Source: Phycisphaerales bacterium (GTDB taxonomy: Bacteria; Planctomycetota; Phycisphaerae; Phycisphaerales; UBA1924). From it: a stretch of 64,000 nt of DNA. The notes below the pieces were generated by a model. That model ran no database searches. It worked only from the letters and a program-made list of their open reading frames with translations, and was not told the origin of the DNA. Position 1 is the stretch's first letter. Every line of letters begins with the position of its first letter. The stretch covers positions 1-64,000 of the forward strand of contig JAVJVK010000011.1 in NCBI GenBank assembly GCA_040221175.1, in the 5' to 3' direction. Below are positions 1-64,000 of the stretch, piece by piece. The translations under genes and the position numbers were made by a program.

Positions 1-504
1 GATGGTCGCCCTCGAACAGTCGGCGATACATGGCCAGGGCCTCTGCATAGAGCGGCTCAGCCTCGCCCGCGCGGCCCAGCGACTCCCGCACGCTCGCGAG
101 GTTGTTCAGGCTGCTCGCCACGTCCGGATCGTCGCCCTCGATCAGCCGGCGACGCATGTCCAGGTCTTCTTCACAGAGTGGCTCGGCCTCGACGGCGCGG
201 CCCATCGCCTCCCGCACGCCCGCGAGGTTGTTAATGCTCATTGCTACGTCAGGATGGTCGCCCTCGAATAGCCGGAGTTGTATGGCCAGGGCCTGTTCAT
301 AGAGCGGCTCGGCCTCGCCCCCCCGGCCCAACGCCTGCCGCACGAACGCGAGGTTGTTCAGGCTCAGCGCCACGTCCGGATGGTCGCCCTCGAACAGCCG
401 GCGACGCATGGCCAGGGCCTGTTCATAGAGCGGCTCGGCCTCGCCCGCCCGGCCCAGCGCCTGCCGTACGGCCGCGAGGTTGTTCAGGCTCAGCGTCACG
501 TCGG
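1..504. repeat. 126-bp direct repeats inside the TPR gene
   Basis: Four successive copies start at 1, 127, 253 and 379, with a partial match at 505. They are marked by the recurring gatggtcgccctcgaacag-type segment. The 126-bp period equals 42 codons, one TPR unit. The copies are strongly similar at DNA level, including silent positions, which suggests recent duplication or gene conversion rather than old protein-level repetition. Confidence 0.85.
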
Positions 505-1633
505 CGTGGTCGCCCTCGTGCATGTGGCGGCGGATGTCCAGCGAGCGTGCCAGCAAACTTTCGGCCTCATGTAGCGCCGCGCCGTGGTCGGTATTTCCAC
601 GCCCGCGCAGCAACGCGACCGCGAGATTGTTCAGCACGGCCGGGTCGCCCTCACGCACGGCCAGCGCCGCCCGGTACGCCGGGATCGCCTGGTCGAACCT
701 TCCAGCGTTGAAGTGCCGATCACCCCGCGCCCGCTCGAATAGGAAGTCCTCGTCGGCACGCTTGGTGTCGCGCTGCGCGAGCACCTCCTCCTCCAGTTCG
801 CCAGCCAACGCGTCGTCGCCCTCCGCGACCGCGATGCGGTAGCGCGTCAGCGCATTGGCGAAGGGCTTGGCGGCGTCGAGGATGGCACGGTCCTGCGGGC
901 TCAGCGGCGGGGGCCCGGGCGGCGCGTCGTCGCCGGCGGGGAGCCTGCGCACTTCGGATTCACGCTCTTCCAGCAGCGCCAGCGCCCGGTCGAGCTTCTC
1001 GCCCTGCTCGGCCAGCATCTCGTCCTGCCGATCGAAGCGCGCCATGATGCGATGCTCGAGATCGCCGAACGCGCTGGCAAGCGCGGCGGACGGCGGCTCG
1101 GCGACCGGCCCACCAACCGCGTGCATCGCCTGCCCGGGTACCAACTCCATGAACCAGGCCGCGCTCAGTCCCAGGAGGCCACGCCATGCCCATCGCGGTC
1201 CCGCGGCCTTGTCGAGCGGGACCTTGCGCACGCCCATGTCAGGATGCAATCGCAGCAACTCCACCGAAGCGATCGCACCCAGCAGCGCGAGCGCGGCGAA
1301 CAGGGTCCAGGGCAGCGTGGCCGGCCACAGCACCGCCACGAGTGAAACGAGCAACAGCAATACCCACAGCCCCACGCGCACGATCGGGCCCTGCACGAAG
1401 TGGGCCCCGTGCCGACCCGCAAGCGTCGAAAAGAGCAAGGCGAGCGGCGTGCGCAGCACGGTCAGGCACAGCAGGACGACGATCAGGCCGGCGATGGCGA
1501 GCACGCACAGCCCGACCGGACGTTCGCTGTAGCCCAGACCCAGCCCGATCACCACGCCGGTGCCGACCACGGCCATCAGCCCCGTCGCCACGTGCGAACG
1601 CCGGCGAGCGTGCCCAGTCCGGTTGCGTGCCAT
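1..1633 (-). CDS. Membrane-anchored tetratricopeptide-repeat protein (3' end outside window)
   Basis: The gene runs off the left edge, so only the first 544 codons are visible. The ATG at 1633 opens the frame and has no obvious Shine-Dalgarno. Hydrophobic stretches lie at about residues 18-35, 40-60 and 88-122, followed by a charged, probably coiled-coil stretch near 190-225. From about residue 300 there are TPR motifs, and the last four are kinesin-light-chain-type repeats of exactly 42 residues (NNLAxVR...GEAEPLYEQALAMRRRLFEGDHPDV). TPRs of this kind mediate protein-protein contacts, here presumably on the cytoplasmic face of the membrane. No enzymatic domain is seen in the visible part, though one could follow outside the window. 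Partner unknown. Confidence 0.85.
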   Translation of the reverse strand, partial: MARNRTGHARRRSHVATGLMAVVGTGVVIGLGLGYSERPVGLCVLAIAGLIVVLLCLTVLRTPLALLFSTLAGRHGAHFVQGPIVRVGLWVLLLLVSLVAVLWPATLPWTLFAALALLGAIASVELLRLHPDMGVRKVPLDKAAGPRWAWRGLLGLSAAWFMELVPGQAMHAVGGPVAEPPSAALASAFGDLEHRIMARFDRQDEMLAEQGEKLDRALALLEERESEVRRLPAGDDAPPGPPPLSPQDRAILDAAKPFANALTRYRIAVAEGDDALAGELEEEVLAQRDTKRADEDFLFERARGDRHFNAGRFDQAIPAYRAALAVREGDPAVLNNLAVALLRGRGNTDHGAALHEAESLLARSLDIRRHMHEGDHADVTLSLNNLAAVRQALGRAGEAEPLYEQALAMRRRLFEGDHPDVALSLNNLAFVRQALGRGGEAEPLYEQALAIQLRLFEGDHPDVAMSINNLAGVREAMGRAVEAEPLCEEDLDMRRRLIEGDDPDVASSLNNLASVRESLGRAGEAEPLYAEALAMYRRLFEGDH

Positions 1634-1831
1634 GGTGTGGCCCCCCAGCCTCGCCCGGGCCCGGCCGCCCAAGGCCCGTTCGTACTTTATACGCTAGAAG
1701 TTGTTCTTGGGTTCAACATGGGCAGCTTGCGATCCGGCGGCCAGGCTCCACACCGCGAACGCCGCAGAACCCCCCTCACGCCCTCCCAGCGGCGATCCGT
1801 GCTCTTCAGGCCCGATGGCGAGGAGCGCAGG

Positions 1832-2020
1832 ACCGGTGCTGGGCTCCTGAGCACCGGTGCTGCGCTCTCCAAGACCGGTGCTGCGCCTTGCGCGATCGGT
1901 CTTCGGCTCCTCAGCGCCGGCCCCGCGCTCTCCAGCACCGGTCCTGCGCGTTCTGGCGCCCGTCCCGGGCTTCTCAGCACCGGGCCCGGGCAGCTCGGGA
2001 CCGGGCCTGGAAGATGTGCG
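1832..2020. repeat. 21-bp tandem array A
   Basis: Nine contiguous imperfect units of exactly 21 bp begin at 1832, 1853, 1874, 1895, 1916, 1937, 1958, 1979 and 2000. Most start ACCGGTGCTG or ACCGGxCCxG and end CTCxxGC. The array occupies the 484-bp gap between the divergent TPR gene (start 1633) and the FMN glutamate-synthase-like gene (start 2118). The rest of the gap (1634-1831, 2021-2117) is GC-rich and I see no clear promoter there. Since 21 is divisible by 3, the array reads as heptads in every frame, for example PVLRSPA-type on the minus strand. Open frames across it are probably a by-product. No spacers, so not CRISPR. Confidence 0.85.
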
Positions 2021-2117
2021 GCCGCCGGCCCCGGGCCGTGCCCCCGCTAGCATGAACCGACCATGACGCCCGCGCCGGGGCGCGGGGGGTGGGGGCCTCT
2101 TGTCGGCGGAGCCGGGC

Positions 2118-3803
2118 ATGACCGTGCGGCAGATCTTCTTCGGGTTCGCGCTGGCCGCCGCGGCCTACGGCGTGCTCTGCGCGTTGTTCTGGGCGCCGGG
2201 GCTCTGGGCGTTCGTCATCCTCGGGCCCGTGCTGGCGCTGGGGTTCTTCGACGCGTTCCAGCGCGAGCACACCATCCTGCGGACCTTCCCCGTGCTCGGC
2301 CACGGGCGATACCTCATGGAGATGATCCGCCCGGAGATCCAGCAGTACTTCATCGAGAGCCGGCTGGAGGCATACCCCATCGAGCGCGAGGTGCGCGACG
2401 TCGTCTACGCGCGATCCAAGAACGAGCTGGAGACCAACCCCTTCGGTTCGCACCGCGACATGTACGGCGCGGGCTTCGAGTGGGCCGAGCACTCCATCGC
2501 CCCGGCCAGGGTCCTCGAAACCCCGCCGAGGGTTGTCTTTGGCCAGGGCCAGTGCGAGAAGCCGTATTCGGCCTCGCTGCTGAACATCAGCGCCATGAGC
2601 TACGGCTCGCTGTCGCCCAACGCCATCCGCGCCCTCAACAAGGGCGCGAAGATGGGCGGCTTCTTCCACAACACCGGGGAAGGGGGCATCTCGCCGCACC
2701 ACCTCGAGCACGGGGGGGACCTGGTCTGGCAGATCGGCACGGGCTACTTCGGCTGCCGGAACACCGACGGCACCTTCAACGCCGAGATCTTCCGCAAGAA
2801 CGCGACCAAAGAAACCGTCCGGATGATCGAGCTCAAGCTCTCCCAGGGGGCCAAGCCCGGGCACGGCGGCGTGCTGCCGGGCAGCAAGGTGACGAAGGAA
2901 ATCGCCGAGATTCGTGGACTCGAGCCGGGCAAGACGGTCCTCAGCCCCCCGGGCCACACGGCCTTCGACACGCCGGTGGAGCTGCTCGAGTTCATCGCAA
3001 AGCTCCGCGAGCTGAGCGGGGGCAAGCCGGTGGGCTTCAAGCTGTGCGTGGGCCGCTACGACGAGTTCTACGCCATCTGCAAGGCGATGGTGGCCACCGG
3101 GCTGCGTCCGGACTTCATCACGGTGGACGGCGGCGAGGGCGGGACGGGAGCCGCGCCATTGGAGTTCTCCAATTCCATCGGCATGCCGGCACACGACGCG
3201 TGGATCTTCGTGCATAATGCGCTGGTGGGTGTGGGCCTGCGAGATCAGATCAAGGTCATCGCCAGCGGCAAGATCATGACCGGCTTCCACGTGCTCCGCG
3301 CCCTGGCGCTGGGGGCCGACGCGTGCAACTCGGCGCGGGGCATGATGTTCGCCCTGGGATGCATCCAGGCGCTGCGGTGCAACACGAACCGCTGCCCCAC
3401 GGGCGTGGCCACGACCGATCCGAGATTGGCCAAGGGACTGGTGGTGCCCGACAAGGCCGAGCGCGTGAAGCGCTTCCACCAGAACACGGTCAAGGGCTTC
3501 CTGGAACTGCTGGCGGCCCTGGGGCTGGACGACCCGGCGGAACTCCGGCCCAACCACGTCAACCGCCGCATCGGCGACACCATGATCGCCAACTACCACG
3601 ACCTGTATGACTGGGACGAGCCGGGCGTGCTGCTCACGGTGGAGGGCGCGCCCGCCGACCAGACCGAGGCGAGCATGAACGGAAGGGCCGCGGCATGGAA
3701 GCGGGCCGACAAGGACCACTGGGCCTACCCGATGCACGCACGGCCCGCCGCGGTGGACCCCAAGGCCGGCCAGGACGAGACGCCGGTCGAGACGACGCGC
3801 TAG
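2118..3803 (+). CDS. FMN-binding glutamate-synthase-family protein, membrane-anchored
   Basis: This is a stand-alone version of the synthase domain of glutamate synthase (GltB), 561 residues. Two hydrophobic segments near residues 8-45 anchor it in the membrane. The FMN-barrel signatures are visible: KPGHGGVLPGSKV, DGGEGGTGAAP near residue 335, and CIQALRCNTNRCPTGVATT near 415-430. The cysteines of the last motif correspond to the 3Fe-4S ligands of GltB. The glutaminase domain and GltD partner are absent, so the reaction may not be true glutamate synthesis; related proteins are poorly characterised. An upstream TTG at 2100 is possible. I prefer the ATG at 2118 because CGGAG lies 6 bases before it. 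It overlaps the convergent gene by the stop tetramer CTAG. Confidence 0.9.
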   Translation: MTVRQIFFGFALAAAAYGVLCALFWAPGLWAFVILGPVLALGFFDAFQREHTILRTFPVLGHGRYLMEMIRPEIQQYFIESRLEAYPIEREVRDVVYARSKNELETNPFGSHRDMYGAGFEWAEHSIAPARVLETPPRVVFGQGQCEKPYSASLLNISAMSYGSLSPNAIRALNKGAKMGGFFHNTGEGGISPHHLEHGGDLVWQIGTGYFGCRNTDGTFNAEIFRKNATKETVRMIELKLSQGAKPGHGGVLPGSKVTKEIAEIRGLEPGKTVLSPPGHTAFDTPVELLEFIAKLRELSGGKPVGFKLCVGRYDEFYAICKAMVATGLRPDFITVDGGEGGTGAAPLEFSNSIGMPAHDAWIFVHNALVGVGLRDQIKVIASGKIMTGFHVLRALALGADACNSARGMMFALGCIQALRCNTNRCPTGVATTDPRLAKGLVVPDKAERVKRFHQNTVKGFLELLAALGLDDPAELRPNHVNRRIGDTMIANYHDLYDWDEPGVLLTVEGAPADQTEASMNGRAAAWKRADKDHWAYPMHARPAAVDPKAGQDETPVETTR

Positions 3804-4978
3804 ATCGCTCCGCGAGCGGGAAGGCGCCTCGTGCGCCAGGACAGGAAGAGGACGAGGACGGCGACCAGCAGGAGGGCTGCGCTGGCGCCGATGGCGGCGG
3901 CCAGGCCCCAGGGAGCGGCGGGGTGGTAGGGGGTTCGCGATGGGGTCGCAACGATCTCGCTGGTGAACGCGAGGCCGTCGAAGGAGGTGCGGCCAGGGCC
4001 CCGGGGGGAACGCGTCTCAAAGGGAACGGAACCGGCATCGCGCGCGATCTCCAGCACGCTGCTGTAGATCCGCACGGACCAGAATGGTGGGGGATCCTCG
4101 GTCCCCGAGATGCCCGAGGCGCTGATGAGGGCGCGCACGCCCATCTCGATATCCTTGCCCCGCTCGACCGACGCGGCATTGTCGTCTCGCAGGACCCACC
4201 AGTCGTCGCCCGATGTCCAGGACAGCTCCAGCGACGGTGTCCGCGACCGGATGCCGGCCCAGGGGCTGGGCAGTGCGCCCGCATCGGGGATCGCCACCGG
4301 GGACGCACGGGCGCTGGTGGCCGAACCAGGCATCCGGTACAGGTCATAGGGGGTCATGGGCGAACTCCTGACGATCGGATCGTTCCTCCAGACCGTTCTG
4401 GCGTTCGACGCATCCGGCCCGTGGGAGAGCGTGATCGTGAAGCGGCCCTCGATCGGACGACGCCGGGTGTGGCCGTGCGGCACCGTCGCGGGACCGATCA
4501 GGTCGCGCTCGAGCTCGATCGTCAGGCCTGGTGTCGCCCCGGTGGCCGGGTCGAGAAGGTCCGCCACGAATCCCGCACGCGACTGCCATCGCTCGAGCTC
4601 CGCCGAGCCGATGGTCCGCTCATTCGCCCACCGGGCGGCACTGGGCGCAAGCGAAACCGACCCCAGCGCCCACGACCCCAGCAGCACGAGCCCCACGACG
4701 AGCACCGGCGGCGCCCAGCGCGACCCGCTGGTTCTGCCGTCGAGACCAACGGCCGCGTAGCTGCACCCGCACTCGGGGCACGATTCGATCGTGCCCAGGG
4801 AAACCGCCGGATGCCCGCACGCGCCGCAGAGCATCGTGCCCGAACCGGACCGCCTGATCGCCCGGCGGACACGGACGGCCCTGGGCCTCAGCCCGATCGC
4901 CGCGGCCAGGAACCACAGCAGGCCGAGCGCGAGCAGGCCCAGGGCGATCCATCGGATGATCGGTTCGTGCGGCGGCAT
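3800..4978 (-). CDS. Zinc-ribbon membrane protein of unknown function
   Basis: This 392-residue protein has a transmembrane helix at about residues 10-30, then a four-cysteine ribbon (CGACGH ... CPECGC, residues about 50-75). A second helix lies near 90-110 and a last one near 362-385, just before a short basic tail. The long middle part should lie outside the cytoplasm; I recognise no fold in it. The ribbon resembles that of five other proteins in this window but lacks their YDL core. The start at 4978 is preceded by a G-rich run ending GGCAGG. It is co-directional with the next zinc-ribbon gene (5006-5611), 27 bases away, so the two may be an operon. Function unknown. Confidence 0.8.
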   Translation of the reverse strand: MPPHEPIIRWIALGLLALGLLWFLAAAIGLRPRAVRVRRAIRRSGSGTMLCGACGHPAVSLGTIESCPECGCSYAAVGLDGRTSGSRWAPPVLVVGLVLLGSWALGSVSLAPSAARWANERTIGSAELERWQSRAGFVADLLDPATGATPGLTIELERDLIGPATVPHGHTRRRPIEGRFTITLSHGPDASNARTVWRNDPIVRSSPMTPYDLYRMPGSATSARASPVAIPDAGALPSPWAGIRSRTPSLELSWTSGDDWWVLRDDNAASVERGKDIEMGVRALISASGISGTEDPPPFWSVRIYSSVLEIARDAGSVPFETRSPRGPGRTSFDGLAFTSEIVATPSRTPYHPAAPWGLAAAIGASAALLLVAVLVLFLSWRTRRLPARGAI

Positions 4979-5005
4979 CCTGCCCCCTGTAGATGCGTCG
5001 GCACG

Positions 5006-5611
5006 CTAGACCCGGCCGTCTTCGGACGCGTTCGCCGCACTCAGCGTCGCGCACTCGGGACAGATCGCCAGCGGGCCGGCCGTCGCCGGAACCGCGCTCA
5101 TGTCGTAGCCGCAGCCCGGGCAGCCTTCGGTATTGCCGACCTTCCACGCGGCATTGCATGCGGGACACGGCGTGCACCCGTCGGCATCGGCGGGCGTCGT
5201 CAAGAGCCACGCGGCGCACGATGGGCACTGGCCGCGGGCGGCCAGCAGCATCGCGGCCCTGGTTCGTCCCGCCTTCAGCCAGTGACCGCTCGCGATGCCC
5301 CGGGCGAAGAAGAAGCCGATCACGCCCATGCCGAACGAGATGAGCAGCGCGACGACCAGCCACCGCGGCACGCGCCCCACCCAGGCCGAAAAGGGCGCCG
5401 TGGCCGAGGCCAGCAGCAGCACGAGGATCGCGATGGTCCCCAACCATAGGGCGAAGGTGATCCGCACCCTGAGGATGGTCTCGCGTGACAGCGGGACGTC
5501 CGGCCGCATGAACCAGAAGAAGTGCGGCGGGGCCCGCAGCTCACGGATCGTGCCGCATGGCTTCCCGCGGTGATCGACCAGTCCCTGGGTGTTCGCCGCG
5601 GCGGAGGCCAT
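5006..5611 (-). CDS. Small membrane protein with multiple CxxC zinc knuckles
   Basis: The protein has 201 residues. Two transmembrane helices lie near residues 52-72 and 84-106. The C-terminal third carries four pairs of cysteines (CPSC, CPAC, CPGCGYDM, CPEC), enough for two zinc ribbons; the third pair has the YDM variant of the YDL core seen elsewhere in the window. There is no Shine-Dalgarno. Instead TATCTT ends 5 bases before the ATG, consistent with a leaderless transcript. It sits upstream of another zinc-ribbon membrane protein gene. Function unknown. Confidence 0.8.
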   Translation of the reverse strand: MASAAANTQGLVDHRGKPCGTIRELRAPPHFFWFMRPDVPLSRETILRVRITFALWLGTIAILVLLLASATAPFSAWVGRVPRWLVVALLISFGMGVIGFFFARGIASGHWLKAGRTRAAMLLAARGQCPSCAAWLLTTPADADGCTPCPACNAAWKVGNTEGCPGCGYDMSAVPATAGPLAICPECATLSAANASEDGRV

Positions 5612-5616
5612 GGACG

Positions 5617-5622
5617 AAGATA
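5617..5622 (-). promoter_or_regulatory. TANCNT -10-like hexamer, leaderless-type start
   Basis: TATCTT on the minus strand, 5 bases upstream of the ATG at 5611; no Shine-Dalgarno and no recognisable -35. Confidence 0.5.
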
Positions 5623-5647
5623 GCGGCCGCGCCGCGCGGGCGAAGGC

Positions 5648-6985
5648 CTACCGCGGGCAGCCGATGGCGAACATGTTCTGGTACTCGAGGAAGTCCAGGA
5701 TGGTCAGGCGACCATCGCCGTCCAGGTCGGCACGCGCATCGCCCAGGTCGAAGCGATTGGAGAACTCCAGGAAGTCGAAGAGGTTCAGGTCGTCATCGCA
5801 GGTCAGGTCGGCCGGGCACGGATTGATGCATATGCCACGCGGATCGTTCAATGCGTCCTGCAGCGGGGCGTAGGTGATCGCCGTGCCGCCGTTGGCGCCA
5901 CTGGTCTCCCGGCAGCCGCCATGGGTGTGGATGCCGATGGCCAGCCCGGTGGTGTCGTCGATCACCGGCGAGCCGCTGTTGCCGCTGGTCGTGTCCATGG
6001 CGTAGCGCAGGGCCGAGCCGCTGAACTCGACGAAGGGGCCCACGTGCGTCTTCTGGGCGCGATACCACGTCGGATCGACCGGGGCGCTCGTCACGCCGTG
6101 GCCGGTGACGCGGATGGGCTGGCCGGTGACCGGCGGGATGGTGGTTGCCAGATCGAAGGCGTCGCCCTGCGCCTCGTGCGGCCGCAGCCCGGTGTTCGGA
6201 TTGGCGAATGCGCCCGCGTAGTACCAGTCGCGTCCGAGCCCGCTGGCGTCGTCCTGCACGCTGGCGGCGTCGATGGCGTACTGATCGTCGGGGTGGGGCA
6301 TCACCGGCACGCCGCCGGGGGTCGACAGGGGGTTGTTGAAGTGCACCTGCACGAAGCCGCAGTGCCCGGCCGCCAGCACGCACTTCATGCAGTCGCTGAT
6401 GAGCCACGCCGTGCAGTTGGCGCTCCCGCCTGCGCTCCAGCCCCTGGCCACGCGGGGGTCACTGGAAAGCTGGCGGTCGTCGGTGGGGCCGCAGATGCTG
6501 TCCGTGGGATCCGGCAGAGGCGTGAGCGAACCCGTGAAGTCCAGTTGCACGAGCGCGCTGTCGATGGTGATGGCGCTGGCGCCCGCATCGGGATCGCTCA
6601 GCACCTCGACCCTGACCGCACCGCCGTTGAAGAAGGCCGACATGGACTGCCATTGCTCGACGTGCACCGCTTCGAGGCGTTGCTCGGCGTCGTCCTTCAG
6701 CGACGTCAGCCGGATGATCGTCGGCGCCGCGCCGGCGGGAGCCTCGGCCAGGTCCACCGGACCAAAGTCGATCCGCATCCAGCCCGCGCCTTCCACCCGG
6801 ACGACCGTCTCATAGATCGAGACCCGCCCGCGTTTGTCGGCGATGGGTGCGGCGGGGTCGTCGGGCATGACCGGGCCGCTGGCCAGGTTGATGGGCACCG
6901 AGATGGGATCGATGGGTTCGGCAACGGCCGCCGAGGCGGCGAACATGGCACAGGCCACAACGGCAATGGGGGTCGCGGGGTGCAT
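5648..6985 (-). CDS. Secreted trypsin-like serine protease with dockerin-like C-terminus
   Basis: The chosen start (6985) follows GAGGAG by a few bases and opens a clean signal peptide (MHPATPIAVVACAMF...AVA). The frame stays open to 7057 but without a better start. The protease domain has AAGHC with H208, several disulfide-candidate cysteines, and GNSGSP with the nucleophile candidate S337, in place of the usual GDSGGP. The last 55 residues hold two Asp-rich loops, each followed by an LxxxDFLEFxNxF-type helix, ending GCPR. This is a dockerin-like or Ca-binding module typical of exported planctomycete proteins. Expected to act outside the cytoplasm as an endopeptidase; substrate unknown. 445 residues. 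Confidence 0.9.
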   Translation of the reverse strand: MHPATPIAVVACAMFAASAAVAEPIDPISVPINLASGPVMPDDPAAPIADKRGRVSIYETVVRVEGAGWMRIDFGPVDLAEAPAGAAPTIIRLTSLKDDAEQRLEAVHVEQWQSMSAFFNGGAVRVEVLSDPDAGASAITIDSALVQLDFTGSLTPLPDPTDSICGPTDDRQLSSDPRVARGWSAGGSANCTAWLISDCMKCVLAAGHCGFVQVHFNNPLSTPGGVPVMPHPDDQYAIDAASVQDDASGLGRDWYYAGAFANPNTGLRPHEAQGDAFDLATTIPPVTGQPIRVTGHGVTSAPVDPTWYRAQKTHVGPFVEFSGSALRYAMDTTSGNSGSPVIDDTTGLAIGIHTHGGCRETSGANGGTAITYAPLQDALNDPRGICINPCPADLTCDDDLNLFDFLEFSNRFDLGDARADLDGDGRLTILDFLEYQNMFAIGCPR

Positions 6986-7084
6986 GGCGGTCTCCTCGTC
7001 GCGACCGACCGGGCCGCGGACGGGGGCCATTGTCGCCCAAACCGCCGGCAATTGCAAGGCTATTTTGCCCCCCGGGGCCGCCGC

Positions 7085-8593
7085 TCAGGGATAGGCCGGA
7101 AAGTCCACGCCCGAGATCTGCCCGGCGTAGTTGGCGTGGCGCCCCACCGAAGAGGTGTACAGCGGCCGGTTCACCTGGTCATAGCTGAGCGTCCGCAGCG
7201 TGCGTTTGGTCTTGTAGAACTCCCGGCAGGCGTCGTCCCATTCGAGCCCGAGGAAGTCGATGATCCGCGGCAGCTGCGTGGCCGGATCGCGTACCATGTC
7301 CTCGTAGCGCACTTCCAGGAACGGCACGTCCAGGGTTCGCTTCCAGTGGTCCATCAGCCGCTCGGTCTGCTCGTAGGCCCGGGCGACCCAGTCCAGCCGC
7401 GTCGTCCAGGGCATCGCCATGTTGTTGAAGGCGCCCATGTAGCAGGAGATGGCCACGTCCCTCGGATCGCGGCGGATGTGGATGATCCGCGTGTTTGGAA
7501 AGAGCCGCGCGAGCAGCCCGGCGATGCGCGTGTTGCCGATGGCCTTGTTGGCGATGCGCGCGTCGTCGGGGGCGGTCTTGCGGATCTCGCGCACGTAGTC
7601 CTCGGCCGCGCGCGTCCACTTGAATCGATTCAGGCTGCCGAACCGCTTGCCCTCGGGCGCCTCGGGCCTGTACGCGGCCATCACCTGCGCGAAGAAGCGT
7701 TCCAGCGTATCGAGCTCGCCCACGCCGGCGGCCTTGGAGTGAGCGTGGATGATCTGGTCGAGCAGGCTGGTGCCCGAGCGTGGCATGCCCGCGATGAACA
7801 CCGGAACCTCGCTGTCGCACGAGCTCTCGGGGAACGTCGCCATGTTCTCCTTCGACCACATCTCGATGATGGCCGTGGTCTGCCGCTCGTAGGCATCGGG
7901 ATCGAACGGCCTTCGATCCACCTCGTTGCCCGCCGTCGCGGCCCCGAACGCCTCGGCATAGCGGCCGGCGCGGTCGAGCGCCTTGGCCTTCAGGTGCCAC
8001 GCCGCGGATCGCAGCTCGCGCGGCGTGTCGACGGCGCGGTGCAGCCCGTCGATGATGTCGATCGCGCGGTCGTACTCGCCCGCCTGCACGCTGAGCTTGG
8101 CGCGCTCGAATTGGAGGTGCGGCGGTAGTGGCTGGTTCCTCGATTCGAGCTGGGAAACCATGTCGTCCACCACCGCGCGGGCCTCGTCGGTGCGGCCGGC
8201 CTCTTCCAGGCACCCAGCTCGATGGATCCGCAGCGGCACGTCGCCCGGCACGAGTTCGAGCGCCCTGTCGCACAATTCGAGCGCCAACTCGGTGTTGGCC
8301 GCTCGGCGCTCCAGCCGGCTGAGCACCGTGAATGCCCCGGCATTGGGGCCCTGGTTGAGCGCCTTGCGGCCGTGATGGCGGACCTGCTCGACGTCGCCGG
8401 TGCGCTCGGCGATGGCCGCGAGGAACAGGTGCAGCTGCGCATCGCCGGGCATCTTCTTGAGGCCCGCCGTGGCCAGTTCGTGCGCTTCGGCCAGGCGGCC
8501 CTGCTCGAAGGCCTGCTGTACGGGATCGACGACCTTCCGGCGCCGCTGGATCTGCTGCGGGCTCAGCCGCATCTGGGTATAGCCGGTGCTCAT
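7085..8593 (-). CDS. TPR-sulfotransferase fusion
   Basis: The N-terminal half (about residues 25-240) is built of TPR-like helices. The C-terminal half is a sulfotransferase: FIAGMPRSGTSLLDQI at about 266-281 is the 5'-phosphosulfate loop that binds PAPS. The later IIHIRRDPRDVAIS stretch matches the 3'-phosphate-binding motif, with the conserved Arg and Ser. Proteins of this layout transfer sulfate from PAPS to peptide or carbohydrate hydroxyls; the acceptor cannot be read from sequence. Length 502. The ATG has no Shine-Dalgarno, but TATCAT lies 7 bases upstream. It follows cystathionine beta-synthase on the same strand after 42 bases. Confidence 0.92.
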   Translation of the reverse strand: MSTGYTQMRLSPQQIQRRRKVVDPVQQAFEQGRLAEAHELATAGLKKMPGDAQLHLFLAAIAERTGDVEQVRHHGRKALNQGPNAGAFTVLSRLERRAANTELALELCDRALELVPGDVPLRIHRAGCLEEAGRTDEARAVVDDMVSQLESRNQPLPPHLQFERAKLSVQAGEYDRAIDIIDGLHRAVDTPRELRSAAWHLKAKALDRAGRYAEAFGAATAGNEVDRRPFDPDAYERQTTAIIEMWSKENMATFPESSCDSEVPVFIAGMPRSGTSLLDQIIHAHSKAAGVGELDTLERFFAQVMAAYRPEAPEGKRFGSLNRFKWTRAAEDYVREIRKTAPDDARIANKAIGNTRIAGLLARLFPNTRIIHIRRDPRDVAISCYMGAFNNMAMPWTTRLDWVARAYEQTERLMDHWKRTLDVPFLEVRYEDMVRDPATQLPRIIDFLGLEWDDACREFYKTKRTLRTLSYDQVNRPLYTSSVGRHANYAGQISGVDFPAYP

Positions 8594-8600
8594 CGCCGAG

Positions 8601-8606
8601 ATGATA
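8601..8606 (-). promoter_or_regulatory. TANCNT -10-like hexamer, leaderless-type start
   Basis: TATCAT on the minus strand, 7 bases before the sulfotransferase ATG at 8593; implies a separate promoter in the 42-base gap after cystathionine beta-synthase. Confidence 0.5.
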
Positions 8607-8635
8607 CCGAAGCGAGCGAGGCCCGGCCGTTCACG

Positions 8636-10042
8636 TCACACGCCCGCGGGCTGCATCCCGCTCGCAACGCCGTTGCCGCCGGCCCGGGCCAGGTGTTCGA
8701 TCAGGTCGATCTCGCTGAGCACGCCGATGATCTTGCCTTCGCTGACGACGATGGCAGCCTGCTGTTCCCCGAACACGCCGTAGAGCTCTTCCACGCGGGC
8801 CGAGGGGCTCAGGATGCCGCCGATCTGCGTCTCGATAGCGCTGACCGGGCTGGTGATGTTCACCTCGTCCTTCTGCAGGCCGCGCAGGATGTCGATCTCG
8901 TGCACCATGCCCAGGGGCTTGCCCGCGTCGTCGGTCACGGGCACCTGGCTGATGCCGTGGCGACGCATCAGGTCGATGACGTCGCGCAGCGGCTTGTCCT
9001 CGTGCACGGTGATGACCGTCGCGCCCTTGTCGATGAGGTCGCCCACCACGCCCAGGCCGCGGGGCTTCTCGAGCAGCCCGTGCATCTTCATCCACTCGTC
9101 GTTGAGGTACTTGGTCACGTAGCGCGTGCCGCTGTCGGGGCAGATCGCGATGACGCTCTTGCCCTCGCCCAGGCGCTTGGCGACCTCGACGGCCACGTGC
9201 ACCATGCCGCCGCTGGACCCGCCGCAGAACAGACCTTCTTCTCTGATCAACCGCCGGGCCATCGTGAAGCACTCGTAGTCGTTGACCTGGTGCATCTCGT
9301 CGACCACCGAAGGATCGAACGCCCGGCAGACGATGTCCTCGCCCAGGCCCTCGACCTTGTAGACGTACGGCGTGCTGGGCTCGCCCGTGTAGAAGATGCT
9401 GTAGTGCACGCTGCCCAGCGGATCGACGCCGACGATGAGCGTCGTGGCGCCCTTTTTCTTGAAGTACCGGCCGATGCCGCTGATCGTGCCGCCCGTGCCC
9501 GTGCCCACCACGATGGCGTCGACGTTGCCTCCGTCGGACTGCTCGAACAGTTCGGGCCCGGTCGACTGCTCGTGCGCCTCGATGTTCCACTGGCTGTGGT
9601 ACTGGTCCATGTAGAAGGCGTTGGGCGTCTCGCGCGCGATCGTCTTGGCGCGGTTCACGTAGTGCTCGGGGCTGTCGCCCGGCACGTCGGTGGGAGTGAT
9701 GATGACCTCGGCCCCGAAGCTGCGCAGGCCGTCGATCTTCTCGCGGCTCATCTTGTCGGGCATCGTAAAGACCGCGCGATACCCGCGGGCCGCGGCCACC
9801 ATGGCCGCCCCCATGCCAGTGTTGCCGCTGGTGTTCTCGACGATCGTCCCGCCGGGCTTCAAGAGCCCCTCTTCCTCGGCCCGCCTGATGATGTGCCAGG
9901 CCATGCGGTCCTTGATGCTGCCCGCGGGGTTCATGAACTCGCACTTGGCGTAGACGGTCGCCGCGCCGGGGGGCACGACCTTGTTCAGCCGAACCAGGGG
10001 CGTGCGGCCGATGGCGTCGAGGATGGTGTCGTAGGCGTGCAT
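8636..10042 (-). CDS. Cystathionine beta-synthase with tandem CBS domains
   Basis: A PLP enzyme of the fold-type II family, 468 residues. NPAGSIKDR places the Schiff-base lysine at K44. NTSGNTG binds substrate carboxylate, and GTGTGGTISGIG is the phosphate-binding loop. The C-terminal 120 residues hold two CBS modules (PLRDVIDLMRRHGISQVPV and a second ending near IGVLSEIDLIEHLA), which in the family bind adenosyl ligands. The expected reaction is serine plus homocysteine to cystathionine, although bacterial members can also act as O-acetylserine sulfhydrylases. The frame is open to 10249, but the ATG at 10042 begins the conserved fold and has AGGA 2-3 bases before it. No other methionine-cycle gene is adjacent. 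Confidence 0.93.
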   Translation of the reverse strand: MHAYDTILDAIGRTPLVRLNKVVPPGAATVYAKCEFMNPAGSIKDRMAWHIIRRAEEEGLLKPGGTIVENTSGNTGMGAAMVAAARGYRAVFTMPDKMSREKIDGLRSFGAEVIITPTDVPGDSPEHYVNRAKTIARETPNAFYMDQYHSQWNIEAHEQSTGPELFEQSDGGNVDAIVVGTGTGGTISGIGRYFKKKGATTLIVGVDPLGSVHYSIFYTGEPSTPYVYKVEGLGEDIVCRAFDPSVVDEMHQVNDYECFTMARRLIREEGLFCGGSSGGMVHVAVEVAKRLGEGKSVIAICPDSGTRYVTKYLNDEWMKMHGLLEKPRGLGVVGDLIDKGATVITVHEDKPLRDVIDLMRRHGISQVPVTDDAGKPLGMVHEIDILRGLQKDEVNITSPVSAIETQIGGILSPSARVEELYGVFGEQQAAIVVSEGKIIGVLSEIDLIEHLARAGGNGVASGMQPAGV

Positions 10043-10212
10043 GTCCTGTTTCCCACGGGGTTTGGGGGCTGCAAAGCGGGGGCCAGTGCGACCGGTTCGG
10101 CCGCCAACCTGTAGGGTAGGGGGGAACTGGCCGGGCCCGCCGTACGGATCGGATCCCGCGGCTGGGGTTCTCCCGGCCGGCGTGGGGCTCGAGAACGGCC
10201 AAGGAGAACACC

Positions 10213-10815
10213 ATGAATGCGCGAACGATCGCGATGCTGGGTCTGGCACTTGCCACCCCGGTGGCGTCCGGGCAGACGGTGCCGCCCGTGGGCATCGTCA
10301 TCGAGGTGGACGATCCAGAACTCCAGCCCGGCGAAAGCACCATGCTGACGCTCTCGGCGGCATGGCTGGGCGCATCCACACGCACGTACGACATCGCACG
10401 GGTCGACACGAACCTGCTTGCTTCGACGGGCGGACTCGGGTTGAGCGATCCGATGCTGCTGGCGCCCATGAACGGCCCCGGGACCCTTGTCGGCGAGATA
10501 TCCGCCACCGGCGTCGACGGCATCCTCGCGGGCAAGCTCAACTGGCCGTTCCCGATCTTCCCGCCTCCGCCCTACCCGCTCCCCTTCTGGCAGGTTACCT
10601 ATACCGCGCCGGACGACGTCGCGGCCCCATTCGAGGTCGAACTCTCGACCGTCACGACCAGATTCGATGCCTACATCGAGATGACCAGCCACGAGACTGT
10701 GGCGCTGATCGGCGAGGTCGTGGAGGGGGAGGCGACCATCCGCGTTATTCCAGGGCCGGGTAGTGGCGTTTTGCTCGTGGCTGGTGCGTGCTGGACAGCC
10801 CGGCGGAGGCGATAG
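10213..10815 (+). CDS. Exported protein with PEP-CTERM-like sorting tail
   Basis: 200 residues. AAGGAG precedes the ATG. A signal peptide (MNARTIAMLGLALATPVASG) is followed by a beta-rich domain without recognisable motifs. The end is a PGPG turn, a short hydrophobic helix (SGVLLVAGACW) and TARRRR. This tripartite tail resembles PEP-CTERM signals processed by exosortases, though the canonical P-E-P is replaced. It would be delivered to the envelope or an extracellular matrix. No exosortase gene is in this window. The domain itself is unknown. Confidence 0.8.
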   Translation: MNARTIAMLGLALATPVASGQTVPPVGIVIEVDDPELQPGESTMLTLSAAWLGASTRTYDIARVDTNLLASTGGLGLSDPMLLAPMNGPGTLVGEISATGVDGILAGKLNWPFPIFPPPPYPLPFWQVTYTAPDDVAAPFEVELSTVTTRFDAYIEMTSHETVALIGEVVEGEATIRVIPGPGSGVLLVAGACWTARRRR

Positions 10816-10858
10816 ACCCGTTCGAGCGCAGGCTCATCGGGTTCGCCCATCTTGCCGA

Positions 10859-10864
10859 TACCAT
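10859..10864 (+). promoter_or_regulatory. TANCNT -10-like hexamer, leaderless-type start
   Basis: TACCAT, 5 bases before the ATG at 10870 of the PfkB kinase gene; supports that ATG over the upstream in-frame TTG at 10852. Confidence 0.5.
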
Positions 10865-10869
10865 TACCC

Positions 10870-11877
10870 ATGGACGACGCCCCGGCCCGCATCTTCACCC
10901 TCACCCTCAACCCCTGCATCGACATGGGGGTCGAGGTCGAGAAGGTCGAGCCCGAGCACAAGCTCCGCTGCGCCAAGCCCAGGCGTGAGCCCGGCGGCGG
11001 GGGGCTGAACGTCACCCGGGCCATCGCCGAGATCGGGGGCAAGTCGACGGCGGTCTTCCCCGCAGGCGGCAAGGTGGGCGACCTGCTCAAGTTCCTCGTG
11101 GGCTTCTACTGCACGGGCAAGTCCTGCGACCAGCGGGGCGTACCCGTACACGCGCCCACCCGCGAGAACGTCATCGTCACCGAGACAAGCACCGGCAACC
11201 AGTTCCGCTTCAACATGCCCGGCGCCGAACTGAGCGACGACGAGGCCGACGCGTGCCTCGAGGCCCTGGTCGACGGCGTCGGCTCGATCGAAGGCGGCGG
11301 GCTGGCGGTTATCAGTGGCAGCCTGCCCCCGGGCGTCGAACCGCCGTTCGTGCGGACCATCATCGAACGCGTGCGAGCGGTCGGCGGCCGCGTCGTCGTA
11401 GACAGCTCGGGCCCCGCGCTGCGAGAGGCCCTCGGCATGGGCGTGTGCATGGTCAAGCCCAACCGCCGGGAACTGGCCGACACCGTGAGCAACATGGATC
11501 CTGACGAGGCCGACCCCGCCGTCGTGGGCGCCGCGGCCATCGAACTCGCCCAGAAGCACAACATCACCTACGTCCTGGTCAGCATGGGCGGAGACGGCGC
11601 CGTTCTGGCCATGAAGGACGGCTACGCGTATTGCAAGGCGCCCAAGGTCGACGTCAAGAGCGCCACTGGTGCGGGCGACAGCATGGTTGCCGCCGCCGTC
11701 CTGGCCATCGAGCGAGGCTGCACCCCTGAGGAGATCCTCCGCGACGGCGTGGCCGCGGGCGCCGCCGCCGCCATCACCCCGGGCACCGAACTGCTCAAGC
11801 GCCCCGACTTCGAGCGGCTGCGTGATTCGATGCCCATGCCCAAGATGACGCGAGCCGCAGCAAGGGCCAAGGCATGA
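10870..11877 (+). CDS. PfkB-family sugar (phosphofructo-type) kinase
   Basis: 335 residues. The start of the fold (FTLTLNPCIDMGVEV) is that of the 1-phosphofructokinase/tagatose-6-phosphate kinase branch. GGGGLNVTRAIAEIGG is the glycine-rich sugar-binding motif. TGAGDSMVA near residue 267 provides the anion hole and catalytic base (D270). The likely reaction is ATP-dependent phosphorylation of a hexose phosphate such as fructose 6-phosphate; exact substrate not decidable. I chose the ATG at 10870 because TACCAT sits 5 bases upstream; a TTG at 10852 is the alternative. It overlaps the next small gene in ATGA, implying translational coupling. Confidence 0.92.
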   Translation: MDDAPARIFTLTLNPCIDMGVEVEKVEPEHKLRCAKPRREPGGGGLNVTRAIAEIGGKSTAVFPAGGKVGDLLKFLVGFYCTGKSCDQRGVPVHAPTRENVIVTETSTGNQFRFNMPGAELSDDEADACLEALVDGVGSIEGGGLAVISGSLPPGVEPPFVRTIIERVRAVGGRVVVDSSGPALREALGMGVCMVKPNRRELADTVSNMDPDEADPAVVGAAAIELAQKHNITYVLVSMGGDGAVLAMKDGYAYCKAPKVDVKSATGAGDSMVAAAVLAIERGCTPEEILRDGVAAGAAAAITPGTELLKRPDFERLRDSMPMPKMTRAAARAKA

Positions 11878-12074
11878 GCGATCACGAGAACAAGCCGGGC
11901 GTCATGCGGTCCCTGGGCGCCTTCGTCGGCGAGATCGTCAAGGCCGTCAAGACCGACCCGCAGAAGTATGACGAGCGTCGCCCCCGCGAGATCGGCGACC
12001 ATGACGAGGTCATCCTCCGTCGCACGACGACAACCGTCGACGAGGTGCGCATTCGCAAGAGCGACGATGCGTGA
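11874..12074 (+). CDS. Small conserved-looking hypothetical, coupled to PfkB kinase
   Basis: 66 residues, starting on the ATGA that ends the kinase gene, a typical coupled junction. The protein is hydrophilic and charged (MRSLGAFVGEIVKAVKTD..., then an Arg/Asp/Glu-rich, Thr-rich tail TTTTVDEVRIRK), with no signal peptide or cysteines. I recognise no family. The junction and the position in a compact operon argue that it is translated. It could be a regulator or stability partner of the kinase (inference only). Ends 6 bases from the convergent carboxypeptidase gene. Confidence 0.7.
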   Translation: MSDHENKPGVMRSLGAFVGEIVKAVKTDPQKYDERRPREIGDHDEVILRRTTTTVDEVRIRKSDDA

Positions 12075-12080
12075 AGTCGC

Positions 12081-13604
12081 TTAGAGCTTGTAAACTTCGC
12101 GCAGCTTCCCGCCCAGGTAATCCATCAACGGCTGGCTCTCCAGCGGCCGTCCCGTCACCTTCTCGCACAACTCGCCAGCGCCGTACCGCCGGCCGTGCGC
12201 ATGGATGTTCTCGTTCAGCCACTTCTTGAGCCGGCCAAAGTCGCCCTTGGCGAACTCGTCCTCGAGCCCCGGCAGATCCTGCCTGATCTTCTGCCAGAAC
12301 TGGGCGGCGTAGAGATTTCCCAGCGTGTAGGTGGGGAAGTAGCCGAACAGCCCGAAGCTCCAGTGCACGTCCTGCAGGCAGCCGTTGGTGTCGTTGGGCA
12401 CGTCCAGGCCAAGCAGTTCCTTGAAATGCTCGTTCCAAGCGCCCGGCAGGTCGCCGACGGACAGATCGCCCGAGAGCATCGCCCGCTCGATACCAAAGCG
12501 CAGCATGACGTGCAGGTTGTAGGTGCCCTCGTCGGCCTCGACTCGGATGTACGTCGGCCGCACGATGTTCACCGCGCGGTAGACTTCTTCCTCGCCATAC
12601 TTGCCAAGCTCGGCGAACTGGTCGCACGCTTCCTGATAGATCCACCGCCAGAACGGCCGGCTGCGCCCGACCATGTTCTCCCACATGCGGCTCTGGCTCT
12701 CGTGGATGCCCAGCGAGATGTCGTCGGCCAGCGGCGTCCCGAAGCTATTGATCTGCTCGCCGCCGGGGCCCTCGTGCGTGCCGCCCTTGGGCAGGCCCTG
12801 CTCGTACATGCCGTGCCCGGCCTCGTGCATCGTGCCGTAGAGGGCTCCGGGAAAGTACTTCTCGTCGTATCGCGTCGTGAGCCGCGTGTCACCCGGCGCG
12901 AGCCCCTCGCAGAAGGGGTGCGTCGTGATGTCCAGCCGTCCGGCGTCCAGATCGAAGCCGATGGCCTTGAGCACGTGCATGCCCAGTGCGTGCTGGCGGT
13001 CCTCGGGCGCGTGCACCTTCGTCGGCGCATCATCGGGCGCGTGGCCGCTCTCGGTCAGTTCCTTGACGAGTGCTGAGAGCTTCTCGCCAAGAGGTGTGAA
13101 CACGCTCTCGACTTCCTTCGCCGTCGCGTTGGGCTCGTACTCGTCGAGCAAGGCGTCGTACAGCTCGCCCTCGTAGCCGTACGCCTCGGCCTTCTGCCGC
13201 GACAGGTCGACCATCTTGCCAAGCCAGGGCTCAAAGGTCTTGAAATCGTTGTTCTTCCGCGCGTCCTTCCAGATGTCCTGGGCCTTGCTGCCCGTCCTTG
13301 CGAGCTCTTCGACAAGCGCCTTTGGCAGCTTCGTACGTCTGTCGTAGTCACGCCGAAACTCGCGAACGCACGCGCGCTGCTGGTCGTTCAATGTTGCGTC
13401 CTCGGCGGCCGAGATGAGGTCGCCAAGTTCGCTCGACGTACCGCGCTCGTGCATCATGCCCGCCAGGAGCGCCATCTGTTCGGCACGGGCGTCGCCGCTA
13501 GCCCTGGGCATGTAGGTTTCCTGGTCCCAGGCGAGCAGGGCGGCAACGGACTTGAGCGTGGCGCCCTGACGCCCGTAGGCGCACAACTCGGCGTACTTTG
13601 ACAT
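12081..13604 (-). CDS. M32 metallocarboxypeptidase (Taq carboxypeptidase type)
   Basis: 507 residues, the usual length for family M32. MHEAGHGMYEQG gives the zinc site HEAGH at residues 260-264, and a conserved downstream ESQSRMWEN stretch supplies the third ligand (Glu). The DQETYMP and GDVRLTT-like blocks of the family are visible as WDQETYMP and GDTRLTTRY. It removes C-terminal residues from peptides in the cytoplasm with broad specificity except proline. GGAGAA lies 5 or so bases before the ATG. Adjacent to an M3 peptidase on the same strand, suggesting a peptide-recycling pair. Confidence 0.95.
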   Translation of the reverse strand: MSKYAELCAYGRQGATLKSVAALLAWDQETYMPRASGDARAEQMALLAGMMHERGTSSELGDLISAAEDATLNDQQRACVREFRRDYDRRTKLPKALVEELARTGSKAQDIWKDARKNNDFKTFEPWLGKMVDLSRQKAEAYGYEGELYDALLDEYEPNATAKEVESVFTPLGEKLSALVKELTESGHAPDDAPTKVHAPEDRQHALGMHVLKAIGFDLDAGRLDITTHPFCEGLAPGDTRLTTRYDEKYFPGALYGTMHEAGHGMYEQGLPKGGTHEGPGGEQINSFGTPLADDISLGIHESQSRMWENMVGRSRPFWRWIYQEACDQFAELGKYGEEEVYRAVNIVRPTYIRVEADEGTYNLHVMLRFGIERAMLSGDLSVGDLPGAWNEHFKELLGLDVPNDTNGCLQDVHWSFGLFGYFPTYTLGNLYAAQFWQKIRQDLPGLEDEFAKGDFGRLKKWLNENIHAHGRRYGAGELCEKVTGRPLESQPLMDYLGGKLREVYKL

Positions 13605-13640
13605 GCGGCATTCTCCGTAGGAAATCTGGAGCGATCGTAC

Positions 13641-15389
13641 TTACTCGGGCAGCTTGGCCAGCTCGGCCTCAACGCGCTCTGCAAGGCGCGAGATCGTGTC
13701 GACCGAAAAGTCCAGCTTGATTCCCGCCGCCTCGAACAGTTCGGGAAGCGGACGCGAGCCGCCCAGCGACAGGGCGTGCAGGTACGCGTCGATGGCTGTC
13801 GATTCGCCCTCGTCCAGCGAACGCATCCACAACTGGAGCGCCCCCAGCTGGGCGATGCCGTACTCGATGTAATAGAACGGATGGCTGAACAGGTGCAGCT
13901 GCCGCTGCCACTGCGTCTCGCGCTCGCGCTGAAGCCCGTCCCACGAAACGTCGTTACCGAACCGCTTGTCCAGCTCGAGCCAGTGCTGGGTCCGCTCTTC
14001 GTGCGTGTGCTCGGGATTTGAGTAGATGAAGTGCTGGAACGCATCGATGGTCGCGATCCACGCCAGCATGGAGACGCTGCCCTCGAGCTGCTCGCGCATC
14101 GCCCGGGCGTGGTTGGCTTCATCGCTGTAGAAGCCGTTGGGCCCACCCCAGTGGGGCATGCTCAGCAGTTCCATCGACATGCTCGCCACCTCGGCGAACT
14201 CAATCGGGCTGTGGCGATAGTGCAGCAGCGGCTCGTCCTTGCACATCATGCTGTGGAAGGCGTGTCCCGCCTCGTGCACCATGGTCTCCACGTCGCGGTG
14301 CAGGCCCGCGGCGTTCATGAAGATGAACGGCTCGCGTACGCGATCGCGCATGTACTGGTACCCGCCCGGGCCCTTGCCCTTGCGGCTGTCCAGGTCGAGC
14401 TGCGCGCCATTGGCCGGGCCGTCGCTGTTGCTGCCATCGCCCAGCGTCGCGAACATCTCGGCCAGCCGCGGATCGATCGCGTCGAAGGCCGCCTTCGACT
14501 TGTTCACCAGTTCCACGCCGCCCTTGAACGGCTTGAGCGGCTGGCGACCCTTCGGATCGACCGCCAGGTCCCACGGCCGGAGCGGATCGATCCCCATCTT
14601 CTCGCGACGCTGTGCGTCCAGACGACGCTTGAAGGGCACGACCACCTTGGCCACCGCATCATGGAAGTCCTTGCAGTCCGCGGGCGTGTAGTCGAAGCGA
14701 TGCATGGCCGCGAACGAATAACCCACGAAGTCCGTGTGCCCGGCGTTCTGCGCCATCTGGTGGCGCAGCTCGATGAGCCGGTCGTAGATGCCGTTGATCT
14801 TGGTCGCGTCCTGCAGCCTGCGCTCGGCGATGCCGCGCCAGGCCTTCTCGCGCACGTCGCGGTCGGTCTCCTGCAGGTACACCGCCATCTGCGGGAGCGT
14901 CTTCTCTTCGCCATCGAACTCGACGGTCATCGCGCCGATGGTTTCGGTATAGGTCTGCTCGACCTTATCGATCTCGGTCTGAATCGGCACGTTCTCGTCG
15001 CGGTACAACTCCACGTCGGCCTTCACGTCCCGTGAGAGGACCTCGTAGCGTTCCCCACCCAGACCGAACTCTTCGAACAGTTCGACCTGTCGCTTGTCGA
15101 GTTCAAAGCCCGCGGGCTTGAGCTTGGGCGCCACGTTTTCCAGAAAGTTCGTATAGGCGGTGCGCTTGGGCTCGCTGGCCGTGTCGCACGTCATCGCGAT
15201 ATAAAGGTTGGCCTGCGCTTCGCTGCACGCCGCTTCCAGTTCGCTGCGGTCGACCAGCCAGCGCTCCAACTCGTCCTTGTTCGATACGTCGCGCTGGGCC
15301 AGTTCCTCGAACAGCGGACGCACGTTGTCCCACTTGGTCGCGTCGATGTCCTCGGGTACAAGACCGGTCGTGGCGGGCGCAGTGGTCAT
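13641..15389 (-). CDS. M3-family oligoendopeptidase (PepF-like)
   Basis: 582 residues. MVHEAGHAFHS places HEAGH at residues 372-376. The downstream EFAEVASMSMELL carries the third zinc ligand, as in M3 oligopeptidases. Cytoplasmic endopeptidase acting on short peptides. The frame extends to 15512, but the ATG at 15389 has GGAGG 8 bases upstream and the extension has no family resemblance. It is 36 bases upstream of the M32 gene and probably co-transcribed with it. Confidence 0.94.
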   Translation of the reverse strand: MTTAPATTGLVPEDIDATKWDNVRPLFEELAQRDVSNKDELERWLVDRSELEAACSEAQANLYIAMTCDTASEPKRTAYTNFLENVAPKLKPAGFELDKRQVELFEEFGLGGERYEVLSRDVKADVELYRDENVPIQTEIDKVEQTYTETIGAMTVEFDGEEKTLPQMAVYLQETDRDVREKAWRGIAERRLQDATKINGIYDRLIELRHQMAQNAGHTDFVGYSFAAMHRFDYTPADCKDFHDAVAKVVVPFKRRLDAQRREKMGIDPLRPWDLAVDPKGRQPLKPFKGGVELVNKSKAAFDAIDPRLAEMFATLGDGSNSDGPANGAQLDLDSRKGKGPGGYQYMRDRVREPFIFMNAAGLHRDVETMVHEAGHAFHSMMCKDEPLLHYRHSPIEFAEVASMSMELLSMPHWGGPNGFYSDEANHARAMREQLEGSVSMLAWIATIDAFQHFIYSNPEHTHEERTQHWLELDKRFGNDVSWDGLQRERETQWQRQLHLFSHPFYYIEYGIAQLGALQLWMRSLDEGESTAIDAYLHALSLGGSRPLPELFEAAGIKLDFSVDTISRLAERVEAELAKLPE

Positions 15390-15501
15390 GGGAAGAGCCT
15401 CCGGGTCTGATTCCTGAAGATGCCGCACGGGATCCGGCCCGTCGGCGGCGAAAGCCATGATAGACCGCCGCCCAATTCGATCGAACGGGGCTGCGCAAAC
15501 G

Positions 15502-15531
15502 AAAAGGGCCATCCTCGCCAGAGGATGGCCC
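15502..15531 (-). terminator. Intrinsic terminator of the 15556-16878 gene
   Basis: On the minus strand an 11-bp perfect stem (GGGCCATCCTC / GAGGATGGCCC) with a TGGC loop is followed by TTTTCG. Confidence 0.85.
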
Positions 15532-15555
15532 CGGATGCATGATCTGGGAGGTGGC

Positions 15556-16878
15556 TTACTTGGCCAGGTCTCGCAGCAGTTCTTCCTGCTCGCGAACCCA
15601 CTTGCGGAAATCCTCTTCCGAGCGGTTGAGGATGAACAGCGCCAGGCGCGGGTTGTTATCCACCATGCGGACGATGGAGTTCAGGCTCCGCCGGGCGAAG
15701 CCAATGAACTTGCCACGGCTCTCTTGCGGCGCGTTCCGAGCGAGGCCCACGGCCACGGTGTAGCCATCGAAGTACTGGTTGATGCTCTGCTCATCGCGCG
15801 CGGTCTGCTCGCGAAAGTCGCGGATGTACTTCTCGGCCTTGCTCACGGGCCACGGGACGCCCTTGACCTCTTCGCCAACCCACTCGACCTCGGTCAGGCC
15901 CATGGCCTTGCCCAATTCATCGAGCGTATCGGCGATGCCGTCGGCAAACCCGATCTGCGTCGCCACGTCGCTGGTCAGCGCGAGCACACGATTCGGCTTG
16001 TTGATGATGACCTCGCCGTCGGTGTTCTGGTACATCGCAGCCACGCGGCCATTCTCGTCCAGGTCGACCGAAAGCGGCTCCATGAGCTGCATGGCGCGAA
16101 GCAAACGAGGATCGTGACCGCCACGCTCGCTGATCAACTCGGCATCGTAAAGAATGTTCTCCAGTTCACGGCCCTGCACGGCCTGCATGGCCCCGAACCA
16201 GGCCGTGTTGCCGCCGTAAGCGCCGCGACGCATGAAGTAGTGCTCCGACAGCGTGTGCGGCGTGAGCGACGCGGCCGAAATCGCGTAATCGATCCACGCC
16301 ACGGTGCGGAAGCGGGGCTTGAACTCGTTGTGCAGCACGTCGCTCAGCGGCTGCAGCTCAAGGACGGCGCCACCGCCGGAGTTCACGCGGAACACCACGA
16401 TGTCGATGTTCTCTTCTTCCAGCAGCGGAATAACTTCACGCAGCGACTGGGCCGTGATGTACGTGCCCACCATGCCCTGGCCCGTGTCCGCATCGCCGTA
16501 GCTCAGCACGGCGGCACGTGGGGCGCCCGGCGAGGTCGTCGCCCGACGCGTGCGCTCGGGCGTGGTCTTCGAGGCTTCCGGTGCCGGGGCCGGATCGGTC
16601 ACCGTCGGCGAGGACGGCGCGACTTCTTCGCCACCTGCATCAACGTCGCGCTCGATGCGCAACACGTCCGAGGCGGCGAAGAACTGCGTCAGTCCATCGG
16701 GGGTCTTCACCCAGACCGAGCCGTTCAGTTCACGGGCGATCTCGCCCTCGATCACGCGGCCGTCGTTCAGGGTCACGCGGTCGATCGCAAAGCCGAACTG
16801 GACGCAGCCAAGGACGGCCACCGCACACGCGGCGTTCATCGCCAATCGACGCAACTTGTTGTACGCAATGCTCTTCAT
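15556..16878 (-). CDS. Exported ClpP/SppA-fold serine-peptidase-like protein
   Basis: 440 residues, with Shine-Dalgarno GGGAGA before the ATG. The N-terminus is basic then hydrophobic (signal peptide or anchor, residues about 12-31). A small beta domain typical of planctomycetes follows (LNDGRVIEGEI...), then a Pro/Thr-rich linker near 90-120, then a ClpP/crotonase-like domain. There FRVNSGGGAVLELQPL resembles the N-S-P-G-G strand of SppA/NfeD peptidases, and DYAISAAS is the expected position of the nucleophile serine. Likely a periplasmic protease or a degenerate relative. The next upstream gene has the same fold, 27 bases away, so the two probably act together. Confidence 0.8.
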   Translation of the reverse strand: MKSIAYNKLRRLAMNAACAVAVLGCVQFGFAIDRVTLNDGRVIEGEIARELNGSVWVKTPDGLTQFFAASDVLRIERDVDAGGEEVAPSSPTVTDPAPAPEASKTTPERTRRATTSPGAPRAAVLSYGDADTGQGMVGTYITAQSLREVIPLLEEENIDIVVFRVNSGGGAVLELQPLSDVLHNEFKPRFRTVAWIDYAISAASLTPHTLSEHYFMRRGAYGGNTAWFGAMQAVQGRELENILYDAELISERGGHDPRLLRAMQLMEPLSVDLDENGRVAAMYQNTDGEVIINKPNRVLALTSDVATQIGFADGIADTLDELGKAMGLTEVEWVGEEVKGVPWPVSKAEKYIRDFREQTARDEQSINQYFDGYTVAVGLARNAPQESRGKFIGFARRSLNSIVRMVDNNPRLALFILNRSEEDFRKWVREQEELLRDLAK

Positions 16879-16905
16879 GGTCAGTCTCCCGAGAGTGGCG
16901 ATCGA

Positions 16906-18096
16906 TCAGCGTTCATCGGCCAGTTGTTCAAGTTCGAGCCGCTGCAGGCGGAGGCGGAAGTCCGAGATGAGTTGCTGAGGCCGCCCGACGTTGCGGAACA
17001 CGTCGATGTGATACGGCACAATGGCCTCCTTGTATCGCTCGAGCAATCCGATCATCTGCTGGAGCTTGGCGCGCTGCTGGCCTCGGGCCCGACGACGCTC
17101 GTTCCAGTCGCCTTCGACCTGGATCTCGCTGTACTCGCGGAACAAGCGGCTCAGCGCGTTCTCCGTGCGCTTGATGCTCTCGGACCAGTCGTCCATGATC
17201 CGATCGCCGTTGCCGACCATCTCGTGGTTGCGGGCGATGCCAAGCTCGAACAGCAGGTCGTCCAGGGTGCTCGCGGTGCCCTTCGACACGCCCAGGACAC
17301 GAGCAGTGTCCGCCCGAAGCGTCAGCCAGTTGGTGCCCCTGCCGCGAGCCAGTTCCTGGATGGTGTCCTTCTTGCTGTCGTCCAGTGCGTCGTTGGTCAG
17401 CAGGAACTCATCAGTGCTCTGCGGCTCACGCTCCAGGTACACCGGTCGACCGCCTTCCAGGCGATACGAGAGCACGTAGTCGCCACGGGCCATTGCTTCG
17501 ATCAACTTCGGCTCATAGCCCGATGCGATCACCATGCCCTTGGCCGTAGCCAAGCTGGCCGCGACGAGTTTCTCCTTCACGACTTCGTCGCCCTGCTGAA
17601 ACTGCAGGTACACGCCGCGGATGCCGCCGATGCGGCCATCGGGATGGAAGTACATGGTGTCCGAGAGGAACGGCAGGAACGCCGAGCTACCCATCGCGTT
17701 CTTGACCCAGAACACGATCTGAGGCTTCCTTTCCCAATCGAGGAACGCTTCGTCGGTGAACACCGGACGGATCGGCCGGATACCGAAAATGTCGAAGATG
17801 CCCGAGTCGTCGGACATTTCCTGCTGGAGCGGATCCTCCCGCTCGAACCAGTTCACGTCGACTTTGATGATGATGTAGTCAGCGCCGAGTTCGCGGGCTT
17901 CGTTCATCGCCTCGGTCAGCGGCGTGAACGAGATGTCCTTTCCAAACCAGCCGTCGGCCGTGAAGTAGTAGACCTTCGCCGGCTCCTGCTGGGCCAGCGC
18001 CGGGCCAGCCGTCAGCAGCACCGTGGCAACCAGTCCCACCCACAGCTGACGCAGGCGGTTCCAAACCCCTCGCCCTCCACAGTCTCGCGTGCTCAT
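16906..18096 (-). CDS. Exported ClpP/crotonase-fold protein, paralogue of its neighbour
   Basis: 396 residues with a signal peptide ending near ALAQQ (residues 20-37). The body shows an EARELGADYIIIKVDVN strand and later WVKNAMGSSAFLPFLSD, then DGRIGGI. This order resembles the substrate strand, nucleophile region and gate of the SppA/NfeD-type domain. Here the first motif lacks the N-S-G-G residues of the neighbour, so catalysis is doubtful. The C-terminal 120 residues are helical and charged, likely coiled coil. First gene of a pair with 15556-16878. Function inferred only: membrane or periplasmic quality control. Confidence 0.72.
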   Translation of the reverse strand: MSTRDCGGRGVWNRLRQLWVGLVATVLLTAGPALAQQEPAKVYYFTADGWFGKDISFTPLTEAMNEARELGADYIIIKVDVNWFEREDPLQQEMSDDSGIFDIFGIRPIRPVFTDEAFLDWERKPQIVFWVKNAMGSSAFLPFLSDTMYFHPDGRIGGIRGVYLQFQQGDEVVKEKLVAASLATAKGMVIASGYEPKLIEAMARGDYVLSYRLEGGRPVYLEREPQSTDEFLLTNDALDDSKKDTIQELARGRGTNWLTLRADTARVLGVSKGTASTLDDLLFELGIARNHEMVGNGDRIMDDWSESIKRTENALSRLFREYSEIQVEGDWNERRRARGQQRAKLQQMIGLLERYKEAIVPYHIDVFRNVGRPQQLISDFRLRLQRLELEQLADER

Positions 18097-18156
18097 CGTG
18101 TTCGGGCCTCCATCAATGCGGATCCCAAGAGCAAGCCACTCGCCCCCGGGACCGGG

Positions 18157-19488
18157 TCAGTTCGTATTCGGATCGTTGCCCGTGCGGGGTTCGGATCCAT
18201 CCGTTTGGACGCTCAACGACGCCAGATGTTCCAGCAGTGCATCACGATTGGGCGCCTCTCCCCCCAGTTGAAGATCATACAGGGCCTCCAGAACCCGAGC
18301 AAAACCCGGTCCTGGTTGCCAGCCCTTCGACACGAGGTCATCGCCGGTCACCCACCGCGGCGGCGCGAGCCCGCCGGTCTCCGAGGCCAGAGCCTCCACC
18401 CTTTGTGTCACGGCCTGAGCCAGGGTGGCGTCCTCGGCGTGCAGGATCATCAGGGCATCCCCGAATCCATCCGATGACGCCAGACGTTTCTGCGCCGCCT
18501 TCGAACGTTGTCCGAACCCCTCGAGGATCTCGAGCCTTCGAGTCAGGCACGCCGTCAACAGTGATGTCTCGTCGTTGCTCAAGCACAAGGCCCGCCGCGT
18601 GCTTCGAACCGAAGGCCAAACGTCGTCCGGGCTGCCGCCCCGACCGCGATCCAGCAGCCACGCGGCCAGGGAGACCATCGTGCGGGCATTCGTCGGCAGG
18701 CCGCTTAAGCGAGGATGGGCATGCCCGGCTCCGATGCTGGGCATCGCCAGGACCGGGCCGTCGAGCCCGAGTTGCTGCAGCATCGCCGCCGCGCGATGCC
18801 TCGAGGCATGGGACAACATGCGGCGGAGTTCGCCGCCGATGCGTTCGCGACTGACCCCCTCGAGTTCGAGCGCGTGCTCGGCGATGGCGTGGGCGGTGGT
18901 GGGATCGATCTCGAAACCCAGGCGAGCGGCGAACCGAACCGCCCGCAGCGCCCTCAGGTGGTCTTCGGCAAGCCGGCGATGCGGATCGCCCACGGCGCGA
19001 ACCATACCCGCCCGAAGGTCGGCCAGCCCTCCCACGAGGTCGATGACGCGTCCGCCGACGTGCTCGCCAGGGTGGCGCTCGGTCCAGTCGGCTTCGTCAG
19101 CCAAGGGGTCGAGAAAGAGGGCGTTGATCGTGAAGTCCCGCCGTTCGGCGTCGGACTGCGCATCGCTGAAGGTGACCTCGTCGGGCCTGCGGCGATCGGT
19201 ATACGAGCCATCGCTGCGGAACGTCGCCACTTCCGTCCAGACGCCCAGCTTCTTGACCTGCACGACACCGAACTGCGCGCCCACCAGCCTGGCCCCGCGA
19301 AATAGCTTGGAAAGCCGATCGGGCGTGGCGTCGGTGGCCACGTCAAAGTCTCCCGGCTGGATGCCCAGGAGCTCATCCCGAACGCAGCCGCCCGCGAAGA
19401 AAGCTTCGTGCCCCTGGCCACGCAAGTGGGAGACAACGGCCAGCGCTGCGGCGCGCTCGTCGGATGCGTTCGCCGGAGGCTGGGTCAT
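18157..19488 (-). CDS. cca: CCA tRNA nucleotidyltransferase / poly(A) polymerase family protein
   Basis: 443 residues of the class II nucleotidyltransferase superfamily. FFAGGCVRDELLG (residues 31-42) and DFDVATDA (47-54) form the catalytic site, with D47 and D49 as metal ligands. RRDFTINALF and the DHLRALRAVRFAARLGFEI block follow. The family either adds CCA to tRNA 3' ends or polyadenylates RNA, and sequence alone does not separate these safely. The start at 19488 lies 4 bases after the stop of the upstream UvrB/C-motif gene, so the pair is probably coupled. Confidence 0.9.
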   Translation of the reverse strand: MTQPPANASDERAAALAVVSHLRGQGHEAFFAGGCVRDELLGIQPGDFDVATDATPDRLSKLFRGARLVGAQFGVVQVKKLGVWTEVATFRSDGSYTDRRRPDEVTFSDAQSDAERRDFTINALFLDPLADEADWTERHPGEHVGGRVIDLVGGLADLRAGMVRAVGDPHRRLAEDHLRALRAVRFAARLGFEIDPTTAHAIAEHALELEGVSRERIGGELRRMLSHASRHRAAAMLQQLGLDGPVLAMPSIGAGHAHPRLSGLPTNARTMVSLAAWLLDRGRGGSPDDVWPSVRSTRRALCLSNDETSLLTACLTRRLEILEGFGQRSKAAQKRLASSDGFGDALMILHAEDATLAQAVTQRVEALASETGGLAPPRWVTGDDLVSKGWQPGPGFARVLEALYDLQLGGEAPNRDALLEHLASLSVQTDGSEPRTGNDPNTN

Positions 19489-19492
19489 CGGG

Positions 19493-20287
19493 TCAGGCCT
19501 TTGGGGGATGGTCGCGCAGCGACTTGATCTCGTCACGAAGGATCGCCGCCAGTTCGTAGTTCTCGGCCTCCAAGGCCCGCTCCAGGCGAGACTCGAGTTC
19601 GGCGGCCTGGCTCGGCATCAGCTTGGGATGGATGGCCTCGCGCATGCCAACCAGCGTGCGTCGCTCGGCCGACGATTCAAACGCCTCGGGCTCGCCCGCC
19701 TCGGCAAAGGCCAGCTGGAGCCCATCGAGCCCCTCATCGATCAGCGCGACCGCTGCCTTGGTCTCGTTGGCTCGGATCATCTGTCCGGCCAGGGCGCGCG
19801 TGCGGACGGTGATGATGAACGGCCTGTAATGGATCATCGATCGCTGATCGCTTTCCTCGCTGGCGTGCTTCTGCAGGAACTCGATGAGCCGGAGGTTCCG
19901 CCCCGTGTCACGAATGACGCCATCGAAGTCGTTAAGGACCAATAACGCGACGTAGCGGTGGTAATACTGGGCCGCTTCCTCGCGGAGCATCTTGCAATCA
20001 TCGGCCGATAACGAGAATCCGTCCCCGGTTCCGCCTTCTTCGGCCATGACTTCGGCGTCATCTGCGAGACTTTCGTAGTACTCAAGCAAACTCCGATAAC
20101 CATGGGCGAGGCGTCCATCGGGCCGGCCGTCCACGTGCATCTGGAGAAGGCCTAAGTCCAGTCGTACCTGCAGTAAAGGCTCTCCGTCCTGCCCCTGGAT
20201 CAGGCGGATGTTGGGCCTGGTGCGGTCGAACGGCCAGTCTTCGAGAATGTCCGATATGTCACGGTTCATCGATGATTTCGTGTTCAT
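19493..20287 (-). CDS. UvrB/UvrC-motif protein
   Basis: About 264 residues, mostly helical and acidic. The last 35 residues (LESRLERALEAENYELAAILRDEI) match the UvrB/UvrC motif, the helical hairpin that mediates UvrB-UvrC contacts in nucleotide-excision repair and also occurs in McsA-type proteins. No nuclease, helicase or zinc site is present. The start is uncertain: ATG at 20287 or 20269, neither with a Shine-Dalgarno. Transcribed divergently from the sigma-factor gene and upstream of the nucleotidyltransferase. Role unknown; an adaptor that uses the motif for binding is the reasonable guess. Confidence 0.8.
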   Translation of the reverse strand: MNTKSSMNRDISDILEDWPFDRTRPNIRLIQGQDGEPLLQVRLDLGLLQMHVDGRPDGRLAHGYRSLLEYYESLADDAEVMAEEGGTGDGFSLSADDCKMLREEAAQYYHRYVALLVLNDFDGVIRDTGRNLRLIEFLQKHASEESDQRSMIHYRPFIITVRTRALAGQMIRANETKAAVALIDEGLDGLQLAFAEAGEPEAFESSAERRTLVGMREAIHPKLMPSQAAELESRLERALEAENYELAAILRDEIKSLRDHPPKA

Positions 20288-20602
20288 GGGGTCCAAATAG
20301 GCTTGCAGACGGCCGGGGCCTTTGGGTAGCATAGTGCTCGAGGAAGTCTCACCCGCGTTCGCTGACGCCGGAAACCCGCGCTTCTTTGAGGAGAGAGGCA
20401 AGACGGGCCTCGGCACAGGCGGAACATCTTCGCCTGTTGGGTGAATCCGACCTCGTTGGCGTCCGTGCGCCTGCAATGGATTTGAGCCACTTGCGCGGAG
20501 GCTCGATGAATCCGTTGCGGCTGGCGGACGAATACGTGGTAGGAGGACGGTGTGCTACCCGTTGATTCTCGTGGGGGCACATCGCGAAAGGTGGGATGAG
20601 TA
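20288..20602. other. Divergent intergenic region upstream of the sigma-factor gene
   Basis: 315 bases between the UvrB/C-motif gene and the sigma gene. It holds a candidate plus-strand promoter (20303-20332). The remaining ~250 bases before the sigma start would form a long leader in which I see no convincing riboswitch, terminator or ORF. Confidence 0.5.
20303..20332 (+). promoter_or_regulatory. Candidate promoter of the sigma-factor gene
   Basis: TTGCAG at 20303-20308 and TAGCAT at 20327-20332, 18 bases apart. The TAGCAT hexamer is the same sequence used at leaderless-type starts elsewhere in the window, but here it would give a leader of about 260 bases. Confidence 0.35.
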
Positions 20603-21562
20603 GTGAGTGCGATGACCGGTAATCAATCTGCAAGTTCTGGGGTGCGCTCCGAGTTGCAGCTGTACCTTGACGAAATCAAGCAAACGCCCCTTCTGACGGC
20701 CGAAGAAGAGCGCGAGTTGGGCTATCGGATCCAGCGGGAGAATTGTCCGGAGGCGCGTGAGCGCATGATCCGGGCCAACCTCCGCCTGGTCGTGGCGATC
20801 GCCAAGAACTTCGCCAACCGCGGGCTGGTGCTCTCGGACCTGATCGAAGAGGGCAACATCGGGCTGATGCGGGCCGTCGAGGGATTCGATCCCGACCAGG
20901 GCGCCCGCTTCAGCACCTATGCCTCCTGGTGGATCAAGCAGGCCATCAAGCGGGCCCTGATCAACGCCTCGCGGCCGATCCACGTGCCGGCCTATATGGT
21001 CGAACTGATCGCCCGCATGCGTCAGGTCTCCCGTGAACTCGAGGGCGAGACGGGCTTTGCCCCCTCCATCGAGCAGATCGCCGAAGCCATGGACCTGCCC
21101 GTCAAGAAGGTCCGCGCCATCCGTCGGGCCATCCGGGCCACCCGCGCCCAGACCCAGCCGGTCTCGGGCGACGAAAACACGCCGGGCCTGTCCGATGTCG
21201 TGGCCGACGATCGCTACGCACCGCCCAGCGATCGGCCGCTTCAGGCCGATGAGATGGCCACCCTGCGTCGCCTGATGGAGACCATCGACGACCGCGAGGC
21301 CGCCATCCTCAACGCCCGTTTTGGGCTCGACGGCCGCGACCCGCTCACCCTCAAGCAGGTGGCCGAGCGGGTGGGACTCAGCCGCGAACGCGTCCGCCAG
21401 ATCGTCGACGAGGCGATCACTAGGCTGAACGCCCAGCTGACCGACGAGCGGCCAAGCCGGTTCTTCCGAGAGAACCGCACCCGCACGGGCGATCCGCTGA
21501 GCCCGCAGCGCGCAAGGGCCCGTGCCATGGCCGCCGCCGCCCGCTCTCGAAGCGCAGGCTGA
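20603..21562 (+). CDS. RpoD/RpoS-like sigma-70 family factor (no region 1.1)
   Basis: 319 residues. Region 1.2 (LQLYLDEIKQTPLLTAEEE) opens the protein. Region 2 follows (RMIRANLRLVVAIAKNF, then DLIEEGNIGLMRAVEGFD, then FSTYASWWIKQAI, the -10-reading helix). The end is region 4 with LKQVAERVGLSRERVRQI, the -35-reading helix-turn-helix. Region 1.1 and the long non-conserved region are missing, so this is either a compact primary factor or a group 2 alternative factor. The GTG at 20603 has AGGTGGG 7 bases upstream; the ATG at 20612 is the alternative. A strong terminator follows. Confidence 0.94.
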   Translation: MSAMTGNQSASSGVRSELQLYLDEIKQTPLLTAEEERELGYRIQRENCPEARERMIRANLRLVVAIAKNFANRGLVLSDLIEEGNIGLMRAVEGFDPDQGARFSTYASWWIKQAIKRALINASRPIHVPAYMVELIARMRQVSRELEGETGFAPSIEQIAEAMDLPVKKVRAIRRAIRATRAQTQPVSGDENTPGLSDVVADDRYAPPSDRPLQADEMATLRRLMETIDDREAAILNARFGLDGRDPLTLKQVAERVGLSRERVRQIVDEAITRLNAQLTDERPSRFFRENRTRTGDPLSPQRARARAMAAAARSRSAG

Positions 21563-21589
21563 TTGCTGGTTCCAGTTCGACCCAACGAG

Positions 21590-21614
21590 GCCCGGGCACA
21601 AGCCCGGGCTTTTT
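21590..21614 (+). terminator. Intrinsic terminator after the sigma-factor gene
   Basis: GCCCGGGC, loop ACAA, GCCCGGGC, then TTTTT followed by CGTGC. Confidence 0.92.
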
Positions 21615-21636
21615 CGTGCCCTGGCAGCGCGCTGTG

Positions 21637-21984
21637 CTAGTGCTTCACGCCTTCGACCCGGCCCGGGTCGGTGTACTTGCTGACCGCCTTGCCCAAGTCG
21701 ACCCCGGCGATGTTGGCCAGGGTGGTCAGCCAGGCGAGGACGTCGGCGAACTCTTCCTCGAGGTTGGCTCGGTCGGCCTCGCTTGGGTTGCGGTCGGGGG
21801 CGCAGTCCTGGAGAGAGGTGGCCAGTTCGCCCACCTCCTCGATGAGCCACATGAAGGTGCCCGGCACCCCGCGGGCGCTGTCGGTGGCGTGGTAGCGGTC
21901 TCGGATGAGCCGCTGGAAGTCCCGCAGGGTCAAATCGGGGCCTGAGTCGGCCTTGCGGCCGGCGGTGGAGGCGGCGTCGGTCAT
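21637..21984 (-). CDS. MazG-like nucleotide pyrophosphohydrolase
   Basis: 115 residues, the size of a single-domain Maz[15 protein letters not shown] and [12 protein letters not shown] give the EExxE and ExxD metal-binding motifs of the all-alpha NTP pyrophosphatases. These hydrolyse (d)NTPs to monophosphates and are thought to clean nucleotide pools. The open frame reaches 22272, but it would run antisense through rpsL. The ATG at 21984 begins the family match and has TACCGT 5 bases upstream. Divergent from rpsL. Confidence 0.88.
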
Positions 21985-21989
21985 GCCCC

Positions 21990-21995
21990 ACGGTA
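21990..21995 (-). promoter_or_regulatory. TANCNT -10-like hexamer, leaderless-type start
   Basis: TACCGT on the minus strand, 5 bases before the MazG-like ATG; weakest member of the set (the usual A at position 5 is G). It overlaps the candidate rpsL -35. Confidence 0.35.
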
Positions 21996-22023
21996 GACCG
22001 GCGATGGGCGTGGGCGCTATACT
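21994..22023 (+). promoter_or_regulatory. Candidate rpsL-rpsG promoter
   Basis: TAGACC at 21994-21999, an 18-base spacer, and TATACT at 22018-22023. This would give a leader of about 65 bases that contains the 22033-22048 hairpin. Confidence 0.5.
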
Positions 22024-22032
22024 CGGGGCCCT

Positions 22033-22048
22033 GCCGAGAGGTCTCGGC
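22033..22048 (+). promoter_or_regulatory. Hairpin in the rpsL leader
   Basis: GCCGAG, loop AGGT, CTCGGC: a perfect 6-bp stem between the candidate promoter and rpsL, with no T-tract. It could be a site for ribosomal-protein feedback (inference). Confidence 0.4.
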
Positions 22049-22096
22049 GGGTGTAGCCGTGGATCGAAGACCCAAAGCCCAGGATACCAGTCGCTT

Positions 22097-22468
22097 ATGC
22101 CGACGATCAACCAACTCTGCCGCAACCCCCGCCGCACGCCCAAGGTGAAGTCCAAGGTGCGTGACATCGAAGGCTGCCCGCAGCGTCGCGGGGTGTGCCT
22201 GAGCGTGAAGACGATGACCCCCAAGAAGCCCAACTCGGCGCTTCGCAAGGTGGCTCGCGTTCGCCTGAGCAACGGCCGCGAAGTGACGGCCTACATCGGC
22301 GGCGAGGGCCACAACCTGCAGGAGCACTCGATCGTGCTTGTCCGCGGTGGTCGCGTGCCCGACCTGCCCGGCGTTCGGTACCACGTCGTGCGTGGTGCGC
22401 AGGACAGCCTGGGCGTCGACGGCCGTAAGCAGGGCCGCTCGAAGTACGGCACCAAGAAGGGCAAGTAA
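22097..22468 (+). CDS. rpsL: 30S ribosomal protein S12
   Basis: 123 residues, full length. [12 protein letters not shown], then [21 protein letters not shown], the universal S12 core whose lysines line the decoding centre (KPNSA), then [16 protein letters not shown] and a basic tail ending KKGK. The ATG at 22097 is fixed by homology; the frame is open upstream to 21905. S12 monitors codon-anticodon pairing in the A site. First gene of rpsL-rpsG; no fusA or tuf follows. Confidence 0.97.
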
Positions 22469-22625
22469 GCCCGACTCGTCGGCCGGCGCGTGAGAGCGTG
22501 CGGGCGCGGCTTTCGTCCCAGTTTTCGTTTGTCACAACGGCAAGTAATCCCGCTCGCTGGCCTCATCGGGGCGGGGTGAACACACGGTCGGCTTCGCGTC
22601 GACGGATGAGCCAAAGGAGTCTCGC

Positions 22626-23117
22626 ATGGCCGGTCGCATCACCGCGTCCGAGGATCAGCTTCGTCCCGATCCTCGCTACAACGACATCACTCTGGCGAAG
22701 TTCATCAACTGCGTGATGCGCGACGGCAAGAAGACGCGCGCCACGCGTGTTGTCTATGACGCGATGGACCTGATCGACGAGAAGCTCAAGAAAGAGAACA
22801 ACCCCGACGCGCCCGAAGACGCGCTCACGCTCTTCCTGATGGCCATCGACAACGTGAAGCCGTACGTCGAGGTGCGCAGCAAGCGCATCGGTGGCGCCAA
22901 CTACCAGGTGCCCCAGCAGGTCAAGGGCCGCCGTCAGCAGAGCCTGGCATTCCGCTGGATCATCACGAGCGCCCGCGGCGAGAAGGGCCGCCCGATGGCC
23001 GGCCGCCTGGCCGACGAGCTCTACAACGCCGCCCGCGGCGAGGGCAAGGCCATGACCATCCGCGACCAGACCCACCGCATGGCCGACGCCAACAAGGCGT
23101 TTGCCCACTTCGCGTAG
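22626..23117 (+). CDS. rpsG: 30S ribosomal protein S7
   Basis: 163 residues. AAAGGAG sits 7 bases before the ATG. Recognisable blocks: LAKFINCVMRDGKKTRA, VKPYVEVRSKRIGGANYQVP and LADELYNAARGEGKA. S7 nucleates assembly of the 3' major domain of 16S rRNA and lines the E site. Separated from rpsL by a 157-base spacer in which I see no terminator, so co-transcription is likely. An intrinsic terminator follows directly. Confidence 0.97.
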   Translation: MAGRITASEDQLRPDPRYNDITLAKFINCVMRDGKKTRATRVVYDAMDLIDEKLKKENNPDAPEDALTLFLMAIDNVKPYVEVRSKRIGGANYQVPQQVKGRRQQSLAFRWIITSARGEKGRPMAGRLADELYNAARGEGKAMTIRDQTHRMADANKAFAHFA

Positions 23118-23149
23118 GGTCGGTCGCTACCGACTGTCCCCCGTCAAGG

Positions 23150-23173
23150 CCGCGAGCAAGCTCGCGGTTTTTT
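23150..23173 (+). terminator. Intrinsic terminator after rpsG
   Basis: CCGCGAGC, loop AA, GCTCGCGG, then TTTTTT followed by CGTGC. Confidence 0.92.
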
Positions 23174-23181
23174 CGTGCGCG

Positions 23182-23187
23182 TAACCT
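23182..23187 (+). promoter_or_regulatory. TANCNT -10-like hexamer, leaderless-type start
   Basis: TAACCT, 6 bases before the ATG at 23194 and just downstream of the rpsG terminator, which requires this gene to have its own promoter. Confidence 0.5.
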
Positions 23188-23193
23188 TTCAGC

Positions 23194-24249
23194 ATGGATC
23201 CGTCCGTTGATCGCTACCACCGCCAGAAGATGATCACACAGGTTGGCGATGCGGGCCAGCGCCGCTTGTCCGAGGGACGGGTGCTCATCGTGGGATGCGG
23301 GGCGCTGGGGTGTGCCCAGGCCGATCTGCTGGTGCGCGCGGGGGTGGGTCACGTACGCATCGTTGATCGCGACATGGTCGAGCCCACGAACCTGCAGCGT
23401 CAGGTCTTGTATGCTGAGGCGGATGTAGGTAAGGCCAAGGCGATCGCGGCAGCAGACCGGCTGCGGGCGATCAACTCGGGCGTGATGATCGAGCCTATCA
23501 CCGCCGATGCTACGAGCGAGAACATCGAGGAGTTGGCCGAGAGTGCCGACGCCATCCTCGATGGCACCGACAACTTCGAGACCCGCTTTCTGCTCAACGA
23601 CGTCTCTGTGAAGCTGGGCGTTCCCTATGTCTACGGCGGGGTCATCGGCACCCGGGGCATGGCGGCGACGTTCGTGCCCGGTGGGGGCCCGCATGCGACG
23701 CCGTGCCTGCGATGCGTGCTTCCCGAAGTTCCGCCGGCGGCCAGCGTACCGACCTGTGACACGGCGGGCGTGCTGGGGCCGGCCGTTTCAATCGTCGCCG
23801 CGCAACAGGCAACCGATGCGATGAAGGTGCTGCTGGGGCGTGTCGACCTATTGAGCGCCACCATGCTCGAGTTCGACTTGTTCGAAAACGTTCGCCGGCG
23901 ATTCAGGCTCAAGGACATCGCCTCCGATCGTGCGTCGTGCCGCTGCTGCGGGCTGGGCCTGTTCGACTCCCTCGATGGTGGGGCGACGAGCGCGGCTCAG
24001 GCGCTGTGCGGTCGCGGGGCCGTCCAAATCTCGCCCACCCAGGGAACGGCCATCGCATTGGAAGACCTCGCCGGCAGGCTCGCGGCCCATGGGCCCTGCC
24101 GACGCGTAGGGCCCTTGCTGAAAGCCGAGACCACGCTGGGTGAAAAGCGATTCGGCCTGACAGTCTTTCCCGATGGCCGGGCGATCATCACGGGCACCGA
24201 AGACCTTGCCGAGGCTCGGTCGATCTACGCGCGCCTGATCGGCACTTAG
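23194..24249 (+). CDS. ThiF/MoeB/HesA-type E1-like adenylyltransferase
   Basis: 351 residues. [10 protein letters not shown] is the nucleotide-binding loop, followed by [16 protein letters not shown] and [16 protein letters not shown], all hallmarks of MoeB/ThiF. Two zinc cysteine pairs are visible (CLRC near residue 170 and CRCCG near 250). Family members adenylate the C-terminal glycine of a ubiquitin-like sulfur carrier for thiamin or molybdopterin synthesis. The last ~95 residues are an extension of no recognised type. No moaD, thiS or rhodanese gene is near, so the pathway is undecided. Its stop overlaps the stop of the convergent dehydrogenase gene. Confidence 0.9.
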
Positions 24250-24998
24250 GCCTCGGCCATCTCGGCGGTCACAACGTTGTCGGCAAAGCCCTGGTATGCG
24301 CCGCCGATTTGCTTGGCCATGCTGTCTGGCCACACCAGGAAATCGCCGCTCTTAAACGCCGCGAGGATGGCATCGGCCACGAGGCTCGCCGGTTCGGCGA
24401 TGTCGTCCAGGCCGGCCTGGCTTCCCATGTCGGTGGCGATGGGACCTGGGTGCACGCTGAAGACAGCCGTGCCCTGCTCGCCGAGTTGGGCGCGCAGGCC
24501 CTGCGTGATGGCGTACGACGCGGCCTTCGAGGCGCAATAGGTCGCAAAATCAGGGAAGGTCTTCATCGATACCACCGAGTTGAGCTGCACGAACGCGCCG
24601 CCCCCGTTGGATTTCAGCACCGGTGCGAACGCGCGGGCCGCGCGCATGAGGCCGTAGACGTTCGAATCGATCTCGAATTGCAGCGACTCGAACGCGTCGT
24701 CGGCCAACGCATTGGAGGTGCGCAGCACGCCGGCGTTGTTGATCACGATCTCGACGTCCGAAGCCGTCTTGGCGGCGTTGTTGATGGTCGCTTCGTTCGT
24801 CAGGTCAAACGGCACGGCCACCACCCGCTCGCCGTACGCGTCGATCAGCGGCTGGGCGGATTCGGGCCGGCGAACGGCTGCGTAGACCTTGGCAGCGCCG
24901 GCCTGAAGCAGGCCCTCGGTGATGGCCCTGCCGATGCCGCGGTTGGCGCCGGTGACCAGCGCGACCTTGCCCTTGATGTCGATGGTGTTGGTGCTCAT
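24246..24998 (-). CDS. Short-chain dehydrogenase/reductase
   Basis: 250 residues of the classical SDR fold. TGANRGIG binds the dinucleotide, NNAG follows, and the YCASK motif provides Tyr and Lys of the catalytic triad, with the serine in [15 protein letters not shown] closes the substrate pocket region. NAD(P)-dependent oxidoreductase of unknown substrate. AAGGAG lies 7 bases before the ATG. Isolated from other pathway genes. Confidence 0.92.
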
Positions 24999-25084
24999 CT
25001 GTCGTCTCCTTGATCCGGGTTCGGATGGCAGCCTCCGGCTCCCAAACCGGTGGCGGACCAGAAGAATGCACCTGCATTGATCTC

Positions 25085-25726
25085 TTATTCCGGCTCGCCC
25101 GCAGCATCGGCCCTACGCACGGCCCGGCAGAACTTCCGAATCAGGTCGGGGCTCTTGGTCCCCGGGCTGCCCTCGACGCCGCGAGAAACGCTGACGCCCC
25201 AGGGCCTTGCGGCCTTGACGACTCCAGCGACGTTCTCTGGCGTCAGCCCGCCGGCCAGGATGACCCGGGCCTGCGACAGGGCGATGGGTCGGGTGAGCTT
25301 CGGGGCGAGGTCCGGCCAGTCGGCCTCTGGCGACGCTTCGATTAAGATTGCGCAGACCTCTTCGATGCCGTGCCAGTGCCGGAGCGTGGCATCAAGCGTC
25401 GCCGCGTCGTATCGCACGGCCTTGATGGCGTCCGGACCAATGCGGCGGACGAGGTTGTCCTTCTCCGAGCCGTGGAGCTGGCTGTACGGCGCCGGGCAGA
25501 CGGCCTCGGTATCGAGGAAGTCGTCGAGCGTCGGATCGGCGTACACCGCGACGGCCGTGGTCATCGGCGGCAGCGAGGCCAGGATGTCGGCGGCAAGTTG
25601 CGGATCGACGTGGCTCGTGGCGTCGGGCCGGAAGTCGAGACCGACGGCATCAGCGCCGGCTTCGGCTGCGATCTCGGCGGTCTTCAGGTCTCGCACGCCG
25701 CAGATCTTGATCCTCGTCCTGGGCAT
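25085..25726 (-). CDS. trpF: Phosphoribosylanthranilate isomerase
   Basis: 213 residues, standard for Trp[13 protein letters not shown] contains the catalytic cysteine (C9). [14 protein letters not shown] and the C-terminal [13 protein letters not shown] phosphate-binding loop follow. It converts N-(5-phosphoribosyl)anthranilate to the CdRP intermediate of tryptophan synthesis. Its ATG shares an A with the TGA of the rhomboid gene (TGATG), so translation is coupled. No other trp gene is in the window. Confidence 0.95.
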
Positions 25727-26883
25727 CAGTGCTCCTCCGACGAGAGTGCTTCAAGGTCAGCACGCGCGACATCGCGAAGGTGCTCCTCCTTGAGTTCCAC
25801 GATTGCGTGTTCGAGCAATGATCGAGCGCGATCGGTCTGGTCCAGGTGGTCCGCCAGAATCCGCGCGAGCAGCACACGCACCATCGGGGCCTCCGGGTCG
25901 TGCTCGTGTTCTTCGAGGAATCCCTCGTACGCCGACGCCGCGAGCTGGTGCTGCGACTTCTGGTACAGCGCGTTTGCAAGATCGAGCTGGGCGTCGCGGG
26001 GCAGCCTGGTCTCGGCGCCCGTGTGCCCCTCGATCAACTTGCGATACATCGTGGCGGCCGAACCGGGCCGGCGCTCGCTCAATGCGGCTTCGATGCCGCG
26101 ACGCAATTGGTCGGCGGTCTGTGCCTGGGGCTTGGTTCGCTCGCGGCGGGTGGCCTTCGTCGCCATGGGTTTGTCCCACCCGGCGCCGCGCACCGCGCCC
26201 CGGATGTTGCCGCGGCGCCGCCGCTGGTTGATCGCCGTGAACAGGTCGTAGGGCTCTCTGGGGACCAGCCGAAAAGCCAGCAGCACGAACGCCACGGTAA
26301 AGCCATACGCGTAGCCGGCCAGGTGGGCTTCCACGGCGACGTTGCCGCCGCCCAGGCCGAAGCGGAATAGGTCCTTTGCGATGGCCAACGCGATGAACAC
26401 CCACGCCGGCAGCACGAACACGCCGATGAGGATGAAGAACAGCAGCACGCGCACGCCCGCGAGCGGAAACATGACCAGGTACGCGCCGGTGCAACAGGCC
26501 ACGGCACCCGAGGCGCCCACGACCCGGGCATCTTTGAAGAGCGCATGGGCGAGACCCGTCGCGATGGCTCCCACGAGGTAGAACGCCGCGAAGCCGACGT
26601 GCCCCAGCCTGTCCTCGACGGCTTGCGCGAACACCCAGAAGAAGAGCATGTTCCCCAGCAGGTGCAGCGCCCCGCCGTGCAGGAAGGCGTAGGTGAGCCA
26701 GGTCCACCACCCGCTGTTGCCCGGATCGAGCACGAACATGTCCACCGGGCCCCCAACGACCGTGGGGAGGTTGCTCGTGACGGCCAACTGGACCAGGTAG
26801 GCGACGATGTTGAGACCCAGCAGCGCATAGGTCACCACGGGCGTTCGGCGGAGCGGTCGATCGGTGCCCAGGGGGATCAGCAC
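25726..26883 (-). CDS. Rhomboid-family intramembrane serine protease with helical C-terminal domain
   Basis: 385 residues from GTG. LIPLGTDRPLRRTPVVTYAL is the typical N-terminus of bacterial rhomboids and supports the GTG at 26883; TACCAT 5 bases upstream agrees, and 26910 is the alternative. The six-helix core includes HGGALHLLGNMLFFW, VVGASGAVACCTGAYL with the nucleophile serine, and AHLAGYAYGF with the catalytic histidine. From about residue 235 a soluble helical, TPR-like domain follows. It cleaves transmembrane segments of unknown client proteins. Upstream and coupled to trpF. Confidence 0.9.
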   Translation of the reverse strand: MLIPLGTDRPLRRTPVVTYALLGLNIVAYLVQLAVTSNLPTVVGGPVDMFVLDPGNSGWWTWLTYAFLHGGALHLLGNMLFFWVFAQAVEDRLGHVGFAAFYLVGAIATGLAHALFKDARVVGASGAVACCTGAYLVMFPLAGVRVLLFFILIGVFVLPAWVFIALAIAKDLFRFGLGGGNVAVEAHLAGYAYGFTVAFVLLAFRLVPREPYDLFTAINQRRRRGNIRGAVRGAGWDKPMATKATRRERTKPQAQTADQLRRGIEAALSERRPGSAATMYRKLIEGHTGAETRLPRDAQLDLANALYQKSQHQLAASAYEGFLEEHEHDPEAPMVRVLLARILADHLDQTDRARSLLEHAIVELKEEHLRDVARADLEALSSEEH

Positions 26884-26888
26884 GGCCG

Positions 26889-26894
26889 ATGGTA
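26889..26894 (-). promoter_or_regulatory. TANCNT -10-like hexamer, leaderless-type start
   Basis: TACCAT on the minus strand, 5 bases before the rhomboid GTG at 26883. Confidence 0.5.
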
Positions 26895-27050
26895 CCCGGG
26901 ACGGGGCCACCGGCCCGCCAGTCCCCGCGGACAGCCCGCATCGGGCGTTCCCCGGGCGACCAGCACGGCTAGACTGCCGCCACGAAGCCCGCCTGGGGCG
27001 GGATCCCGCACAGCCCCCGATTGTTTCACCCCGCAGGAGGATCGCAGAAG

Positions 27051-28181
27051 ATGCCCGAGTTCAGTAAAGGCCTGGAAGGCGTCGTTGCCGCCGAGACCGA
27101 GATGTCCTTCATCGACGGGCAGCAGGGCGTGCTGGAGTACGTGGGCCTGGCCATCGGCGATTTGGCCCGTTCGTCGACCTTCGAAGAAACGGTCTACCTC
27201 CTGTGGAACAAGAAGCTGCCCACCCAGGCGGAGCTTGACGCCTTCACCAAAGACCTGCGGAACAACTATGACCCGCCTGCGGGCGTGCTCGAGTTGGTCA
27301 AGAACATGCCCAAGGACGCCCAGCCGATGCACGTGCTGCGGACACTGGTCAGCTCGCTGGCGCTCTTCGATGACAACCCCAACGCCAACGACGTGCCCGC
27401 CGCGCGCCAGAAGGCCTTGAAGATCCTCGCGGCCACGCCCGCGATCGTGGCCGCCTTCGATCGCCACCGCCGCGGCGAGCAATTTGTGCCCGCTGATAAG
27501 TCCCTGGGCTTCAGCGAGAACTTCATGTACATGCTCAATGGCGAGAAGCCCACGGCCGCCATGGCCCGGGCCTTCGACATCTGCATGATCACGCACGCCG
27601 ACCATGGCCTCAACAACTCGACCTTTACCGCCCGCGTGGTCATCTCGACCCTCAGCGACCTCTACAGCGCGATGACGGCCGCCATTGGCAGCCTCCGCGG
27701 CCCGCTGCACGGCGGGGCCAACGAGGGCGTCATGGTCATGCTCAACGAGCTTAAGTCCGTCGACGAGGCCGAGGCCTACGTCATGAACAAGCTCAAGAAC
27801 AAGGACCGGATCATGGGCTTCGGCCACCGGGTCTACAAGGCCAAGGACCCGCGCGCCAGCGAGCTCCAGACCCTCGCCAAGCAGCTCGCCGAAGACACGG
27901 GCAACATGGACCTGTACGAGAAGAGCCACGCCATCGAGGAGGTCATGGAGCGCGAGGTCGCCAAGAAGGGCATCTACCCCAACGTCGACTTCTACAGCGC
28001 CACCACCTACCACTGCATCGGCCTGAAGCTCGACCTGTTCACCCCCATGTTCGCCCTCAGCCGCCTGGCAGGCTGGAGCGGCCACGTCATCGAGCAGCTC
28101 GAGGACAACCGGCTCTACCGGCCCACGACCAACTACGTCGGTCCGCACAAGGTCGAGTACACCCCCATCGAGAAGCGGTAA
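27051..28181 (+). CDS. gltA: Citrate synthase
   Basis: 376 residues, the shorter Gram-positive/archaeal-type length. ITHADHGLNNSTFTARV carries one active-site histidine, GPLHGGANEGV the second region, and GFGHRVYKAKDPRA the oxaloacetate-binding His/Arg. The catalytic aspartate lies in PNVDFYSA. It condenses acetyl-CoA and oxaloacetate, the entry step of the TCA cycle; a 2-methylcitrate synthase role cannot be excluded. GCAGGAGG precedes the ATG at 27051. Monocistronic, with a terminator after it. Confidence 0.95.
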   Translation: MPEFSKGLEGVVAAETEMSFIDGQQGVLEYVGLAIGDLARSSTFEETVYLLWNKKLPTQAELDAFTKDLRNNYDPPAGVLELVKNMPKDAQPMHVLRTLVSSLALFDDNPNANDVPAARQKALKILAATPAIVAAFDRHRRGEQFVPADKSLGFSENFMYMLNGEKPTAAMARAFDICMITHADHGLNNSTFTARVVISTLSDLYSAMTAAIGSLRGPLHGGANEGVMVMLNELKSVDEAEAYVMNKLKNKDRIMGFGHRVYKAKDPRASELQTLAKQLAEDTGNMDLYEKSHAIEEVMEREVAKKGIYPNVDFYSATTYHCIGLKLDLFTPMFALSRLAGWSGHVIEQLEDNRLYRPTTNYVGPHKVEYTPIEKR

Positions 28182-28205
28182 CAGATCGTTTCGAGTGCGT
28201 ACGAG

Positions 28206-28230
28206 CCCCTCGCATACGCGAGGGGTTTTT
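28206..28230 (+). terminator. Intrinsic terminator after citrate synthase
   Basis: CCCCTCGC, loop ATAC, GCGAGGGG, then TTTTT. Confidence 0.92.
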
Positions 28231-28245
28231 CTGTGCTTTGATACA

Positions 28246-28251
28246 TAGCAT
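28246..28251 (+). promoter_or_regulatory. TANCNT -10-like hexamer, leaderless-type start
   Basis: TAGCAT, 5 bases before the ATG at 28257 and 16 bases after the terminator T-tract. Confidence 0.55.
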
Positions 28252-28256
28252 GGCCC

Positions 28257-29795
28257 ATGCTCAAGACCATGATTGCTGCCGTGGCCCTGGCCGTGCTCAC
28301 CTGTCCCGGACTCGCCCAAGAGCCCGAGCCCACGGAGTCTGCTCCCAAGGCCGCCTTCCAGCGCTACCCCGACGCCCCCAGCGTCACGCGGCACAGCGTC
28401 GAGATCGACGGGCAGACCATCCACTACGAAGCCACCGCCGACACCATCACCCTCGTCAACGACAAGGACGAGGCCACGGCCAACCTCTTCTACATCGCCT
28501 ACCGCAGGATCGATGGCGGCGCCGATAGCGCGAAGTTCCCCGACCCGGCCCAGCGGCCCATCACCTTCAGCTTCAACGGCGGGCCGGGATCCAGCAGCGT
28601 GTGGTTGCACCTGGGCATCTTCGGTCCGCGTCGCGTTGCGTACGCCGACGAAGTAGGCAACCCCGGACCGCCGCCCTACGCCGTGATCCCCAATGCCCAC
28701 AGCCTGCTCGACCAGAGCGACTTCGTGTTCATTGATCCGGTCTCCACCGGCTACTCGCGGGCCGAAGAGGGCACCAGCGAGAAGCAGTTCCACGGCCTGG
28801 AGAGTGACCTCGATTCCGTCGCCGACTTCATCCGCATGTACCTCACGCGCGAAGAGCGGTGGGGCAGCCCCAAGATCATCGCCGGCGAGAGCTACGGCAC
28901 CACGCGCGCCGCGGGCCTGGCCCAGCGTCTCCACAGCCGCCACGGCATTGCCGTCAGCGGCGTCGTCCTGGTCAGCCCCGTGCTCGAGTTCCAGACCATC
29001 CGCTTCGGCGAGGGCAACGACCTGCCCTACGTCATGATCCTTCCCAGCTACGCCGCGACGGCACACTACCACGAGGCGTTGCCCCGGAAGTGGCAGGAGC
29101 GCCCCGTCGAGGACGTCATCGCCGAGGCCCGCCGCTTCGCGCTGGACGAATACCTGCCCGCGCTGCTCAGGGGCGCCAGCCTCGACGAGGCCGAGCGCAG
29201 CCGCGTCCGTACGACGATGAGCGAGCTGACCGGCCTGAGCCCGCAGTACCTGGAGGACGCCGACCTGCGAGTCAGCCTGCCCCGATTCGCCAAGGAACTG
29301 CTGCGCCACCGCGGCAAGACCGTCGGCCGGCTGGACGCCCGCTTCCTGGGCATCGACGCCGACCACGTGGGCGACAGCTACTCCTACGACGCCAGCTACG
29401 AGGCCATCCGCAGCAACTACACCGAGGCCCTGAACGCCTACGTCCGCGGCGAGCTGGGCTACGAGAGCGACCTGCCCTACGAGATCCTCACCGGCGTGTG
29501 GCCCTGGGACTATGGCTCGGCCGGCCGCGACCGCTACGTGAGCGTGGCCGATCGCCTGCGCGACGCCATGCATCGCCAGCCGCACACCCGCGTCTTCGTC
29601 GCCATGGGCCATCACGATCTGGCGACCCCCTTCTTCGCCGCCGAGACCACGCTCAACCGCATGAAGCTCGACCCGGCGTACCGCGACCGCATCGATACGG
29701 CGTATTATCCCGCGGGCCACATGATGTACGTGCACCAGCCCTCGCTCGAGCAGCTCAAGGCCGACCTGGACGCGTTCTACGAGAGCCTACCGTGA
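28257..29795 (+). CDS. S10-family serine carboxypeptidase, exported
   Basis: 512 residues with a signal peptide (MLKTMIAAVALAV...GLAQ). FSFNGGPGSSSVWLHLGIFGP is the oxyanion/substrate block of S10 peptidases. AGESYGTTRA carries the nucleophile S212, GHHDLATPF the acid, and PAGHMMYVH the histidine. These enzymes release C-terminal residues at low pH. In bacteria they are usually periplasmic or secreted and feed on peptides. Own leaderless-type promoter. Confidence 0.94.
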   Translation: MLKTMIAAVALAVLTCPGLAQEPEPTESAPKAAFQRYPDAPSVTRHSVEIDGQTIHYEATADTITLVNDKDEATANLFYIAYRRIDGGADSAKFPDPAQRPITFSFNGGPGSSSVWLHLGIFGPRRVAYADEVGNPGPPPYAVIPNAHSLLDQSDFVFIDPVSTGYSRAEEGTSEKQFHGLESDLDSVADFIRMYLTREERWGSPKIIAGESYGTTRAAGLAQRLHSRHGIAVSGVVLVSPVLEFQTIRFGEGNDLPYVMILPSYAATAHYHEALPRKWQERPVEDVIAEARRFALDEYLPALLRGASLDEAERSRVRTTMSELTGLSPQYLEDADLRVSLPRFAKELLRHRGKTVGRLDARFLGIDADHVGDSYSYDASYEAIRSNYTEALNAYVRGELGYESDLPYEILTGVWPWDYGSAGRDRYVSVADRLRDAMHRQPHTRVFVAMGHHDLATPFFAAETTLNRMKLDPAYRDRIDTAYYPAGHMMYVHQPSLEQLKADLDAFYESLP

Positions 29796-29876
29796 TTCCA
29801 GCCGTCATCCGGGCCTGACCGGGATTGATCGCCGACGAACTGGTGCGACGATTGGGGTTCACGGAGGTCCAGCCCC

Positions 29877-30446
29877 ATGCCCGAGTGGTACGTCGTCGTC
29901 CTGATCTTCGCCGCCCGCCTGCTGGACGTGCCCATCGGCACCGTCCGCATGATGATGGTCATGGCCGGGCACAAGTACGTGTCGGCCCTGCTTGGCTTCT
30001 TCGAGGTCATCATCTGGGTCATCGCCGTGGGCAAGGCCATCGCCTACCTCGACAGCGTCGTCGCGCTCATCGCCTACGGCGCTGGCTTCGCCGTGGGCAC
30101 GCTCGTTGGCATGAGCATTGAGCAGCGGCTGGCCATCGGCTGGCGGGTCATCCGCGTGATCAACCCCAAGCCCGAGCTGCTGCTGGCCGACCAACTGCGC
30201 GCCAACGGCCTGAGCGCGACCCGAGTCGACGGCTTGGGCGGCTCCAACGGCGGTCAGGGGCCCGTCGAGATGGTGTTCCTGGCCGTGCGGCGCAAGATCG
30301 TGCCCGACGTCATGGAGAAGGTCGCCAAGATCGCCCCCGAGGCCTTCGTGTCGGTCGAGCGGGCCGAGAAGGTCAGCGGCTTCACGGGCATCACCAGCGT
30401 CCGCGGGGCGGACAAGCCATGGCGGTTCGGGATGCTCAGGAAGTGA
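29877..30446 (+). CDS. DUF2179/UPF0316-like membrane protein
   Basis: 189 residues. Three hydrophobic helices occupy about residues 4-22, 34-52 and 58-80 (LLDVPIGTVRMMMVMAG lies between the first two, as in UPF0316/DUF5698 proteins). A soluble C-terminal domain with VFLAVRRKIVPDVMEKVAKIAPEAF follows, as in DUF2179. No enzymatic activity is established for the family; a ligand-sensing role for the soluble domain is speculation. GGAGGT lies 8 bases before the ATG. Its stop abuts the stop of convergent fahA. Confidence 0.88.
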   Translation: MPEWYVVVLIFAARLLDVPIGTVRMMMVMAGHKYVSALLGFFEVIIWVIAVGKAIAYLDSVVALIAYGAGFAVGTLVGMSIEQRLAIGWRVIRVINPKPELLLADQLRANGLSATRVDGLGGSNGGQGPVEMVFLAVRRKIVPDVMEKVAKIAPEAFVSVERAEKVSGFTGITSVRGADKPWRFGMLRK

Positions 30447-31889
30447 TCAGACCGACCGTGCCGGCGTGATGATCCCCCGGCACTCGCCAAACCCGATGCG
30501 CCGGAAGCCCTCGCGCTCGCAATAGCCCTTGATGATGACCTCGTCGCCGTCGGCCAGGAACTTGCGCTCTTCGCCGGTGGGCAGGGTGATGGGCGTGCGA
30601 TCCGTTCCCGGCACGAGCTTGGGCGGGCTGGCGAACGCGTCGCCGTTCCAGGTGAGCTCGAGCAGGCAGCCGCGGCTGTCGCGCGTCTTGCCGCTGACCG
30701 TTCCTGATGCAAGCAAGTCGCCGGGCCGCATGTTGCAGCCGTTGCTGCTGTGGTGGGTCAGCATCTGGGCGAGCGTCCAGTACATGTCCTTGAAGTTGCC
30801 GCGGCTGATGCGCATCGGCTCCATCTTCTTCTGCCGCATCTGCTCGCTGGAGAGGTAGACCTCCAAGGTAATATCGAAGCCGCCCGCGGCGCTGTTGGCG
30901 TCGCTCATCAGGTACGGCAGCGGCGACGGATCGCCGGCGTCCCGCTGGAACGCGGGCACCCGGAAGGGCGCGAGCGCCTCCATCGTCACGATGTAGGGGC
31001 TGACGGTTGTCGCGAAGCTCTTGGCCAGGAAGGGGCCCAGCGGCTGGTACTCCCACTTCTGCAGGTCGCGGGCCGACCAGTCATTGACCAGGCACAAGCC
31101 CAGCATGTGCTTCTCGGCGTCGGCGATGTCGATGGCGTCACCAAGCTCGTTGCCACGCCCGACGACCACGCCCATCTCCAGCTCGTAGTCGAGCAACTTA
31201 CAAGGCCCGAAGCTGGGCGCGCCGCCGTCCTCGGCGGGCGCCTGCTGGCCCACGGGCCGGCGCACGTCCGTGCCGCTGGGCACGATGCTCGACGCCCGGC
31301 CGTGGTAGCCGATGGGGATGTGCTTGTAGTTGGGCAGCAGCGGGTTGTCGGGCCGGAACATGCTGCCAACGCTGGTGGCGTGGTAGAGGGAGGCGTAGAA
31401 GTCGGTGTAGTCGCCGATGTCAGGCACAGGACTAGCGAACGTGCACTGCGAGAGCGGCACCAGAAAGTTGTTCAGGCCTGCCTTGTCCGCGGCCGCTTTG
31501 TTCTCAACCCGAAGCAGGCGAGAAAGAAAGCGGCGGAGATCGGGTTGGTCGAAGAGCAGCCACCACGCATGCCAAGACGGAAAGTGTGCCCATCCGTCCC
31601 GGCCATGCTGGATCAACTCCTCAAGTGATTCTGATTCAGCGTCGGTGACGATCTCCTCGATCACGTCGTTGGCGAACAGCTTCTCGAGTCGAAGAAACTG
31701 GTCTCCGATCGCAACGCCGACCTGATTCGCGAAGCCTTCGCCGGAGAGCACGCACAGCGGCAGATTCTGGATCGGAAAGTCCGTCCCCGGGTCGTTGGCG
31801 CTCTCGACCCAGCTCTGAAGCTTCGAGTCGTGGGTCTCGTCGATGGGGTAGTGGGGGTGGGGGTGGTAGGCGTCTGTAGGGTTACTCAT
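30447..31889 (-). CDS. fahA: Fumarylacetoacetase
   Basis: 480 residues. The N-terminal beta domain is followed by the FAH fold: DFYASLYHATSVGSMFRP, IPIGYHGRASSIV and LDYELEMGVVVGRGN (metal-binding Glu residues), then NDWSARDLQKWEYQPLGPF. It hydrolyses fumarylacetoacetate to fumarate and acetoacetate, the last step of tyrosine/homogentisate breakdown. No hmgA or hpd is adjacent. The ATG at 31889 is fixed by GGGAGG four bases upstream. The same frame stays open another 102 codons through 21-bp array B. Confidence 0.95.
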   Translation of the reverse strand: MSNPTDAYHPHPHYPIDETHDSKLQSWVESANDPGTDFPIQNLPLCVLSGEGFANQVGVAIGDQFLRLEKLFANDVIEEIVTDAESESLEELIQHGRDGWAHFPSWHAWWLLFDQPDLRRFLSRLLRVENKAAADKAGLNNFLVPLSQCTFASPVPDIGDYTDFYASLYHATSVGSMFRPDNPLLPNYKHIPIGYHGRASSIVPSGTDVRRPVGQQAPAEDGGAPSFGPCKLLDYELEMGVVVGRGNELGDAIDIADAEKHMLGLCLVNDWSARDLQKWEYQPLGPFLAKSFATTVSPYIVTMEALAPFRVPAFQRDAGDPSPLPYLMSDANSAAGGFDITLEVYLSSEQMRQKKMEPMRISRGNFKDMYWTLAQMLTHHSSNGCNMRPGDLLASGTVSGKTRDSRGCLLELTWNGDAFASPPKLVPGTDRTPITLPTGEERKFLADGDEVIIKGYCEREGFRRIGFGECRGIITPARSV

Positions 31890-31893
31890 GGAT

Positions 31894-31899
31894 CCTCCC
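31894..31899 (-). promoter_or_regulatory. Shine-Dalgarno deciding the fahA start
   Basis: GGGAGG on the minus strand, four bases before the ATG at 31889. It argues against use of any upstream start in the open frame that continues to 32195. Confidence 0.75.
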
Positions 31900-31900
31900 G

Positions 31901-31936
31901 GGAATTGGGCTGGGAATTGGGCTGGGAATCGGGCTG
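31901..31936. repeat. Three 12-bp direct repeats
   Basis: GGAATTGGGCTG at 31901 and 31913, and GGAATCGGGCTG at 31925, in the fahA leader just upstream of its Shine-Dalgarno. Confidence 0.85.
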
Positions 31937-31997
31937 GGGGGCGGGCTGCATGCGTCTCGGGGCACTGTAGAGCCGGGCGCGCAGGCGGGATCCGTAG

Positions 31998-32165
31998 GCA
32001 GCGATCGGCAATGTCCGGGCAGCAATCGATGATGACTGGGCAGCGATCGGCAATGTCCGGGCAGCAATCGACGATGACTGGGCAGCGATCGGCGATGTCC
32101 GGGCAGCAATCGACGATGTCCGGGCAGCGATCGGCGATGTCCGGGTAGCAATCGGCGATCGCTGC
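31998..32165. repeat. 21-bp tandem array B
   Basis: Eight units begin at 31998, 32019, 32040, 32061, 32082, 32103, 32124 and 32145 (the last diverged). All begin GCAGC or GTAGC, then (G/A)ATCG. Two unit types alternate, GCAGCGATCGGC... and GCAGCAATCGAx..., giving a 42-bp higher-order period. The array lies in the 519-bp gap between divergent fahA and the ClC gene. The minus strand reads heptads of the form CCPDIAD / RCPVIVD in frame with fahA. From 32166 to 32408 the gap is very GC-rich, with a TATATT near the ClC start. Confidence 0.9.
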
Positions 32166-32392
32166 CCGCCCGACCGGGCTCCGACCCCTCGTCACGGGCC
32201 GTCAGACGCGAAAACCCGCCCAGAACCCGCCCACAACGCACGCGAACCCGACCAAACCGCGGCCGCGCCGCCCGCGCCCCGCGTCGGAGGCATTCGCGAG
32301 CCGGCGGAAACCGGCGGCCGCCGGCCCGGCGTGGCTGCGGCGTGGCGGGCGAACCTGGGCATCGTCCGCCCGACGCGGGACGCCCGCCCCGC

Positions 32393-32398
32393 TATATT
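32393..32398 (+). promoter_or_regulatory. Candidate -10 element of the ClC gene
   Basis: TATATT in an otherwise very GC-rich stretch, ending 10 bases before the ATG at 32409; implies a leader of only a few bases. No -35 seen. Confidence 0.4.
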
Positions 32399-32408
32399 GC
32401 CGGTCCCC

Positions 32409-34328
32409 ATGGCCGACTCCGCCGCCAGATCGGGCTTCCTGCCGACGCTCGCCAAGCGCCTGCGCCTGAAGCGCGAGTGGTACGTGGTGGCCCTGGGGGC
32501 CATCGTCGGCACGCTCACCGGCCTGGGCACGCTGGGCTTCGCCGAGGCGCTGCACTACGCCGAGAAGCAGGTCAGGAGCGCCCAGATCGCCCTGCCCGTG
32601 TGGCTGCTGTTCCTGGGCCCGGTCGTGGGCATGGCCCTCACGGGCATCCTGGTCCGCCTGTTCGCCAGCGACGCCAGGGGCCACGGCGTGCCCCAGGTGA
32701 TGCGGGCGCTGATCGAAAAAGGCGGGCATATCCCTGCGCGCGTGGGCCTGACCAAGGTCGCCGCCAGCATCGCGACGGTCGCCAGCGGCGGGTCGGCGGG
32801 CACCGAGGGGCCCATCGTGCAGATCGGCGCGACGGCCGGCTCGGTCGTCGGCCAGCGGCTGGGCGTGCCGCGCGAGCAGATGATGACGCTGGTGGGCTGC
32901 GGCGCGGCGGCGGGCATCAGCGCCATCTTCAATGCGCCCATCGCGGGGGTCTTCTTCGCGCTGGAGATCCTGCTGCGCGACTTCTCGCTGAAGACCTTCA
33001 CGCCCATCGTCGTCTCGGCCGTGTTCGCCGCGGCCGTCACGCACATGGCCCAGGGCCAGAACGAGGCGATCTTCACCGTCACCACGTTCGAGAACCTGAG
33101 GTTCACCGCCCTGGAGTTTCCAAACTACATCGTGCTGGGGCTGCTCTGCGGCCTGCTGGCGGTGGGCTTCAACCGCAGCCTGCACTGGTGCGAGGACTTC
33201 TACGGCAAGCTCAAGCTGCACTGGCTGGTGGCGCCCATTACCGGCGGGCTGGTCCTGGGCGCCCTGGGCATCGCCTGGATCCTGATGGTCCGCGCCGCCG
33301 GCGGCGATCCGGCCAGCCAGGCCACCGACGTGCCGAGCTTCTTCGGCAACGGCTACGAGACCATCCGCTGGCTGCTCGAGCCCACCAGCTATGGCGCGGC
33401 GCCCGAGATCATGGAGGCGGCCGCGCAGGCCGGAGAGCACGCGTCTGGTCACGCGACGGGCCACGACGCCCACGCCAGCGCCGCCCTGCCCATGGCCATC
33501 TGGCTCATCGCCCTGCTGGTGGTCTTCAAGGCCGCGGCGACCAGCGTGACGCTCTCCAGCGGCGGCTCGGGCGGCGTGTTCGCCCCCAGCCTTTTCATCG
33601 GGGCCGCGGGCGGGGCCGCCCTGGGCGTGGCGCTCGATCGCGTGGGCCTCCTGCCCGCCGAGAGCAGCCCGGCCGCGTACGCCCTTGTTGGCATGGCCGC
33701 CGTGGTCGCCGGCAGCACGCACGGCCCCCTGACGGCGATCCTGATGCTCTTCGAGCTCACGCGCGACCCCTACGTGCTGCTGCCCATCATGCTGGCGGCC
33801 GTCGTCGCGACGCTGCTCAGCCAGGCCATCGACCGCGACAACATCTACACCCACCCGCTCCGGCGGGCGGGCCTGCGGATCGGCCGCACGGGCGACCTGG
33901 CCATCCTCCGCAAGATTTCGGCGACGAGCGTGCCGGTGGTGCCCCTGCCGGGCGAGCCGGTGTACGCCAGCGACCCATTGAGCAAGCTCATCACCCTGCA
34001 CGCCAACAGCCGCGTGCCGGACTTCGTCGTCGTCGACAGCCAGGGCGACCACATCGGCATGGTGACCGGCCGAGACATGCGCACCGCGCTGATCGATCGC
34101 GAGGCCATCCCGCTGCTGCTGGTGGCCGAGCTCATGCGCAGCGATCTGCCCGCCGTGGTGACCACCGACACGCTGGACGTCGTGCTCGAACGCTTCGAGG
34201 ACGACGACATCGCCAGCCTGCCGCTGCTGGGCCCGCCCGACATCACGGGCCATCGCCGCCCCCTGGGCCTGGTCACCCGCGCGGCCGTGCTGGAACGCTA
34301 CCGCCGGGCGCTCGAGGAAGAGCTCTAA
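32409..34328 (+). CDS. ClC-family chloride channel/transporter with CBS domains
   Basis: 639 residues. The anion-path motifs are visible: RGHGVPQ (for GSGIP), SGGSAGTEGPIVQIGA with the gating glutamate E133, GGSGGVFAPSLFIGAAGG and the following helices. From about residue 500 the cytoplasmic part holds two CBS modules (VYASDPLSKLITLHANSRVPDFV and VVTTDTLDVVLERF). The retained gating glutamate is compatible with either channel or Cl-/H+ exchange. No Shine-Dalgarno. There is a His/Ala-rich loop near 335-360 (HASGHATGHDAHAS), which is unusual and might bind metal (inference). Confidence 0.95.
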   Translation: MADSAARSGFLPTLAKRLRLKREWYVVALGAIVGTLTGLGTLGFAEALHYAEKQVRSAQIALPVWLLFLGPVVGMALTGILVRLFASDARGHGVPQVMRALIEKGGHIPARVGLTKVAASIATVASGGSAGTEGPIVQIGATAGSVVGQRLGVPREQMMTLVGCGAAAGISAIFNAPIAGVFFALEILLRDFSLKTFTPIVVSAVFAAAVTHMAQGQNEAIFTVTTFENLRFTALEFPNYIVLGLLCGLLAVGFNRSLHWCEDFYGKLKLHWLVAPITGGLVLGALGIAWILMVRAAGGDPASQATDVPSFFGNGYETIRWLLEPTSYGAAPEIMEAAAQAGEHASGHATGHDAHASAALPMAIWLIALLVVFKAAATSVTLSSGGSGGVFAPSLFIGAAGGAALGVALDRVGLLPAESSPAAYALVGMAAVVAGSTHGPLTAILMLFELTRDPYVLLPIMLAAVVATLLSQAIDRDNIYTHPLRRAGLRIGRTGDLAILRKISATSVPVVPLPGEPVYASDPLSKLITLHANSRVPDFVVVDSQGDHIGMVTGRDMRTALIDREAIPLLLVAELMRSDLPAVVTTDTLDVVLERFEDDDIASLPLLGPPDITGHRRPLGLVTRAAVLERYRRALEEEL

Positions 34329-34329
34329 C

Positions 34330-34359
34330 GAAAGACCCGCGTCCCCGAAGGAACGCGGG
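34330..34359 (-). terminator. Probable terminator of the SnoaL-like gene, possibly bidirectional
   Basis: CCCGCGT/ACGCGGG stem (34336-34342 with 34353-34359) between convergent genes. On the minus strand it is followed by CTTTCG; the plus side has no T-tract. Confidence 0.5.
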
Positions 34360-34418
34360 CTCGTGGAGAAGCATCTCTCCCTCTCCGCGATTCACCGATC
34401 GTCGCCGAGCGGAGCCGC

Positions 34419-34874
34419 TCAGCAGTCCATGCCGTAATAGAACCGGCTCTCGACGATCTTGCCGTCCTTGACCTTGTACACGCAGCACTCGCTCATGTCC
34501 ATGCGCTGGCCAGCCATGGGTCCGGTCTTGGGCGTGCAATCGAGGCTCATGAAGCAGGCGAACTCGTCGCCCAATGGATATGGGCCCTTGACGTCGCCGC
34601 CGTGGATGTCCATGTTGTCGAAGAACCAGTCGGCACCCTTGAGCAACTGGGCCTTGGGCGTGGGGCCGGTGGGGTGGGCGTCCTTAAAGTCCTGGGGCGC
34701 CTCGTCGTACCCGGGCATCTGGGTGCAGTCCATCGCCTCGACGACGTTCACGGTGTCGGCGTACAGCTCCTCGATGGCTTTGCGGTTCTCGCCCTGCTGG
34801 CAGAGCTCGACCAGCCGCTTGCCGACCTTCATGCTCTCCTGGGTCTTGCTCGCATCGATCGTGGTGGCGCTCAT
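34419..34874 (-). CDS. SnoaL/NTF2-like protein
   Basis: 151 residues. GGGAGAAGGAAC precedes the ATG. The pattern KRLVELCQQGENRKAIEELYADTVNVV... is the first helix pair of a cone-shaped SnoaL/NTF2 fold. Later come strands around FACFMSLDCTPKTGP and the final VKDGKIVESRFYYG. Such folds are small-molecule enzymes (isomerases, hydrolases) or binding modules; no catalytic residues can be assigned here. Six cysteines, several near the C-terminus (SECCVYK, MDC), are unusual for the family. Confidence 0.85.
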   Translation of the reverse strand: MSATTIDASKTQESMKVGKRLVELCQQGENRKAIEELYADTVNVVEAMDCTQMPGYDEAPQDFKDAHPTGPTPKAQLLKGADWFFDNMDIHGGDVKGPYPLGDEFACFMSLDCTPKTGPMAGQRMDMSECCVYKVKDGKIVESRFYYGMDC

Positions 34875-35008
34875 GTTCCTTCTCCCGTGTGAGCCGGCCG
34901 TGCCGGCGGTGGGGTGAGTCAGGGGCCCCCCGGCCCCGCTCGCGGATGGTACTCCAAGCAGTCGGGTGGGTCGAACGTTTGTTTGGTATTTAGCAGGATT
35001 CTCATATG

Positions 35009-35038
35009 ACAAGGGGCCGCCCCTTTCGGAGCGGCCCC
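35009..35038 (-). terminator. Intrinsic terminator after the propeller-dockerin gene
   Basis: Stem GGGGCCGC/GCGGCCCC with an inner 2-bp extension, followed on the minus strand by TTGTC; 25 bases after the stop. Confidence 0.6.
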
Positions 35039-35063
35039 ACGCAACTTCAATCAAGCCAGAGAC

Positions 35064-36083
35064 TTACTCGCAGCCGGCGTCGAAGGCGTTCTGGAAGCAC
35101 AGGAAGTCAAAGAGCGTCAGCGAGCCATCGGCGTCGCAGTCGGCGATCAGGTCGCCGCTGTCAAATGCGTTCTGGAAGGCCAGGAAGTCGAAGATGGTCA
35201 GTTGCCCGTCTTCATCGAAATCGGGGTAGCAGGGCTCGGCTTCGCCCAGCATCATGATGAACTGGCCGTTGCCGTCGAGCACGTTGATGGTCGAACCAGA
35301 CGCCGGATCAGTGACGTTCACGCCATCGCCGTTCGTCCACATGATGCTGCCATCGCCCAACTCCCAGCCGGCCCGGGCGCCCGAGTCCTGGGTGCCGGAT
35401 ATGACGTCCAGCAGCCCACCGTCGACGCTGATCTCCCAGATGCCCGATGGCGAGCTGAAGGCGCCCACGAGCACCGTGCCGGCGCTGGTCTCGCTCGTTT
35501 GCTGAAGGAAGTTGAGCTGGCCGGGGGCGAAGAACTGGCCAAGGAAGTTGCCAGCCTCGTCGTACCGGTCGAGCTGATCATCGATGGTGACGAGAACCTC
35601 TCCGTTGTAGGGCAGCGCGAACCATGGCGACGCGCCCAGGGGGATGTTGCCGATGATCGACGCCGTGCTGGGATCGATGCGAACGATGGCGTTGCCCGGC
35701 GCGTCGTTGTTGGTGCCAGCGTTGAACACCCAGACCTCATCGCCGATCACGTTCACGCCGCGTACGTTGTCGAGCCCACCGCCGGGCACCTGTCCGCCGA
35801 TGGAGTCGATGTAGTCGCCGTCCAGCGTGAAACGATCCACGCGGTCGCGGATCTGGTCGCTCACCCAGATCTCGTCGCCGACCTGCGCGATCCCCTTGGG
35901 CGTGCCTGCATCAAGGGGCACCAGGTCGATAAACACCGGATCGATCAGGCTCCCGTCAAACGGGTCGAAGGCCGCGATGGTGTCGTTGGTCGAATCGGGA
36001 ACCAGGAGCACCGCATCCTGAGCGAGGCACGAGGCGGCCAGGACCGGAACGGCCAGGCCCGCAAGAAAAGTCCGAATAACCAT
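35064..36083 (-). CDS. Secreted beta-propeller-like protein with dockerin-like C-terminus
   Basis: 339 residues. Signal peptide MVIRTFLAGLAVPVLAASCLA. The body is a run of repeated blades (GTPKGIAQVGDEIWVSDQ, NVRGVNVIGDEVWVFN, WFALPYNGEVLVTID) like NHL/SMP-type or lactonase-type propellers. The last 55 residues form two copies of D-x-D-x-DG-xLTxFDFLxFQNAFD, ending AGCE, the same module as in the protease at 5648-6985. Probably exported and Ca-dependent in the C-terminal part; ligand unknown. GGAGA lies 7 bases before the ATG. Confidence 0.87.
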   Translation of the reverse strand: MVIRTFLAGLAVPVLAASCLAQDAVLLVPDSTNDTIAAFDPFDGSLIDPVFIDLVPLDAGTPKGIAQVGDEIWVSDQIRDRVDRFTLDGDYIDSIGGQVPGGGLDNVRGVNVIGDEVWVFNAGTNNDAPGNAIVRIDPSTASIIGNIPLGASPWFALPYNGEVLVTIDDQLDRYDEAGNFLGQFFAPGQLNFLQQTSETSAGTVLVGAFSSPSGIWEISVDGGLLDVISGTQDSGARAGWELGDGSIMWTNGDGVNVTDPASGSTINVLDGNGQFIMMLGEAEPCYPDFDEDGQLTIFDFLAFQNAFDSGDLIADCDADGSLTLFDFLCFQNAFDAGCE

Positions 36084-36195
36084 GTCTCAATCTCCGCGTG
36101 GTTTGGGGGTCCTCAACGTTCGAGGGCCCCTCAGCCTACCCGAAAGCTCCGAAGAACACAAGCGTATTTTCAGCATTGCAGGGCGTTGAGCGCAC

Positions 36196-36225
36196 GAAAC
36201 GGGCCCGGACGTGCATCCGGGCCCG
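36196..36225 (-). terminator. Intrinsic terminator after glutamine synthetase III
   Basis: 10-bp perfect stem CGGGCCCGGA/TCCGGGCCCG with a 6-base loop; on the minus strand it is followed by TTTCGTGCG. Confidence 0.88.
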
Positions 36226-36259
36226 ACAGGTGTTTCGCGTCGAGATCAGGAGGTTGGAA

Positions 36260-38464
36260 TCAGGCCTGCGTGACCAGCAACTCGTTGTAGTCGGCCACGG
36301 GCCACAGGTCCTGCGAGACGACCTTCTCCATGGCGTCGACCTTCGCCCGCACCGCCTCCATGACCGGAATGATGCGATGATGCGTGTGGTCGGCCAGGTC
36401 GAGCGCGTACTCGGGCTCTTCCTCTTCGAGCGCCGCGTCCAGGTTCTGCAACTCGCGTCGCAGGCCCGACACCAGGCCGGCAAGGTCCTCAAGCGCCGTG
36501 CGATTCTCGGCCGGGTCGATGCCCGCATCGGAGAGTGCCGACACCGCGCCGGCCAACTCCCGGAGCTGACGCACCGCAGCGGGCAGGATGGCCGTTCGGC
36601 TCAAGTTGCGGAGGGTCAACGCCTCGATGCGGACCTGCGTCGCGTATTTCTCGGCGAAGATGTTGGCCCGGCTCTGGGTCTCCAGCGGGCTCAGCACGTC
36701 CAGCGAGTTGAACAGCGTGCGGTTCTTGTCGTTGGCCAGGGCGCGGAAGGCCTCGGCCGACGAGGTGATGTGGGGCAGGCCGCGCTTCTCCGCTTCCTTC
36801 ACCCACTCCTCGGAGTAGTTGTCGCCGTTGAAGATCACGCGCTTGTGCTCGGTCGAGACGCGCTGGATGATCTTGCTGAGCGATTCCTGCGTGTCGCTGG
36901 CCTTCTCAAGCTCGTCGGCAAAGCTCGCCAGGCTCTCGGCCACGATCGTATTCAACACCGTGACCGGGAAGGCAATCGCCGCCGACGAGCCGACGGCGCG
37001 GAACTCGAACTTGTTGCCCGTGAAGGCGAAGGGGCTGGTCCGGTTGCGGTCGCCCGCGTCGCGGATGAACTCGGGCAGCGTGGTGGCGCCCAGGTCCATG
37101 GTGTCCCCCTTGCGCGAGCTGCTGGCCGTGCCGCCGCTGGCGAACTGTTCGACCAGGTCGGTCAGCATGTCGCCCAGGAAGATGCTGATGATCGCCGGCG
37201 GGGCCTCGTTAGCGCCCAGGCGATGGTCGTTGCCCGCGCTCGAGATGCTCGCCCGCAGCAGGTCGGCGTGCAGGTCGACCGCACGGATGACCGCCGCCAG
37301 GAAGGCGTGGAAGAGCCGGTTGGTGTGCGGCTCGCTCTTGGGGCTTAGCAGATTGCGGCCGTCGTCGGTCGCCAGCGACCAGTTCACGTGCTTGCCGCTG
37401 CCGTTGAGGCCGGCAAAGGGCTTCTCGTGCAGCGTGCACAAGAAGCCGTGCCGCGGGGCCACGCGTCGCAGCGTTTCCATGACCAGCATCTGGTGGTCGC
37501 AGGCCACGTTGGCCGGCTCGAAGTGGGCGGCAATCTCGAACTGCCCGGGCGCCACCTCGTTGTGCCGCGTGGCCACGGGCACGCCCTTGCGGTACAGGAT
37601 GCGCTCGACCTCGCTCATGAAGCTCAGCACACGCTCGGGGATCGAACCGAAGTAGTGGTCCTCGAGCTTCTGACCCTTGATGGGCGTATCGCCAAACACG
37701 GTCCGGCCGCAGATGGACAGGTCGGGCCGCGTGCGGGCGACCGCCTGGTCGACGAGGAAGTACTCCTGCTCGGCGCCCACGGTGGAGAACACGCGGGTGG
37801 TGTCGCCCACCTCGCCCAGGGCCTTGAGAACCCGCATGGCCTGCGTGTTGATGGCGTCCATCGAGCGCAGCAGGGGCGTCTTCTTGTCCAGCGCTTCGCC
37901 GGTCCAACTCACGAAGGCGGTGGGGATGCAGAGCGTCACCGTATCGCCGAAGCGACTCAGGAAGACCGGGCTCGTGGCGTCCCAGGCGGTGTAGCCGCGG
38001 GCCTCAAAGGTCGTCCGCAGGCCGCCGCTGGGAAAGCTCGACGCGTCCGGCTCGCCCTGCACGAGGGCCTGGCCGGTGAACTCGCTGATGGCGCCGCCAT
38101 CGCCGTCGGGCTTGAGGAAGGTGTCGTGCTTCTCGGCGGTCAGCCCGGTGAGCGGCTGGAACCAGTGGGTGAAGTGCGTGGCGCCGTTGGCCATCGCCCA
38201 GTCCTTGATGGCCACCGCGACCGCGTCGGCGATGGTGGCGTCCAGGGGCTCGCCATGCTGGATGGTCTGCTGGAGCTTCTTGTACGCCTCCTTGGGCAGA
38301 CGCCGGCGCATCATCGCATCGGTGAACACGTCACGTGCGAAGCTGTCCTCGGCGTGGTCCCACGCGGGCTCCAGGGGTGGCGTGGAATGCTGGTGGTTCT
38401 GACGGGGCTGCTGCCCCCCCTGGCTTCGGCTTCCATGGGTTGTAGACGCGGGATCCTGCTCCAT
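36260..38464 (-). CDS. glnN: Glutamine synthetase type III
   Basis: 734 residues, the long GSIII form. Signatures: [18 protein letters not shown] (GSIII-specific), [10 protein letters not shown] with metal-binding glutamates, [32 protein letters not shown] and [21 protein letters not shown]. It makes glutamine from glutamate, ammonia and ATP; GSIII is usually dodecameric and not adenylylated. The frame extends to 38635, but the ATG at 38464 gives the normal length. The N-terminal 40 residues ([17 protein letters not shown]...) are low-complexity. Divergent from xthA. It is the only nitrogen-assimilation gene here besides the distant GltB-like protein and alanine dehydrogenase. Confidence 0.95.
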
Positions 38465-38720
38465 GGTGATTCCAGTGCGCACGGCGAGTGCATCCTTCCG
38501 GTTGCTGGGCCGGCGCAGACAATGGCCGCCGACCCGGGGCGCTCGGGTCGATCCGGCATACGCGCCGGACCCTGCCGCCCGAGCCAGATTCCAAACGTAC
38601 AGAAAAGGTCTATGCACCCCGTCGGGCGGGGCCAAGGCCTACGTCCAGAAAAACCACCTACATACCGAACAAACCGGCCCGTTGGCGCTGGTCCGCCGAA
38701 CAGGTCGTGAAGCGCCCTTA

Positions 38721-38730
38721 ATGCTAGCAT
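38721..38730. promoter_or_regulatory. Perfect palindrome ATGCTAGCAT containing a -10-like TAGCAT on both strands
   Basis: The plus-strand TAGCAT (38725-38730) lies 6 bases before the xthA GTG, making a leaderless-type start. Because the decamer is palindromic, the minus strand presents TAGCAT as well, facing glnN 257 bases away. Confidence 0.5.
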
Positions 38731-38736
38731 CGCCGC

Positions 38737-39522
38737 GTGCGCGTCATGACGTGGAATGTCAACTCGGTCAAGGTCCGCGGCGAGCGGCTGGCGGGCGTCC
38801 TGGAACGCCACGAGCCCGACGTGGTCTGCCTCCAGGAGCTCAAGGCCCCCGAACTGCCCGGCCCGGTGTGCGAAGACCTCCAGCGCCTGGGCTACCACGC
38901 GGCCGTCTACGGCCAGAAGACCTACAACGGCGTGGCCATCCTGAGCAAGGCCGAGCCTACCGACGTCGTCCGCGGCTTCCAGGGCGATGGCGGGCCGGAG
39001 GACGACCATGCCCGGCTCATCTCGGCCATGGTGGAAGGCGTCCGCGTCTACAGCGCCTACTTCCCCAACGGCGGCGAGGTGGGCAGCGACAAGTTCGCGT
39101 ACAAGCTCGCCTGGATGGAGCGCCTCCGCGCCCTGCTCGACGCACGCCATGAGAACACCGAGCCCATCATCATGGCCGGCGACATGAACGTGGCGCCATA
39201 CGACGCCGACGTCGCCAAGCTCGACAAGTGGAAGGACACGACCCACTGCGTGCCCGAGGCGCGAGATGGGCTCAGGCACGTCGAGGGCTTCGGCCTGGTC
39301 GACACCCTGCACGAGAAGCACCCCGAGGGCGGCGTCTACAGCTGGTGGGACTACCGCCAGCTCGCCTTCCCCAAGGGCGACGGCCTGCGCATCGACATCA
39401 TCTACGCGACGAAGGAACTGGCCACGACCTGCACCGACGCCCGCGTCGACCGCGACGAGCGCAAGGGCAAGCAGCCCAGCGACCACGCGCCTGTCATCGC
39501 CGACTTCGATTGGGTGGCGTAG
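38737..39522 (+). CDS. xthA: Exodeoxyribonuclease III family AP endonuclease
   Basis: 261 residues. TWNVNSVKVR, CLQELK (catalytic E34), AGDMNVAPYDADV, GLRIDIIYA and SDHAPVIAD are the ordered motifs of the EEP/ExoIII nucleases. It incises abasic sites and removes 3' blocks in base-excision repair. The GTG at 38737 follows TAGCAT by 6 bases; an ATG three codons later is the alternative. Followed after 9 bases by a HAD hydrolase, probably in the same transcript. Confidence 0.95.
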   Translation: MRVMTWNVNSVKVRGERLAGVLERHEPDVVCLQELKAPELPGPVCEDLQRLGYHAAVYGQKTYNGVAILSKAEPTDVVRGFQGDGGPEDDHARLISAMVEGVRVYSAYFPNGGEVGSDKFAYKLAWMERLRALLDARHENTEPIIMAGDMNVAPYDADVAKLDKWKDTTHCVPEARDGLRHVEGFGLVDTLHEKHPEGGVYSWWDYRQLAFPKGDGLRIDIIYATKELATTCTDARVDRDERKGKQPSDHAPVIADFDWVA

Positions 39523-39531
39523 CCACGCGCC

Positions 39532-40218
39532 ATGGACGACCGCGTGATCAACACGTTCCTGCTTGATATCTCGGGCACCGTCGTGCGGTCCGGCGGGTTC
39601 GAGGCCGTGTTCCATCGCGTGTACCGCGAGCTGCTGGGCGTCCAGGTCCTAGCCGAGGAGGTCCGCGTCAATACGGGCCGCAAGAAGTCGCAGTTGTTCC
39701 AGGAAGTCGTCGGCGAGCACGCGCCCGATCGCGTGGGTGAGCCCGGGCTGATCGAGCGCATGACCGATGCGTTCGACGCGTTCATGCTCGAGGCCATCGA
39801 GCGCAGCCCGCCGCCGGTGCTGGACGGCGTGCGCGAGGCGATGGCCATCCTGGCGTCCAGGAATATCACCGTCGGCTACGTCACCGGCTTCGCGCGTGCG
39901 CCCGCGCTGCGATTGCTCGACGCCTCGGAGATCGACTACGCCGTGCTCGTGGGCAGCGACGAGGTCGAGCGCGGCCGCCCCGCGCCGGACCTGATCCACG
40001 AGGCCATGCGCCGCCTGGGCGCTACCGATCCCGCCAGCATCGCGTACGCGGGCGACACGCCTGTGGACATCGCCAGTGGCGTGGCCGCCGGCTGCGGGGC
40101 GGTGTATGGCCTGACCTGCGGCGCCCACGACCGGGCCGAGCTCGAGGCCGCGACCGGCGGCACGCGTGCGCGCGTGGCGGACTCGCTGCTGGAGGCCGTG
40201 CGCCAGACGCTCGCCTAG
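39532..40218 (+). CDS. HAD-superfamily hydrolase, phosphonatase-like
   Basis: 228 residues. FLLDISGTVV is motif I with nucleophile D12; a serine replaces the usual second Asp region (DxSGT rather than DxDGT). VGYVTGFAR is motif II, and ASIAYAGDTPVDIASG is motif III/IV with the metal Asp. The cap helix bundle and the DISGT variant recall phosphonoacetaldehyde hydrolase relatives, but the Schiff-base lysine cannot be assigned. Substrate unknown. Shares a CTAG stop with the convergent SUI1 gene. Confidence 0.87.
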   Translation: MDDRVINTFLLDISGTVVRSGGFEAVFHRVYRELLGVQVLAEEVRVNTGRKKSQLFQEVVGEHAPDRVGEPGLIERMTDAFDAFMLEAIERSPPPVLDGVREAMAILASRNITVGYVTGFARAPALRLLDASEIDYAVLVGSDEVERGRPAPDLIHEAMRRLGATDPASIAYAGDTPVDIASGVAAGCGAVYGLTCGAHDRAELEAATGGTRARVADSLLEAVRQTLA

Positions 40219-40592
40219 CCGCCCGCGGCCTTGGCCTTGTATCCCTTGGCGCTCAGCCGCTGCACGACGGCGTCGCGGTGGTCGCCCTGGAGGACGATCT
40301 CGATCGCGCCGTCTTTGGCGTCCCCCAGCCCGCCGCCGGTGCCCAGGCCGGTGCGCATTTCCTTGAGCAGGGCCTTCGCGTCATCCTTGGAGAGCCCCAG
40401 CTCGGCGACGATCGTGCACCACGTGCCGCGCCGCTTCTCGCGCCTGACGCGCGGCGACACGCCGGCAGGATCGACCGCCCGCCCCGCCCGGTCCTTCGCG
40501 CATCGGCACCGCTCGAGCGGCTCGCCGCAATGCTCGCAGGTCACGGGCCGTTCCAGGGCGGTGCCGTCGAAGAGGCTGGGTGGTGGGGGCAT
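40215..40592 (-). CDS. SUI1/YciH-family translation-factor-like protein
   Basis: 125 residues. An N-terminal CxxC...CxC zinc-knuckle-like segment (CEHCGEPLERCRC) precedes a SUI1 domain: RREKRRGTWCTIV, LLKEMRTGLGTGGGL, IEIVLQGDHRDAVVQRL. This matches the bacterial eIF1-like YciH family, whose role in translation initiation fidelity is only partly understood. The ATG lacks a Shine-Dalgarno but has TAGCCT 6 bases upstream. Confidence 0.9.
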   Translation of the reverse strand: MPPPPSLFDGTALERPVTCEHCGEPLERCRCAKDRAGRAVDPAGVSPRVRREKRRGTWCTIVAELGLSKDDAKALLKEMRTGLGTGGGLGDAKDGAIEIVLQGDHRDAVVQRLSAKGYKAKAAGG

Positions 40593-40598
40593 GGCGAC

Positions 40599-40604
40599 AG
40601 GCTA
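40599..40604 (-). promoter_or_regulatory. TANCNT -10-like hexamer, leaderless-type start
   Basis: TAGCCT on the minus strand, 6 bases before the SUI1-family ATG at 40592. Confidence 0.45.
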
Positions 40605-40646
40605 TGGGCCCCCGGCGTCGAAGGCGTTCTGGAGGGCGAGCAAGAT
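40602..40646 (-). pseudogene. Fossil of a dockerin-like C-terminus
   Basis: Immediately after the stop of the 40646-41362 gene, another frame reads LLALQNAFDAGGP then stop, matching FDFLCFQNAFDAGCE at the end of the propeller protein. A 22-bp stretch (40612-40633) is identical to 35074-35095 in that gene. The upstream part of the module is gone, so this looks like the remnant of a deleted exported protein gene. Confidence 0.6.
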
Positions 40647-41362
40647 CATGCCCGGGCAATCAACCCGCACTCCGGGCACGTCGAGACGCCTTCGCCGAGT
40701 TCGTATCCGCACGCGGCGCAGCGCCCCTCCCACCGGCGGACGTAGCGCCGCCACCAGGCCGGGAGCGTGAGCAGCAGCATGACGCCCGCGGCGTAGAGCA
40801 GCGTGTTGCCGATGAGGCCCGGCCAGACCGGGTACACCGGGACGGCCCACACCAAGTCGCTGTTCGACCGCTCGGCATAAAGCAACCCCATTCCATGCCG
40901 AGGCCCGCCGGGGCGCGGCGACTGATCCGGCACCAACTCGCCGGTGGCGTAGGGCCACTCGCGCCACCCGACCGCGGCAACGAATGGGAAGCCGCCCCAG
41001 AAGACGTCGTAACCCGCATACCGCGACCGCAGCTCGTCGTGCACGCCCTTGGGCACCTGGGCATGGTCGAGCGTCGAGGGATGGATCACCATCTCCCCAT
41101 CGTGGCCGAGCACGAACACACGCTCGTGCCGGGTGCCGGCGGCGTCCAGCTCCCAATAGACCATCGCGTCCGCGCTGCCCTGCTCCAGCGGCCACGCGCC
41201 GACGCTGAGCCCCCGAGCCTCGCGCGCGAGCCGCACGCCCGTGCCCACCGGCACGCTGGCGATGGCCAGCAGGGCGCCCACGGCCAGCGCGATGGCGACC
41301 CGCCGGGCGATGCGCCGCCGGCACCCCTCCCGTCCCCGCCATGGCTGGTTGTTCGAGCGCAC
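40646..41362 (-). CDS. Membrane protein with C-terminal zinc ribbon
   Basis: About 238 residues. A basic N-terminus is followed by a helix near residues 21-42, an extracytoplasmic domain (LGHDGEMVIHPSTLDHAQVP... has the look of a sensor-type domain), and a second helix near 185-210. A C-terminal CAACGYELGEG...CPECG ribbon ends the protein. I chose the GTG at 41362 because TACCAT stands 5 bases upstream; GTGs at 41380 and 41398 are possible. Same ribbon family as five other proteins in the window. Function unknown. Confidence 0.75.
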   Translation of the reverse strand: MRSNNQPWRGREGCRRRIARRVAIALAVGALLAIASVPVGTGVRLAREARGLSVGAWPLEQGSADAMVYWELDAAGTRHERVFVLGHDGEMVIHPSTLDHAQVPKGVHDELRSRYAGYDVFWGGFPFVAAVGWREWPYATGELVPDQSPRPGGPRHGMGLLYAERSNSDLVWAVPVYPVWPGLIGNTLLYAAGVMLLLTLPAWWRRYVRRWEGRCAACGYELGEGVSTCPECGLIARA

Positions 41363-41367
41363 GCCCG

Positions 41368-41373
41368 ATGGTA
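41368..41373 (-). promoter_or_regulatory. TANCNT -10-like hexamer, leaderless-type start
   Basis: TACCAT on the minus strand, 5 bases before the GTG at 41362; used to pick that start. Confidence 0.45.
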
Positions 41374-41426
41374 CCGGCACACCGGCCGACGGCTGCACGG
41401 ACCCACAGGGGCCGCATCACGCCGCG

Positions 41427-41657
41427 CGTGCGGGCCGGATTCGCGTCCATGCCCGCCGCGTTCGGCTCCGCAGCCGCGGACCTCGGTTCGCTGCCCGCCG
41501 ATTTCGCGTGCATGCCTGCTGGACGTTCCTCCGTGCCCGGCGGGATCGTCCTTGAGCCCGCGGCCCCTTCCTCCGTGCCCGGGGACCTCGTCTCCGTGCC
41601 CGCCGGGATCACTCCCGTGCCCGCCCAGGCCATGTCCGTGCCCGCTGGGATCAACTC
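41427..41657. repeat. 21-bp tandem array C
   Basis: Eleven contiguous 21-bp units begin at 41427 and recur every 21 bases to 41637. Typical units read CGTGCCCGCCGGGATC then CTCC or CAACTC. The array lies in the 572-bp gap between the divergent zinc-ribbon gene (start 41362) and the 41935 gene. Heptads are open on both strands (plus: xxSVPAG; minus: PAGTExx). From 41658 to 41934 I see only GC-rich sequence and a TAGCAT near the right-hand gene. Confidence 0.9.
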
Positions 41658-41921
41658 GGCGTCGCCGTTCTCGGACATGCGCCCACGCTCGACGCCCCGG
41701 CGCAGCGCCCCTGAAGACAGGGACGCTGCGCCGGGGCTCGACCAAAGGTAGTTTTCTTGAGGCGCTCGCGTTGCTCGCTTGCGGGCTGGCGCCCGGGCTC
41801 TGGCAGGCCTCGCCTCCGCATGCGCTTTCGCTCGAAGACTCGCTCGGCGGATGCTTCGGCGTCGGATCGGGTGGGTATGGCCGAGCGTGCTCCTTCGCTC
41901 CGTCGCTTCTCCAGCTCCCCC

Positions 41922-41927
41922 TAGCAT
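41922..41927 (+). promoter_or_regulatory. TANCNT -10-like hexamer, leaderless-type start
   Basis: TAGCAT, 7 bases before the ATG at 41935; no Shine-Dalgarno. Confidence 0.5.
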
Positions 41928-41934
41928 CCCCCCA

Positions 41935-43314
41935 ATGCACCGATGCCTGCTCAACCCCGCCCTCGAGCGTGTCCGCGTCAACGGCTTCGCCTTTCCTTTG
42001 GGCGTCTACCCGGTCGAGCCCATCGCGCCCACGAGCGGCTACACGGTCGACTTCGAGCCGGCCGACGGCGACGAGGAGTGGGAGGAGTGGCCCGACCGCT
42101 ACGTCTACGAGATCCTGGTGTCGGCCGAGCGCCTGAAGCCCTTGTGCTCGGCGCTGCTGAGCCTCTTGCCCGGGCGGATCTATCCGATCCTGGACGTGCT
42201 GGGGAACGACGCCTTCAGGGAGATCGATCCCTACATCGCCTACGAGCTGGTGGGCGTCGAGAGCCTGTACGACGGGCTGCGGTGGTACGAGCCGTTCCTC
42301 TTTGAGGATGGCCTGTGCGGCTTCGGGGCCATGAGCGAGGAGCCGTTCATGTACCTGTTCCTCGACGAGCACAAGGTGCTGACCGTGCGCGTGGAGACCA
42401 GCGAGAAGGAACGGGTCGACCGGCTGCTGGCGGCCTTCGAGCTGCCCAACCTGGGCGGGGTCGCCGAGCACGGCCCGGGCCGGCCACGCCGCCAGGGCGA
42501 CCAGCCGCCGGTGGAGGTCATGGCCGCCGACGCGGTGAGCCACGAGCACCGCAGCGTGCTCCTGACCCCCGACGACCGCCCCGAGCTGCCCGGGCCCGAG
42601 GAGGTCGCCGAGGCCCTGGTGGACCTGTGGGGCATGACGCTGAACATCGACGTGGAGCGCAACCTGGACGACGACGGCCGCGAGCTGGGCGTCACCGGCT
42701 GGCGGTGCCTGGTCCGGGTCGACCCGCCCATGCCGGCCGAGGGCGATCAGACGGCCGCCGCCCGGAAGGCCAGCGCCGAAGGCGGGGGCGAAGGCGAGGT
42801 TGAAGGCAAAGGCGGGGGTGATCGTGGGGGTGGCCGCGCCGATCAGGCCGGCCCGCGCGTGCGGTACGCCGAGGTCTTGCTGGCCGCCCGCTGCTGGCGC
42901 GAGGCCGAGGACCTGGCCGTGCAGGCGGTGGAGAAGCTGCCCGAGGCGCCCCGGGGCGTGTCGGTGGCCGACGGCTTCGGTCCGCGGCTGATCTCGGCCG
43001 ATCGCCTGTGGCGGCGCGAGCTCGCGTCGTTCCTGTCGGCGCCCGCCGGACGCAGTGGGGGTGGTGGGGGTGGTGGGGGCGAGCCGTCGCCGCCCGAGGC
43101 CCACCTGGCGCGGTCGAGCGAGCCGGCGCCGCTGGTGACACCCCCGCCCGAACACCAACCATCGGCCGGCGCCTCGCCGGCGGGCGGCCAGCGGGGCCAG
43201 GACGCGTTCGAAGACGACGCCTCCAGCGAGCCGCCCGAGATCGCCCGGCTTCTGGACGAAGCGCTGGCCAATGACGCCGCCGGACGGATCCTCGCCAGCC
43301 GCTGGCTCGAATAG
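41935..43314 (+). CDS. Hypothetical protein with Gly-rich linkers
   Basis: 459 residues, cytoplasmic by composition. The first 190 residues are a compact acidic domain with many aromatic residues (WEEWPDRYVYEILV, LRWYEPFLFEDG). A middle domain near 215-265 follows, then a Gly/Glu/Lys low-complexity linker, a helical TPR-like stretch (VLLAARCWREAEDLAVQAVEKLP), a polyglycine run and a Pro-rich tail. I do not recognise a family. The linkers match expanded GGT/GGG runs in DNA. The frame is open to 41779, but the ATG has TAGCAT 7 bases upstream. Confidence 0.75.
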   Translation: MHRCLLNPALERVRVNGFAFPLGVYPVEPIAPTSGYTVDFEPADGDEEWEEWPDRYVYEILVSAERLKPLCSALLSLLPGRIYPILDVLGNDAFREIDPYIAYELVGVESLYDGLRWYEPFLFEDGLCGFGAMSEEPFMYLFLDEHKVLTVRVETSEKERVDRLLAAFELPNLGGVAEHGPGRPRRQGDQPPVEVMAADAVSHEHRSVLLTPDDRPELPGPEEVAEALVDLWGMTLNIDVERNLDDDGRELGVTGWRCLVRVDPPMPAEGDQTAAARKASAEGGGEGEVEGKGGGDRGGGRADQAGPRVRYAEVLLAARCWREAEDLAVQAVEKLPEAPRGVSVADGFGPRLISADRLWRRELASFLSAPAGRSGGGGGGGGEPSPPEAHLARSSEPAPLVTPPPEHQPSAGASPAGGQRGQDAFEDDASSEPPEIARLLDEALANDAAGRILASRWLE

Positions 43315-43373
43315 CCGCCCACCCGGATCGCGCGGTGGCAGGGCAGGGGCCCGCCACGACGCGAAAAGGGGAG

Positions 43374-43402
43374 TTGCTCTGGCGGGGGGTGGTGATTATC
43401 CT
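43374..43402 (+). promoter_or_regulatory. Candidate secretin promoter
   Basis: TTGCTC (43374-43379), a 17-base spacer, and TATCCT (43397-43402). Confidence 0.35.
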
Positions 43403-43484
43403 CCAGCCGCTTGAGTCCGGGCCGATTTTCTGGTCCGAGCGTGCATCCCGCGGCGTGTGCCACGGGTATCAACTGAACACCCAC

Positions 43485-43504
43485 GCCCCGGGCACACCCG
43501 GGGC
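43485..43504 (+). promoter_or_regulatory. Hairpin in the secretin leader
   Basis: GCCCCGGG, loop CACA, CCCGGGGC; 8-bp perfect stem, no T-tract, so not a classical terminator. Confidence 0.4.
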
Positions 43505-43724
43505 CAACCCCGGGAGCGACCGCCCAAGGCGACCACCTCCCGACCGTCGGCTCGACGCTTCGCCCCTGCGGGCCAGGCGACCGACACGCGCCAATGATGG
43601 CCCTCCGGTAACGAGCCAGACGCACACGCGTACACGTCCGACACCACGAGCACCCACACGATCCAGAGCGGCTCCCGCCCTATTCCCGCCCGCCGTTCCC
43701 ACACCGCACACTTTGGAGCTTGGC

Positions 43725-46700
43725 ATGAGCACCAGCAGGACCCCCCGTCGCCTCCTCGCCCTGGCCCTGGCCACCTCGCTGCACGCCTCGGCCCTGACGG
43801 CCCTGGCCGATGAGACGAGCGTCGCCACCCTGGCCCAGGCGCGGGCCCAGGCCGACCAGTTGATGGCCCAGGGCCAGTTCGTCCGGGCCCAGGCCACGCT
43901 CATGAGCGCCCTGAGCGACGCGACGGGCTCCAGCGATGAGCGAGCCGAGACCCTCGTCGCGCTGCGAAACATCCGCCAGAAGATCTCGGGCGCCGATCGC
44001 CTGGAGATCGCCCTGCAGCAGGCCGACCTGGCCATCGCCGAGGGCAACCTGGCCTTCGCCGCCAGCCGCGTGGCGTCGGTGCTCGAGGCAGCCGAAGCTG
44101 GTTCGGCCCTGTTCACGCGGGCGACCGAGGCGCAGGCTCAGATCGAACGCCGCCAGGCAGCGCTGCGTCCGCTCGTGGCCGACGCCCTGAGCCAGGCCGC
44201 CGCCGACCTGGACGCGGGCCGCTACGCCCAGGCCAAGAGCCAGCTGGCCGTGGTCCGCCGGGCGGGCCTCGAGCTGGATCGCAAGCAAGGCGAGAAGCTC
44301 AGCCGCATGGAGCTGCGCGTGGCCGATGCCGAGCGTTCGGCCGGCACGACCTTCGACGCCAGCGCCGCCGCCGCCGCGGGCGTGCAGGCTGGCGTGGTCC
44401 GCGGCCGCCAGGACGGCCAGCCCGCCGCTGGCGGCCAGCAAGGCGATCCCCAAGAGCTGTTCCGCGAGGCCATCCAACAGGAGGCCCGGGCCAACCTGAG
44501 CCAGGCCAACGCCGCCTTCGAGGCCGGCGAGCTGGCCGAGGCCCGCCGCCTGTACGTTTTGGTCCGCGCCAACCAGGACCTGCTGACCCCCGAAGAGCGC
44601 GAGCTGGTCGCCACCCGCATCGACGAGATCGACGTGCGGCTCTCGGGCCGGCCGAGCGGGCAGGAAGGCCTGGGCGGCACCCGCGACCTGGTCCGCCAGA
44701 ACGCCCTGGCCGAGTTCCGGGTGGGCGTCAACGAAGTCGAGCGCCAGCTGGCCCAGGGCAACCTGGGTGCCGCTCGCGCCCAGCTCTCGCGCACCCGCGT
44801 GGACTTCCAGCGCAACCGCGACGTGTTCGCCCAGCCGGAGTTCGAAGCCCGCATCAGCGAGTTGAACGACCTGCAGGCCCGCATCGAGTCGGCGGCCATC
44901 CAGATCCAGGAAGATCGCGCCCAGGAATTGGATGAGGCCGCCCGCAGCGCCCAGGAGCAGCGCGCCGCTCAGCAACGCAACGAGCGTGAGCGCACGATCA
45001 ACCTGCTGCTGGACCAGGCCCGCGAGTACCAGATGAACATGCGGTACCGCGAGGCGCTGGACACGATCGAGCAGCTCTTGCTGATCGACCCGATCAACCC
45101 CTCGGGCCTGCTGCTGAAGAACGCGTACGAGAACATCCTCATCTACGTCGACTACAACCAGATCCGCAAGACGCGCGACAAGAACTTCGCCCAGTTCCGC
45201 ATCGAGGCCGAGCGGGCCCTGATCCCGCCGCTGGACGTGGTGAACTACCCCGAGAACTGGCCGGCCATCAGCCAGAGCCGCGAGGCCCAGGCCGAGTTCG
45301 TCGACAGCGCCGAGAACCGCCGCGTGCTGTCCCAGCTCGAGTCCAGCCGGGTGCAGATGAACCTGCAGGACAACCCCCTCGAGAGCGCGCTGGCCTACAT
45401 CGCCCAGCAGGCCGAGGTCGACATGGACGTCGAGTGGGAGACGCTCGAGCGCCTGGGCATCGATCGCCAGACGCCCGTTACGCTCCGCCTTGCCAGCACC
45501 GTGAACGCCACGACCGCGCTCGATCGCCTGCTGGCCAAGGCAAGCCCCGATGACTTCAACGCCGCCGACTGGGCGGTCATCGACGGCCTGCTGACGATCT
45601 CTTCGGCTGAGACCCTTCTCGACAAGACCGCCGTTGGCATCTACGACATCAACGACCTTCTGCACGAGATTCCCGACTATCCCGACGTGCCCGAGATCGA
45701 CCTGCAGCAGGCGCTGCAGAGCAGCCAGGGCGGCGGCGGCCAGAGCCCCTTCCAGGACCAGGGCGACAACGAGATCGAAGAAACGCCCCTGGAAGACCGC
45801 ATCAACGAGATCATCGAAATCGTCGAGAACAACATCGACGAAGATCGTGGCTTCCTCGAGGGTCGCTGGACCATCACGCCCTACCGCGGCCTGTTGATCA
45901 TCCGCGCCACGCCCAAGGCCCACCGCCAGATCGGCGGCCTGCTCGACAAGCTCCGCGCCCAGCAGGCCCTGCAGCTCAACGTCGAGACCCGCTTCCTGCT
46001 GGTCAACCAGGACTACTTCGAGCAGATCGGCTTCGACCTGGATATCTACTTCAACGCCAAGGCCGACCAGTTCCAGACCGCCGCGGCCAACGATCCCAGC
46101 CTGCTGCCCAGCGACTTCTTCGACTTCTCCGGCCCCAACGGCCGTCGGCGCACGGTCGTCGGTGGCGGCAACCAGGGCCAGCAGGTCACCCAGCCCGTCG
46201 CGGCGCCCACGAACACCAGCATCATCGGCGCAGGCCAGAACTCGCTGGGCCTGGCCGGCGCCCTGGCGCCTTCGGAAGGCCTGGCCAACACCATCCTCGG
46301 CGCCGCTCCGGCCCTGGGCGTGGCCGGCCAGTTCCTCGATGACGTACAGGTCGACTTCCTGGTCCGCGCTACGCAGGCCGACCGCCGCTCGACCCAGTTG
46401 ACGGCGCCGCGCCTGACGCTGACCAACGGCCAGCTTGCCAACATCTACGTCGCCACGCAGGTCGCCTACGTGGGCGACCTTGAGCCGGTGGTCAGCGATA
46501 GCGCGGTGGGCTTCGACCCAACCGTCGAGGTCGCGACCGAGGGCGTTACGCTGCTGGTTCGCGGCACGATCTCCAGCGACCGCCGCTACGTGACCATGAA
46601 CGTCGACGCGGGCCTGGCCCAGATCGACGGATTCGCCACCGAGCAGGTCACGGCCGTCGCCGGCGGCACGCTGGTCAGCTCGTCAGACACCCAGTCGTTC

Positions 46701-46985
46701 ATCCAGCTGCCCACCGTGACGGTGACCCGCGTCCGCACGACGGTGACGGTGCCCGACGAGGGCACGCTGCTTCTGGGCGGCCAGCGCCTGGTCAGCGAGT
46801 TCGAGGTCGAGACGGGCGTTCCGCTGCTGAGCAAGCTGCCCGTGCTCAACCGGTTCTTCACCAACCGCATCCAGAGCAAGGAAGAGCAGACCCTGCTGAT
46901 CCTGATGAAGCCCACCGTGCTCATCCAGAGCGAGCAGGAAGCCCGCAACTTCCCGGCCATGGGCGGTGGCCTGAACCCCTTCTAA
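43725..46985 (+). CDS. Secretin-type outer-membrane protein with long repetitive N-terminus
   Basis: 1086 residues. TTGGAG precedes the ATG, followed by a signal peptide (residues 1-28, ending near ALAD). Residues about 30-440 are helical TPR-like/coiled-coil repeats rich in Ala and Gln. From about 530 N-domain-like ring modules appear (NPLESALAYIAQQAEVDMDVEW; IRATPKAHRQIGGLLDKL). The C-terminal secretin core runs from about 740 to 1070 and contains VETRFLLVNQDYFEQIGFD, TAPRLTLTNGQLANIYV, VPDEGTLLLGGQ and VPLLSKLPVLNRFFTNR. Secretins form outer-membrane gates for type II secretion or type IV pili. No ATPase, inner-membrane or pilin gene is nearby, so the machine it belongs to is unknown. Confidence 0.92.
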   Translation: MSTSRTPRRLLALALATSLHASALTALADETSVATLAQARAQADQLMAQGQFVRAQATLMSALSDATGSSDERAETLVALRNIRQKISGADRLEIALQQADLAIAEGNLAFAASRVASVLEAAEAGSALFTRATEAQAQIERRQAALRPLVADALSQAAADLDAGRYAQAKSQLAVVRRAGLELDRKQGEKLSRMELRVADAERSAGTTFDASAAAAAGVQAGVVRGRQDGQPAAGGQQGDPQELFREAIQQEARANLSQANAAFEAGELAEARRLYVLVRANQDLLTPEERELVATRIDEIDVRLSGRPSGQEGLGGTRDLVRQNALAEFRVGVNEVERQLAQGNLGAARAQLSRTRVDFQRNRDVFAQPEFEARISELNDLQARIESAAIQIQEDRAQELDEAARSAQEQRAAQQRNERERTINLLLDQAREYQMNMRYREALDTIEQLLLIDPINPSGLLLKNAYENILIYVDYNQIRKTRDKNFAQFRIEAERALIPPLDVVNYPENWPAISQSREAQAEFVDSAENRRVLSQLESSRVQMNLQDNPLESALAYIAQQAEVDMDVEWETLERLGIDRQTPVTLRLASTVNATTALDRLLAKASPDDFNAADWAVIDGLLTISSAETLLDKTAVGIYDINDLLHEIPDYPDVPEIDLQQALQSSQGGGGQSPFQDQGDNEIEETPLEDRINEIIEIVENNIDEDRGFLEGRWTITPYRGLLIIRATPKAHRQIGGLLDKLRAQQALQLNVETRFLLVNQDYFEQIGFDLDIYFNAKADQFQTAAANDPSLLPSDFFDFSGPNGRRRTVVGGGNQGQQVTQPVAAPTNTSIIGAGQNSLGLAGALAPSEGLANTILGAAPALGVAGQFLDDVQVDFLVRATQADRRSTQLTAPRLTLTNGQLANIYVATQVAYVGDLEPVVSDSAVGFDPTVEVATEGVTLLVRGTISSDRRYVTMNVDAGLAQIDGFATEQVTAVAGGTLVSSSDTQSFIQLPTVTVTRVRTTVTVPDEGTLLLGGQRLVSEFEVETGVPLLSKLPVLNRFFTNRIQSKEEQTLLILMKPTVLIQSEQEARNFPAMGGGLNPF

Positions 46986-47022
46986 GCCGGCCGGCGGGCA
47001 CGTGAGCCCGCATCGATCAGAT

Positions 47023-47056
47023 AACGCCCGCGCCGGGACAGCCCGGGGCGGGCGTT
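47023..47056 (+). terminator. Hairpin terminator after the secretin gene
   Basis: AACGCCCGC/GCGGGCGTT with an inner CCGGG/CCCGG stem; followed by GTTGTTGC, a weak T-tract. Confidence 0.65.
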
Positions 47057-47121
47057 GTTGCTACGCTTGCGCCCCGGGGGATCGATGGCTCGATCCGCCC
47101 AGCCCACTCGGAGAGCCCAGC

Positions 47122-47481
47122 ATGCCAGCCGAAGAGACACGTTTGCGCATCACCGACCAGGACGGGGTGACGCGGGTCGAGTTCCTCGACCGCAACATCC
47201 TCGACGAGGCCAGCATCCAGCGGATCGGCGATGAGATCACCGAGGTCATCGAGGCCTCGAGCAATCCCAAGCTGCTCATCAGCTTCAACAACGTCGATCA
47301 CATGTCTTCGGCGGCCCTGGGAACGCTGATCACCATCCACCACAAGATCCGCAATCGTTCGGGCCAGCTCCGCCTGGCCGACATCGATCCGCAGATCCAG
47401 GAGGTGTTCAGCATTACCAAGCTCGATCGCATTTTCACGATCCACGAAGATACCGAGAGCGCGATGAAGAGCTTCGACTGA
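47122..47481 (+). CDS. STAS-domain anti-sigma-factor antagonist
   Basis: 119 residues, a single STAS domain of the SpoIIAA/RsbV type. FLDRNILDEASIQRIGDEI is the first strand-helix. LLISFNNVDHMSSAALGTLI contains the phosphorylatable serine region (MSSAALG), and the C-terminal helix follows. It would bind and neutralise an anti-sigma kinase when dephosphorylated. GGAGA precedes the ATG. The neighbour 22 bases downstream is the matching kinase-type ATPase, making a partner-switch pair. Confidence 0.9.
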   Translation: MPAEETRLRITDQDGVTRVEFLDRNILDEASIQRIGDEITEVIEASSNPKLLISFNNVDHMSSAALGTLITIHHKIRNRSGQLRLADIDPQIQEVFSITKLDRIFTIHEDTESAMKSFD

Positions 47482-47503
47482 CCCGCAACCCAGGGCGGAC
47501 CGG

Positions 47504-47947
47504 ATGGCACACCCAGATGAGCAGGCCAGCGTGAGAGACTCGGCCCGGGTCACCAACGACCGGGAGCGCATCGACCGCCTGTGGCTTTCCATCGAACTGG
47601 CAATGCAGAAGCTGGGCTATCCCAAGGCCGCTACCTTCGCCGTCCGACTGGCCCTCGAAGAAGCGATGACCAACGCGTTCCGGCACGGACTCAGGGACCT
47701 GCCCGACGACACGCCCATCACCGTCGAGTACGGCATCGATCGCGACCAGGTCAGGATCGCCGTCGAAGACCCCGGCCCGGGCTTCGACCCCACGGATGTT
47801 CCCGACCCCACGGCGGAAGAAAACCTTACCCGCCCGGGCGGCCGGGGCTTGCTGCTGATCCGGTCGTACATGACCCATGCCGACTTCAAGAACGACGGAC
47901 GACGCCTGGAAATGGTGTACGATCGACCGCCGGAAGCCGAAAACTGA
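47504..47947 (+). CDS. RsbW/SpoIIAB-type ATP-binding anti-sigma kinase-like protein
   Basis: 147 residues of the HATPase_c_2 fold. LALEEAMTNAFRHG is the N-box, IAVEDPGPGFDP the G1 box and GGRGLLLIRSYM the G2 region. There is no dimerisation histidine domain, as expected of RsbW-like serine kinases that phosphorylate STAS partners and hold sigma factors or other targets. Pairs with the STAS gene just upstream. The target sigma factor is not adjacent; no ECF or SigB-type gene occurs within 25 kb. Confidence 0.9.
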   Translation: MAHPDEQASVRDSARVTNDRERIDRLWLSIELAMQKLGYPKAATFAVRLALEEAMTNAFRHGLRDLPDDTPITVEYGIDRDQVRIAVEDPGPGFDPTDVPDPTAEENLTRPGGRGLLLIRSYMTHADFKNDGRRLEMVYDRPPEAEN

Positions 47948-47991
47948 GGCCTCCGCCCTATCGGGAATACCCCGGATGTCGAAACCCGACC

Positions 47992-48020
47992 TTGCGGTTG
48001 AGACCCAGACTCACTAAACT
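47992..48020 (+). promoter_or_regulatory. Candidate isc operon promoter
   Basis: TTGCGG (47992-47997), a 17-base spacer, and TAAACT (48015-48020), about 125 bases before iscS. Confidence 0.5.
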
Positions 48021-48032
48021 AGAAACGTTCTA
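48020..48032. promoter_or_regulatory. Inverted repeat at the isc transcription start, possible operator
   Basis: TAGAA-ACG-TTCTA overlaps the end of the candidate -10 and the expected start site, a position suited to repression. It does not match the E. coli IscR consensus. Confidence 0.4.
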
Positions 48033-48145
48033 AAGGCTGGCCGGGAACGCGTTCAGACGGCCAGCGTGCACGATCGTGGGTCGTCCTTACGATGTCCGAA
48101 CGATCGGCTCGATTTCGCGATCCACGCCGCTCCCACGGAGACACC

Positions 48146-49384
48146 ATGGCTGTTGACCTTCCCATCTACCTCGATAACGCCGCCACCACCCGCACCGACC
48201 CGCGCGTGGTCGAAGCGATGCTGCCCTACTTCACCGAGGTGTTCGGCAACCCGGGCAGCCGGAACCACAGCTTCGGCTGGGAGTCCGAAGCGGGTGTTGA
48301 CAAGGCCCGTCAGCAGGTGGCCGATCTTCTCGGCGCCGACCGCAAGGAGATTATCTTCACCAGCGGGGCGACCGAGAGCAACAACCTTGCCATCAAGGGC
48401 GCCGCGAGCATGTACGCAAAGGCGCCGGCCGGCAGCGATAAGCGAGGGCACATCATCACCGCCATGCACGAGCACAAAGCCGTGCTCGATCCCTGCAAGC
48501 GGCTGCAGAAGGAAGGCTTCGACGTCACCTATCTTCAGCCGGGCAAGGACGGGCTCATCACCGCAAGGATGATCGAGGAGGCCATGCGTGAGGACACCAT
48601 CCTGGTGACCATCATGTGGGCCAACAACGAGCTCGGCACGATCAACGAGATTGCCGAGATCGGCAAGCTGTGCCACGACCGCGGGGCGGTCTTCCATACC
48701 GACGCGACCCAATGGGTTGGCAAGATGCCCACCGACGTCACTCGCGACAACGTCGATCTGCTCAGCATGAGCGGCCACAAGATTTATGGACCGAAGGGCG
48801 TTGGCGCTCTGTACGTTCGGCGCCGCAAGCCGCGTATCCGCCTGACGGCGATCCAGGAAGGCGGCGGCCAGGAGCGAGGCTTCCGTTCGGGCACGCTGAA
48901 CGTACCGGGCATCGTGGGCCTGGGCAAGGCCTGCGAGCTGTGCGTGGCGGAGATGGACGACGAACGTGAACGTCTGTTGGCCCTGCGCAAGAAGATCGAG
49001 ACGGGCATCACCGGTCAGCTCGATACCGTCCAGGTCAACGGGCACGCCGAGAAGCGGCTGCCCAACCTTACGAACATTTCCTTCGGCTTCGTCGAGGGCG
49101 AGAGCCTGATGATGGCCACCAAGGAGATCGCAATGAGCAGCGGCTCGGCCTGCACGAGCGCCAGCCTCGAGCCCAGCTACGTGCTGAAGGCTCTTGGGGT
49201 GGGCGACGATCTCGCCCATAGTTCACTGCGTATCAGCATGGGACGGTTCACGACCGAGGACCAGATCGACTACGCGGTCGACAAGATCGTGGCGGCCGTC
49301 AAGAAGCTCCGGGAGCTGAGCCCGTTGTACGACATGCACAACGAGGGCATCGACATCACCAAGATCGAATGGCAGGCCCACTAA
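48146..49384 (+). CDS. iscS: Cysteine desulfurase
   Basis: 412 residues. IYLDNAATT opens the fold. [14 protein letters not shown] and [10 protein letters not shown] bind [17 protein letters not shown] carries the Schiff-base lysine K212, and [20 protein letters not shown] holds the mobile catalytic cysteine C336, the class I (IscS/NifS) hallmark. It takes sulfur from cysteine and hands it as persulfide to IscU. GGAG lies 6 bases before the ATG. First gene of iscS-iscU-iscA. Confidence 0.96.
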
Positions 49385-49466
49385 GGGGGTTCGCTTCTCG
49401 AAGGGCGCTGGGGCTCGACAGGGACAGGGACGACTAGACGCGGCAACGGCCGCGAGGAGGCCAGCA

Positions 49467-49889
49467 ATGGCATACGGCGACAAGGTCATCGACCACTACG
49501 AGAACCCGCGAAACGTGGGATCGTTCGGCACGCAGAAGGAAATCAAGGAGCGCAAGGACGTGGGCGTCGGGCTCGTCGGCGCGCCCGAGTGCGGCGATGT
49601 GATGCAGCTCCAGATCAAGGTCGACCCGTCGGGCAAGATCGAGGACGCCAAGTTCAAGTGCTTCGGGTGCGGCTCGGCCATCGCCAGCAGCAGCCTGGCA
49701 ACCGAGTGGCTCAAGGGCAAGACGCTGGACGAGGGTTTGGAGATCAAGAACACCCAGATCGTCGAGGAACTGAGCCTGCCCCCGGTCAAGATCCACTGCT
49801 CGGTCCTGGCCGAGGACGCCATCCGGGCGGCCATCAGCGATTACAAGACCAAGAACGGCCAGCCGGCCGAGGCGGCTCACGCCCACTGA
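49467..49889 (+). CDS. iscU: Fe-S cluster scaffold protein
   Basis: 140 residues. HYENPRNVGSF is the typical N-terminus. GAPECGD (C42), KCFGCGSAI (C65, C68) and KIHCSVLAED (C111) provide the cluster ligands; the Asp after C42-G is the residue that makes clusters labile. The usual LPPVK segment that binds the chaperone HscA is present (LPPVKIHC), although no hscA is in the cluster. GAGGAGG precedes the ATG. Confidence 0.96.
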   Translation: MAYGDKVIDHYENPRNVGSFGTQKEIKERKDVGVGLVGAPECGDVMQLQIKVDPSGKIEDAKFKCFGCGSAIASSSLATEWLKGKTLDEGLEIKNTQIVEELSLPPVKIHCSVLAEDAIRAAISDYKTKNGQPAEAAHAH

Positions 49890-49967
49890 GCCGTACGGAA
49901 GGCCTCCGGGACCCGATCTCGGGGACTTCCGCCACGATTCGCTGAACAGTTCGAGCCAGTGGGCCGT

Positions 49968-49973
49968 TATACT
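49968..49973 (+). promoter_or_regulatory. Possible internal -10 element before iscA
   Basis: TATACT in the iscU-iscA spacer; only a poor -35 (TGAACA, 19 bases upstream). Confidence 0.3.
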
Positions 49974-50016
49974 TCGTGAGGAATTCGCGACCCGTCGCCG
50001 CATGCCAGGAGTTTCC

Positions 50017-50388
50017 ATGACTGCCACCTCCGCCAATCCCAGCCAAGCCGACACCAACGCCGTCCAGATCACCGAGAAGGCGGCCGCCGAGATCCAGCGG
50101 ATCATCGAGGAGCAGGAACTGGACGCCGCCAAGGTCCACCTGCGTGTGGGCGTCAAGGGTGGGGGCTGTTCGGGCTTCAACTACATCCTGGACCTGACCG
50201 AGGCCGTCCGTGACACCGACGAGGTCATGGAGCAGCACGGCATCCGCGTGGTGTGCGATCCCAAGAGCCTGCTGTACCTGCACGGCACCATCGTCGACTT
50301 CAAGGACGAGATCATGAGCCGTGGCTTCGTGTTCCAGAACCCCAACGCGACGGCCACCTGCGGGTGCGGATCGAGTTTCTCGGCCTGA
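50017..50388 (+). CDS. iscA: A-type Fe-S carrier protein
   Basis: 123 residues. VGVKGGGCSGFNYIL supplies C51 and the tail CGCGSSFSA supplies C115 and C117, the three invariant cysteines of IscA/ErpA/SufA. It delivers clusters to apoproteins. AGGAG lies 7 bases before the ATG at 50017; an in-frame ATG at 50002 is less well placed. Last gene of the isc set, with a terminator after it. hscB, hscA, fdx and iscR are missing. Confidence 0.95.
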   Translation: MTATSANPSQADTNAVQITEKAAAEIQRIIEEQELDAAKVHLRVGVKGGGCSGFNYILDLTEAVRDTDEVMEQHGIRVVCDPKSLLYLHGTIVDFKDEIMSRGFVFQNPNATATCGCGSSFSA

Positions 50389-50456
50389 CACAGGCTGTTT
50401 CTCCCGGTTCATGCCGCCTCGATCTCGAACCGTGCAACGCGGCGTGCCGCTAGGCC

Positions 50457-50484
50457 ATACCCGCTCATGCGGGTATTCTTATTT
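50457..50484 (+). terminator. Intrinsic terminator after the isc genes
   Basis: ATACCCGC, loop TCAT, GCGGGTAT, then TCTTATTT. Confidence 0.8.
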
Positions 50485-50569
50485 CTGGCTCCAGTCCGTT
50501 CGTGGGGGGCCGACGCTCGGAATGCGGGCCGCCGCCCGCGGCAACCCGACAGGCTTTGGAAGGACGCTC

Positions 50570-51049
50570 ATGGCCGCAGAAGGCACGGTGCCGATGGAAA
50601 CCACGCAGGGCTACGCCACGCCGACGGTCACCCAGTTCAGCGTGTTCCTCGACAATCGCGTCGGGCGCCTGCATGAACTGGTCGCGGCCTTCGATCGGTC
50701 GGCCGCCAAGATCTGTGCCCTCAGCGTGCACGAGGCGTCCGACTACGCCGTGGTCCGCATCATCGCCAACCGGGCCGCCATCGCCTCGAGGATCCTCAAG
50801 GAACAGCGGCTGCCCTACGGCGAGAAAGAAGTGCTGGTCGTGGAGCTCAGCGAGGGTCACAGCCTCGAGAGCCTGTGCCTGTCGCTGCTTGGGGCTGAAC
50901 TGAACATCCACTTCGCCTATCCGCTGATGAGCCTGCCCAACGGTACGGCCACCATCGCGCTGTCGGTCGACGACATGACCCTGGCGGGGCAGATCCTGCG
51001 GCGCAAGTGCTTCCGGCTGTTCGGCGAGGCGGATCTGCCGGCGGCGTGA
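50570..51049 (+). CDS. Tandem ACT-domain protein
   Basis: 159 residues containing two ACT-like beta-alpha-beta repeats: VTQFSVFLDNRVGRLHELVAAF near residues 20-40 and a second from about 90. GGAAGGA precedes the ATG. Stand-alone ACT pairs usually sense amino acids and regulate enzymes or transporters; the ligand is unknown. Preceded by the isc terminator, so separately transcribed. Its stop lies 4 bases from that of the convergent zinc-ribbon gene. Confidence 0.88.
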   Translation: MAAEGTVPMETTQGYATPTVTQFSVFLDNRVGRLHELVAAFDRSAAKICALSVHEASDYAVVRIIANRAAIASRILKEQRLPYGEKEVLVVELSEGHSLESLCLSLLGAELNIHFAYPLMSLPNGTATIALSVDDMTLAGQILRRKCFRLFGEADLPAA

Positions 51050-51053
51050 CGCT

Positions 51054-51440
51054 TCACTCGTCCGCCTCTTCGAGCGTGTACAGCTTCTTGGCTTGGTACG
51101 AGCGGTCGGCGGTACGCCATTGGCGGACGACGCCGGCCTTGGTGTAGGGCATACCGCATTCGGGGCAATTGCCTTCCGAGGGCGAGGCGGAGAGGTCGTA
51201 CAGGCAGTCGGTGCAGACCTGGCCGCCGAGCATCCGGACCCGCTGGATGTCACGCTGTTGGAGCAGAACCAATCCGACCAGGGCCGAGAACCAGACCACG
51301 ACGCCGCCAAACCCACCAAGGACCATGAGCCAGGTCGCGCTCAGGAATCGTCCGCCGGCGAGGCCGGCGAAGAGCAGGCCCATGCCCAGCAAGTAGCACG
51401 CAATCCACCACATGGCACGTCGCTTTAATGCTCTGGGCAT
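51054..51440 (-). CDS. Small membrane protein with zinc ribbon
   Basis: 128 residues from the ATG at 51440 (the frame is open to a GTG at 51482). Two transmembrane helices lie near residues 10-28 and 36-62, then a CTDCLYDLSASPSEGNCPECG ribbon near 77-97 and a charged tail. Same YDL ribbon family as the proteins at 55756 and 62550. Function unknown. It follows the alanine dehydrogenase gene on the same strand, separated by that gene's terminator. Confidence 0.82.
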   Translation of the reverse strand: MPRALKRRAMWWIACYLLGMGLLFAGLAGGRFLSATWLMVLGGFGGVVVWFSALVGLVLLQQRDIQRVRMLGGQVCTDCLYDLSASPSEGNCPECGMPYTKAGVVRQWRTADRSYQAKKLYTLEEADE

Positions 51441-51482
51441 GCGCTGATTGTCGACGGCAGGCACGAAGGACGATACGCGCAC

Positions 51483-51509
51483 GAAAAGCCCGGGCTTGCG
51501 TCCGGGCTT
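51483..51509 (-). terminator. Intrinsic terminator after alanine dehydrogenase
   Basis: AAGCCCGG/CCGGGCTT stem with an 8-base loop, followed on the minus strand by TTTTCGTGCGCG. Confidence 0.88.
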
Positions 51510-51530
51510 CGCTGCATGTCTGGTTCTTGG

Positions 51531-52643
51531 TCAGGCCGTGGCGACTTCCAGGTCGTGGGCCTCGGCGACGGGCCTGTTCAGCAGGCGGCCGTCGTCGCAG
51601 TTGATGGCCATCGCGAACCCCGCGTCGCGGGCGGCGATCTCGTGCGGTCCCACTTTCGCCAAACGGCGAGCCCAGGGAATGGTCGCGTTGTTGAGCGCGT
51701 GCGTGCTCGTGCGGGCGACCGCACCGGGCATGTTGCCCACGCAGTAGTGCACCACGCCGTCGATGATGTAGGTGGGCTGGCCGTGGGTGGTCACGCGGCT
51801 GGTCTCGACGCAGCCGCCCTGGTCGATGGAGACGTCGACGATGACCGCGCCCTCGGGCATGATCTTGAGGTCCTCGCGGGTCACGAGGTTGGGGGCCTTG
51901 GCGCCCGGCAGCAGCACGGCGCCGATGACCAGGTCGGCCCAGCGCAGGTACTTGCGGATGGCGTGCGGGTCGCTGTAGATGGTCGTGACGTTGTCGGCCA
52001 TCACGTCCTCAAGGTAGCGCATGCGGTCCAGGTCGATGTCCATGATGATGACGTCGGCGCCCATGCCGCTGGCGATCTTGGCGGCGTTGGTGCCCACGAC
52101 GCCGCCGCCCAGCACGAGAACCTTTCCGGGTTCAACACCGGGCACGCCGCCGAGCAGCACGCCGCGGCCCTGCTGTGGGCGCTCGAGGTACTTGGCGCCC
52201 TCTTGGGTGGCCATGCGGCCGGCGATCTCGCTCATGGGCGTGAGCAGCGGGAGGGTGGGCTTGCCATTCAGGCCCGGGGCCTCGAGCGTTTCGTAGGCGA
52301 CCGCGCAGATCTTGCGATCGAGGCAGGCCAGCGTGAGCTCGCGATCGGCGGCGAAGTGGAAGTAGGTGAACACCACCTGCCCCTCGCGCATGTGCGGCCA
52401 CTCGATGGGCTGGGGCTCCTTGACCTTCACGATCATGTCGGCCTGGGCCCACACCTCGTCGGCGGTCTTGGCGATGCTTGCACCCACGTTCTCGTACGCG
52501 GAATCCTCGAAGCCGATGCCCAGGCCCGCGCCGGACTGGACGACCACGTCGTGCCCGTCTCGGATGAGCAGATCGACCCCCACGGGCATCAGGCCAACGC
52601 GGTACTCATCGGGTTTGACCTCGGTAGGGACGCCAACGATCAT
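51531..52643 (-). CDS. ald: Alanine dehydrogenase
   Basis: 370 residues. MIVGVPTEVKPDEYRVGL is the diagnostic N-terminus. KVKEPQPIEWP holds the pyruvate-binding lysine and TYFHFAAD the catalytic histidine. VLGGGVVGTNAA is the NAD-binding loop, and SIDQGGCVETSRVTTH with GNMPGAVARTST closes the domain. Reversible oxidative deamination of L-alanine to pyruvate and ammonia. GAGGAG lies 8 bases before the ATG. Monocistronic. Confidence 0.96.
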   Translation of the reverse strand: MIVGVPTEVKPDEYRVGLMPVGVDLLIRDGHDVVVQSGAGLGIGFEDSAYENVGASIAKTADEVWAQADMIVKVKEPQPIEWPHMREGQVVFTYFHFAADRELTLACLDRKICAVAYETLEAPGLNGKPTLPLLTPMSEIAGRMATQEGAKYLERPQQGRGVLLGGVPGVEPGKVLVLGGGVVGTNAAKIASGMGADVIIMDIDLDRMRYLEDVMADNVTTIYSDPHAIRKYLRWADLVIGAVLLPGAKAPNLVTREDLKIMPEGAVIVDVSIDQGGCVETSRVTTHGQPTYIIDGVVHYCVGNMPGAVARTSTHALNNATIPWARRLAKVGPHEIAARDAGFAMAINCDDGRLLNRPVAEAHDLEVATA

Positions 52644-53005
52644 GCTCACAAGCTCCTCTGGTCCAGGCGTGGTGCGACGCAACGGTGCGTCCAGGATTCC
52701 GGCCCTCGCAGGCGCTTTCTGGCGACGCGATGGACCATCGTGCGGGCCACCCGAGCGAGCCCCTTGGGCCGCGTGGCGCGCATCGAGAATGGTATCCCCG
52801 TCCGGGAGGTGCGACCGGGCTTCCGGGCGTCGCGGTGATCATTCCAGCGAGGCCTGCCGGTGCGAGGGGTTTCGGCTAGTATCCGCTCCTGGGGCGGCTC
52901 GGGCCCGCATCTCCTTGTAGCGCTCGGACCGGCTCAGGCATATAGGCCCCCTCGACGTCCCGGCCTGGGGCGTTGGTTTCCTGACGCTACCGGAGGCAGT
53001 CGCGT
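52644..53005. other. Divergent intergenic region, ald / exported protein
   Basis: 362 bases. Only a weak plus-strand promoter candidate is seen (TTGTAG at 52915-52920 and CATATA at 52939-52944, 18-base spacing). No repeat array, RNA gene or ORF with a ribosome site. Confidence 0.4.
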
Positions 53006-54637
53006 ATGTGCTTCAATCTTGCTCTCAGGCTCATGGCTCGCAGGTCTTCTGTCCGGCCGGCGGCCTTGCTGGCGGTCACGCTGGCCCTTGTGATCCCAGC
53101 CGTGGCGCAGGCGCAGGGAGGAGGCTTCATCGAGCGGGTCAACCGAGCGAATCGCGCGATCCCCCAGGACCAGCGGGCCGACCAGGTGCTCTTCCCCGCC
53201 ATGGCGGGCATGCAGGCGCCGCCGGCGGTGGTGGCCGTCACCGAGAACGGGCGCCCGACCGATGCGATGCTGCTCGGCCCGGGGCTGCGGGGCTGGCAGG
53301 AAGCGGCGCAGTGGGCGGCTGCAGAACCCCAGCAGCAGATCATCGCCGCGCTCGACGAGATTACCCAGGTGGCACAGTTTCCCGACTCGATGGTGCTGGC
53401 TCAGCCCTACGGCATCGACGGCGTCTCGGTCGATCTGGTGCGCGCGGGGTTGTACACAGAACTGGGTGATCCGCCCACGCTGACGACCGCCGATTTCCGA
53501 TACCTCCCCAAGTTGACCGACGTGGTCATCCTCGTCCACGTCGAGGCCAGCCGGCGGGTGACCGAGGGCGATCCGGCGGGCGCGATCGACGTGCTCATCG
53601 ATCTGCTGCACCTCGGCCGGATGATGGCCAACCGCGAGTTCTTCGAAGAGGTCGAGTGGGGCTATCGTACGATGATCGATGCGACGATCCGCGTGCGCGA
53701 CATCGCATACCTCGACTACTCGTCCAATCAGCCGTCGCTGACCTACGACCAACTGACTGCATCGATCAACCGGCTTGATCCTGGCCGACGCGGTTTCCTG
53801 ATGCTCGACCGCCTTCGGCTGCCCGAAGGCGACCGCATCGGGGCCGAGCAGATCGTCGACCGTCTTTTCAACGAGCGTGGGCGTCCGACCGACCGCTTCG
53901 CGCCCACCATGAGCGCCTTGAGCACGAACGATCGTCCGCTGCGTCGATTCAGCGAGGCAGGCCTGTGGAACCAGGTCCAGGCCGTCCATGGCGACGGTTT
54001 CGCCACGCGCAAGGCAGTGGCCGACGTCTTCAATGACTGGTCGCAGTTGTGGACGCAGAACGACTTCGCGCCCGGCCACAAGCTGGTCCGCGAATATGAC
54101 CGCCTGAACCCGGTGACCGAGGGCGTGGTGCTGGCCATCGTGCCCGAGATGACGGGCCTGTTCAACGAGCGACGCATCCTGCGGACGGAGATCGCTGGGA
54201 CCCGAGCGGCCCTGGGCGTGGTGGCGTATAAGGCACGGCTGCGCACGCTTCCGGTCAACCTGGTGAGCCTGCGGCCGCAGATCTTGCCCGAGCGTGAGAT
54301 CGATCCGTTCGGCCCGATCCGCGACGCCCAGAACCGTCCGCTGGTAAGCGAGTTCAAGTATCTGGTGCCTGCTCGAGACCTTCCGGTCGACCCTGCGGTG
54401 GGGCCCCAGCCGCTGGCTATCGATATCATCATGCTCAACCAGCGCAACTTCGCCATCGGCGTCGGTCTGGACGACGACGAGTTCGTGATCTGGTCCACCG
54501 GCCCGGACTCGGACGACGACACCGCCCGGCGCGTTCGCGAGAACACGCGGTCTCTGTACGACGGTGACTACCTGATCTGGCCGCCGGTCATCTCTCTCTA
54601 CCGTGAGTTCCTGCAGACCGAGGGCGAACTGCGCTGA
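53006..54637 (+). CDS. Exported hypothetical protein
   Basis: 543 residues. CGGAGG stands 9 bases before the ATG. A signal peptide (hydrophobic PAALLAVTLALVIPAVAQAQ, cleavage near residue 37) is followed by a long mixed alpha/beta body without cysteines or known motifs. It contains an ITQVAQFPDS region, paired helices near 190-230 (AIDVLIDLLHLGRMMANREFFEEV) and a C-terminal DDDEFVIWSTGPDSDDD segment. I recognise no family by eye. No helpful neighbours; thioredoxin reductase downstream has its own spacing. Confidence 0.8.
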   Translation: MCFNLALRLMARRSSVRPAALLAVTLALVIPAVAQAQGGGFIERVNRANRAIPQDQRADQVLFPAMAGMQAPPAVVAVTENGRPTDAMLLGPGLRGWQEAAQWAAAEPQQQIIAALDEITQVAQFPDSMVLAQPYGIDGVSVDLVRAGLYTELGDPPTLTTADFRYLPKLTDVVILVHVEASRRVTEGDPAGAIDVLIDLLHLGRMMANREFFEEVEWGYRTMIDATIRVRDIAYLDYSSNQPSLTYDQLTASINRLDPGRRGFLMLDRLRLPEGDRIGAEQIVDRLFNERGRPTDRFAPTMSALSTNDRPLRRFSEAGLWNQVQAVHGDGFATRKAVADVFNDWSQLWTQNDFAPGHKLVREYDRLNPVTEGVVLAIVPEMTGLFNERRILRTEIAGTRAALGVVAYKARLRTLPVNLVSLRPQILPEREIDPFGPIRDAQNRPLVSEFKYLVPARDLPVDPAVGPQPLAIDIIMLNQRNFAIGVGLDDDEFVIWSTGPDSDDDTARRVRENTRSLYDGDYLIWPPVISLYREFLQTEGELR

Positions 54638-54726
54638 ACTTCGGTGACGCCGCTCGGTGAAGGGCTCGGGAACATCCCGGGCCCGCTTGCGATTCACCTT
54701 CTTCCACCAACCTAGCGAGATCAACC

Positions 54727-55749
54727 ATGAGCGAGAACGGGCAGGACGCCAAGATCGAGAAGCTGGTCATCATTGGATCGGGGCCCGCCGGCTGGACCGC
54801 TGCGCTGTATGCATCAAGGGCCCAGCTTGATCCACTGTGTGTCATCGGGGTGCCCAAGCAGGACCCCGGCCCGGTGCTGCCCGGCGGCCAGCTCATGCTG
54901 ACGACCGACGTGGAGAACTACCCCGGCTTCCCAGAGGGCATCGCCGGGCCGGAGATGATGGGTCTCTTCCAGAAGCAGGCCGAACGATTCGGCGCTCGCG
55001 TCATGCACGACGACGTGAAGACGGTTGAGTTCAACGCCGAGCACACCCAGCCGCACGTGCTGACAACGGCCAGCGGGCAGACGATCCGTGCCCACGCCGT
55101 CATCATCGCCACCGGCGCGACGGCCAACTGGCTGGGGCTGGACAACGAGCTGCGGCTGGCCCAGACCGGCGGGGGCGTCTCGGCCTGTGCGGTGTGCGAT
55201 GGCGCCCTGCCCATGTTCCGTGGCAACCCCGTGGCAGTCGTGGGGGGCGGCGATACCGCCATGGAAGAGGCCCACCACCTGAGCAAGTTCGCCTCCAAGG
55301 TCTACATCATCCATCGGCGTGACGAGCTGCGCGCCAGCAAGGTGATGCAAGAGCGCACCCTGGGCAAACCCAACGTGGAGATGGTGTGGAACAGCACCGT
55401 GGTGGACGTGCTGGATCGCAAGGACGAGGCCTCGGGCGCCGACGTCATCCGGGCCGTCGTGCTCGAGGACACGATCTCCAAGGAGCGGCACGAGCTGGAA
55501 GTCAACGGCCTGTTCGTCGCCATCGGCCACACGCCGGCGACCAAGTTCCTGCGCGAGAGCGGTCTTGAGTTCGACTCGGCCGGCTACATCGACCTCAAGA
55601 AGCGGGACAGCACCACCAACATTCCGGGCGTCTTCGCCGCGGGCGATGTGGCCGATGCCCGGTACCGCCAGGCCGTTACCGCCGCCGGCATGGGCTGCCA
55701 GGCCGCCCTCGATGCCGAACACTGGCTGGGCTCGCACGCGCTGGTGTAG
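54727..55749 (+). CDS. trxB: Thioredoxin reductase
   Basis: 340 residues. VIIGSGPAGWTAALYASRA binds FAD. CAVCDGA near residue 154 is the redox-active CxxC (C154, C157). VVGGGDTAMEEA is the NADPH loop, and GVFAAGDVAD the second FAD contact. It reduces thioredoxin with NADPH. The spacer CAVC replaces the commoner CATC. A thioredoxin gene is not in the window. Its stop lies 6 bases from that of the convergent zinc-ribbon gene. Confidence 0.95.
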   Translation: MSENGQDAKIEKLVIIGSGPAGWTAALYASRAQLDPLCVIGVPKQDPGPVLPGGQLMLTTDVENYPGFPEGIAGPEMMGLFQKQAERFGARVMHDDVKTVEFNAEHTQPHVLTTASGQTIRAHAVIIATGATANWLGLDNELRLAQTGGGVSACAVCDGALPMFRGNPVAVVGGGDTAMEEAHHLSKFASKVYIIHRRDELRASKVMQERTLGKPNVEMVWNSTVVDVLDRKDEASGADVIRAVVLEDTISKERHELEVNGLFVAIGHTPATKFLRESGLEFDSAGYIDLKKRDSTTNIPGVFAAGDVADARYRQAVTAAGMGCQAALDAEHWLGSHALV

Positions 55750-55755
55750 TGGCGA

Positions 55756-56796
55756 TCAATCGTCCTTCACCTCGTAAGGCTGCGTCCCGTCGCCACGATC
55801 GATCGTGTGGCTCTTGGGAACGGGCACGCCCTTTGGGATCTGCCGGCGGCCGGCGGCGTTCGTGTCCGAATCGGCAAGCACGAGTCGCTCGTCGAGCCTG
55901 GCTTCCGCCGCCAAAGCCTTCTGCCGTTCGTGCACGGCTCTTCGGCCCGAGACCACGCTCTTGTGCTTGGTATTCTGGACGGCCCAGTTCGCCGCCCGAG
56001 CCAGCGCGATCAGGCTCATGGCCAGCATGATGACGCCGGCGAGATAGGCGATCCAGAAGACCACGTAGAAGATGCCGAGGAAGCCGATGAAGCTGGCCAG
56101 CAGCACGCCGACGCCGTAGAAGGCGATCAGCCACGAAGCGGTCTGGCAGCGTCGCTCGGCGTCATCGTCGCCCATCCAGTTCGCCAGCGAGGCCAGCATG
56201 ATGCCCAGCGGTACGAAGCCCGCGGCCGCGGCCAATCGCGCGATGCCGGCGGCCATGAACAAGGCATTCTCGATCGCAGCGCTGTTGTTGAGTTGGGCGT
56301 TGCCGGCAAACCACGCCCCGATCTCCAGCCCGATGACCACGATCCATATGGCCTGGCCGATGACGGTCGCCAGTCGCAGCCGCGGGTTGTCGAACACGTC
56401 GCTGGTTCCCGGCTCATAACGGTCGGGCTTGGGCGTGGTCGCGAGCCACACCGCCGAGACCCAGGCGCCGACGACGAGCAATCTCAGTCCGAACGTCACC
56501 GGGTGCGGAAAAACGCCCGCGATGGCGCCCATGAACCACGTGCCGATGAGCGCGAATGCCGCCAACCACAGCCAGGAACCCAGCTTCTTGACGTATGCGG
56601 TGGGCGCCCTGGATACGCCGGTGCCACGCCGCTTGTCGTAGGTGAGCTGTGCGTTGGCCGTGCCGCACTCGGGGCACACCGTGGCCCGGGGCAGGCCTGT
56701 CAGGTCATAGCTGCACTTGACGCACCGATACCCGTCCTCGAACGTGCCGGTGGGGGTCAGTCCGTGGCCCAGTTCGCGGGGATCGATGGGGCTCAT
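55756..56796 (-). CDS. Polytopic membrane protein with N-terminal YDL zinc ribbon
   Basis: 346 residues. CVKCSYDLTGLPRATVCPECG lies near residues 25-45. About six transmembrane helices follow between residues 75 and 275, and the tail is cytoplasmic and charged. No transporter or enzyme signature. The ATG lacks a Shine-Dalgarno but has TACCAT 5 bases upstream. Function unknown. Confidence 0.83.
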   Translation of the reverse strand: MSPIDPRELGHGLTPTGTFEDGYRCVKCSYDLTGLPRATVCPECGTANAQLTYDKRRGTGVSRAPTAYVKKLGSWLWLAAFALIGTWFMGAIAGVFPHPVTFGLRLLVVGAWVSAVWLATTPKPDRYEPGTSDVFDNPRLRLATVIGQAIWIVVIGLEIGAWFAGNAQLNNSAAIENALFMAAGIARLAAAAGFVPLGIMLASLANWMGDDDAERRCQTASWLIAFYGVGVLLASFIGFLGIFYVVFWIAYLAGVIMLAMSLIALARAANWAVQNTKHKSVVSGRRAVHERQKALAAEARLDERLVLADSDTNAAGRRQIPKGVPVPKSHTIDRGDGTQPYEVKDD

Positions 56797-56801
56797 GCCT
56801 G

Positions 56802-56807
56802 ATGGTA
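56802..56807 (-). promoter_or_regulatory. TANCNT -10-like hexamer, leaderless-type start
   Basis: TACCAT on the minus strand, 5 bases before the ATG at 56796. Confidence 0.5.
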
Positions 56808-56832
56808 CGGGCGGGTGGCTTCCGGGTTGCGG

Positions 56833-58581
56833 TTACACCGTCTGGTGGTCGGGCTGGTCCGTGGAGTCGGACTCGGCGTCCTTGTCGCCCTGCTTATCGA
56901 GGGCTGAGCGGGTCTCTTCCAGCAGTCGTTCGACCTGGAATGGCTTGAACAGCACGCACTGAAGGCCTTCCTGCGAGGCTCGGACGATGCTGTGGCTGGG
57001 GTCGTAGCCGAAGCCGGTCATGAGGATGACCGGGACGTCGGGCAAGGCGCGTCGGGCTGCGGAAAAGACTTCGTAGCCGTTCCGGTCGGGCATCTTGATG
57101 TCACTGATCACGAGATCGAAGCCCTGACCATCGCTGGCGGCGGCGCGAACCTTCTCGATGGCCGTCGCCCCATTGTCGCACACTTCGACCCGGGCGCCGC
57201 GGTTACGCAGCACGTCGGCGATGACCCGGCGAACGGCCGGCTCGTCGTCGGCGACGAGCACGCGCCGGCCGTCGATCAAGGGCTCGTGGCCGGTCGCGGC
57301 CATCGCCCGCTCGACGCCCAGCAGGGCGCGCGGCCCCTCGGCGACGCGCCGCATCCGATCGCGGATCGAATCGACGTCGCCTGCAATCCGGCCCAGGCGG
57401 GCGGCCAGTTCGGGGTCGTCCTCGGACTTCTCTCGCATTTGATCGACGATGTCGGCGATGTCGTCCAGCGGCTCTCGCAGTTCGCCCTGCATGCGGCCCG
57501 AGACGGTCGCGTTGGTCTCGCAACGCTCGACAACCAGGAGATCCAGCACCCGCAGGGCCATGGCCAGGTGTCGCGCGAAGTGTTCGGCAAACCGGCGGTC
57601 TTCTTCGTTGAACGCTCCGGGCTTGAGGGCTTCGACGTCCAGCACGCCGATGACGCGATCATGCAGCCGCAGCGGAACGACCATCGCACTACTGGCCCCC
57701 TGGAGGCAGGGCAGGAATCGCGCGTCGTGGGCCGCGTCGTTGGAGACTTCGCTGACGCCGGTGGAGGCCACGAAGCCGGCGATGCCGTTGCCCTGTCGCG
57801 ACGGGTAGAGATCAAGTTCGGCGGCCTGGGGGCTCAGGCCCTCGGAGATCACCAACTCGAGCTTGCCGGTCTTCTCGTTGATCAGGCGGATGGCAAAGTG
57901 GTCGAAGTTGAGCAGCTTGTGGGCGGTCTCGATGATCCGGTTCTCGAGCACGCTCAGGCGTTCCATCGCGTTCTTGGAGCGCACGAACTCGGGGTCGATC
58001 GAGACCAGATCGCGCCCGGCCTGCTCGATGGCCGTCATCTTGCGATCGAGCCGGCGAGACTCGGAGACGTCGCGGATGACCGCGACCATGCGCGTATCGG
58101 CGACGCCCGCGCCTTCGCCCTGGGCCAGCGAGATCACGACCTCGTACCAGTTCTCTGATTCGTCGTCGCCGATCTCGACATTTCGGGTCGTGCACCGGCC
58201 TCGCTGGTTGCGGCGTTCGACCAGCCAGTTGTAGCTGTCGCGGGCAGCCCCGCGGACGCGATCGCCCACGTCGGGGTCCAGCGTCCGGAAGAAGGCATTC
58301 GCCCACACGATCGAGCCGTCGGGGGCCATCAGACAAACACCCTCGTTGACGGCGTCAAGGAGGGCGTAGGCACGATCCATCTCGCTGAATTCGGGAAGGC
58401 TCTGGCCCTTTTGAAGCACCACGACGCGGCCGCCGGCCTCCCGCAGCTTGGCCGCTTTCTCGCGGACCTCGTTCGGCGAACAATGTTCCACGCGGGCAAT
58501 CTGATCGGCATGCTGGTCAAGCTCGGAAGCATCAGCCTCCGAAGTGCCGACAATCAGGATGGTGTACGCTGGATCACCCAT
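56833..58581 (-). CDS. PAS-GAF-receiver signalling protein
   Basis: 582 residues. An N-terminal receiver-like half-domain (YTILIVGTSEADASELDQH) lacks a clear phospho-acceptor. A PAS domain follows near residues 105-200 (ALLDAVNEGVCLMAPDGSIVWAN), then a GAF domain near 235-390 and a helical linker. A complete receiver domain lies near 460-570 (RVLVADDEPAVRRVIADVL, acceptor Asp in DLVISDIKMPDRNGYEV, then ILMTGFG and FKPF). No histidine-kinase, GGDEF or output domain. The kinase that phosphorylates it is not in the window. ATG at 58581 chosen for homology start and AGGGTGG just upstream. Confidence 0.9.
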   Translation of the reverse strand: MGDPAYTILIVGTSEADASELDQHADQIARVEHCSPNEVREKAAKLREAGGRVVVLQKGQSLPEFSEMDRAYALLDAVNEGVCLMAPDGSIVWANAFFRTLDPDVGDRVRGAARDSYNWLVERRNQRGRCTTRNVEIGDDESENWYEVVISLAQGEGAGVADTRMVAVIRDVSESRRLDRKMTAIEQAGRDLVSIDPEFVRSKNAMERLSVLENRIIETAHKLLNFDHFAIRLINEKTGKLELVISEGLSPQAAELDLYPSRQGNGIAGFVASTGVSEVSNDAAHDARFLPCLQGASSAMVVPLRLHDRVIGVLDVEALKPGAFNEEDRRFAEHFARHLAMALRVLDLLVVERCETNATVSGRMQGELREPLDDIADIVDQMREKSEDDPELAARLGRIAGDVDSIRDRMRRVAEGPRALLGVERAMAATGHEPLIDGRRVLVADDEPAVRRVIADVLRNRGARVEVCDNGATAIEKVRAAASDGQGFDLVISDIKMPDRNGYEVFSAARRALPDVPVILMTGFGYDPSHSIVRASQEGLQCVLFKPFQVERLLEETRSALDKQGDKDAESDSTDQPDHQTV

Positions 58582-58804
58582 TGCCACCCTGCCCCAGGAC
58601 GCCCCCGCAGCAAACTCTAGGGGGCTGGCTGGCGAGGAATGCCCACGCCGGCCGGTTTGCCCCGCGATCGTCCACTCCCCAAGATCGGCATTTGACCTTG
58701 CCATGTTTCATCCGAACGGATAAACCCATCTCCGCGAAGAATCCATCCCGGCCGTCCAGTCCGGCCAGGCGTTCCAGCCCGCCTTCCGCCCCCGCCTTGC
58801 CCAA

Positions 58805-58810
58805 GATACT
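58805..58810 (+). promoter_or_regulatory. Candidate -10 of the gldA-F-G operon
   Basis: GATACT, 6 bases before the ATG at 58817, which has no Shine-Dalgarno; spacing as for the TANCNT sites but sequence differs at positions 1 and 4. Confidence 0.35.
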
Positions 58811-58816
58811 CGGACC

Positions 58817-59797
58817 ATGATCGAAGCCCGAAACCTCCAGAAGAGCTATGGCCCCATCTACGCCCTGAGCGGTGTGAGCTTTGACGTGCCGCCGGGGCAG
58901 GTCACCGGGCTTCTGGGGGCCAATGGGGCGGGTAAGAGCACGACAATACGAATCATCACCGGATATACGTCGCCCGACGCGGGTTGGGTCCGTGTTAAGG
59001 GCATCGATGCTTCCCGCGAGCCAATCAGGGTTCGCCAGCATATTGGGTATCTGCCCGAGTCGGCGCCGACCTACGGTGAGATGCCGGTCGAAGCACTCCT
59101 GCGTTTCCGGGCCTCGCTGCACGGGCTGCGTGGGAAGCGCCGCACCCAGGCCGTCGATCGAGCGATCGATACCTGCGTGCTCGAATCCGTTCGCCGTCGT
59201 CGGGTCGGCAACCTCAGCAAGGGCTACAAGCAGCGCGTCGGGTTGGCGACTGCCATCCTGCATGACCCGGCCGTGCTCGTGCTTGACGAGCCGTCCAACG
59301 GGCTCGATCCCGGCCAGATCACCGAAACGCGGTCGCTCATTCGCCGGCTGGCCGAAGGCCGGACCGTGCTCGTGAGCAGCCACATCCTGCCCGAAATCGA
59401 GCGGACGTGCGACAGGGTAATCATTCTCGCCCGGGGGCGACCCTGTGCCGAGGGACCGCTGGATGAACTCCTTGCCCAGGGCGACCACGAACTCGTGTGC
59501 GAGGCGCGGTTTGCCGATCATCGGGCCGCGGCCGCGTCCGCGCGACAGGTGGAGGCAACCGAAGGCGTTGTATCCCTGGTCTCGCGAGACATGGACGGCG
59601 GTGTCGCTCGCTGGCGCGTGGGATTCGACCCTGCCCGCATCACCGAACCGACGTTGCGCGAGCGCATCGGGGCCGAGCTTTCGAGAGCACAGGCCCAGGT
59701 ACGCTTGCTGGAGCGTGAGAAAGCCTCGCTCGAGGGGTTGTTCCTTCGGCTCATGGAGCAGGGCCCGCAGCCTGCGAGCGGCGGGAGTGCGGCATGA
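58817..59797 (+). CDS. ABC transporter ATPase, GldA-like
   Basis: 326 residues. GANGAGKST is Walker A, LSKGYKQRVGLA the signature motif, VLVLDEPSNGLDPGQ Walker B and D-loop, and SSHIL the switch histidine. The C-terminal ~85 residues after the ATPase core match the accessory domain of drug/gliding-type exporters. It powers export with the two downstream products. Overlaps the permease gene by ATGA. The Bacteroidetes name GldA reflects homology only and does not imply gliding here. Confidence 0.93.
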   Translation: MIEARNLQKSYGPIYALSGVSFDVPPGQVTGLLGANGAGKSTTIRIITGYTSPDAGWVRVKGIDASREPIRVRQHIGYLPESAPTYGEMPVEALLRFRASLHGLRGKRRTQAVDRAIDTCVLESVRRRRVGNLSKGYKQRVGLATAILHDPAVLVLDEPSNGLDPGQITETRSLIRRLAEGRTVLVSSHILPEIERTCDRVIILARGRPCAEGPLDELLAQGDHELVCEARFADHRAAAASARQVEATEGVVSLVSRDMDGGVARWRVGFDPARITEPTLRERIGAELSRAQAQVRLLEREKASLEGLFLRLMEQGPQPASGGSAA

Positions 59798-60525
59798 AGG
59801 GGCTCCGCGTGACGTGGGCGATCGCCTGGCGCGAATTCGTGGCGCTGTTCCGCGTGCCCGTCGGCTGGCTCGTGCTGGCCCTGTATGCCGGGCTGTGGGG
59901 CGGCATGTTCGTGCAATTCGTACTGGTTCCAGGCGCGCCGGCGACCATGCGGCCCCTCTTTGCCACCGCGGCCTGGCTGATGCTGCCCATTGCTCCGGCG
60001 ATCTCCATGCGCTTGGTGAGCGATGAACTGCGAACGGGCAGCTACGAACTTCTGGCAACTTCGCCCGCGGGCGATCTCTCCCTTGCATTGGGCAAGTTCG
60101 TCGGCGCCGGCCTCTTCCTGCTGGCCCTGCTGGGCAGCACGCTGCCGCTGGTCGGCGTGCTGCTCGCGTTCAGTGATCCCATGCCCGATCCCGGTCCATT
60201 GATTGCCGGCTACCTGAGCGTCACGCTGCTGGGGCTCCTGTTCCTGTCGGTGGGCCTGCTGGCCTCCACGCTGACCGCGAGCCAGACGCTGAGTTTCCTT
60301 GGGGCCATGCTCGCGTTGTTCGTATGGCTGCTGGCCACGACCGCCGGCAGGGCGCGCGCACCCGACGAGATAGCCGACGTCCTGGCCACCCTGGCCATCA
60401 CCGATCGCCTCGAGGGCTTCGCCAAGGGCGTCATCGACACCGGCGACGTCGGGTACTTTGTTGTATTGACCGGTTGGTTCGTCCTGGCTGCCTCCATGTG
60501 CCTGAGCGTCAGGAGGTGGCTGTGA
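59794..60525 (+). CDS. ABC-2 type permease, GldF-like
   Basis: 243 residues with six predicted transmembrane helices. ISMRLVSDELRTGSYELLATSPAG is the cytoplasmic coupling segment typical of ABC-2/GldF permeases. Coupled to the upstream ATPase through ATGA and to the downstream gene through GTGA. Forms the membrane channel of the exporter; cargo unknown. Confidence 0.92.
   Translation: MKGLRVTWAIAWREFVALFRVPVGWLVLALYAGLWGGMFVQFVLVPGAPATMRPLFATAAWLMLPIAPAISMRLVSDELRTGSYELLATSPAGDLSLALGKFVGAGLFLLALLGSTLPLVGVLLAFSDPMPDPGPLIAGYLSVTLLGLLFLSVGLLASTLTASQTLSFLGAMLALFVWLLATTAGRARAPDEIADVLATLAITDRLEGFAKGVIDTGDVGYFVVLTGWFVLAASMCLSVRRWL
60511..60516 (+). promoter_or_regulatory. Shine-Dalgarno deciding the GldG-like start
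   Basis: AGGAGG, 5 bases before the GTG at 60522, inside the end of the permease gene. Confidence 0.8.
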
Positions 60526-62633
60526 CTCGGTCGAGCAGGCAACGAGGGCCGTGGCGCAGACGGCTGGCGATCGGTTGGCTCGCGGCCACGTTCCTGATCG
60601 CCAACGGCGTGTCTGCTGCGTTCCTGATTTCGATCGCCGATCGCCACAGCGTGCGGGTCGACGTGACGGCAACCGGTGAGCATCGGCTGGCGCCCCAGAC
60701 GCGTCGATTGATCGAGGCCGCCGACCCTGCGTCAGGCTTTGAGCTCGTCGTGGCCGCCGACGCGGCACGCATCGACCCCCGCGCGTGGCAGGCGCTGCTG
60801 GACGTCGGTAGCGAGCTCGAGGCTGCCGGAGCATTCACGCTCACCGCGCTCGAGGGCCCGAGCGCTCGCGAGGGACTGGAAGCCCTTGCCCGTCGACTCG
60901 CCGAGCGCGAAGCCACGGAAATCGAGGCCCAGGCACGTACGCTGCTGCGCTCGGCGGCGGATCTCCGACGGGCCGCCGAGATCGTCGAGCAAGCCGTCAC
61001 GCCGAGCCTGAGCGACGCGGCAAAGGCGGCCGACGACGAACAACGACAGATCGCATCGGTCATGGCCGCCCGAGCCCAGACGGCGCCGCGACTGGCGACC
61101 GACCTGCGGGCGATTGCCGACGAGGTTCAGGGCCAACTGCAAACGGCCATCATGCCCGGCATCGAAGTTCCGGCGATCGATCGAGCGCGTTCAGGCTTGG
61201 CAGCCCGGGCCCGCGACGCGGCCGCACAGCTCTCGCTGCTGGCCGACGAGGCCCAGGTCATTGGGAACGATCGGCAGTACGCACAGGGCCTCCGCCGCGC
61301 TGCGATGGAGGTTCGCCGGGCCACCGGACCCGCACGCGACCTGTGCGCGTCGGCGGCGGAGGCGGCCGAGCGGCTGCCCACGCTCGACATCGTCCGCGTG
61401 CTGCGATCCGTGGGCGATGCCGCTGCGGCGGTGCTCATTGGCCCCGACGGCGCTGTTGCGATCGATGCCGAGACACTCCTTCCCCCGCCCGGCGTGCTGC
61501 GTCCCGAGGCCGCAACGGCGCCCTCCCTGCGCGGACGAATCGAAAGCCTGGTGTCCACGGCCATGCTCACCGCGGTCGATCCACGCCGCCCCATCGTGGT
61601 CGTCGCCCATGCCGAGGATGCCAGATTCATTGAGCGTCCTGGCGCCCTCGGCGGCGCCATCACGCACTTACGGCGACAGGGCATCGACGTGTTGGAATGG
61701 CCGCTGCTGCTCGAGCCCAACGCCCCGGGCCTGGCAAGGCTGGACCCAACGCGATCGAGACCGGTCATCCATCTGGTGCTGAATACCAACACGAGCGTGC
61801 GTTCCCCCGATCCGCTGGCCGCCCGGCCCGACGAGCGCGTGGCCGAACTCGGGGAACTCGTCCGTCGGCTCATCGATGCGGGCGAACCCGTTCTGGTGAA
61901 CCTGACGCCGAGCGAAGTGGTCGTCGGGGGTGGCATCGACGCGACGGCAGCACCACTGGAGGCGTTCGGGCTCCGCGCCCGCTCGGGCGTGGCGTTGATG
62001 AGCAAGCCGGCACAGAGCAAAGTTGTCGAGCACGACGTGCTGGTCTCCAGCCCCGGCGGGGCGCATCCGATGCAGAGCGCCATGGCGGGCCTGATGGCGT
62101 ATGCCCCGTGGGCGGTACCGATCGAACATGAAGGCGGCGGCGACGCGTGGCCACTGTTGATCGTCGACGATGCCGATACCTGGGGCGAATCGCGATGGTC
62201 CGGATACCGCCGCGTGGCCCGGGCCGAACGCCCGCGCGTTTCGAATCCGCCGCAACGAGAACCACAGACCGATGACGTCGAAGGGCCGTGGACCATCGCC
62301 TGGGCCGCCGAGCGCGACGTGGGCGAAGAAGTAGGCCGCGTCGTGGTCGTAGGCAGCAACGACTGGCTGGCCGACGAAATCACCAGTGCGGGCCAGAGCC
62401 TGGATGGACGCATGGTGGCTAGCTACCCGGCGAACCTGGCGATGCTCGACGCCGCAGTGCTGTGGCTCGCTGGCCGAGATGACTTCATCGCGCCAACCGT
62501 CAGTTCCTCGAGCGTCGCGATGGTCGGTCAGATCGACTCGGCCCTGCTCTCAACCCTTCGATGGTCGCTGGTGCTCGGCGTACCGGTCGGCATCCTTCTC
62601 GTGGGGGGCGTCTGGCGTTTCATGCGACGCTGA
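60522..62633 (+). CDS. GldG-like auxiliary component of the ABC exporter
   Basis: 703 residues. An N-terminal transmembrane helix (AIGWLAATFLIANGVSAAFLI) is followed by VRVDVTATGEHRLAPQT, the opening of the GldG/IFT52-like extracytoplasmic domain, and a C-terminal helix (LVLGVPVGILLVGGVWRF) ends the protein. Between about residues 125 and 300 lies a long Ala/Arg/Glu-rich helical insertion, likely coiled coil, longer than I expect for the family. The GTG is fixed by AGGAGG and overlaps the permease stop. The 3' end overlaps the convergent zinc-ribbon gene by 84 bases. Confidence 0.87.
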   Translation: MTRSSRQRGPWRRRLAIGWLAATFLIANGVSAAFLISIADRHSVRVDVTATGEHRLAPQTRRLIEAADPASGFELVVAADAARIDPRAWQALLDVGSELEAAGAFTLTALEGPSAREGLEALARRLAEREATEIEAQARTLLRSAADLRRAAEIVEQAVTPSLSDAAKAADDEQRQIASVMAARAQTAPRLATDLRAIADEVQGQLQTAIMPGIEVPAIDRARSGLAARARDAAAQLSLLADEAQVIGNDRQYAQGLRRAAMEVRRATGPARDLCASAAEAAERLPTLDIVRVLRSVGDAAAAVLIGPDGAVAIDAETLLPPPGVLRPEAATAPSLRGRIESLVSTAMLTAVDPRRPIVVVAHAEDARFIERPGALGGAITHLRRQGIDVLEWPLLLEPNAPGLARLDPTRSRPVIHLVLNTNTSVRSPDPLAARPDERVAELGELVRRLIDAGEPVLVNLTPSEVVVGGGIDATAAPLEAFGLRARSGVALMSKPAQSKVVEHDVLVSSPGGAHPMQSAMAGLMAYAPWAVPIEHEGGGDAWPLLIVDDADTWGESRWSGYRRVARAERPRVSNPPQREPQTDDVEGPWTIAWAAERDVGEEVGRVVVVGSNDWLADEITSAGQSLDGRMVASYPANLAMLDAAVLWLAGRDDFIAPTVSSSSVAMVGQIDSALLSTLRWSLVLGVPVGILLVGGVWRFMRR

Positions 62634-63131
62634 GTTTTCGCGCCCGATGCTCGAATGGCTCAGAAGGTCGGCCATGTCCCTGGGGGCGCGCGACCGCGCG
62701 GCCGGCTCGGGTGCCGCCACGATGGCCTGGGCCCGTTGCTCGGCTGCACGCAGGGTGGTGTCATCGATGGGTGTGCCGCATTCGGGGCACACGTTGGCAA
62801 AGCCGGGAACGCCCGTGAGGTCGTAGTGACAGCGCTCGCAGCACCATGCCTTGCGAGCATGCGGAATGCACGCAATGAAGAACCCCACCATTCCGACGAG
62901 CAGCAGGTAGCTCCAGAGCAACGTCTGCAAGACCGGCAGATAGATCTCGTAGTTGGTCCACGCATTGAGCAGCACGTGGAACTGGATCACCGCGAGCACG
63001 CCCAGCAGGCCACCGGTGACCCATGCGAATGCGCGCCAGTTGTATCGCCAGCGAACGGCGCCGTACCAGACCGCGACGGCATAGAAGACGAAGAGCAACA
63101 CCTCCCAGAATGATAAACGCTCGACACGCAA
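62550..63131 (-). CDS. Membrane protein with YDL zinc ribbon, TTG start
   Basis: 193 residues. Three transmembrane helices lie near residues 8-25, 32-55 and 66-88, then CERCHYDLTGVPGFANVCPECGT near 98-120 and a hydrophilic tail. The TTG start at 63131 is supported by AGGGGAG 5 bases upstream. The tail-coding part is antisense to the last 84 bases of the GldG-like gene. Function unknown; ribbon shared with 55756-56796 and others. Confidence 0.8.
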   Translation of the reverse strand: MRVERLSFWEVLLFVFYAVAVWYGAVRWRYNWRAFAWVTGGLLGVLAVIQFHVLLNAWTNYEIYLPVLQTLLWSYLLLVGMVGFFIACIPHARKAWCCERCHYDLTGVPGFANVCPECGTPIDDTTLRAAEQRAQAIVAAPEPAARSRAPRDMADLLSHSSIGRENSASHETPDAPHEKDADRYAEHQRPSKG

Positions 63132-63136
63132 ACCCG

Positions 63137-63143
63137 CTCCCCT
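63137..63143 (-). promoter_or_regulatory. Shine-Dalgarno deciding a TTG start
   Basis: AGGGGAG on the minus strand, 5 bases before the TTG at 63131. Confidence 0.7.
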
Positions 63144-63165
63144 GTACGAGCGTTTAGGGAAGGCC

Positions 63166-64000
63166 TCAGGTCGTGGTGGGGGAGGTTCGCCGAGGCAGGC
63201 CCTTCAATCGCCGCGCGATAAGCGCCAGGCAAGCAAGGCCGATGGGGACGGCCACGATGACCTCCGCCACGCGGTTCAGGACGTCCGCGGTCAGCCCGGC
63301 CGAGAGCCCCGCATCGCCGCCGTAGAGCATCGCGGCCGGCAGGTTGGCGGCGAGGGCTCCGATAAGCCACTCTCGCAAACCCAGGCCGTTGCCCGCGAAG
63401 GGAACGAGCATGGCGATCTGGCTGGCGACGGCCAGGATCAGGGCGGCCGACAAGTCGATCGGAGCGCCAACGATCTCGAACGCCAGTGCGTATCGGCCGG
63501 CCCAGATCGCCATGTCGAGCACGCGCAGGGCGCCCGAGGCGCAGTAGCGGGCGGTGATTGGTTTGGCCTTCCACGCGGCCACGGCGATGACGCCACCCAC
63601 GAACACGGGCAGGCCCACCATCAGGCTCCATGCAGCCAGGGCGCCGACGCCCCGCAAGAGCAGCGCTCCCAGCAGCATCACACCGCTGGCGACGGCGGTG
63701 ATGACCGCGCCTTCCAACAGCGTCTGGCCCGTCCGGCGCACCGGTATGCCGTTGACGGCCTTGTGGTACGCCACGCGGCCCACCATGCCCGGCCGCATGG
63801 GCAGGTAATTGAGCAGCCAGGCCATGCCCACCAGGGCGCACGTTTCACGTACACCGAGCCGGCCAAATCGCGAGAGCAGGAACCAGATCGAGCCCGAGAT
63901 GCTCAGCCAGTTCAGCAGCGGCAAGGCGATGAACAACAGCACGAACCACCACGGATGGTCGCCCAGGGCCTGAACCGACCGGTGCATTGCCTGGGGATCC
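63166..64000 (-). CDS. Lysylphosphatidylglycerol-synthase/flippase-like membrane protein (5' end may lie outside window)
   Basis: At least 273 residues from a possible ATG at 63987; the frame has no stop up to the right edge, so the true start may be further upstream. About eight transmembrane helices. NYLPMRPGMVGRVAYHK and VPFAGNGLGLREWLIGAL resemble the paired motifs of the LPG_synthase_TM (UPF0104) family, where a Pro-Gly-rich loop and a GLGxRE loop face each other. Family members flip or modify lipids in the inner membrane. The cut 5' end limits the call. Confidence 0.75.
   Translation of the reverse strand, partial: DPQAMHRSVQALGDHPWWFVLLFIALPLLNWLSISGSIWFLLSRFGRLGVRETCALVGMAWLLNYLPMRPGMVGRVAYHKAVNGIPVRRTGQTLLEGAVITAVASGVMLLGALLLRGVGALAAWSLMVGLPVFVGGVIAVAAWKAKPITARYCASGALRVLDMAIWAGRYALAFEIVGAPIDLSAALILAVASQIAMLVPFAGNGLGLREWLIGALAANLPAAMLYGGDAGLSAGLTADVLNRVAEVIVAVPIGLACLALIARRLKGLPRRTSPTTT

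Follow-up and report, generated by a model that had tools for sequence, protein, structure and literature searches.

Upstream of the fumarylacetoacetase gene fahA lies a tandem array, here called array B, which is one locus of a class present in most of the genus members examined. The units of this class are mostly specific to their locus and repeat with a common step of 21 bp, and we hold with high confidence that the class is non-coding. The fuller reading that we favour, tentatively and at slightly less than an even chance, is that the arrays form a non-coding satellite whose 21-bp step is held by a protein ruler and which provides a phased spacer at fahA. The window (the whole stretch of 64,000 nucleotides that was analysed) comes from a genome of 3.44 Mb, designated G000; six further members of the genus are designated G001 to G006. 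The features of the window that matter here are as follows.

1822-2012, no strand assigned: second 21-bp array in the window, with another unit, of the GCTCCTGAGCACCGGTGCTGC type; dyad p=0.007
30447-31889, minus strand: fahA, fumarylacetoacetase, 480 aa, ATG at 31887-31889; Pfam PF01557 (9.4e-36) and PF09298 (1.3e-6)
31894-31898, minus strand: Shine-Dalgarno sequence GGAGG of fahA, read from the sequence; GGAGG or GGAGC alike in relatives
31900-31938, no strand assigned: 12-bp tandem repeat GGGAATTGGGCT, 3.2 copies (TRF), between the -10-like element and the Shine-Dalgarno sequence
31964-31969, minus strand: -10-like element TACAGT of the presumed fahA promoter, the single TANMNT within 160 nt upstream
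31986-32170, no strand assigned: array B, alternating A and B units of 21 bp, eight in all, with a 42-bp higher-order period and degenerate ends; TRF core 31997-32159
32393-32398, plus strand: -10-like element TATATT, in the presumed promoter of the divergent CLC-type channel gene, read from the sequence
32409-34328, plus strand: voltage-gated CLC channel family protein with CBS domain, ATG at 32409; PF00654 (6.5e-93) and PF00571 (1.1e-8)
41427-41663, no strand assigned: third 21-bp array in the window, with another unit, of the CGTGCCCGCCGGGATCACTCC type; dyad p=0.65, not significant

Array B is built from two alternating units. TRF describes its core as 7.8 copies of 21 bp with 80% matches or, better, as 3.9 copies of 42 bp with 95% matches, and identity over 31969-32181 is 0.79 at lag 42 against 0.68 at lag 21. 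Printed in register, unit A (GGCAGCGATCGGC) and unit B (GGCAGCAATCGAY) alternate over all eight units; the last B is degenerate and decays into an inverted half unit, CGATCGCTGCCC. All three views bear out the A/B alternation with a 42-bp period that a sequence-only reading of the window had described. Its proposal that dimers were duplicated is supported by the better fit of the 42-bp period and by a set of 42 arrays (34 detected automatically and eight, from fahA, corresponding gaps or named loci, included manually), in which the best match to a unit stands most often two positions from it.

The repetition is far above chance expectation, and the copies abut head to tail without spacers, as in a tandem-repeat satellite or minisatellite. 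A CRISPR is ruled out, the units adjoining every 21 bp with no unique spacers between them. Dyad symmetry in array B itself is borderline (p=0.03 in one test, 0.053 in the 42-array test). In its own genome the unit forms an array at this place only, with a few scattered single matches elsewhere at two mismatches; G003 has two places with weak similarity (70-72%), and searches of plasmid and phage collections with array B gave no match.

The array lies between two divergent -10-like elements. FahA orthologues occur in all six of the other genus members (75-79% identical), and an SD-like GGAGG or GGAGC with an ATG at the corresponding place in relatives supports the start proposed earlier, ATG 31889 with its Shine-Dalgarno sequence at 31894. 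Exactly one TANMNT is found in the 160-nt stretch upstream of fahA in 7/7 genus members, at -32 to -95. The pattern was picked after TACACT had been seen in relatives and a chance match is estimated in about one in three such stretches, which makes the agreement across seven genomes suggestive of a fahA promoter rather than proof of one. Positions of the -10-like elements were read directly, as the MAFFT alignment of the G000 fahA leader is distorted by the 12-bp repeat. That repeat lies in the presumed fahA 5' UTR and is unlike the 21-bp arrays. On the other side of the gap, the same CGCTATATTGCC is visible in G002, as the counterpart of the window's TATATT upstream of the CLC-type gene. The distance between the two divergent elements is ~36 bp in G002, which has no array, against ~420 bp in the window, where array B sits between them. 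The upstream neighbour of fahA is a dockerin-motif gene in G001, G003, G005 and G006.

The sequence-only reading had also pointed out that the fahA frame continues upstream through Cys-rich heptads for 102 codons, and had suggested that a longer FahA might begin there. The open frame itself is confirmed: the minus-strand ORF 30447-32195 encodes 582 aa from a GTG at 32195, that is, the 480-aa FahA plus 102 codons which read CCPDIAD / RCPVIVD and similar. One version of the gene caller, the second, indeed ran fahA out to 32195, while the first stopped at 31889. Such an open frame is not surprising. All three minus frames (and none of the plus frames) are stop-free through 31986-32170; 31890-32195 is open in 7.5% of 5000 mononucleotide shuffles, and 33% of repeat-preserving shuffles are open across the 102 codons. 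In G001 the upstream frame is likewise open through that genome's own array, which has another sequence and gives TGAPDTT-type heptads. The heptads are thus not kept in relatives, and the frame itself is not conserved: G003 and G005 have a stop within the array upstream of fahA, and the fahA gap of G002, G004 and G006 carries no array.

Unit-to-unit variation also lacks codon phase, both in array B (p=0.79) and in the pooled arrays (1/42 at p<=0.05, Fisher 0.90), whereas the control, tandem arrays inside predicted genes, has it in 6/31 (Fisher 0.001), several of these genes being doubtful. Pfam places both FahA domains within the 480 aa and detects no domain in the extension, and the Shine-Dalgarno sequence and the promoter-like element are both downstream of the array. 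Coding heptads were rejected on the relatives, the codon-phase tests, the promoter-like element and the openness of the other frames. Array B very probably does not code for protein, and a FahA with a Cys-heptad N-terminus is hardly credible.

The case has a practical side. A length of 21 bp is a multiple of three and a stop-free unit stays open when copied, so gene finders may extend ORFs through arrays and create false 'Cys-heptad' or 'Pro-rich' N-termini. At two other loci (L242:15013-15208 and L257:698-890), predicted genes have 21/42-bp arrays at their 5' ends, and there too, as with the extension proposed at fahA, the ORFs have probably been lengthened falsely. Genes were called here by an in-house hexamer model, and some of the labels 'intergenic' and 'coding' are wrong; the fahA start was reset by hand to 31889, and it is this choice that makes array B intergenic in the counts.

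The defining property of the class is its step. Samples of G000, G001, G002 and G005 (864, 600, 80 and 220 kb; 1.76 Mb), taken as contiguous rather than random blocks and with one genome per species, were scanned for intergenic arrays at lags 6-70, and an array with at least 30/42 matches was counted as strong. Among the strong intergenic arrays of these four genomes, 31/41 have a period of 21, 42 or 63 bp. The other ten are spread over seven period classes (34, 9, 16, 7k, 12, 15 and 8), and one of the two '7k' arrays (L234:15226-15396) also has its best lag at 21. The lag spectrum of intergenic DNA in a first G000 sample of 464 kb has the same shape: lags 21, 42, 63, 84 and 105 each cover 1305-1611 bases, and lags between 10 and 109 that are not multiples of 21 never exceed 150. 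G001 is likewise dominated by 21, over a background of up to 281 bases (lag 18), and 21 and its multiples are also dominant in the smaller samples of G002 and G005. Upstream of fahA, 21- or 42-bp arrays occur in G001, G003 and G005 with units that differ from array B. No strong array of a 21-bp multiple was found in 240 kb of G004 or in 60 kb of G006, though G006 does have one at a corresponding locus, L211.

What is kept is the length and not the sequence. The quantum holds even in arrays with unrelated 21-bp parts: four arrays (L252:8235, L122, L135 and L265:17748) have a period of 42 or 63 bp, while their similarity at lag 21 does not exceed the threshold. Periods of 31, 32, 52 and 53 bp, which phasing to whole helical turns alone would allow, are absent from the strong periods. 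An internal 7-bp periodicity was looked for in the 21-bp units and none was found, so a derivation of 21 as 3 x 7 was rejected.

The units are also biased towards two-fold symmetry. In 55% of the 42 arrays the consensus unit has at least seven of nine dyad pairs; the share is 8% among 2000 21-mers from intergenic DNA of the genome and 15% among permuted units. The dyad reaches p<=0.05 in 22/42 arrays (Fisher 9e-21, with a few arrays homologous and hence not all independent) and misses it in 20/42, including the array at 41427-41663. In a periodic sequence one dyad entails another at a distance of 10.5 bp, and the centres of symmetry therefore recur once per helical turn.

Most arrays have unrelated units, judging from an all-against-all comparison of the 42, in which a mild excess over the permuted null appears at 15-16/18 matches and three pairs reach 17-18/18. 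A few families are present at two or more loci. The first unit of the G001 array upstream of fahA has CTGCCCGGACAT in common with array B, and these two arrays may for that reason be homologous. A unit of the form GCGTGA-GGAACATG is found at two loci of G005 (fahA and 559 kb) and at 147 kb in G001. Homologous arrays with a common non-repeat edge are found in G001 (L260:11568-11724, 157 bp) and G005 (L268:10206-10466, 261 bp). Their flanking genes do not match, so they occupy different places and were rejected as an orthologous pair; the difference in length is one between two loci, and arrays of this kind may move on their own. In a further pair, a secreted dockerin-motif gene is 94% identical in DNA over 1133 bp between G001 (L125:6604-8167) and G005 (L266:17739-19387), in differing gene neighbourhoods, and the arrays upstream are related but align at just 72-82%. 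Gene and array together look like a recent horizontal exchange. The two comparisons suggest that arrays are able to move, alone or along with a gene; in the second, the array has changed faster than the gene beside it. Within G000, one array family occurs at two loci (L104:177-355 and L252:211-378), with GGAACGCTGTCCC and its inverse inside one array.

Units within an array appear to evolve together. Terminal units are less alike than interior ones (0.69 vs 0.81, p=3e-6, n=39 arrays), and these homogenised interiors, with the two-unit spacing of closest relatives, point to concerted evolution through slippage or unequal exchange in which the dimer is often the unit involved.

Arrays also recur at corresponding places. 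At three G000 loci, arrays were found in 7/17 corresponding gaps of relatives (3/6 at fahA, 3/6 at the gene at 41935 and 1/5 at the L114 gene), against a base rate of 5-10% for length-matched gaps, which gives a recurrence p between 2e-5 and 6e-4. The sample is small, being three of five loci tried (L105 was dropped for its multi-copy flanking gene family and L098 because its flanking gene had no orthologue at E<=1e-30), and the order of genes across a gap sometimes varies; among the ten gaps scored as array-less, that of G003 at the L114 gene ends with its contig after 230 nt.

We infer a protein, its binding and a function for the arrays from this combination of properties. Array B would be a non-coding intergenic satellite placed between two divergent promoter-like elements and upstream of the presumed fahA transcript. 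Arrays would change through slippage or unequal exchange, a process that would also yield the A/B dimers, and some would move between loci. A dimeric DNA-binding complex would contact the array once per unit and, because of this contact, changes that break the register would be lost and only those that keep it would persist, so that the step would stay at two turns of B-DNA, or 21 bp. The array at fahA would on this reading serve the divergent promoters as a phased scaffold or spacer and would not encode protein. The dominance of 21-bp multiples, the dyad excess, the homogenised interiors, the recurrence at corresponding gaps and the promoter-like element between array and ATG all argue for this protein ruler. 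Against it stand the weak covariation described below, the 20 arrays that miss the dyad, the lack of an orientation preference, the 10/17 corresponding gaps from which arrays are absent and the 240 kb of G004 with no strong 21-bp-multiple array. A more specific version, which we regard as unlikely, is a lineage-specific chromosomal system whose DNA-binding complex recognises length and two-fold symmetry but no particular sequence. It would polymerise along intergenic DNA once per 21 bp; arrays at many loci would keep register and dyad, and would be phase-selected nucleoid scaffolds or promoter spacers whose sequences turn over freely.

The main rival is a neutral satellite: DNA prone to hairpins would slip or switch template as it is replicated, leaving arrays with no function. 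Correction of quasi-palindromes would account for the dyads, and the machinery of replication or repair for the 21-bp step. This is a serious possibility, though appreciably short of an even chance. Presence and absence of arrays does differ between species, units mostly differ from locus to locus, and gaps that would hold promoters or terminators are not preferred: 29 array gaps divide into 8/17/4 divergent, tandem and convergent, compared with 148/295/43 of 486, which amounts to no preference in neighbour orientation. The predicted folds of the arrays are also more stable than those of column-permuted copies, with an MFE that is on average 0.08 kcal/mol per nt lower (p=9e-11, from 12 permutations of each array that did not preserve dinucleotides). 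Pairs of inverted units number 16 where 3.4 are expected, but they are confined to 7/42 arrays, and such flips are not significant when combined over all 42 (Fisher about 1.0). Functionless slippage does not by itself explain why a single quantum prevails in 31/41 strong arrays, including those with unrelated 21-bp parts, and it leaves the recurrence at the same gaps unexplained.

The folding energies would equally suit an RNA element, in which the transcribed array folds into hairpins in series, or into a single long and imperfect one, and acts in untranslated regions. We consider this improbable. Convergent, divergent and tandem gaps all carry arrays, the array at fahA is upstream of the -10-like element, and no Rfam family reached gathering score in 31700-32450, where the two matches had E=0.73 and 0.77. 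Compensatory change is weak: covariation of dyad pairs between units has a mean z of 0.65 (p=0.006), falling to 0.38 (p=0.07) with A/B parity kept, and was rejected as proof of base pairing.

Among known systems, REP and BIME elements are likewise extragenic, palindrome-like and made of alternating units, and REPs have one consensus throughout a genome. The arrays described here are for the most part unrelated in sequence; array B is found at one place, no single dispersed palindromic consensus exists among the 42 arrays, and an assignment to REP/BIME was rejected. Plasmid iterons and partition-site arrays are direct repeats of ~20-22 bp phased to two helical turns, each with one sequence and one Rep or partition protein. 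Repeat length and phasing are alike, but here many sequences are involved and they lie in ordinary chromosomal gaps. The heptamer STRR repeats of cyanobacteria are intergenic too and 7 divides 21, yet the 21-bp units have no 7-bp periodicity.

Bacterial minisatellites or VNTRs and prokaryotic satellites, as presented in the main text of a survey (PMC6749651), similarly consist of imperfect head-to-tail copies with degenerate ends. That text reads long repeats with lengths that are a multiple of three as likely coding, and the string '21 bp' is absent from it. The arrays considered here differ from the repeats it describes in being intergenic, without codon phase and with a common 21-bp quantum over mostly different sequences. 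The tandem repeats of archaeal Borgs, as described in the text of PMC9879509, are also pervasive, locus-specific and fast-evolving and likewise occur between genes. In Borgs the units are perfect copies, enriched in A and variable in length, and just 14-38% of the intergenic unit lengths are divisible by three (PMC9879509). By that description the present arrays are not Borg repeats, their units being imperfect, biased towards dyads and for the most part fixed at 21 bp. In a search of open-access literature by titles and abstracts, no bacterial intergenic arrays locked to 21 bp were recognised, which is weak evidence of their absence from the literature. We know of no bacterial group with intergenic tandem repeats of one length but not one sequence. 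If this pattern holds, it implies a physical ruler that could be identified, whether it belongs to the machinery of duplication or to a complex that binds DNA, and the arrays would offer a natural system for how satellites start and persist in compact genomes.

Some observations concern other genes and other lineages. Arrays have no link to dockerin-bearing genes, which flank 2/31 array gaps and 37/489 others. In the window, 35064-36083 encodes a protein with a duplicated dockerin-like DxDxDG..FDFL motif at its end, and motifs of this type give 59 matches in six frames of 864 kb of G000. Five other genera of the family were sampled at 80 kb each and no strong array of a 21-bp multiple was found there. 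Two possible members of the class in relatives are L047 from Phycisphaeraceae TGS_PLA3, where the dyad has p=0.06, and L084 from ACE_PLA18, where it has p=0.007. An Acidobacteriota contig has a 42-bp tandem array with a TGTGAAgTTCACA dyad (L077:7376-7738, p=0.02). Long ORFs overlap both L084 and L077, and these two arrays may therefore be coding. Arrays of 7-bp heptamers, distinct from the 21-bp class, occur in another genus of the family (L190:618-925), in the L210 upstream gap of G002 and in a Blastocatellia contig (L065:1-219).
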